A stretch of DNA of 35,661 nucleotides from an uncultured Bacilli bacterium. Its GTDB lineage: Bacteria > Bacillota_I > Bacilli_A > RF39 > UBA660. Under the pieces are notes generated by a model. The model made no database searches. It saw only the letters and a list, made by a program, of their open reading frames with translations, and had not been told where the DNA came from. Shown piece after piece: positions 1 to 35,661 of this stretch. Every line of letters begins with the position of its first letter. The stretch's first letter is position 1. The translations under genes were made by a program, and so were the position numbers. The DNA lies in NCBI GenBank assembly GCA_947632265.1, contig CANROP010000004.1, forward strand, positions 1-35,661, read 5' to 3'.

Positions 1-143
1 TTTGCCATAGTAAATGTTTTTCCACTACCTGTTACACCTTTTAATACTTGATTTTTTACTCCGTTATTTATTCCATCCACTAGTTTTTGTATCGCTTGAG
101 GCTGATCTCCAGTAGGTTTATATTTTGAATGAATTTTAAACAT
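1..143 (-). CDS. uvrB: UvrB, N-terminal part (truncated by window edge)
   Basis: Reverse strand translates to [47 protein letters not shown], the UvrB N-terminus with Walker A motif. Confidence 0.93.
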
Positions 144-277
144 ATTGCCTCCCTTCATATATATAATTTATATTAATATTATTTATCACTTATTAAATAA
201 CAAAACAAGAAAACATGCATTGTTTCCTTGCTCTATTATTATTTAAACAAAAGTGCTAAATAAAGAATTTAATTATT

Positions 278-1969
278 TTATTTTTCAATTTTAAATATTA
301 CTTGATACATATTTGTTAAGTCATATTCTTCAACATCAATTTTAAATCCATAAGACTCTATTTTATCAGAACATTCTCTAATTAAATTTATCACTTCTAT
401 AAGACTCACTTTTGGAGTTACTGGTTGTGATTGCTCTGGCATTACTGGATCGTATTGTTTACTATAATCAGTAATGATTATTGGTTCTGGCATTTTTACT
501 GTTTCAGCAGATTCTTGTTGTTGAGGTATGCTAGAGTTAAAATTATTATCTGGGTGTTGGTATTCTGGGTGTTCAATTATTGGTTGAGTTTCTGGAACTG
601 TCATATTTGTTGGTTCTACATTTTGACTTACTACTGGTGTGTCAATTACTGATGGTTGTTCTACCATAGGTGTAAACCCAGGTGTACCAAAATCAAATGT
701 TTGTGTTGTTTGGTCTGGTACGATACTTGATGGTGTAGCTGGTGCTGCTGGCATTTCCATCGCTGGAATATCTAATGTAGGAGCTACTGCTGGCATATCA
801 GTGATAGGCATTTCTCCAAATGATGGAATTGTTTGTGGCCCTACATTTATTGCTGGCATATCATTTATTGGTTGAGTTTCTGGAACTGTCATATTTATTG
901 GTTCTACATTTTGACTTACTACTGGTGTGTCAATTACTGGTGGTTGTTCTACCACAGGTGTAAACCCAGGTGTACCAAAATCAAATGTCTGCGTTGGTTG
1001 GTCTGGTGCGATACTTGATGGTGCAGCAGGCATTTCTGGCATTTCCATCGTCGGAATATCTAATGTTGGGGCTGGTGCAGTACTACTAGATAAATCTATT
1101 TGTTGTGGTTGAGTAACTCCAGGTTGCACATTTGTATTATTCATATTTGGTTCAAATATATTAAAAAATTGTGGTTGTGGTTGTATTTGCTCTGGTATTG
1201 GTGTAACATCAATAGGTGTTGTTGGTTGAGTATTATTCATTCCTCCATTATATGGAGTTAATGTATCAAAAAATTGATTTGTATTTGGCATATTATTTTC
1301 CATATTTATTTTCTCCTCTTTTTCATTTTCATTATTATCAATTTTATCTAATGATTCGTTTAGATTCTTCATTTTATCTATTTCTTCATCTGTTCTTCTT
1401 ACAGTTAATCTTTCTTCTACTATTCTATTTAGCATTTCATTTTGTAATTTAAATGTTGGAAGTCTAAGTAGTGATCTAGCATGACGCTCTGAAATTTTAT
1501 TATCTAATAATGCTTCTTGAACTTCATCGGACAAATTCAAAAGCCTTATTTTGTTTGCTACTGCTGATTGACTTTTACCTAATTTTTTAGCTAAATTATC
1601 TTGTGTTATATAACCCATATCAAGAATTTTTTTATAAGATAAAGCTTCTTCAATAGGAGTCAAATTTTTTCTTTGAACATTTTCAATTAAAGCAATTTCT
1701 GCACTATCTCTATCATTTAAGTTTTTTATAACAACAGGGACTTTTTCTTTACCAGCAAGTATGCTCGCTTTATATCTTCTTTCTCCTGCAATTATTTCAT
1801 ACTTATTTCCAATAGTTCTAACAACTATTGGTTGTATAACACCATGCTCCTTAATTGAATCTGATAATTCTAAGATCTGTTCTTCGTCAAATTTTATTCT
1901 AGGTTGAAATCTATTTGGCAATATATCATTAACATCTACTTCCATTACCTTAATAGAATTATCATTCAT
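278..1969 (-). CDS. noc: Noc (ParB-family nucleoid occlusion protein) with long Pro/Gln-rich linker
   Basis: ParB/Noc N-domain (ILPNRFQPR, GERRYKA, ALIENVQR), Noc-like HTH (LGKSQSAVANKIRLLNL, ISERHARSLL), Noc-like C-terminus (YQVIFKIEK), adjacent to rsmG; strong RBS AGGAGGT upstream. Confidence 0.88.
   Translation of the reverse strand: MNDNSIKVMEVDVNDILPNRFQPRIKFDEEQILELSDSIKEHGVIQPIVVRTIGNKYEIIAGERRYKASILAGKEKVPVVIKNLNDRDSAEIALIENVQRKNLTPIEEALSYKKILDMGYITQDNLAKKLGKSQSAVANKIRLLNLSDEVQEALLDNKISERHARSLLRLPTFKLQNEMLNRIVEERLTVRRTDEEIDKMKNLNESLDKIDNNENEKEEKINMENNMPNTNQFFDTLTPYNGGMNNTQPTTPIDVTPIPEQIQPQPQFFNIFEPNMNNTNVQPGVTQPQQIDLSSSTAPAPTLDIPTMEMPEMPAAPSSIAPDQPTQTFDFGTPGFTPVVEQPPVIDTPVVSQNVEPINMTVPETQPINDMPAINVGPQTIPSFGEMPITDMPAVAPTLDIPAMEMPAAPATPSSIVPDQTTQTFDFGTPGFTPMVEQPSVIDTPVVSQNVEPTNMTVPETQPIIEHPEYQHPDNNFNSSIPQQQESAETVKMPEPIIITDYSKQYDPVMPEQSQPVTPKVSLIEVINLIRECSDKIESYGFKIDVEEYDLTNMYQVIFKIEK
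582..1080 (-). repeat. In-frame tandem duplication (288-bp period, about 96 aa) in the noc linker
   Basis: ggttgagtttctggaactgtcatattt... starts at 582 and again at 870; both encode TLDIP.MEMP..., QTFDFGTPGFTP.VEQP.VIDTPVVSQNVEP.NMTVPETQPI. Confidence 0.9.
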
Positions 1970-2091
1970 AACGTACCTCCTTTTATTCTATATGTACATT
2001 TTACAATATTTTGAAAAATATTGCAATAGTTTTGGGAAATATTTATAAAATAAAAGAAAAATACTCATGATTTATAAGTATCTTTCTAATT

Positions 2092-2793
2092 TTATAATGG
2101 TTTATTTTTAATTTCATTATATTTCCTGGGAAATATTTTTGGAGTCTTATCATTTTTTTTGATGCTAACTAAGCTTCTTGTACTTTCTTCTATAGGTAAT
2201 TTAAAATTAATAACATCGTCTACTTTGCAATATAATTTAGTTAATGCATTCTGATAATCTTTTTCATTATCTAAATTTCCTTTCATAGCTATAAAATGTT
2301 TATTTATTTTTACCATTGGAAGTGCAAGTTCTATTAAAATATTTAACTGTGCAACTGCACGTGCTGTAACTACATCAAATTTTTCTCTATTATCTCTAGC
2401 ATAATCTTCTATTCTTGAATGGATTGCAACTATGTCTTTAAGTTTTAATTCTTCTATAACATTATTTAAAAAATTTATTCTTTTATTTAATGAATCTATT
2501 AATACTACTTTTAAATTCGGATAAAATATTTTTAAAACTATTCCTGGAAATCCAGCACCTGTACCAATATCACATAAACTTTCTTCTTTATTTAAGTCTA
2601 TAATTTTTGATATTGTTAAGGAATCATAAAAATGTTTTAAATATACATCTTCTTTTTCTGTTATTGCTGTTAAATTTATTACCTTATTATATTCTATTAA
2701 CATTTCATAATATTTATTTAATTTATCTAATTTTTCTTCTGTTATTTCTATATTTAGGTTCTTTATTTCTTCTATAAATTTATTTTGATTCAT
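2092..2793 (-). CDS. rsmG: 16S rRNA (guanine-N7) methyltransferase
   Basis: DIGTGAGFPG motif, RsmG family, position next to mnmG. Confidence 0.95.
   Translation of the reverse strand: MNQNKFIEEIKNLNIEITEEKLDKLNKYYEMLIEYNKVINLTAITEKEDVYLKHFYDSLTISKIIDLNKEESLCDIGTGAGFPGIVLKIFYPNLKVVLIDSLNKRINFLNNVIEELKLKDIVAIHSRIEDYARDNREKFDVVTARAVAQLNILIELALPMVKINKHFIAMKGNLDNEKDYQNALTKLYCKVDDVINFKLPIEESTRSLVSIKKNDKTPKIFPRKYNEIKNKPL
2120..2135. promoter_or_regulatory. Near-consensus Noc-binding site (TATTTCCTGGGAAATA) inside rsmG
   Basis: One change from palindromic NBS TATTTCCCGGGAAATA. Confidence 0.6.
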
Positions 2794-4651
2794 AAAAATA
2801 TTCCTTCTTTATGTACACCATTATTAACGATATATCTGTTGGATTTACTCCACTAATTCTTAAAGCTTGTCCTATTGAGGTTGGTCTTATTTGTTTTAAT
2901 TTTTGTTTTGCTTCACTAGCAAGGTTATGTATTTTATCGTAGTCTATATCATCTGGTATTTTTTTATTATCTAAATCAACCATTTTATTTGCTTCTTCTA
3001 TTTCTTTTTTTATATAACCTTCATATTTTATATTTATTTCAACTTGTTCTTTGACATCTGATTCGTATTTTCCATCTATAAATCTATCTAAGTCATCTAT
3101 TTTTACTTCTGATCTTTTTAATAAATTGTAAAGTGTTATGGAATCTTTTAGTTCAGAAATATTAAGTGTTTTTAAATATTCATTTATTTCTTTAGTTGGA
3201 GTTATTTTATGTGTATTTAAATAATCTGTAAGCATTATCACACTTGCTTTTTTATTTAAAAATTTTTTATATTTTTCTTCAGAAATTAATCCTACATCAT
3301 AACCGTATTTTCTAAGACGCATATCTGCATTGTCATGTCTTAAAAGCAATCTATATTCAGCACGCGATGTAAGTAACCTATATGGGTCTATTATTCCTTT
3401 TGTAACTAAATCATCTATTAATACACCTATATAGGCTTCGTTTCTTTTTAAAATTAATGGCTCTTTTCCTTCTAATTTTAACGATGCATTAATTCCTGCA
3501 ATCAATCCTTGACATGCTGCTTCTTCATATCCACTAGTTCCATTAATTTGACCTGCTGTAAACAAGTTTTCAATAATTTTTGTTTCTAATGATTGCTTTA
3601 ATTGTTTTGCATCTATTGCATCATATTCTATTGCATAAGCATATTTATTTATAATTGCATTTTCAAGTCCAGGTAAACTATGAACCATTTTCTCTTGTAT
3701 ATCTTTTGGCATGCTTGTAGAGAAACCTTGAATATATATATCATCATAATATAAACTTTCTGGCTCAAGAAATAACTGATGCCTTTCTTTATCCTTAAAT
3801 CTAACTATTTTATCTTCTATAGAAGGGCAATATCTAGGTCCAACACCTTTTATGTCAGAAAGTCCACCATACATACTTGATTTGTTCAAATTTTCTTGTA
3901 TTATTTTATGAGTTTCTGGTTGCGTATATATTAAGTGACATGGTACTTGTTCTTCTATTTTATAATGTACTTCATTATCAAAACTAAAAGTCCAATACCT
4001 ATCATCACCTAATTCTAATTTTGTTTTTGAAAAGTCAATAGAACTTTTTTCAATACGTTGTGGAGTTCCTGTTTTTAATCTAATAATGTTGAATCCATAT
4101 TCTTTTAATTTATCACTCAAATGATTACTTGGCTTTTCTCCATGAGGACCTTCTCTTCTTCTTGTATCTCCAACTAGAATATCTGCTTTAAGATATGTAC
4201 CTGTTGTAAGTATTACTATATTGCTAAATATCTTTTCTCCATTTTCTAATGTTACACCTTTTACTTTTGAATCTTCTATAATTAAATCTTCTACTAATGC
4301 TTCTTTTATTTCTAAATTATCAGTATTTTCAAGAGTTTTTAACATTTCTTTAGGATAAGTTATTTTATCTGCTTGAGCACGAAGAGCACGTACTGCAGGA
4401 CCTTTAGCACTATTTAGCATTTTTATTTGTAATAAACTTTTATCTGCATTTCTACCCATTTCTCCGCCTAATGCATCTATTTCTCTTACTACAATACCTT
4501 TAGCACTTCCTCCAATTGATGGATTACATGGCATGTCCGCTATATTTTTTATATTTCCCGTAATAAGCAAAGTCTTATGACCAATTCTTGCGGTTGCTAA
4601 AGATGCTTCACATCCAGCATGTCCACCACCTACAACTATAACTTCATACAT
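2780..4651 (-). CDS. mnmG: tRNA uridine-5-carboxymethylaminomethyl synthesis enzyme MnmG
   Basis: MYEVIVVGGGHAGCEA; start at the ATG at 4651 is better placed after AGGTG than the ORF-track start at 4660. Confidence 0.96.
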   Translation of the reverse strand: MYEVIVVGGGHAGCEASLATARIGHKTLLITGNIKNIADMPCNPSIGGSAKGIVVREIDALGGEMGRNADKSLLQIKMLNSAKGPAVRALRAQADKITYPKEMLKTLENTDNLEIKEALVEDLIIEDSKVKGVTLENGEKIFSNIVILTTGTYLKADILVGDTRRREGPHGEKPSNHLSDKLKEYGFNIIRLKTGTPQRIEKSSIDFSKTKLELGDDRYWTFSFDNEVHYKIEEQVPCHLIYTQPETHKIIQENLNKSSMYGGLSDIKGVGPRYCPSIEDKIVRFKDKERHQLFLEPESLYYDDIYIQGFSTSMPKDIQEKMVHSLPGLENAIINKYAYAIEYDAIDAKQLKQSLETKIIENLFTAGQINGTSGYEEAACQGLIAGINASLKLEGKEPLILKRNEAYIGVLIDDLVTKGIIDPYRLLTSRAEYRLLLRHDNADMRLRKYGYDVGLISEEKYKKFLNKKASVIMLTDYLNTHKITPTKEINEYLKTLNISELKDSITLYNLLKRSEVKIDDLDRFIDGKYESDVKEQVEINIKYEGYIKKEIEEANKMVDLDNKKIPDDIDYDKIHNLASEAKQKLKQIRPTSIGQALRISGVNPTDISLIMVYIKKEYFYESK

Positions 4652-4660
4652 AAATATCAC

Positions 4661-6010
4661 CTATTTTCCTAAACAAAATTGACTAAATAATTGATCTATT
4701 AATTCATCACTATATGTTTCTCCAATTATTTCCCCTAATGTGTTCCAAACTTGTTTTAAATCTATTTCAACCATATCAACTGGCATATTTTTATTTATTC
4801 CTTCTTTTACTGACTCTAATGAATCTAATGATTTTTTTAATAGTGAGATAGATCTAGCACTACTTAAATATGTAAAATCTTCTTTCTCTATTTTTTCTAA
4901 ATTAAACATATCTTTTATTTTATTTTTTAATTCATCTATTCCTGTATCATTTTTAATAGACAATTTTACATAGTCATTAAATATATTTAAATCCAATCTA
5001 TTATCAAGATCAGTCTTATTAATAATTATTATATGATTTTTATTTTTTATTTTATTTAATATATATTTTTCTTCTTTACTTAATTCTTCATTATTATTTA
5101 AAACATAAAGTATTAAATCTGCTTCATCTATTAATTCCAGACTTTTTTTAACTCCTAAACTTTCTACATAGTTATCTGTTTTTCTAATGCCTGCTGTATC
5201 TATTATATTTAAGATAATTCCATCTATTGTTATATTACCTTCAACTATATCTCTAGTAGTACCTGCAATATCTGTAACTATTGCTTTCTCTTCATTTATT
5301 AATCTGTTTAAAATACTACTTTTTCCTACATTAGGACTACCTATTATTATTGTTTTTATTCCTTCTTTTATTATTTTACCATCTATTGATTTTGATAAAA
5401 TATTTTTTATTTTTATTTCTATATCACTAACACTATTTAATATTTTTTGATTAGTAACCTCTTCTATATCTTCATATTCTGGATAATCTATATTTACTTC
5501 TATATTAGCAAGTATTTCTATTATGTCTTGTCTTAAATTTTTTATTAGTTTTGATACTTCTCCATTTACTTGATTGATAGCAAGCTTTCTAGATTTCTCT
5601 GTTTTAGAATTAATTAAATCCATTACTCCTTCTGCTTCAATCAAATCTATTCTTCCATTTAAGAATGCTCTTTTTGTAAATTCTCCTGGGAGTGCTAATC
5701 TAGAGCCATTTAAAAGTAATAATTCTAAAACTTTATTAGTTATAGCAATCCCTCCATGTGTATTTATTTCAACTACATCTTCACAGGTAAATGTCTTTGG
5801 AGATCTCATAACTGATACTAAAACTTCATCTATTATTTCATTATTATCTACAATATGGCCATAATTTATTGTATGACTATCCACTTCATTTAGATTTTTA
5901 CCTTTAAATATTTTATTTACTATTTTAATTGCATCTTTTCCACTTACCCTTATTATTGATATTGCACCAACACCAAGAGCAGTTGATATTGCAGCTATTG
6001 TATCATCCAT
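4661..6010 (-). CDS. mnmE: tRNA modification GTPase MnmE
   Basis: GSPNVGKSSILNRL G1 motif, C-terminal FCLGK. Confidence 0.96.
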   Translation of the reverse strand: MDDTIAAISTALGVGAISIIRVSGKDAIKIVNKIFKGKNLNEVDSHTINYGHIVDNNEIIDEVLVSVMRSPKTFTCEDVVEINTHGGIAITNKVLELLLLNGSRLALPGEFTKRAFLNGRIDLIEAEGVMDLINSKTEKSRKLAINQVNGEVSKLIKNLRQDIIEILANIEVNIDYPEYEDIEEVTNQKILNSVSDIEIKIKNILSKSIDGKIIKEGIKTIIIGSPNVGKSSILNRLINEEKAIVTDIAGTTRDIVEGNITIDGIILNIIDTAGIRKTDNYVESLGVKKSLELIDEADLILYVLNNNEELSKEEKYILNKIKNKNHIIIINKTDLDNRLDLNIFNDYVKLSIKNDTGIDELKNKIKDMFNLEKIEKEDFTYLSSARSISLLKKSLDSLESVKEGINKNMPVDMVEIDLKQVWNTLGEIIGETYSDELIDQLFSQFCLGK

Positions 6011-6062
6011 ATTCTCACTTCCAACAACGGTATTATATCAAAAAACATAAGAAAAATATACC

Positions 6063-6815
6063 TTATTTAGTATATTTTATCTTATTAACTTTTTGATTTT
6101 CTTTTTCTTTATCATCAAAATAATGCTTGACTATTATACTATTCTCATAACCATATTTTTTTTCTATTTTATTTTCTAATTTGCCATTTCTATATAATCT
6201 ATAATATTTTTTTTCGTTACATCCAAATTTAAAATAAAAATCAAAATTAATTTTTAAATTTTTTATATAAGATTTATCTAATTCTTTTAAGTAAAAATTA
6301 TTACTTACATTTTTATTTTCTTTATTATTTTTTAATTCTTCTAATATTTCCATTTTATATTGTTTCAATTCTTCTAACATTTTTAATTCTATTTCATATG
6401 TTTTTTTTATCTTTAAGTTTTTATTATATTCTTTATAATAATCATCTAACATCAAACCACTTAAAATAGAACACATTGGTACAAATATAATTGATAGTAT
6501 AATTTTCAAATCTATTTTTTGTAATAAAATGTTAATACTTGATATTCCTAATATTAAAGGTAAAATATTACATATAATAAAAACTAATATTGGTATTAAA
6601 ATTGGTAATATTATTATTTTATTTTTCAACTTTAAATTTTTACATTCACTATCTAATTTTATTTCAATTTTTTCTTTTTGATTTTCTATTACTTCTAATT
6701 CATTTTCTATTATTAATATTTCTTCAATATTATCTTGATATTCAACTATCTTTTTATTTCCATTATCATCAAATACTAATGCCTCTAAATATTCACATAT
6801 ATATCCTTTATGCAC
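6063..6815 (-). CDS. Unknown two-TM-hairpin protein with charged coiled-coil-like flanks
   Basis: Intact 250-aa ORF; hydrophobic block IIILPILIPILVFIICNILPLILGI...IILSIIFVPMCSILSGLML; no family recognised. Confidence 0.7.
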   Translation of the reverse strand: MHKGYICEYLEALVFDDNGNKKIVEYQDNIEEILIIENELEVIENQKEKIEIKLDSECKNLKLKNKIIILPILIPILVFIICNILPLILGISSINILLQKIDLKIILSIIFVPMCSILSGLMLDDYYKEYNKNLKIKKTYEIELKMLEELKQYKMEILEELKNNKENKNVSNNFYLKELDKSYIKNLKINFDFYFKFGCNEKKYYRLYRNGKLENKIEKKYGYENSIIVKHYFDDKEKENQKVNKIKYTK

Positions 6816-6844
6816 TTCAATTCCTCCGTTTAAAAAAGTAGAGA

Positions 6845-7441
6845 TTATTTCTCTACATACCTTATTACTACATATCTATTTGGTTCTTCTCCAAAACTTT
6901 CTGTTTCAATATTATAATACTCACTAGCTATTGAATGAACTAATCTTCTATTATATGAATTCATTGGATCTAACTTTACTTCGTCTTTTGTTTTTATTAC
7001 TTCATTTATGATTCCTTTTATATCCCTTTCAAAAAATCTTTCTTTTTTTGCTTTATAATTTGAAGCATCTAAATTAACTTTTATATTAAATTTAGTTTGA
7101 TTACTTAAAGTTTGTCTTAATATACTTTGAATGGATGATAATGTTCTTCCATCTTTTCCTATTAATATTGGATTATTATTTGAAAACATTTTTACACTAA
7201 ATACATCTTCATCTTCATTTATTTCAAATTTTACATCTAATCCCATTGATTTTGTAACTTCTGTTAAATATTGTCTTATATATTCTTTAACATCTTCTTT
7301 TTTTATTGCTTCTATAATGTAATCATTTTCTTCTTGATATTCATATGTTAGTATTTCATTATTATAAACATCTAGCTCGTCTAAACAATTTAATCTACAT
7401 TTTTCTTCATTTTCTCCTGTAAACTTATAAACATTAATCAT
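6845..7441 (-). CDS. khpB: RNA-binding protein Jag/KhpB
   Basis: KH and R3H segments (PILIGKDGRTLSSIQSILRQ; DPMNSYNRRLVHSIASEY), adjacent to yidC. Confidence 0.92.
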   Translation of the reverse strand: MINVYKFTGENEEKCRLNCLDELDVYNNEILTYEYQEENDYIIEAIKKEDVKEYIRQYLTEVTKSMGLDVKFEINEDEDVFSVKMFSNNNPILIGKDGRTLSSIQSILRQTLSNQTKFNIKVNLDASNYKAKKERFFERDIKGIINEVIKTKDEVKLDPMNSYNRRLVHSIASEYYNIETESFGEEPNRYVVIRYVEK

Positions 7442-7442
7442 A

Positions 7443-8444
7443 TTACTTACTCCTTTTCATTAATAAATTTTGTACTATTGTAAATGCACTATTGGTTACC
7501 CAATAAATAATTATCGCAGTTGACATTGAGAATGATGTAAAAAATATCATAACTATCATTATATTAAACATCATACTCATTTGCTTTTCTTGTTGTTTAT
7601 CAACTCCAGCACCCATTTTATTCATTTTAAATGAGAAGTAAGTAACTAAACCTACTATAATTGGTAATATTAAATAATACCAATCTCCTTGTCCTGCTCC
7701 AGCAAGTGGAGTCATTCCCATTCTAAGACCTAAAAATTTTCCTTCAAATAATATTGGAAGTCTATATAGTGCCTCATAGAATGCAAAGAATAATGGAATC
7801 TGTAAGAATCCAAGTAAACATCCAGATATAGGATTTATTTTATATTCTTTATATACAGCCATCATTTCATTTGATTTCATCATCATTGATTGTTGATCTG
7901 TTTTATTTTCATATTTTTTTTCTATTTTATTTAATTTTGGTTGAGCTTTTCTTATATTTTCTGATTGTTTTAAACTCTTATATGACATTGGAAATAAAAT
8001 TAGTTTTATTAATAATGTAGTTATTATGATTGCTATACCATATCTATTATTAATAAGCATACCTATTTTTACTATAACCCATGCAAGAGGTTTTACAAAT
8101 ACACTAGTCCAAAGAGATTCATAACCATCTTTAATAGGAGAAAATTCTGTACATACTGGTAATTTATCTATATCTATAATACTTTTTAATTTTTTTTCAT
8201 AATCTTTTTTTGATAAATCACCTGAATCATATAATTTTTTATAATCTTCTTTTTTCTTTTCTAATGCAGTTTTATATGTTTCATCTAATTCAACAGGTTT
8301 ACATAGTATGTTTTCAACTAAAACTTGTTTTGTAGTATCATCTGTTATTACTTTTCCATCAGCATCTTTTAATTGCTTTGTACATCCTGTTAAAAATAAA
8401 ACACCAATCATTAGTAAAACTAATATTTTTTTGTTTTTTTTCAT
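7443..8444 (-). CDS. yidC: Membrane insertase YidC/SpoIIIJ (lipoprotein type)
   Basis: Lipobox LFLTGC; YidC core GIAIIITTLLIKLILFPMSYKS; synteny. Confidence 0.94.
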   Translation of the reverse strand: MKKNKKILVLLMIGVLFLTGCTKQLKDADGKVITDDTTKQVLVENILCKPVELDETYKTALEKKKEDYKKLYDSGDLSKKDYEKKLKSIIDIDKLPVCTEFSPIKDGYESLWTSVFVKPLAWVIVKIGMLINNRYGIAIIITTLLIKLILFPMSYKSLKQSENIRKAQPKLNKIEKKYENKTDQQSMMMKSNEMMAVYKEYKINPISGCLLGFLQIPLFFAFYEALYRLPILFEGKFLGLRMGMTPLAGAGQGDWYYLILPIIVGLVTYFSFKMNKMGAGVDKQQEKQMSMMFNIMIVMIFFTSFSMSTAIIIYWVTNSAFTIVQNLLMKRSK

Positions 8445-8463
8445 TAATAGTTCATTCCTTTCT

Positions 8464-8793
8464 TTACTTTGTTAAATTTAAATTTTCTAAAGAACATATT
8501 AAATTTTTTTTCATTTCTTCAAAACTCCTCATATTTATTCCCTTGCTTACTATTATAATACAATTGAAGTTATTTTGATAGTCTTTTTCATCAATTATAG
8601 CTTTTAATTGCCTTTTTACTTTATTTCTTCTTACTGCATTTCCTATTTTTTTACCAACAGATAATCCAAATTTATATACATCGTTTGTGTCTCTTTCTAT
8701 ATATATAATGTAATCCATATATTTATATGGTCTATTATTTTTAATTATTCTATCAAAATCTCGACTATTTTTTAATATATTTATCTTTTTCAT
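8464..8793 (-). CDS. rnpA: Ribonuclease P protein component
   Basis: GLSVGKKIGNAVRRNKVKRQLK RnpA signature. Confidence 0.95.
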   Translation of the reverse strand: MKKINILKNSRDFDRIIKNNRPYKYMDYIIYIERDTNDVYKFGLSVGKKIGNAVRRNKVKRQLKAIIDEKDYQNNFNCIIIVSKGINMRSFEEMKKNLICSLENLNLTK

Positions 8794-8855
8794 AACATTT
8801 CTTCTTTCTAATTATAATAGACTCAATTAACAGTATTATTTTTGTAAAAATAAAA

Positions 8856-8873
8856 CCACTGACGAATCAGTGG
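8856..8873 (-). terminator. Hairpin terminator downstream of rpmH
   Basis: On minus: CCACTGA-TTCG-TCAGTGG followed by TTTTATTTTTA. Confidence 0.8.
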
Positions 8874-8879
8874 GATATA

Positions 8880-9002
8880 TTAATGAGATAAAACTTTACG
8901 TCCTTTTTTTCTTCTATTATTTATTATTTTAGTTTTCATACGAGCCATAAAACCTAATTTTTTACTTTTTCTATGATTATTTGGTTGATATGTTCTTTTC
9001 AT
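8880..9002 (-). CDS. rpmH: 50S ribosomal protein L34
   Basis: [40 protein letters not shown] (40 aa), absent from the ORF track because of size. Confidence 0.96.
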
Positions 9003-9169
9003 TTTTTTACACCTCCATCGATTTAGAATTTTTCTGCTTGCTTAATAGATTATATATATTTTTTATTATTTTGTCAACCATTTTGTTTCATAGTTCATAA
9101 AAAGTAATTATAAAAATTTATTTTTATAAACTATAAGTAATTTAATTTTTAAAAGTTTTGAACATTTTT

Positions 9170-9416
9170 TGTTGATAATTTTTATATTTAAATTGAAGTT
9201 ATCAACAAAATTATCCACTTATGAACATTTATATCATTTTGTTTATATATTAATGTTATTAAAGTTATGCACATTTTTGTTTATAACTTGATTATTTTCT
9301 TATTTTTAATGTTTTTTTATGTTCAAAAATAGTGTTTATAAAACTTTTTTATTTTTTGAACATTGTTTTATAAAATAAATAATGTTCATAACTTTTTTTT
9401 ATTTATTTTATGCACA
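9170..9416. promoter_or_regulatory. oriC: oriC DnaA-box cluster upstream of dnaA
   Basis: TTATCAACA (9170-9178 minus; 9199-9207 plus), TTATCCACT 9211-9219, TTATGAACA 9219-9227 and 9383-9391 (minus), TTATGCACA 9265-9273 and 9408-9416. Confidence 0.85.
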
Positions 9417-9482
9417 AATTTTGTTGTTTTTATATAAAAAATATTGTAAAATATATGTGTATAACTTTAATGGAGGTACAAT

Positions 9483-10835
9483 ATGGATGTTAATAATATT
9501 TGGAATTCATTTTTAAATAGTATTAAAAGTCAGATTGCCGATATAGCATACGAAACTTGGTTTTCTGAAACTAAATTACTAAATATAAAAGATAATGTAG
9601 CTACTGTATTAGTACCTTATCCAGTTCATAAAAAAAATTTAAGTGAAAATTATAATGATATAATTGAAGAAACATTTACTGATATAACAGGATCTAATTT
9701 TAAATTTAATTATGTAATTGAAGAAGAAGTTGAAAATAATCTCTCTGATGATAATAAAGTTATAGGAATTCCAAATAATGATACATTTGAATCAAATCTT
9801 GAATCTAAATATACATTTGAAAATTTTATGGTAGGTCCTAGTAACAAATTCGCAGTCGCAAGTGCACTTGCAGTTGCTGAGCAACCAGGTAAAATGTATA
9901 ATCCTTTATTTATATATGGAGCTAGTGGGCTTGGGAAAACTCATTTAATGCATTCTATTGGAAATTATATAGTAAAAAATAGTAATAAAAAAGTTTTATA
10001 CATTACTTGTGACAATTTTGTGTCGGATTTTGTTGATATATGTAGAAAAAATACTAGTACTAACAATATGGATGCGATTAAACAATTTAAAAATAAGTAT
10101 AGAGATATAGATGTTTTAATAATTGATGATATTCATAATCTAGTAGGTGCGAACTCTGCACAACAAGAATTTTTTAATACATTTAACGAGTTATATCACA
10201 ATGAAAAACAAATAATTATATCATCAGATAGATCTCCAGATGATATAAAAAAATTAGAAGATCGTTTAAAAACTAGGTTTAGTTGGGGACTTCAAGTAAA
10301 TATAGATTATCCAGACTTTAACCTTAGAATGTCAATATTGAATAAAAAGATTGAAAATAACGAACTTACTGGAATAGTTCCTGAAGATGTTAAAGAATAT
10401 ATCGCAAGCAATTATGTAGGAGATGTAAGAAAATTAGAGGGAGCTATAACTCGTGTATTTGCTTATGCAACTATGATGAATGGTTCAGATATAACATTAG
10501 ATCTCGCAATTGAAGCATTAAAAGATTATTTTGGTAAAACTGTTACTCCTAAAAATAAAATGGATCAAGTAATTCAAATAATTTGTGATCACTATAATCT
10601 TACACAAGAAGAACTTTTAAGTAAAAAACGAAGTAATGAAATCGCACTACCAAGGCAGGTTGCAATGTATATATGTAGAGTTTATCTTGATGAAAATCTA
10701 ACTAAAATTGGTACTCAATTTGGTGGTAAAAACCATACTACAGTAATCCATGCTGTAGAAAAAATAAAACAGGAAATTTTAAAAGATGATGTTTTAAATA
10801 ATGAAATTCAAAAAATGGTTAATGAACTTAGATAA
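9483..10835 (+). CDS. dnaA: Chromosomal replication initiator DnaA
   Basis: NPLFIYGASGLGKTHL; C-terminal GGKNHTTVIHAVEKI. Confidence 0.98.
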   Translation: MDVNNIWNSFLNSIKSQIADIAYETWFSETKLLNIKDNVATVLVPYPVHKKNLSENYNDIIEETFTDITGSNFKFNYVIEEEVENNLSDDNKVIGIPNNDTFESNLESKYTFENFMVGPSNKFAVASALAVAEQPGKMYNPLFIYGASGLGKTHLMHSIGNYIVKNSNKKVLYITCDNFVSDFVDICRKNTSTNNMDAIKQFKNKYRDIDVLIIDDIHNLVGANSAQQEFFNTFNELYHNEKQIIISSDRSPDDIKKLEDRLKTRFSWGLQVNIDYPDFNLRMSILNKKIENNELTGIVPEDVKEYIASNYVGDVRKLEGAITRVFAYATMMNGSDITLDLAIEALKDYFGKTVTPKNKMDQVIQIICDHYNLTQEELLSKKRSNEIALPRQVAMYICRVYLDENLTKIGTQFGGKNHTTVIHAVEKIKQEILKDDVLNNEIQKMVNELR

Positions 10836-10836
10836 A

Positions 10837-10925
10837 TGTTGATAAAAAATAATATAAACTTTTTATGCACAACAAATAATTCGTTATAAAATAAAGAATA
10901 ATTAGGGTTATGCACATTATGAACA
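10837..10925. promoter_or_regulatory. oriC: oriC DnaA-box cluster downstream of dnaA
   Basis: TTATCAACA (minus, 10837-10845), TTATGCACA 10863-10871 and 10908-10916, abutting TTATGAACA 10917-10925, then CTAATAAAAATAATAAATAATAG. Confidence 0.8.
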
Positions 10926-10962
10926 CTAATAAAAATAATAAATAATAGAAAGAAGGAATAAT

Positions 10963-12084
10963 ATGAAATTAAAAATTCAACAAAAAGTGTTACTAGAACA
11001 TTTAAATTATGTTATAAGGGGCATATCTACAAAAAATTTAATACCTATTTTAAACTGTATAAAGTTTGAATTAACAAGTGATGGTTTATATTTATTAAGT
11101 ACTGATAACGAACTTGCGATTAAAACATTTATACCTAAAGAAGATATAGATCTAATAGATACTTTAGGAGAAATGGTAATATCTGGAAGATATATTTATG
11201 ATATAGTAAGAAAATTAGATAATGATATTATAGATATAGAAGAAATTATTGATTCTCAAGTTTTAATTACTACCGAAACATCATCATTCAAATTAAATTG
11301 TAATAATGTAAGTGAATTTCCAACAATAGATTTAGATTTTACAAATACACCTATATTATTAGATGAAAAAGTATTTAAAACATCTGTTAATCAAACTATT
11401 TTTGCAACATCTACTCAGGAAAGTAGACCAGCTTTGACAGGGATAAATTTTAAAATACAAGAAAATATAATGGAAATAACAGCTACAGATTCATATAGAT
11501 TATCTAAGAAAAGAATAATTTTAGATAATTCTATTACAAATAATATAGATATAATAATTCCTAGCAGAAATTTAAATGAAATAGTTAAATTAATATCTGA
11601 TGATAATAATAAGATTGAACTTCATATATTTACTAATAAAGTAATATTTAAAATAGGAAATTTAATTATTATGACTAGACTTATTAATGGTAATTATCCA
11701 GATACTAATAAATTAATTCCAAGTGAGTTTGAATTAAAAATAAAAGTCAATCTTAACAATTTTTATAATGCTATAGACAGAGCATCACTTCTAACTAATT
11801 TAGAAGATAAAAATATAATTAAATTAGAAACAAAAAATGATATTATGATATTGACATCAAATATACCAGAAATAGGAAATGTAGAAGAAAAAATAAAGAT
11901 AGAGAAAAATAATAATACAGATATAAAAATATCATTTAGTTCTAAATATATGATGGAAGCAATAAAAACATTCGATAGCGAAGAAGTGGAATTGTGTTTT
12001 AATGGAGAAATAAAGCCAATTATAATAAATTATGTTGATAATGAAGATTTAACACAATTAATATTACCAATAAGAACTTATTGA
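10963..12084 (+). CDS. dnaN: DNA polymerase III beta sliding clamp
   Basis: Synteny plus DnaN motifs (ESRPALTGINF, ATDSYRLS; C-terminal ILPIRTY). Confidence 0.97.
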   Translation: MKLKIQQKVLLEHLNYVIRGISTKNLIPILNCIKFELTSDGLYLLSTDNELAIKTFIPKEDIDLIDTLGEMVISGRYIYDIVRKLDNDIIDIEEIIDSQVLITTETSSFKLNCNNVSEFPTIDLDFTNTPILLDEKVFKTSVNQTIFATSTQESRPALTGINFKIQENIMEITATDSYRLSKKRIILDNSITNNIDIIIPSRNLNEIVKLISDDNNKIELHIFTNKVIFKIGNLIIMTRLINGNYPDTNKLIPSEFELKIKVNLNNFYNAIDRASLLTNLEDKNIIKLETKNDIMILTSNIPEIGNVEEKIKIEKNNNTDIKISFSSKYMMEAIKTFDSEEVELCFNGEIKPIIINYVDNEDLTQLILPIRTY

Positions 12085-12115
12085 AAAATGTTGATAAATT
12101 TCAGCATTTTTTTAA
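12085..12115 (+). terminator. Probable rho-independent terminator after dnaN
   Basis: AAAAATGTTGATAAATTTCAGCATTTTTTT: imperfect stem followed by T-run. Confidence 0.6.
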
Positions 12116-12205
12116 TTTTTTTACAATTTTTTTGATGATATGACAAAATTTGATAAAATTCGACAAAACAAAGTTGTATAAGAGATAGCAAGAAAGGGGG
12201 ATAGT

Positions 12206-12661
12206 ATGGAAGAATATGAAATAAATGCAGCTACATTAGCTATTATTCCATTAGATGAAGAAACATCGAAAGTATATGAATTAGAAGAAGAATATGTTGT
12301 TAATAAATCTTCAAACAGTATTATTAGAGAAAGTTGTGCATATTACGGTAGTTCTTATAAAGGTAGATGTGAAGGTACAAAATTTTTAACAGGAATTAAA
12401 GCTAAATATCCAATAATTGTTGAAGAGAGTAGAAATATTATATTTTTTCCGACAGCTTCATCAAGAACAGCCCAATGTTGTTGGATTGCACTTAATCAAA
12501 TTAAAAGTTATGATAAACACAAAAAAGTTGGCAGAATATCATTCATGAATAATAAAAAAATAGATTTAGATATTTCTTATTATTCACTTGAAAATCAAAT
12601 TTGTCGTGCGATTATGTTAAAATCAAAATTGTATGAAAGAAAATTGGAAGATATTGATTAA
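12206..12661 (+). CDS. comK: ComK-family competence transcription factor
   Basis: SCAYYGSSYKGRCEGTKFLTGIKAKYPI...NIIFFPTASSRTAQCCWIALNQI...YSLENQICRA matches the recalled ComK core; RBS GAAAGGGGG. Confidence 0.88.
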   Translation: MEEYEINAATLAIIPLDEETSKVYELEEEYVVNKSSNSIIRESCAYYGSSYKGRCEGTKFLTGIKAKYPIIVEESRNIIFFPTASSRTAQCCWIALNQIKSYDKHKKVGRISFMNNKKIDLDISYYSLENQICRAIMLKSKLYERKLEDID

Positions 12662-12673
12662 TCTTCCTTTATT

Positions 12674-12682
12674 TTATCCACA
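12674..12682 (+). promoter_or_regulatory. Consensus DnaA box TTATCCACA between comK and recF
   Basis: Exact 9-mer. Confidence 0.6.
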
Positions 12683-12797
12683 AAATTTGTCTATAAAATG
12701 TATTTTTTTCTTTTTTTCTTCTCTATTTTGTGATATAATTAAATAGGTGTATAGGAGTACTATATTTATACTAAAATTTGAAATAGGGGGCTTAAAT

Positions 12798-12824
12798 ATG
12801 AAAAGAGATAATTTATGTACTTAA
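12798..12824 (+). CDS. Possible 8-aa leader ORF (MKRDNLCT) overlapping the recF start
   Basis: AGGGGG upstream of ATG; stop TAA overlaps recF ATG region (ATGTACTTAA). Confidence 0.4.
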   Translation: MKRDNLCT

Positions 12825-13942
12825 AAAAAATAAAATTATACAATTTTAGAAATTATAAAAGTATACAAGTTACTCTTACAAAAGGTATAAATATTATATA
12901 TGGACAAAATGCACAAGGAAAAACAAATCTACTTGAAAGTATATATGTTTTAGGGCTTACTAAATCTCATAGAAGTTTTATTGATAGTAGTCTAATAAAT
13001 AATAATGGGGAATATTTAACTATAGAAGGGATAGTTAATAAAAATAAATTAGATGATAAATTAAATATTTATATTGACAGCAAATCTAAAATATTAAAAT
13101 ATAATGATAATAATATAAAAAAAGTAAGCGATTATATATCTTTAATGAATATAATTATTTTTTCTCCAGATGATTTAGAAATAGTTAAAGGATCTCCTAT
13201 AAATCGGAGAAAATATTTAGATTTAGAGCTTTCTCAATTATATAGCAATTATTATATATTAATGTCTGAATACAATAAAATATTAAAACTTAGAAATGAG
13301 TATCTAAGAAGAATTAATAAAAAAATTTCAGTAGATAAAAATTATTTAAATATACTTACAAATTATTTGATTGATAAATCTATTATGATTTATAAATTAC
13401 GTTTAAAATATATAAAAAAAGTAAATGAGATATGCGATAGCATTTATAAAGATATAATGAATTTAGATGATTTTAAAATAGTTTATAAACCAAGTATAGA
13501 TATAGATTTAAATGATTTGGAGCTTAAAAAAATATTGCAACAAGAATATTTAAATAAATTAGATTATGATATTAAAACTTGTATGACTAATATAGGACCT
13601 CATAAAGATGATATTGAATTTTTTTTAGGTGATAAAAATTTAAAATATTATGGTTCTCAAGGTCAGCAAAGAGTTGCAATTTTAGCATTTAAATTATCTG
13701 AAATAGAAATATTTAAAAAATACAAAGAGACAACTCCTATACTATTATTAGATGATATATTTAGTGAATTAGATGATGTAAAGAAAAATAATTTATTAAA
13801 ATATATAAGTAAAAATGTTCAAACAATTATAACTACTACAGATTTAAATAATTTAGATAGCAAATTAATAAAAAAATCTAAGTTATTTCATGTAGATAAT
13901 GGAAAAATAGTAAAAATAAAAGAGGTGGATATAAATGAATAA
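12815..13942 (+). CDS. recF: DNA replication/repair protein RecF
   Basis: [32 protein letters not shown]. Confidence 0.97.
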
Positions 13943-15860
13943 TGAAACACATTATGATGCTTCTGATATACAAGTGTTAGAAGGACTTGAAGCAGTAAGA
14001 AAAAGACCTGGAATGTATATAGGTACGACAGATGTAAAGGGATTACATCACCTTGTTTGGGAAATAGTTGACAATTCTATAGATGAATCTTTAGCTGGAT
14101 ATTGTGATTCTATAGAAGTTATTATTAATAAAGGAAATTCAATAACAGTAAAGGATAATGGTAGAGGTATTCCAGTTGATATACATCCAAAAACTAAAAT
14201 TTCTACCGTAGAAACTGTATATACAGTACTTCATGCTGGAGGTAAATTTGGTGGAGGTGGATACAAAGTATCTGGTGGTTTACATGGTGTTGGAGCATCC
14301 GTAGTAAATGCTTTATCAAAATGGGTAGAAGTAAAAGTATATAAAAATGGCCATGTCTATTTTATAAGATTTGAAAATGGTGGTCATACAAAAGAACCAT
14401 TAAAAATAATAGAAGATTGTGATATTAATAGAACAGGTACTGTAGTAACATTTAAACCTGATCCTGATATTTTTGATACAGATATATATGATTATAATAC
14501 ATTAAAAGTTAGAATTAGGGAGTTAGCTTTTTTAAATAAAGGATTAAAAATAACTCTAAGAGATGATAGAGATGAAGAGGACACAACAGGGGAAACTTTT
14601 ATTTATGAAGGTGGAATATCTGAATATGTTAAATTTATAAATCAAGAAAAGACACCAATACATGATAATGTAATTCATTTAGAGGGTATGGAAGACGATG
14701 TAATGTTTGAAGTTGCTCTTCAATATACTAATAGTTATACAGATAATATTTATTCGTTTGTAAATAATATTAATACTCATGATGGTGGTACACACGAAGA
14801 GGGTGTTAAAAGAGCTTTAACTCGTGTTATTAATAATTATGCTAGAAAAGCAGGTATATTAAAGGAAAAAGATGAATCTTTAACAGGTGATGATGTTAAA
14901 GAAGGTCTTACAATGATTATTTCTTGTAAACATCCAAATCCTCAATTTGAGGGTCAAACTAAAGGAAGACTTGGAAATAGTGAAGTAAGAAAATTAGCAG
15001 ATAATGTATTTAGTGAAGGATTTGAAAAGTTTTTACTTGAAAATCCTAATGAAGCAAGAATTATTGTAGAAAAATCAATGCTAGCTTGTAGAGCTCGTAA
15101 TGCTGCTAAAAAGGCTCGTGAAATAACTAGAAAAAGCGATTTAGCTCTAAGTAATACTTTTGGGAAATTATGTGATTGCAAGAGTAAAGATCCAAAAGTA
15201 TCAGAAATATTTATTGTCGAGGGAGATTCTGCTGGAGGTTCTGCTAAGAAAGGTAGAGATTCCATTACACAAGCAATTTTACCACTTAGAGGTAAGATTT
15301 TAAATGTTGAAAAAACTAGATTAGATAGAGCTTTAGGAAATGAAGAAATAAGAACTATTATAACTGCATTTGGTACAGGTATAGGCACTGAATTTGATTT
15401 ATCTAAATTAAGATATGATAAAATAATAATTATGACCGATGCCGATGTAGATGGATCTCATATTAGAGTATTGTTACTAACATTATTTTATAGATATTTT
15501 AGGCCTATTGTAGAGGCAGGACATGTATATGCAGCACAGCCACCTTTATATAGAATAATGCATGGAAAAACTAGAAAATATGTATTAAATGATGAAGAAA
15601 AAGATAATTATTTGGCAACTTTACCTGAAAATGTTAAATCACGAGTAGAAATAGCTCGTATGAAAGGTTTAGGAGAAATGGATGCTGAAGAATTAAATGA
15701 AACTACAATGGATATAGAAAAAAGAATATTAAGGAAAATAACTGTAGAAGATTGTATGTCAGCAGATTCAGTATTTTCTAAGTTAATGGGTGATGAAGTA
15801 GAACCAAGACGTAAATTTATTGAAGAAAATGCTGGATATGTACAGAATCTAGATATTTAG
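13935..15860 (+). CDS. gyrB: DNA gyrase subunit B
   Basis: [39 protein letters not shown]. Confidence 0.98.
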
Positions 15861-15870
15861 GAGGTGTAGT

Positions 15871-18462
15871 ATGGATAATGAAAATATAGATAAAAATGAA
15901 CAAGTGTTTGATAATAATACAAATGAAGAAAATTCAGAAACTACATCAAATTTAGATATAAAGGTAGATAAAGATTCTTTTGGAGGTTATTTTCACGAAC
16001 GTGATAGATTGGCTGAAAATAATATCGTTAACGAAGTAGAAACATCATTTCTAGAATATTCAATGAGTGTCATCGCATCACGTGCTTTACCCGATTTAAG
16101 AGATGGATTAAAGCCTGTACATAGAAGAATTTTATGGTCAATGTATAATTCTGGTTATACACCAGATAAACCTCATAGAAAATCAGCTAAAACAGTAGGA
16201 GAGGTTATGGGAAATTATCACCCACATGGAGATTCAAGTATATATGAGGCTATGGTTCGTATGGCACAGGATTTTAATCAAAGATATATGCTTATAGATG
16301 GACATGGAAACTTTGGTAACATCGAGGGTGATGGTGCAGCAGCGATGCGTTATACAGAATCACGTTTATCTAAAATTTCTCTAGAATTACTTAGAGATAT
16401 AAATAAAGATACTGTTGATATGGTTGATAACTTTGATGAATCATTAAAAGAGCCTGCTGTTTTACCTTCAAGATTTCCTAATATATTAGTAAATGGAACT
16501 ATGGGAATAGCTGTAGGTATGGCTACTAATATTCCACCACATAATTTAGGAGAAGTTATTGATGGTTGTGTAGCATATATAGATAATCCAGATATTGATA
16601 CACTTGGATTAATGAAATATATCAAAGGTCCAGATTTTCCTACAGGTGGAATTATTCTAGGAAATTCTGGCATAAAGCAAGCCTACGAAACAGGAAGAGG
16701 AACAATAACTGTAAGAAGCAGGGCATCTATAGAAGAAAATGATGGACATACTCAAATAATAATTACTGAAGTTCCATATGGAGTAAATACATCAGAGTTA
16801 AAAGATAAGGTAGCAGAGCTAGTTCATAATAAGATAATAGAAGGAATTTCAGATTATCATACTGATTTAAAAGAGGGAGTAAAAATAACAATCACTCTTA
16901 AAAAGGATGCAAATGCTCAAGTAGTTTTAAATAATTTATATAAACATACTGCATTTCAGACAAATTATGGAATAATTTTCCTAATGTTGGATGGTTTAAC
17001 ACCAAAGACATTACCTTTAAAACAAATTATATCTAAATATATAGATCATCAAAAAGAGGTAATTATAAGAAGAACTAGATTTGATTTAAATAAATCAGAG
17101 GCTAGAGTTCACATATTAGAAGGTTATAAGATTGCTCTTGATAATATTGATGCAGTTATAAAAATTATACGTGAATCTGAAACTGATGATATAGCTAGAG
17201 AAGCTTTAATGAATAGATTTAATTTAACTCAGATTCAAGCCGACAGTATTTTAGAATTAAAACTAAGAAGATTAACTGGATTAGAAAGATCTAAAATAGA
17301 AGAAGAATTAAAAAATTTATTAGAATTAATAGAAGAATTAAAGTCTATTTTAGCTAGTGAACAAAAAGTATTAGAGATTATCAAAAATGAATTATTAGAA
17401 ATTAAAAACAAGTATTCAGATGAGAGAAGAACTACTATAGATATGACGGCCATAGATTTTATAGATGATGAATCACTTATACCAGTTGAAGATTTAGTAA
17501 TAACTTTAACAAATAAAGGATATATAAAGAGAATTACTAGTGAAACTTACAAAACTCAAAATAGGGGTGGAGTAGGTATAAAAGGTATGAGTACGAATGA
17601 AGAAGATTTTGTTGAAAATATGCTTTCTATGACTACTCATGATTATGTAATGTTCTTTACAAATAAAGGAAAAGTCTATAGGATGAAGGGTTATGAAATA
17701 CCATTATTTAATAGACAGTCAAAGGGATTACCTATTATAAATTTATTGCCAATAGAAAAAGATGAAAAAGTAAATGTAATGTTAAAGGTATCTCCAAATG
17801 ATGAAAATGGCTACATAATTTTATGTACTAAAAAAGGTATTATAAAACGTACTTCATTATCTGAATTTGAAAATATAAGAACTAATGGTAAGATAGCAAT
17901 CACATTAAAAGAAAATGATGAATTAATATCTGCAAAAGTAACAAATGGCGATTCTGAAATTTTAATTGCTTCATCAAATGGAAGAATAATTAGATTTAAT
18001 GAGAATGAAATAAGGATTTTAGGTAGAACTGCTTCTGGTGTAAGAGGTATTGATGTTGGTGATGGAATAGCTGTCGGAATGGAGATTTCATCTGATGAAA
18101 GTGAAGTGTTAGTTGTAACAGAAAATGGTTATGGAAAGAGAACTAATACAGATCAATATAGAATTACACATAGAGGTAGCAAAGGTGTAAAGGCACTTAA
18201 TGTTACAGAAAAGAATGGAAATATTGTTTCATTTAAAATAGTAAATGGTACTGAAGATTTAATGATAATAACTGATAATGGAATAATAATAAGATTGTCA
18301 TTATCTCAAGTGTCACAAACAGGACGTGTTGCACAGGGTGTAAAACTAATTAATTTAAAAGATTCTCAAAAAGTAAGTATGATTACTTTATTAGAGCCAG
18401 AAAATAATGAAACTTCAATAGAAACTAATGAAGATACCGAAAATTCAAAAGAAGATGATTAG
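15871..18462 (+). CDS. gyrA: DNA gyrase subunit A
   Basis: [39 protein letters not shown]. Confidence 0.98.
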
Positions 18463-18488
18463 TTAATGTTTCACGTGAAACATTAACT
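18461..18488. promoter_or_regulatory. parS: parS site 1 in a perfect 28-bp palindrome
   Basis: AGTTAATGTTTCACGTGAAACATTAACT; core TGTTTCACGTGAAACA 18467-18482. Confidence 0.93.
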
Positions 18489-18522
18489 GAAAGATTACAA
18501 TGTTATGTTGTAGTCTTTTTTG
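18489..18522 (+). terminator. gyrA terminator
   Basis: AAGATTACAA-TGTTATG-TTGTAGTCTTTTTT. Confidence 0.75.
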
Positions 18523-18530
18523 TTAAGATT

Positions 18531-18560
18531 TTTCTAATGTTTCACGTGAAACATTAGAAA
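18531..18560. promoter_or_regulatory. parS: parS site 2 in a perfect 30-bp palindrome
   Basis: TTTCTAATGTTTCACGTGAAACATTAGAAA. Confidence 0.93.
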
Positions 18561-18649
18561 AATAATATACTGTATAAAGTTTAAAAACTTAATATATATT
18601 GAATTTGCTAATGGGAAATAAAATTTATTATATTGAAAATTAATATCAA

Positions 18650-18665
18650 TGTTTCACGTGAAACA
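18650..18665. promoter_or_regulatory. parS: parS site 3
   Basis: TGTTTCACGTGAAACA. Confidence 0.93.
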
Positions 18666-18719
18666 TGATAAATACAAAAAAATTTGATATTTTTTAATTA
18701 ATATAATATATTAGTAATG

Positions 18720-18800
18720 TGCAACATTTATATTTGAATCAGGTCAGAGTTGGAAGACAGCAGCCTTAAGAATCCCTAAATGTGTGCACTCTTTTTATAT
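18720..18800 (+). ncRNA. ffs: Signal recognition particle RNA (small 4.5S type)
   Basis: AATCAGGTC...GGAAGACAGCAGCCTTAAG domain IV-like segment; terminal stem ACATTTA/TAAATGT; upstream TTGATA-17-TATATT (18684-18712); next to tadA/dnaX as in Bacillus. Confidence 0.83.
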
Positions 18801-18815
18801 TATGATAAGAAACAA

Positions 18816-18952
18816 TGTTCCACGTGAAACATATAAAAATAATTAATAATAGTAATGTTCCACGTGAAACATATAAAAATAATTAATAATAGTAATGTTC
18901 CACGTGAAACATATAAAGATAATTAATAATAAGTAATGTTCCACGTGAAACA
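18816..18952. repeat. parS: Four parS iterons (sites 4-7) at 40/40/41-bp period
   Basis: TGTTCCACGTGAAACA at 18816, 18856, 18896, 18937; spacer (a)tataaaaataattaataatagtaa repeated. Confidence 0.93.
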
Positions 18953-18973
18953 TTAATAGTAAGGAGCCAAATA

Positions 18974-19387
18974 ATGAATCAATATTACATGAATTTAGCA
19001 ATCATCGAAGCTAAAAAAGCAATAAAACATAACGAAGTTCCTGTTGGTGCAGTAATAGTAAAAAATAATAAAGTAATTTCTAAAGCATATAATAAAAGAG
19101 AAAGTAAAAAAAATTCAATAAAGCATGCAGAAATAATAGCTATTGAAAAAGCATGTAAAAAAATGAAAAATTGGAGATTAGATGATTGTATAATTTATGT
19201 TACTATGGAACCTTGTATGATGTGTTGTGGAGCAATTGAACAATCAAGAATAAAAAAAATTGTATATGGAATTGATAACCCTAATTATGGATTTACAAAA
19301 GAATTAAAAAATGTTGAAATAGTTTCAGATATATTAAAAGATAATTGTAGAAGTCTTGTTCAATCTTTCTTTAAAAACAAACGATAA
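18974..19387 (+). CDS. tadA: tRNA-specific adenosine deaminase
   Basis: KHAEIIAIEKA and MEPCMMCCGAI zinc motifs. Confidence 0.95.
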   Translation: MNQYYMNLAIIEAKKAIKHNEVPVGAVIVKNNKVISKAYNKRESKKNSIKHAEIIAIEKACKKMKNWRLDDCIIYVTMEPCMMCCGAIEQSRIKKIVYGIDNPNYGFTKELKNVEIVSDILKDNCRSLVQSFFKNKR

Positions 19388-19451
19388 GACTTTTTTTTTG
19401 AATATTAAAAGTGTATAATATATGTATACTGCTAAGAATTGGGGTGAGTTC

Positions 19452-21125
19452 ATGTATCAGGCATTATATAGAAAATATCGACCTAAAAACTTTGATGATG
19501 TAGTGGGTCAAAAAGTAATAATAAAAACTTTAACAAATAGTATATTAAATAATAAAATAACGCATGCATATTTGTTTACAGGTCCTAGGGGAACAGGAAA
19601 AACAAGTATAGCTAAGATATTTGCTAAAATTGTAAATTGTGAATCACCAAATGGAATTATTCCATGTGATAAATGTGTAAATTGTACACAAACAAATAAT
19701 AAACAAAATACAGACATAATAGAAATAGATGCTGCATCCAATAATGGTGTAGATGAAATAAGGGAATTAAGAGATAATGTAAATTTAGTACCCTCATTTG
19801 GAAAATATAAGGTTTATATAATAGATGAGGTACATATGCTTACAACAGCAGCATTTAATGCATTACTTAAAACATTAGAAGAACCACCAAAACATATAAT
19901 TTTTATTTTAGCAACCACAGAACCTCATAAAATACCATCTACTATACTTTCTAGATGCCAAAGGTTTGATTTCAAAAAGATTAGTGTAAGTGATATAAAA
20001 ATAAGATTAAAATATATATGCGAGCAAGAAAATATCGCAATAGAAGATAATGCTCTAGATTTAATAGCTAATCTATGTGATGGTGGAATGAGAGATTCAA
20101 TAGGATTATTAGATCAAATTTCATCATATACATCTGATAAAATTACTGTAAACGATGTACATGACGTTTACGGGACTATAACTGATAAAGAAATATATGA
20201 CTTTTTAATTGAAGTGTTTAGTAATAATCTTAAAAATTCATTTGATTTAATTGAAAGTTATGATTCATCAGGCAAAAATTTAGTAAAAATAATGGAAAAT
20301 ATAATAGATTATTTAAAAAACGTACTTATATATTGTAATGCTTCAGAGTATTTTGACGATAATGAAATAAAAAAAATGTATTCTGATATATGTAATAAAA
20401 TAAGTGAAGAAAAAATATATAAGGCAATAGAAATTTTATTAGAATCTATAAAATCCAGCAAAAATACAAATAACACTAAATTAGTTTTTGAACTATCAAT
20501 TATAAAAATATTAGAATCTCAAAAACAAATAAAAATAGAAACAAATGTTTTAGAAAATGAACTAATTTTAGAAGAAACAAAAAAAATAGAAATACCTAGA
20601 GAAATAGAACAAAAACATATTGATGATACAGTTAAGAAAAAAATAGATGAATTAAAACAAATTAGAATAAATAATACATTATCTAAATTTGAAAAAAAAG
20701 AATTACAAGAATTTAAAGTAAAACTTGATCAAATAAGAGAAATGCTTATGGATCCTGAATATAGTTCTACAGTTTCTTTAATTCTTGATGGAGAATTAAA
20801 AGCAAAAGGTGACAAACATTTAATATTTGTTTATAAGCTTAAAAATTTAGAAGAAAATTTTAACTCATCTTTGTTAGAAATAGAAAAAGTATTAAAAAGG
20901 GCTTTTAACGAAGATTATAAGCCAATAGCGGTTACAGAAGAAGAGTGGAATCCAATTAAAATAGAATTTAACAAAAACATGAAAGAAAAAAATAATACAT
21001 ATGTATATAAAGAAGAAATTTCACTAGAAGAATTTTTTAATAATAAAAAAGAAGAAAAAATATTAGAAACTAAATCTGAAAATGAGATAGAAAAAGAATT
21101 TGCTGATATTATAGTTTATAATTAG
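19452..21125 (+). CDS. dnaX: DNA polymerase III gamma/tau subunit
   Basis: MYQALYRKYRPKNFDDVVGQ, GPRGTGKTSIAKI; start at 19452 after GGGGTGAG is preferred over the track start at 19422. Confidence 0.96.
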   Translation: MYQALYRKYRPKNFDDVVGQKVIIKTLTNSILNNKITHAYLFTGPRGTGKTSIAKIFAKIVNCESPNGIIPCDKCVNCTQTNNKQNTDIIEIDAASNNGVDEIRELRDNVNLVPSFGKYKVYIIDEVHMLTTAAFNALLKTLEEPPKHIIFILATTEPHKIPSTILSRCQRFDFKKISVSDIKIRLKYICEQENIAIEDNALDLIANLCDGGMRDSIGLLDQISSYTSDKITVNDVHDVYGTITDKEIYDFLIEVFSNNLKNSFDLIESYDSSGKNLVKIMENIIDYLKNVLIYCNASEYFDDNEIKKMYSDICNKISEEKIYKAIEILLESIKSSKNTNNTKLVFELSIIKILESQKQIKIETNVLENELILEETKKIEIPREIEQKHIDDTVKKKIDELKQIRINNTLSKFEKKELQEFKVKLDQIREMLMDPEYSSTVSLILDGELKAKGDKHLIFVYKLKNLEENFNSSLLEIEKVLKRAFNEDYKPIAVTEEEWNPIKIEFNKNMKEKNNTYVYKEEISLEEFFNNKKEEKILETKSENEIEKEFADIIVYN

Positions 21126-21139
21126 AAAGAAGGAATAAT

Positions 21140-21436
21140 ATGAATATGCAAGCAATGCTTAAACAAGCACAAAAATTACAAAGTGATATGATGAAAACTC
21201 AAGAAAAAATAAATTCTACTGAATTTACTGGAAAATCATCAATTGTCACAGTAAAAATGAATGGGAAAAAAGAATTATTAGATGTTAAAATTGATATTGA
21301 TACAATTGAAGCAGACGATGTTGAATTATTACAAGATATGATTATGGTTGCAATTAACGATGCAATGCAACAAATAGATAAAGAAATAGAAGATAAGATG
21401 GGAGCATACACAAAGGGTATGCCAGGGTTATTCTAA
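21140..21436 (+). CDS. ybaB: YbaB/EbfC nucleoid-associated protein
   Basis: MNMQAMLKQAQKLQSDMMKTQ; between dnaX and recR. Confidence 0.95.
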   Translation: MNMQAMLKQAQKLQSDMMKTQEKINSTEFTGKSSIVTVKMNGKKELLDVKIDIDTIEADDVELLQDMIMVAINDAMQQIDKEIEDKMGAYTKGMPGLF

Positions 21437-22050
21437 TGAAATATCCATCTACAATTTTAAATTTAATAGAATGCTTTAAAAAATTACCAGGAATAGGTGA
21501 GAGAACTGCTGAAAGATTAGCCCTTTCAATAATAAAAATGGATGATGATGTTGTATCTTTGTTTTCAAAATCACTTAAAGATGTAAAAACTAAAATTAGA
21601 AGATGTGAATGTTGCAACAATTTAAGTGAAGATAATCTATGCGAGATTTGTAAAGATAAAAGTAGAAATAAAAGTTTGCTTTGTGTTGTTGATGACCCTA
21701 AAAACGTAATATTATTTGAAAAATTAAATATTTTCGACGGGTATTATCATGTTTTAGATGGCTTAATTTCTCCAATAGATGGAATTAATCCAGAAGATAT
21801 AAATATAGATTCATTAATAAATCATGTTAAAAAAAATAACATAGAAGAGTTAATTTTAGCTCTTAAGCCTAGTATTGAAGGTGAAACAACATCTCTTTAC
21901 ATATCTAAGTTGTTAGATGATAGTAAAATTAAAATTACTAAAATAGCTCATGGAATACCTATTGGAGCAGACATAGACTATGTAGATTCTTTAACTCTTG
22001 AGATGGCACTTGAAAATAGAATGGATATATCCCCAAATAAACTTTCATAA
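21436..22050 (+). CDS. recR: Recombination protein RecR
   Basis: LPGIGERTAERLAL; Cys4 motif; toprim segment. Confidence 0.97.
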   Translation: MKYPSTILNLIECFKKLPGIGERTAERLALSIIKMDDDVVSLFSKSLKDVKTKIRRCECCNNLSEDNLCEICKDKSRNKSLLCVVDDPKNVILFEKLNIFDGYYHVLDGLISPIDGINPEDINIDSLINHVKKNNIEELILALKPSIEGETTSLYISKLLDDSKIKITKIAHGIPIGADIDYVDSLTLEMALENRMDISPNKLS

Positions 22051-22088
22051 TAATTCATTCCAAACATAATATTAATTGGGTGGACTAT

Positions 22089-22277
22089 ATGATAAAGGTT
22101 ATATTTAAAATTATAAAACGAATTATAATTAGTTCTTTTTTTCTATATGCGTATAACTTATTAGTACAACCTATAGGATTAATAATACCTATGAATATTT
22201 TTACTATAGGTGCTATGGCAATATTAGGAGTTCCTGCACTTCTGTGTTTAATATTTATAATGATTTTTGTATATTAG
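22089..22277 (+). CDS. bofA: BofA-like pro-sigmaK processing inhibitor family protein
   Basis: Small two-TM protein directly after recR; ...IGLIIPMNIFTIGAMAILGVPALLCLIF resembles the BofA C-terminal motif. Confidence 0.65.
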   Translation: MIKVIFKIIKRIIISSFFLYAYNLLVQPIGLIIPMNIFTIGAMAILGVPALLCLIFIMIFVY

Positions 22278-22287
22278 GAGTTGATTT

Positions 22288-23247
22288 ATGTTAGATGATT
22301 TTATTACAGAACAACCTATTGTTTATAAAACTTTAATAAATTCTGTAAAAAACGGTAAATATTCACATGCATATTTAATTGAAACAAATGGTTATTCAAA
22401 ATCATTTGATTTTTCACTTGCTTTTGCAAAATTTTTATTTTGTCCTAATAGCTATAGTAATAAATCTAAATGTATAAATTGCAGTCAGTGTTTAAATATA
22501 GATAAAAATGAATTTATAGAACTAAAGATAATAGAACCAGAAGGTCAGTGGATAAAAAAATCTCAATTAGAAGAATTACAACAAGATTTTTCTAAAAAAT
22601 CTGTTGTAGGTAACAAAAAAATCTATATAATAAATGGTGCGGAAAAATTAAATGTATCATCATCAAATTCACTTTTAAAATTCTTAGAAGAACCAGAAGA
22701 TGGTATAATAGCTATCTTGATTACTGAAAATAAATATAATTTATTAGATACTATTATATCAAGGTGTCAAGTTTTATCTTTGAATAAAAATAAGAATTTA
22801 TTATGTGAAAATACTTTAGTAAATATAGCTAGCGAATTTTACAATAATAAAAATGATATTGACTTATTTGTATCTGATGAAAATAATAAATTTAAATTGG
22901 AAAAAATCATAGAATTTGTTAAATATTATGAAGAAAATAAAGTAAAAACTTTAGTGTATATAAACAAATTATGGAGTGAATATTTTACAGAAAAAGAAGA
23001 CTTATATAATGCTTTTACATCTATTTTATTGCTTTATAAAGATTCATTAAATGATAAGTTAAATAAAAATATAGAAATATATAACGATTATTTAGATGTA
23101 TTAAAATATATTTCAAATAAAAATACAATAAATTCACTAATATCTAAAATAAATGTTATAATTGATTTGAGGGAAAAAATAAAATTTAATATTAATCCAA
23201 ATATGCTAATGGACAAGCTCATAATTGAATTAGAAGGATGTGAATAA
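22288..23247 (+). CDS. holB: DNA polymerase III delta' subunit
   Basis: SHAYLIE, Cys-rich zinc motif, SNSLLKFLEEPEDG, followed by ricT. Confidence 0.92.
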   Translation: MLDDFITEQPIVYKTLINSVKNGKYSHAYLIETNGYSKSFDFSLAFAKFLFCPNSYSNKSKCINCSQCLNIDKNEFIELKIIEPEGQWIKKSQLEELQQDFSKKSVVGNKKIYIINGAEKLNVSSSNSLLKFLEEPEDGIIAILITENKYNLLDTIISRCQVLSLNKNKNLLCENTLVNIASEFYNNKNDIDLFVSDENNKFKLEKIIEFVKYYEENKVKTLVYINKLWSEYFTEKEDLYNAFTSILLLYKDSLNDKLNKNIEIYNDYLDVLKYISNKNTINSLISKINVIIDLREKIKFNINPNMLMDKLIIELEGCE

Positions 23248-23248
23248 C

Positions 23249-24040
23249 ATGATAGAAATAGTAGGAGTATCATTTAATCATAATAGTAAAGTTTACTATT
23301 TTTTACCAAATGATTTTAAACTAGAAAAAGGTACAGATGTAATAGTAGATACAGAAAGTGGATTACAATTTGGTACCATAGTTGTTGAAAATAAAAATAT
23401 ACAAGAGGACAAGATAAAATCTTCACTAGGTGAAGTAGTTAGAATTGCTACTACTAAAGATAAAGAGCAAAATAATGAAAATCAAATCGATTCTAAAAAT
23501 GCTTTAAAAAAATGTAAAAATTTAGTTGATAAGTATAATCTAAATATGGCTATTTTATCTGCTAGCTATACATTTGATAGAAATAAATTGCTATTTACAT
23601 TTTTATCTGATTCAAGAGTAGATTTTAGAAAATTAGCTAAAGAACTTGCTTCTATATATAAAACTAGAATTGAATTAAAACAAATAGGTGTTAGAGATAA
23701 AGCAAAAGAAGTTGGAGGATATGGAAGTTGTGGTAGAACATTATGTTGTTCTAAATTCTTGTGTGACTTTGATTCTGTATCAATAAACATGGCTAAAAAC
23801 CAAAATATTGCTTTAAATCCAACAAAAATAAATGGTTGTTGTGGTAGACTTTTATGCTGTTTAAAATATGAAGATGAGTGTTATAAAGAATATAGTAAGA
23901 ATTTGCCAAAAATAGGAAAAAAGGTAGAAACAGAATTTGGTGCTGGAAAAGTAATTAGTACAGATATATTAAAACAAAAATATAAAGTAGATGTAAAAGA
24001 TCATGGAATAGTAGAAGTTGATTTAAATGAAAGTAACTAA
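23249..24040 (+). CDS. ricT: PSP1-domain protein RicT/YaaT
   Basis: IGVRDKAKEVGGYGSCGRTLCCSKFL and GCCGRLLCCLKYE. Confidence 0.93.
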   Translation: MIEIVGVSFNHNSKVYYFLPNDFKLEKGTDVIVDTESGLQFGTIVVENKNIQEDKIKSSLGEVVRIATTKDKEQNNENQIDSKNALKKCKNLVDKYNLNMAILSASYTFDRNKLLFTFLSDSRVDFRKLAKELASIYKTRIELKQIGVRDKAKEVGGYGSCGRTLCCSKFLCDFDSVSINMAKNQNIALNPTKINGCCGRLLCCLKYEDECYKEYSKNLPKIGKKVETEFGAGKVISTDILKQKYKVDVKDHGIVEVDLNESN

Positions 24041-24746
24041 TTATTTATTAGGATATAAAGATTTAAAAATAGTTCAAGATAATGAAATGTTTAACTTTTC
24101 ATTAGATTCAGTATTGTTACCTAATTTTGTTACATTAAATAAAAATATATCAAAGATAATGGATATAGGTTGTGGTAATGCACCAATACCTTTAATATTA
24201 TCTACTAAGACATCCGCAAAAATTTATGGAGTAGAAATTCAAAAGGAATCATATGAACTAGCACAAGAAACGATAAAAATAAATAACAAAGAAAATCAAA
24301 TTAAAATAATTCATGATGATATAAATGAATTATATAAAAAAATAGAAACAGATTCTTTTGATGTAATAACATGTAATCCTCCATTTTTTAAGTTTTGTGA
24401 AACATCAAATATAAATAAAAATGATTATAAAACTATAGCTAGGCATGAGGTCAAATTAAATTTATCTCAATTATTTAATATAGCAAAAAAATTACTTAAG
24501 AATAATGGGGTAATTGCTATAGTGCATAGACCAGAAAGGTTAATAGAAATATTATCAATAATGAAAGAAAACAACATAGAACCTAAAAAACTCCAATTTA
24601 TATATCCTAAAAAAAATATGGATGCCAATATAATGCTTATAGAAGGTAGTAAAAATGGGAAACCTGGTTTAAAAATCTTACCTCCTATATATACACATTT
24701 AGAAAACGGAGAATATACTGAGGAAATAAAAAAATATTTTGAATGA
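24027..24746 (+). CDS. tRNA1(Val) (adenine-N6) methyltransferase-like (YabB family)
   Basis: FNFSLDSVLLPNF, DIGCGNAPIPL, CNPPFFK; synteny with yaaT and rsmI. Confidence 0.85.
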   Translation: MKVTNYLLGYKDLKIVQDNEMFNFSLDSVLLPNFVTLNKNISKIMDIGCGNAPIPLILSTKTSAKIYGVEIQKESYELAQETIKINNKENQIKIIHDDINELYKKIETDSFDVITCNPPFFKFCETSNINKNDYKTIARHEVKLNLSQLFNIAKKLLKNNGVIAIVHRPERLIEILSIMKENNIEPKKLQFIYPKKNMDANIMLIEGSKNGKPGLKILPPIYTHLENGEYTEEIKKYFE

Positions 24747-24757
24747 GAGGTGATATC

Positions 24758-25606
24758 ATGTCACAAAAAAGTTATAACAATACACCAACTTTATATTTAA
24801 TTCCAACACCTATAGGTAACATGGAAGATATAACCATTAGAGCTCTTAATATATTAAAATCAGTTGATGTAATATTTTGTGAAGACACTAGAGTAACAGT
24901 ACAATTATTAAAATATTATGATATAAATAAAAAATTAATATCAAGCCATGAATTTAATGAATCTAAAAATAAACAAAAATTAATTGAGTATTTAAGTAAT
25001 GGAAGTAATGTAGGTCTTGTTAGTGATAGGGGAACACCTATAATAAGTGATCCTGGTTATACACTATCAAGTTATGCTATAGAGTGTGGATATAACGTAG
25101 TAAGTTTGCCTGGAGCAACAGCCCTAATACCAGCTTTAACTTCATCTGGAATAAGTCCTATGCCATTTTACTACTATGGATTTTTAAACAGTAAAGATAG
25201 TGCTAGAAAAAAAGAATTAGAATATCTTAAAAATATAGATGCAACATTAATTATATATGAAGCACCTCATAGAATAAATAAAACTTTAAAAGATATGTGT
25301 AATATACTTGGAAATACTAGAAAAATTAGTATTTCCCGGGAAATATCTAAAAAGTATGAAGAAATATATAGAGGTACTATAGAAGAATTATTAAATGAAA
25401 ATAATGAATACAAAGGAGAACTTGTACTAGTTGTTGAAGGTAATAAAAAAGCAGTAGAATATAAAAATTTAACAGTTGAAGAGCACATCAATCTTTATAT
25501 AGAAGATGGGAAAAGTCCTATGGATGCGATTAAGTTAGTAGCAAAAGAACGTGGTATGAAAAAAAGTGAAGTTTATGATTTATATCACAATTTAGAAAAG
25601 AAGTGA
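24758..25606 (+). CDS. rsmI: 16S rRNA 2'-O-ribose methyltransferase RsmI
   Basis: YLIPTPIGNMEDITIRALNIL, FCEDTR, SDRGTPIISDPG. Confidence 0.96.
   Translation: MSQKSYNNTPTLYLIPTPIGNMEDITIRALNILKSVDVIFCEDTRVTVQLLKYYDINKKLISSHEFNESKNKQKLIEYLSNGSNVGLVSDRGTPIISDPGYTLSSYAIECGYNVVSLPGATALIPALTSSGISPMPFYYYGFLNSKDSARKKELEYLKNIDATLIIYEAPHRINKTLKDMCNILGNTRKISISREISKKYEEIYRGTIEELLNENNEYKGELVLVVEGNKKAVEYKNLTVEEHINLYIEDGKSPMDAIKLVAKERGMKKSEVYDLYHNLEKK
25330..25345. promoter_or_regulatory. Perfect palindromic Noc-binding site TATTTCCCGGGAAATA inside rsmI
   Basis: Exact match to recalled NBS consensus; strikingly GC-rich core in an AT-rich gene. Confidence 0.8.
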
Positions 25607-25609
25607 ATT

Positions 25610-26164
25610 ATGAAATTAATAGTCGGTTTAGGAAATCCTGGTAATGAGTATAATAAGACTAGACATAATATAGGTTTTATGTGTATAGATAAAATATCAA
25701 ATTATTTTAAAGTTACATTAGATTCTAATAAATTTAATGGATTATATACACAGTTTAATTATAACAATGAGAAAATTATATTATTAAAGCCTCAAAAGTA
25801 TATGAATTTATCAGGAGAAGTTGTTAGAGATTTTGTAAATTTTTTCAAGATAGATATAAATGATATATTAATAATTTGTGATGACCTAGATACTCCAGTT
25901 GGCAAATTTAGATTAAGATATAAAGGCTCTAGTGGGGGACATAATGGGCTTAAGAATATTGAACAAAATATTTCTACAAGCGAATACAAAAGAATAAAAA
26001 TTGGAATATCAAATGATAAAACCAAAGATACTAAAGATTATGTATTAGGTAAATTTAGTAATGAAGAATTAGATTTAATTAATCCTATAATTGATAAAAT
26101 GCCAAATATTGTTGAAGATTATCTAAAATTACCATTTGATAATTTGATGAATAGGTATAATTAA
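25610..26164 (+). CDS. pth: Peptidyl-tRNA hydrolase
   Basis: MKLIVGLGNPGNEYNKTRHNIGF, GHNGLKNIEQ. Confidence 0.96.
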   Translation: MKLIVGLGNPGNEYNKTRHNIGFMCIDKISNYFKVTLDSNKFNGLYTQFNYNNEKIILLKPQKYMNLSGEVVRDFVNFFKIDINDILIICDDLDTPVGKFRLRYKGSSGGHNGLKNIEQNISTSEYKRIKIGISNDKTKDTKDYVLGKFSNEELDLINPIIDKMPNIVEDYLKLPFDNLMNRYN

Positions 26165-26205
26165 TGATACTAAAAGTATTATTTTAGATATGAGAGGAGG
26201 ATACA

Positions 26206-29200
26206 ATGAATTTTTTTAATAACATATTAAAAGATACAGATAAAGAATTAGTGTCAGGTTTAACACCAGAATTAAAAGGATTGTATATATATAAAAAATT
26301 TCAAAAAGAAAAAACAAGTATACTATGTATAAACTCATCAATATATGAAGCAAATAGATTATATCAAATATTATTAAATTATACAGATAAAGTATCTTTC
26401 TTTCCTATGGATGATTTTTTAACAAGTGAAGCACTCGCAATAAGCCCAGAATTTAAATTCACTAGATTAGATACTTTAAATAAAATCTTATCAGAAGATA
26501 GAATAGTAATAACTAATTTAATGGGATTTTTAAGATTTTTACCAAATCCAAAAGAATATAAAAATTCTTATTATACTTTAAATATAAATGATGAAGTTAA
26601 TTTAGAAAAATTGGTTTCAGATTTATATAGAATAGGTTATAAAAGAGAATCAGTTGTAAATAAAACAGGAGAAATAGCCGTACGTGGATTTATTATCGAT
26701 GTATTTCCAATAAACTATTCTAATCCTATAAGAATAGAATTTTGGGGAGATCAAATTGAAAGAATATCAGAATTTGATGTAGATACTCAGATTTCAAAAG
26801 AAAATTTAGATAGTATAACAATAACACCCACAACAGAGTTTATAATTGATAAAGAATTAGATGAAGAATTAAAACAACGAGAAATAATTAACTACATAAA
26901 TCCTTCTTCAATATTAGATTACTTAAATAATCCAATAATAATATATAACGATAAAGAAGAGTTATTTACAAGTTATAATTTACTTGTAGAAGAAATGGAA
27001 AACTATAAAGTTTCTAATGAATTATCTAAAAATATAAAATTCATGTTTGAATTAAAAAATTCATATGATTTTAAAGAAATAGATTTTGTATCATTCGATA
27101 ATAAAATAAAATCAAAAAATAAAATTTCATATAACTCTTTTGAACTTGATAATTTTACCGGTGGGATGGATTCAATTAGTAAAAGACTTAATCAATATAT
27201 TAAAGAAGGAAAAACTGTAATAGTTTGTTTATCTGATAGATATAAAGTTAATAAATTAGAAAGTGAACTAGAAAGCAATAACATAGTTGTAACAAATATA
27301 GATAATATAATAGAAAATAAAATAAATTTAGTAGTTAAAAAATTAAATAGTGGTTATATAATTGACAATTATGTCGTTGTTTCTGAAAAAGAATTATTTA
27401 ATAAAAAAGATAATTCTATCGCATATAAATCACATTTTAAAATGGGTTCTAAAATAAGAGATATAAATAAACTTAATGTTGGAGATTATGTAGTTCATTT
27501 TTCTCATGGTATCGGAGTATATCAAGGTATAAGAACACTTACTAAAAATGGTTTAAAAAAAGATTATATAACTATAGAATATAAAGGTGGGGATAAGTTA
27601 TATATTCCTGTTGAAAAATTAGAATTTATAAATAAATATTCATCAAATGAAGGTATTCAACCTAAGATAAATGAACTAGGTGGATCAGAGTGGACAAAAA
27701 CAAAACTTCGCATAAAGAAAAAGATTGAAAATATAGCAGGAGATTTATTAAAATTATATTCAGAAAGAGAAATGGCTATAGGATATGCTTTTGAAAAAGA
27801 TACTTTAGAACAAATAGAGTTTGAAAAAAGTTTTCCTTATACTGAAACTAAAGATCAATTAAAAGTTACAGAAGAAATAAAAAAAGATATGGAAAAACCA
27901 ATTCCTATGGATAGATTACTTTGTGGAGATGTTGGATATGGAAAAACAGAAGTTGCTTTTAGGGCTATATTTAAAGCAATAATGTCAAATAAGCAAGTAA
28001 TGTTTTTATGCCCAACAACGATATTATCAAGGCAACATTATATAAATGCAATAGAAAGATTTAAAGAATTTCCTATTAGAATAGAACTTTTAAATAGGTT
28101 TGTGCCTATGAAAAAACAAAAAGAAATAATAAACGATATAGAAGAAGGCAAAGTAGATTTAATAATTGGAACACATAGAATATTAAGTGATGATATAAAA
28201 TGTAAAAGATTAGGATTGTTAGTAATAGATGAAGAACAAAGATTTGGAGTAAAACATAAAGAAAAAATAAAATCATATAAAAACAATATAGATGTATTAA
28301 CTTTAAGTGCAACTCCAATACCACGAACACTCCAAATGTCTTTAGCTGGTGTTAGGAGTCTTTCATTAATTGAAACTCCACCAGTAGATAGATATCCTAT
28401 ACAAACTTATGTGTTAGAAGAAAATAAAAACGTAATTAAAGATGCAATATATAAAGAACTCGCAAGAAGTGGACAAGTGTTTATCCTTTATAACAATATA
28501 GAAAACATGGAAGAAAAAAAACATGAAATACAAGATTTAGTTAAAGAAGCTAAGATAGTATGTGCACATGGGAGAATGGATAAAAATGAAATAGAAGAAG
28601 TAATGTATAAATTTATGAATAAAGAGTACGATGTGCTTCTATGTACTACTATAATAGAAACAGGAATAGATATCCCAAATGTTAATACATTAATAATAAT
28701 AGATGCAGATAGATATGGACTTTCTCAACTTTATCAAATAAGAGGTAGGGTAGGAAGAAGTAATAAAATTGCATATTCTTATCTTATGTACAACAAAGGT
28801 AAAGTATTATCTGATGTAGCTAAAAAAAGATTGAATGTAATAAAAGAATTTACTGAACTTGGAAGTGGATTTTCGATTGCCATGAGAGACTTATCAATAA
28901 GAGGTGCTGGAGATATATTAGGTCAAGAGCAATCTGGTTTTATAGATTCAGTAGGTGTAGAGTTATTCTTAGATATGCTTAATGAAGAAGTAAGTAAATT
29001 AAAAGGAATAAATATAGAAAAAGATGAAACTAGTACTCAACCACTTATAGAAGTTGAAACTACTATTGATGATAAGTATGCAAAAGAAGAAGATTTAAAA
29101 ATAGAAATACATCAAAAAATTAATAAAATTGATTCTAAAGAATCATTAGAATCAACAAGAAAAGAATTAGAAGATAGATTTGGTACATTAGATGAAAATA

Positions 29201-29493
29201 TAATTATATATATGTATGAAGAATTATTTGAAAAAGAGATGCAAAATTTATCTATTGAAAAAGTTAATCAAACTAAAAACTTTGTTTCAATAATTCTATC
29301 AAAAGAGTTAACTAAGAAAATAGATGGCGAATTATTATTTTTAGATGTAATTTCTCTTACACGTAAATTTAGATTTTCTATGAAAATGGATGAACTTACT
29401 ATAACATTAGATACTATTGGATTAGATAAACATTTTATATATTATTTAATCGATATGATAGACATACTTAAAAAATCAATTAAAAATGATTAA
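26206..29493 (+). CDS. mfd: Transcription-repair coupling factor
   Basis: CarD-like RID, LCGDVGYGKTEVAFRA, DEEQRFGVKHKE, SATPIPRTLQMSL. Confidence 0.97.
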   Translation: MNFFNNILKDTDKELVSGLTPELKGLYIYKKFQKEKTSILCINSSIYEANRLYQILLNYTDKVSFFPMDDFLTSEALAISPEFKFTRLDTLNKILSEDRIVITNLMGFLRFLPNPKEYKNSYYTLNINDEVNLEKLVSDLYRIGYKRESVVNKTGEIAVRGFIIDVFPINYSNPIRIEFWGDQIERISEFDVDTQISKENLDSITITPTTEFIIDKELDEELKQREIINYINPSSILDYLNNPIIIYNDKEELFTSYNLLVEEMENYKVSNELSKNIKFMFELKNSYDFKEIDFVSFDNKIKSKNKISYNSFELDNFTGGMDSISKRLNQYIKEGKTVIVCLSDRYKVNKLESELESNNIVVTNIDNIIENKINLVVKKLNSGYIIDNYVVVSEKELFNKKDNSIAYKSHFKMGSKIRDINKLNVGDYVVHFSHGIGVYQGIRTLTKNGLKKDYITIEYKGGDKLYIPVEKLEFINKYSSNEGIQPKINELGGSEWTKTKLRIKKKIENIAGDLLKLYSEREMAIGYAFEKDTLEQIEFEKSFPYTETKDQLKVTEEIKKDMEKPIPMDRLLCGDVGYGKTEVAFRAIFKAIMSNKQVMFLCPTTILSRQHYINAIERFKEFPIRIELLNRFVPMKKQKEIINDIEEGKVDLIIGTHRILSDDIKCKRLGLLVIDEEQRFGVKHKEKIKSYKNNIDVLTLSATPIPRTLQMSLAGVRSLSLIETPPVDRYPIQTYVLEENKNVIKDAIYKELARSGQVFILYNNIENMEEKKHEIQDLVKEAKIVCAHGRMDKNEIEEVMYKFMNKEYDVLLCTTIIETGIDIPNVNTLIIIDADRYGLSQLYQIRGRVGRSNKIAYSYLMYNKGKVLSDVAKKRLNVIKEFTELGSGFSIAMRDLSIRGAGDILGQEQSGFIDSVGVELFLDMLNEEVSKLKGINIEKDETSTQPLIEVETTIDDKYAKEEDLKIEIHQKINKIDSKESLESTRKELEDRFGTLDENIIIYMYEELFEKEMQNLSIEKVNQTKNFVSIILSKELTKKIDGELLFLDVISLTRKFRFSMKMDELTITLDTIGLDKHFIYYLIDMIDILKKSIKND

Positions 29494-29494
29494 T

Positions 29495-29525
29495 AAAAAA
29501 GGCAGATTATTCTGTCTTTTTTATT
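29495..29525. terminator. Bidirectional terminator between convergent mfd and clpB
   Basis: AAAAAAGGCAGA-TTATTC-TGTCTTTTTT. Confidence 0.8.
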
Positions 29526-31627
29526 ATGAATTTATCATTAGAAACATCTATGGTTACATTTTCTCCAAAAGATATTTTATCTTCTATAATTGTATTAGCT
29601 AACAATGATTCAATATTTTTACTTATAAATCTTTTCATAGGTCTAGCACCGTACTTTTCATCATAAGAATTATCAATTATATATTTTTTTGCTTCATCTG
29701 TTAAATTGATAGTTATATGCATATTATCAAGTCTTTTTTCAATATTTTTAATAATATTATCAAGTATGTCGTAAAGTACTTCTTTAGTAAGAGAATTGAA
29801 TATTATAATTTCATCTATTCTATTTATAAATTCTGGTTTAAATGTATGCCTTAATTCTTCCATTACTAGTTCATTTGCATTAGTATTATTATCTAGGATG
29901 TATTCACTTCCAAGATTTGATGTCATAATAATTATAGTGTTTTTGAAATCTACTGTTCGACCTTGTGAATCTGTAATTCTACCATCATCTAATATTTGAA
30001 GTAATATATTAAATACATCTTTATGAGCCTTTTCTATTTCATCAAATAAAACAATACTATAAGGATTTCTTCTTACTGCTTCCGTTAATTGCCCACCCTC
30101 ATCATATCCAACATATCCTGGAGGAGCCCCGACTAATCTTGATACTGAATGTGCTTCCATGTATTCACTCATATCAATTCTAACAATATGTTTTTCATCA
30201 TCAAATAAATTTTCGGCAAGGGTTCTTGCAACTTCAGTTTTACCTACACCAGTAGGGCCTAAGAATATAAATGAACCAATAGGTCTATTAGGATCTTTTA
30301 TACCAGCTCTAGCTCTTTTAATTGCTTCACTAATAAGTTCAAGAGCATTATCTTGACCTTTTACTCTTTTAGCCATATTATCTTTAAGATTTAGTAATTT
30401 ATCTTTTTCACTTCCAACAAGTTTGCTTACAGGAATATTTGTCCATCTAGAGATTATATTTGCTATACTTTCATCATCAACAGTATCGCTTAATATTTCA
30501 TTTTTATTTTTTTCATTTAATTCGTTTAATTCTTTTTGTAATTTAGGAAGAGTACCATGTCTTAATATAGCAGCTTTTTCATAGTCATAGCTATCTTCAG
30601 CTTTTTCTAATTCAAAAGTAGCTTTTTCAATCTCTTCTTTCTTTTTGTTTATTTTTATATTGATTTGTTTTTCTTCTTCCCAATCAGATCTAAGATTACT
30701 TTCTTTTTGCTTTAACTTATCAAGCTCTTTATCAATTTCGCTAATTCTGTTTTTAGATAGTTCATCTTTTTCTTTCTTTAATGCCTCTTTTTCAATTTGT
30801 AGTTGCATAATCTCACGTGTTAATTTATCAAGTTCAACAGGAACAGATTCCATCTGAACTTTTATAGTCGCACATGCTTCATCAACTAAGTCTATTGCTT
30901 TATCAGGCAAATATCTATCTGTTATATATCTATCCGATAGTGTTGCAGCAGAAATAAGAGCTTTATCTTTAATAGTTACTCCATGGTATACTTCAAATCT
31001 TGATTTTAACCCTCTTAAAATTGTTATAGTATCCATAACAGAAGGTGCGTTTACTAGTACTTTTTGAAATCTACGTTCCAAAGCACCATCTTTTTCAATA
31101 TATTTTCTATATTCATTTAAAGTAGTCGCACCTATACAAAGTATTTCGCCACGAGCAAGCATAGGTTTAAGTAAGTTTCCTGCATCCATAGCTCCCTCAG
31201 TCGCACCAGATCCAACTATTAAGTGAATTTCATCTATAAATAGTATAATTTTACCATCAGAATCTTTAATTTCTTTTAAAACAGCTTTTAATCTTTCTTC
31301 AAATTCTCCTCTAAATTTAGCTCCAGCGATTAAAGCACCCATATCTAGTTCCCATATAGTTTTATCCTTTAAACTATTTGGTACATCGCCTTTTATGATA
31401 CGTAAGGCAAGACCTTCTACTATTGCAGTTTTACCAACTCCAGGTTCTCCAATAAGTACGGGATTATTCTTTGTTTTTCTAGATAAAATTCTAGTTATAT
31501 TACGTATTTCTTCATCTCTACCAATTACTGGATCAATCTTACCATCCCTAGCAGCCGCTACGATATCTCTACCATATTTTTCTAATACATTTTCTAAAGA
31601 TTTTCCGTATAAATCATTTTCGTTCAT
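29507..31627 (-). CDS. clpB: ClpB disaggregase lacking the N-terminal Clp_N domain
   Basis: Begins at ...[29 protein letters not shown]; two AAA+ modules and M-domain present; RBS GGAGGG upstream. Confidence 0.92.
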
Positions 31628-31650
31628 ATTAACCCTCCAATCTAGTAATA

Positions 31651-31678
31651 ATTATACTCACATTTTAGCGCTTGTCAA
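31651..31678 (-). promoter_or_regulatory. SigmaA-type promoter for clpB
   Basis: On minus: TTGACA (31673-31678), 16-bp spacer, TATAAT (31651-31656). Confidence 0.85.
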
Positions 31679-31691
31679 GATGGAGTGCCAA
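31665..31691. promoter_or_regulatory. CIRCE-like HrcA operator overlapping the clpB -35
   Basis: TTAGCGCTT-N9-GAGTGCCAA versus TTAGCACTC-N9-GAGTGCTAA. Confidence 0.85.
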
Positions 31692-31847
31692 AATGTGACA
31701 AAAAAATAAAATATAATTATATTTACTTGTTTTATACTTGGATTTCTAATTTATATATGAACATTTGATGTTGAGTGTGCCACATAATCATAAAAAAAAG
31801 AGTAGATATAACAAAACTTAAAACTTTTATAATAAAGGTTTTATCTC

Positions 31848-31901
31848 ATTTCTATAATTTTGTTATTTTCTGCCTTGCTGGTATTGGCAATAAAAAAATA
31901 G
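31848..31901 (+). pseudogene. Degenerate type I toxin-like peptide (ATT at start position): ISIILLFSALLVLAIKK
   Basis: AAAGG SD-like then N9 then ATT; hydrophobic frame ending KK-stop; faces an antisense promoter/hairpin homologous to the right-end array. Confidence 0.45.
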
Positions 31902-31988
31902 GCACTTATCAAATTAATGTTCCTCTTTTTTATCATATGAAGTTTCCTTCACTAAATACATTTTAATATAAAACTTATTAAAAGTCAA
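31880..31988 (-). ncRNA. Putative antisense RNA gene, divergent copy of the right-end repeat
   Basis: Minus strand TTGACT-17-TAAAAT then GTATTTAGTGAAGGAAACTTCATATGATAAAAAAGAG, aligning with GTATACAGATGAAGGAAACTTCATCTAATAAAAGAG of unit B; 3' end not defined. Confidence 0.55.
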
Positions 31989-32114
31989 ATATACTATTTC
32001 TTAAAATTATATTTTATTCTTATCTCAATTTTAATTTTTTTAGTATATTTTTAATTTAGTAAAATAATAGAATAAATCTAAACTTTTAATACAAAATAAA
32101 TTTAGGAGGAAGAT

Positions 32115-32645
32115 ATGAAAGCAACTGGAGTTATTAGAAGGATAGATGATTTAGGTAGAATTGTCATACCTAAAGAAATAAGAAAAAATTTAAGAATAAA
32201 AGAAGGAGATAATATAGAAATATTTGTACGTGATGAAGAGGTAATACTTAAAAAATATTCTATGATGAATAAAATAAATGATTTAGCTCAAGAACTTACA
32301 GATGCGATATATACATTTATGAAATATAGTATATTTATAACAGATACAGATTGTGTAGTAGCAGGTAGTGGTCCTTTAAAAAAAGAATATTTAGGTAAAA
32401 GTATTAGCGATTTTATTACCGATTCTATAAAAAGAAGAAATAAAATGATAGAAAGTCATTTTAAAGAATTAAAATTTGTAGGAGATGAGTCCATAACTTG
32501 TAGTTATGTTATGTCTACAATATTAGTAAATGGAGAAGCAACAGGCATGATATTAATAATAAGTGAGAATGAAAAATTAGGAGAAGCAGAAATGCAGATT
32601 GCAAGCATAGTATCATCATTTATGACAAAGTATCTTGAACAATAA
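32115..32645 (+). CDS. spoVT: SpoVT-like regulator (AbrB N-terminal domain plus GAF-like C-terminus)
   Basis: MKATGVIRRIDDLGRIVIPKEIRKNLRIKEGDNIEIF; 176 aa. Confidence 0.92.
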   Translation: MKATGVIRRIDDLGRIVIPKEIRKNLRIKEGDNIEIFVRDEEVILKKYSMMNKINDLAQELTDAIYTFMKYSIFITDTDCVVAGSGPLKKEYLGKSISDFITDSIKRRNKMIESHFKELKFVGDESITCSYVMSTILVNGEATGMILIISENEKLGEAEMQIASIVSSFMTKYLEQ

Positions 32646-32671
32646 AAAAAAATGTGTTAAAATATGTACAT

Positions 32672-32868
32672 AAATGCGATGAAGGAAAGAAAAATATGAG
32701 GTGTTTTAAAGAGAACTTGGTAAGGTGAAAGCAAGTAACACTTAATATTCCGAATGGCTCTGGAGCTTCTAATAGACGGATAGGCACGTTAAGTCTTTAA
32801 AGGTGTTTTAACACGAATTAAGGTGGTACCACGTATAATCACGTCCTTATCTAGGATGTGATTTTTTT
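32672..32868 (+). promoter_or_regulatory. T-box leader of metS
   Basis: GATGAAGGAAAGA start, TTGGTAAGGTGAAAGCAAGTA stem I, GAATGGCTCTGGAGC, AATTAAGGTGGTACCACG T-box, terminator ATCACGTCC-TTATCTA-GGATGTGATTTTTTT (32838-32868). Confidence 0.93.
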
Positions 32869-32920
32869 AGGTAAATATAAATTTTTTTAAAATAAAACAT
32901 ATATTGAAAGGGTGAATAAT

Positions 32921-34456
32921 ATGGAAAAAGAAAAATATTATATAAGTACAGCTATTGCTTACACTTCAGGAAAACCTCATATAGGTAATACATATGAAAT
33001 TGTACTTGCGGATGCGATAGCTAGATTTAAGAGATTACAAGGATACGATGTATATTTTCAAACAGGAACAGATGAGCATGGAGAAAAAATAGAATTAAAG
33101 GCTAAAGAGCAAGGAAAAACACCTAAACAATTTGTAGATGAAGTAGCAAAAGAAATTAAAAGAATTTGGGATATAATGGATACAAGTTATGATAAATTTG
33201 TAAGAACTACTGATGAGGCTCATGAAAAACAAGTTCAAAAAATATTTAGAAAAATGTATGATAAAGGAGATATTTATCTAGGAGAATATAGAGGACTATA
33301 TTGTACACCTTGTGAAGCATTCTGGACTGAAACACAAGTAGTAGATGGTAAATGCCCAGATTGTGGTAGACCTGTTAGTGAGGCAACAGAAGAGGCATAT
33401 TTCTTTAAATTATCTAAATATCAAGATAGATTAGAGAAATTTATAGAAGAAAATCCTAAATTTATACAACCAGAATCAAGAAGAAACGAAATGTTAAATA
33501 ACTTTATCAAACCTGGTCTTCAAGATTTATGTGTATCTAGAACAAGCTTCAGTTGGGGAATACCTGTAGATTTTGATCCAAAGCACGTAGTTTACGTATG
33601 GTTAGATGCACTTACAAATTATATAACAAATATAGGTTATGATGTAGATAATCCTAGTGAAACATTTAAAAAATATTGGCCAGCAGACTTGCATTTAATA
33701 GGAAAAGATATAGTTAGATTTCATAGTATATATTGGCCATGTTTCTTATGGTCACTTGATGTAGAGTTACCACGTCAAATATTTGGACATCCTTGGTTAC
33801 TTTCAAATAATGATAAAATGGGTAAGAGTAAAGGTAATACTATATATGCAGATGAACTAGTAGAAAAATATGGAGTAGATGCGATAAGATACTATGTATT
33901 ACATGAAATACCGTTTGCTAATGACGGGAATATTACTTATGAGTTAATAGAAGAGAGATATAATTCAGATTTAGCTAATATTTTAGGTAATTTAGTAAAT
34001 AGAACTATATCTATGAATAAAAAGTATTTTGATAATGTAGTTGTAAATAGTGATAAAAAAGAATCTATAGATGATGATTTAATAAATACAGTATTATCTA
34101 CTAAAGGTAAAGTAGAGAAATACATGGAAGAACTTAGAGTAGCTGATGCATTAAACGAAGTATTTGAAATATTTAGAAGATGTAATAAATATATAGATGA
34201 AACTACTCCATGGATACTAGCAAAAGAAGAAAATAAAGATAGATTAAAGAGAGTTTTATACAATTTACTTGAATCTATTAGAATAGGTGCAGTTTTACTA
34301 GAGCCATTCCTTCCTAGAACTTCTAAAGAGATATTTAGACAATTAAATACTGAATATATATCTTATGATTCAATTGATGAGTTTGGTAAATTAAAAGAAG
34401 GAAGTACATTAAACGATCCAGTTCCTTTATTTGTTAGAATAGAAAAAAATAATTAA
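32921..34456 (+). CDS. metS: Methionyl-tRNA synthetase
   Basis: YYISTAIAYTSGKPHIGNTYE, KMGKSKGN (KMSKS), zinc knuckle. Confidence 0.97.
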   Translation: MEKEKYYISTAIAYTSGKPHIGNTYEIVLADAIARFKRLQGYDVYFQTGTDEHGEKIELKAKEQGKTPKQFVDEVAKEIKRIWDIMDTSYDKFVRTTDEAHEKQVQKIFRKMYDKGDIYLGEYRGLYCTPCEAFWTETQVVDGKCPDCGRPVSEATEEAYFFKLSKYQDRLEKFIEENPKFIQPESRRNEMLNNFIKPGLQDLCVSRTSFSWGIPVDFDPKHVVYVWLDALTNYITNIGYDVDNPSETFKKYWPADLHLIGKDIVRFHSIYWPCFLWSLDVELPRQIFGHPWLLSNNDKMGKSKGNTIYADELVEKYGVDAIRYYVLHEIPFANDGNITYELIEERYNSDLANILGNLVNRTISMNKKYFDNVVVNSDKKESIDDDLINTVLSTKGKVEKYMEELRVADALNEVFEIFRRCNKYIDETTPWILAKEENKDRLKRVLYNLLESIRIGAVLLEPFLPRTSKEIFRQLNTEYISYDSIDEFGKLKEGSTLNDPVPLFVRIEKNN

Positions 34457-34587
34457 TATTTTATTTTACATTCTTGTGTAAATAGTAGTAATTTGTCGAA
34501 TAAAAAATTAAAATGTCTATTTATTATTATATAAAGTTGTGTTATATTCTTATTGTTGTACTTATAATATAACGAAAGGGAGATAAT

Positions 34588-34779
34588 ATGACTACAAATA
34601 AAAATACTGGGAAGTGTTTGTGGTGTTGGTCTGTTGTGTTTATAAGTTATTTGTTAATAGGAAGTTTTATAGTTAGTGGTAATATATTAGATTTAATATA
34701 TTTAATTACCCTATATAGTTGTTTAATAATACAAAAAATAATAGATGTAAAAAAAGGTAGTTCTTCAGAAGATGAATAA
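34588..34779 (+). CDS. Small two-TM protein, 63 aa, unknown
   Basis: RBS GAAAGGGAG; MTTNKNTGKCLWCWSVVFISYLLIGSFIVSGNILDLIYLITLYSCLIIQKIIDVKKGSSSEDE; terminator overlaps its 3' end. Confidence 0.6.
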   Translation: MTTNKNTGKCLWCWSVVFISYLLIGSFIVSGNILDLIYLITLYSCLIIQKIIDVKKGSSSEDE

Positions 34780-34790
34780 CTATCTTTTAT
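34753..34790 (+). terminator. Terminator overlapping the 3' end of the 63-aa ORF
   Basis: AAAGGTAGTT...AACTATCTTTTATT. Confidence 0.6.
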
Positions 34791-34824
34791 TTGTAAAATT
34801 TTTATAAATGAAAATGTTGAATGT

Positions 34825-34932
34825 AAAACACCGAATCTTCTCGAAACAGTGTTTTTCCAAAAAAACAATAGAGAAAACACCTAACAGAGAATATCAAGTG
34901 TATCTCTTTTATTAGATGAAGTTTTCTTCATC
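34825..34932 (-). ncRNA. Putative antisense RNA A (orphan copy)
   Basis: Promoter TTGACT (34963-34968)-17-TATTAT (34940-34945) on minus; 5' hairpin GATGAAG-AAAA-CTTCATC; 3' hairpin AAAACACTG...CGGTGTTTT. Confidence 0.7.
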
Positions 34933-34978
34933 TGTACAAATAATAACATATTTTATACATTTAGTCAAATTTTTCATG
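34825..34978. repeat. Type I TA-associated repeat, unit A
   Basis: AAAACACCGAATCTTCTCGAAACAGTGTTTTT...GAGAAAACACCTAACAGAGAATATCAAGTGTATCTCTTTTATTAGATGAAG...CATTTAGTCAAATTTTTCATG; shared with units B and C. Confidence 0.93.
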
Positions 34979-34985
34979 TAAAATT

Positions 34986-35014
34986 TTTACAAATTTATAG
35001 ATACAAAATATAAT
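34986..35014 (+). promoter_or_regulatory. Promoter of toxin-like unit B
   Basis: TTTACA-17-TATAAT. Confidence 0.65.
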
Positions 35015-35086
35015 TGGATGTTTTATTCTGATTACTATTATTCCAGCAAACATAGAAATACAAAAGCCACAGAAAGATTAATTTCT

Positions 35087-35146
35087 ATGGCTTTTGCATT
35101 TGCTTTTATTGTATTATATACGATCATAGTCCTTAAAAAGGACTAA
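35087..35146 (+). CDS. Putative type I toxin peptide B: MAFAFAFIVLYTIIVLKKD (19 aa)
   Basis: Hydrophobic ORF sharing IVLYTIIVLKKD-stop with unit C; start and SD buried in hairpins; frame also open from ATG at 35018. Confidence 0.65.
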   Translation: MAFAFAFIVLYTIIVLKKD

Positions 35147-35152
35147 TTCACA

Positions 35153-35264
35153 AAAACACTGAATTTTCTAGAAACGGTGTTTTCATAAAAAAATACAAAT
35201 AGAGAAAACACCTAACTCAAGAATATCAAGTGTATCTCTTTTATTAGATGAAGTTTCCTTCATC
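35153..35264 (-). ncRNA. Putative antisense antitoxin RNA B
   Basis: Minus promoter TTGACT (35295-35300)-17-TATTAT (35272-35277); 5' hairpin GATGAAG-GAAA-CTTCATC; 3' hairpin 35153-35183. Confidence 0.7.
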
Positions 35265-35310
35265 TGTATACATAATAACACATTTTATACATTTAGTCAA
35301 ATTTTTCATG
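35153..35310. repeat. Type I TA-associated repeat, unit B
   Basis: Homologous to units A and C. Confidence 0.93.
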
Positions 35311-35328
35311 CAAAAAAATTTAAAAATA

Positions 35329-35357
35329 TTGACTGATAAATTCACTAATGGTATAAT
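35329..35357 (+). promoter_or_regulatory. Promoter of toxin-like unit C
   Basis: TTGACT-17-TATAAT. Confidence 0.8.
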
Positions 35358-35432
35358 GTTTATTGAGATACATAAGATAGTTAGGTGTTTTACTCTATTC
35401 ACTGTTATTACAGTAGAAAAGAGGTGATTTCT

Positions 35433-35522
35433 ATGATGATAAACATTATAGAAAGGATTAATTCCAATGGAATTGGTAATTGTATTCTCAATTATCGTAT
35501 TATATACGATAATAGTCCTTAA
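35433..35522 (+). CDS. Possible overlapping leader ORF of toxin C (MMINIIERINSNGIGNCILNYRIIYDNSP)
   Basis: GAGGTG-N6-ATG; covers toxin C start in another frame. Confidence 0.35.
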   Translation: MMINIIERINSNGIGNCILNYRIIYDNSP

Positions 35523-35532
35523 AAAGGACTAA
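35467..35532 (+). CDS. Putative type I toxin peptide C: MELVIVFSIIVLYTIIVLKKD (21 aa)
   Basis: SD AAAGGA-N9-ATG; hydrophobic core plus KKD tail; paralogous to unit B. Confidence 0.7.
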   Translation: MELVIVFSIIVLYTIIVLKKD

Positions 35533-35536
35533 TCAC

Positions 35537-35661
35537 GAAAACACCGAATCTTCTAGAAACGGTGTTTTCATAAATAAACACAATTAGAGAAAACACCTAA
35601 CAGAGAATATCAAGTGTATCTCTTTTTTATTATATGAAGTTTCCCTCATCTGTATACATAA
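35537..35661. repeat. Type I TA-associated repeat, unit C (truncated by window edge)
   Basis: GAAAACACCG-N13-CGGTGTTTTC perfect 10-bp stem at 35537-35569, then the common repeat. Confidence 0.92.

Follow-up and report, generated by a model that had tools for sequence, protein, structure and literature searches.

Noc proteins with a long disordered linker, no N-terminal membrane-targeting helix and a predicted internal translation start in a family of uncultured gut Bacilli

The window, i.e., the whole stretch of DNA analysed here (35,661 nt), is one entire contig (G000:C4) of an uncultured Bacilli bacterium (GTDB lineage RF39; UBA660) whose 1.23-Mb genome is assembled in 101 contigs, and it holds the origin region. 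The noc gene is located at 278..1969 on the minus strand and encodes a protein of 563 aa. The gene order is presumably mnmE-mnmG-rsmG-noc, with dnaA-dnaN-recF-gyrB-gyrA on the other side (names taken from reading the translations), which places noc directly after rsmG (gidB), as is characteristic of Noc synteny. DnaA-box-like 9-mers were found at 9265, 9408, 9456, 10863, and 10908. The contig starts within a minus-strand gene (1-140) whose start resembles uvrB; the gene following noc is therefore read as uvrB-like and not as parA. The gene at 32115-32645 resembles spoVT in its translation, with an AbrB-type N-terminus, in agreement with the prediction that RF39 bacteria are possibly spore-forming (PMC10868615). 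The wider group of relatives includes Candidatus Onthousia.

The noc product begins MNDNSIKVMEVDVNDILPNRFQPR, and AGGAGGT lies directly 5' of the ATG, as the initial annotation had stated. The folded head of the clamp, made up of the CTP domain and the HTH that reads NBS (residues 8-200), is encoded by 1370..1948 (minus strand) and keeps the GERR and ENxQR motifs and the Q/K/R specificity residues; the HTH is of the Noc type (GKSQSAVANKIRLLN, ISERHAR). In the AlphaFold2 model residues 8-213, comprising the CTP domain and HTH, are folded, and a short alpha-beta-beta domain is found at the C-terminus. This predicted C-terminal dimerisation domain (CTD; residues ~519-563, 281..415 on the minus strand) was identified by a profile match of the ∼48 C-terminal residues to Bacillales Noc CTDs (hhalign probability 97.9%). 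The best NCBIfam model was TIGR04285 (nucleoid_noc), which matched residues 7-227 only at 286.2 bits; the curated cut-off of 315 was not reached, and the C-terminal part was left uncovered, because the linker separates the head from the CTD. The best PDB matches were the Noc structures 7ng0, 7nfu, and 7ol9.

The residues that specify NBS binding in Noc are Q173, one lysine at either 179 or 184, and R201 (PMC7383237). The corresponding residues in the window Noc are Q134, K140, and R162 (= Q173, K179, and R201), and across the family Q was found in 102/102, K179 in 100/102, and R201 in 101/101 Noc proteins. The alignment pairs R65 and N97 with the CTP residues R89 and N121 of B. subtilis Noc, and both positions are invariant in it. 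ParA and ParB are encoded separately, by a gene pair on another contig whose ParB has a Spo0J-type HTH (parB L004, C18:2946-3830), and seven parS sites are clustered within 485 bp of the window (18467-18952), between gyrA and the next gene. Three of these are perfect palindromes TGTTTCACGTGAAACA and four are TGTTCCACGTGAAACA; no further parS site closer than 2 mismatches was found in the rest of the genome. (In the relative G002, a similar parS cluster contains an NBS-like site.) The window Noc has neither the residues of a parS-reading HTH (R173, G201) nor an adjacent ParA. Judged by synteny, NBS-specificity and CTP residues, and the separate ParA/ParB, the 563-aa protein is a true Noc ortholog. 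Its initial annotation as Noc is thereby borne out, with the HTH, the CTD, and the structure matches pointing the same way.

In B. subtilis Noc, an N-terminal amphipathic helix targets the protein to the membrane. The window Noc lacks this membrane-targeting helix as well as the next one, helix alpha2. In the noc frame a stop codon is located 6 codons upstream of the ATG (NKRRYV-M); since this leaves room for only 6 residues, a B. subtilis-type helix cannot be encoded, which confirms the earlier remark that there is no room for it. A mis-called start concealing a longer N-terminus was rejected, because a stop lies a few codons upstream in the genus as well as in the window. The search for Noc covered 16 genomes of the genus and 145 of the family (144 genera), and the proteins were read from the recovered loci; judged from the results table, a Noc-grade match was missing from about 10 of the 145. 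In all family Noc proteins read, the start lies just ahead of strand one of the folded domain; none of them (>130 genera) has an FSRLFG-type helix. The family frames, including those with longer open stretches upstream, likewise showed no FSRLFG-like motif. Relatives with a longer, helix-bearing N-terminus, which the initial annotation had said would count against it, were thus not found within the family. Bacillales Noc N-termini are MKxxFSRLFG-like, and several outgroup families of the class keep helix-like N-termini (VFNIFSRDD, MALFNRKD, MGLFDFLG). As far as the recovered loci tell, helix loss and a long linker are family-wide traits and not local to the window, and the membrane-targeting helix appears to have been lost across this whole family of uncultured gut Bacilli. 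Noc-like proteins of Thermoanaerobacterium (L139, L142) lack a long linker as well as the N-terminal helix; loss of the helix, or failure to gain it, may therefore have occurred in other lineages too.

Between head and CTD lies a disordered, acidic P/Q/T/N-rich linker (416..1330, minus strand; residues ~214-518), delimited by AlphaFold2 confidence and composition. The initial annotation had correctly described a long P/Q/T/N-rich linker between HTH and CTD, although its estimate of ∼250 residues has to be raised to ∼305 aa. Model confidence was <50 over most of residues 214-518. The window linker is net acidic (8 K+R vs. 43 D+E). The length from ERHAR to the end of the protein is 166-596 aa in family Noc (complete frames) vs. 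∼99-112 aa in most Bacillales. Two 218-nt (73-aa) repeat copies were found in the window linker: copy A at 861..1078 (residues ~298-370) and copy B at 573..790 (residues ~394-466), both on the minus strand. They are 91% identical in nucleotide sequence, a match far above chance, and are spaced 288 nt (96 aa) from start to start with ∼70 nt of unrelated sequence between them. What had been taken for an in-frame 96-aa tandem duplication is indeed an in-frame repeat, but one of 73 aa in direct orientation with a period of 96 aa; Tandem Repeats Finder called no array here. Linker repeats in relatives of the genus have periods of 14, 34, 40, 50, or 63 aa, or are absent. Because relatives carry different repeats or none, the duplication is best explained by ordinary low-complexity turnover, and as a species-specific repeat it was rejected as the key feature.

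The initial annotation had proposed that membrane or divisome contact was either moved to the linker or lost. The best amphipathic D-factor among the eight genus linkers computed was 0.39, compared with 0.81-1.15 for Bacillales Noc N-termini by the same formula, and no Noc-helix-like amphipathic segment was found in these eight linkers. (The start was mis-set in a few fragments, L017 in one computation and L060 and L098 in the amphipathicity computation; the internal-ATG tests described below are frame-based and unaffected.) Membrane contact through the linker was rejected on this basis, the linkers being acidic and without an amphipathic segment. The better fit is loss of the contact: NBS are no longer distributed over the whole chromosome either, as they are in nucleoid occlusion (see below). 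It is possible that the linker may contact a protein partner. In the genus, a strongly conserved block PEPIIVTDYSKQYDPVMP adjoins the CTD, and FDIF/LFSFG motifs are present as well. This block was rejected as a family-wide motif, since it is restricted to the genus and its near neighbours and other genera have different motifs. In L305 (G207) and L318 (G218), both from one outgroup family, a long acidic tail follows the CTD, and L305 keeps a short N-terminus of the helix type. This is a separate architecture and another way of lengthening Noc.

Two NBS were found in the window genome at ≤2 mismatches. The first, TATTTCCTGGGAAATA (1 mismatch; 2120..2135), lies within the 3' end of rsmG, ∼150 bp upstream of noc, and the second, TATTTCCCGGGAAATA (perfect; 25330..25345), lies beyond dnaA, on its other side. 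NBS are therefore present in the genome, and a spread over the chromosome except the terminus was not seen. The strict NBS pattern gave 353 sites in the 145 family genomes, with a median of 2 per genome and none in 17, and the reversed pattern used as a control gave 0 sites in any of them. NBS may be missed because MAGs are incomplete. Among the genomes listed, the distance between NBS and noc was ≤∼27 kb wherever both were on one contig. On long contigs all NBS were close to noc/dnaA. In G108, all four NBS cluster around dnaA in the vicinity of noc, no more than ∼20 kb apart on a 1.04-Mb contig. In contrast, 11-19 scattered NBS were counted in complete outgroup genomes that carry a helix-type Noc; for G190, G201, G212, and G223 the figures are 12-19 (≤1 mismatch), distributed over 2.4-3.0 Mb, compared with 1-4 sites for the reversed pattern. 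Of 162 noc genes, 28 have an NBS in the ∼300 bp preceding them, vs. 0 for the reversed control. NBS were missing from 6/10 genomes without a Noc-grade match vs. 11/135 with one (p = 1.7e-4). Where the location could be checked, the NBS appear to have collapsed from a chromosome-wide set to a few sites near oriC. G037 (1.3 Mb, noc in L263) is an exception with 22 strict NBS against the family median of 2, possibly a reversion to many sites or a multiplied element.

A predicted internal translation start was found at the HTH/linker junction (1301..1319, minus strand). The SD-like sequence AGAGGAG (1319-1313) precedes the ATG of Met223 (1303-1301), and the product would be a 341-aa short form consisting of linker and CTD. 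Met223 is invariant in the genus alignment, and an SD-like sequence precedes it in all 12 genus genes scored (12/12), despite differing residues (KEEKIN, EKGEID, KEENN, ERGEFI). To score internal starts across the family, in-frame ATGs at residues 40-100 after ERHAR were required to have an anti-SD duplex energy of dG ≤ -8. Strong internal SD+ATG pairs were detected in 22/55 near-clade and 15/108 far-clade genes, vs. 1.4 and 1.5 for shuffled codons, and fell to chance level in the next 60 residues after the tested region. Compared with the rest of these genes, the mRNA is less folded around the internal ATGs, to which local A+T may contribute. With a spacing of 4-11 nt from SD to in-frame ATG and an excess over both chance and synonymous nulls, the SD+ATG at the junction predicts a separate linker+CTD short form. 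All p-values for the internal start are optimistic, since the genes share ancestry. In the literature searched, no internal start in ParB/Noc was found, nor anything relevant on disordered linkers in ParB clamps.

Taken together, the origin-only NBS map and the internal start are the stronger findings; the duplication is incidental. Neither of the two had been noted in the initial annotation, nor had the family-wide extent of the helix loss and long linker. Our main reading, to which we assign a probability of roughly 0.6, is that Noc in this family, once a membrane-tethering nucleoid-occlusion factor, became a CTP clamp that acts locally at the origin and has very long, flexible arms; its cellular role is what we infer from the sequence features above. 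Classical nucleoid occlusion by family Noc is probably reduced or lost. Noc would load at the NBS flanking oriC, close on CTP, and slide locally. As the arms (linkers) would form the sides of the closed ring, its lumen would be far wider than that of an ordinary ParB or Noc, and bulky nucleoprotein at the origin could be passed over or enclosed. The internal start would yield an arm+CTD short form that pairs with full-length Noc via the CTD; one-headed dimers of this kind could not close the N-terminal gate and would therefore tune clamp number or arm density. Such a clamp would most likely serve to organise the origin or, like S. aureus Noc, to control the initiation of replication. The wide lumen and the heterodimers are steps of inference only. 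More tentatively, and at rather less than even odds, a single gene might produce full-length Noc, loaded at the origin, alongside an arm+CTD subunit initiated independently, and the mixing of the two would set the number of closed wide-lumen clamps around oriC. This would be an internal-translation control of a ParB-type clamp, evolved after membrane-tethered occlusion had been lost family-wide.

The main rival to this reading is a role of the linker in division through a protein partner: Noc would still act in nucleoid occlusion, with the linker contacting a divisome or membrane protein, and binding at the origin region would suffice in a 1.2-Mb, presumably small-celled bacterium without MinC. 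Another spatial regulator would indeed be needed, as MinC was not found in the family; it was not found either in the class outgroups, which keep helix-type Noc with scattered sites, and its absence is therefore not family-specific. The genus block and the FDIF/LFSFG motifs could be docking peptides, and the need for a divisome partner as well has been argued from work on S. aureus Noc (PMC5540599). However, the block is not shared beyond the genus and its near neighbours, and origin-only sites would leave most of the nucleoid unprotected. We consider continued occlusion unlikely. It is far less probable still that the window protein is a second ParB, an origin-binding partition protein standing in the noc position by chance. 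A few sites near oriC are a ParB-like distribution, but the sites are NBS and not parS, the specificity residues are Noc-type, the following gene reads like uvrB instead of parA, and a standard ParA-ParB with a seven-parS cluster is encoded separately; the candidate was rejected.

The internal SD+ATG, for its part, could be a by-product and not a start: it could arise by chance from the K/E/G-rich charged codons of the junction, act as a pause in translation between the domains, or be a gene-fusion relic. Amino-acid composition accounts for about half of the strong sites: with synonymous codons drawn from each gene's own codon use, 10.6 sites (sd 1.5, maximum 14 in 60 runs) were expected in the near clade vs. 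the 22 observed. The excess over this null is weaker in the far clade, many genera of which are without a strong internal SD. Yet the signal is on in-frame and not on out-of-frame ATGs (34/138 vs. 5/200; 19/188 vs. 1/326), at start-like spacing, with shuffles and neighbouring regions at chance. GAG makes up only 13% of Glu codons, and the DEEI motif is written GAG-GAG in 9/17 genes in which Met follows vs. 0/30 in which it does not (p = 1.8e-5). A relic would not persist at different positions in different genera. A by-product is accordingly somewhat unlikely, and we retain the origin-local clamp with a predicted short form as the preferred reading.

If the origin-local clamp is correct, a large lineage of gut bacteria has a Noc uncoupled from the membrane. 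This would be a natural case of separation of function, in which to ask what Noc binding at the origin region does without occlusion; the unexplained control of replication by S. aureus Noc is an example of a question on which it bears. It would also provide a ParB-family clamp with a far larger ring lumen, in which a second translation start determines the make-up of subunits.

Noc of Bacillus subtilis and Geobacillus is a membrane-bound CTP clamp (PMC8429893). The window Noc shares with it the rsmG synteny, the CTP-binding motifs, the NBS-reading HTH, and the CTD, and differs in the missing N-terminal amphipathic helix and alpha2, in a linker of ∼300 aa vs. a few tens, in NBS placed only near oriC, and in the predicted internal start. 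S. aureus Noc binds close to the origin and controls replication (PMC5540599). The origin-proximal NBS placement and a possible link to replication initiation are alike here, whereas the window genome has ∼2 sites and a Noc without the helix. ParB/Spo0J of the same genome has the clamp fold, the ParB_N/HTH domains, and sites clustered near oriC in common with Noc; unlike Noc, it reads parS, has a ParA partner and no linker, and carries residues ahead of the folded domain. The N-terminal proteoforms of bacteria (PMC11005335) likewise arise from an in-frame internal start giving an N-terminally truncated product, as predicted here. In contrast to these, the internal start of noc would separate a dimer domain from the clamp head.
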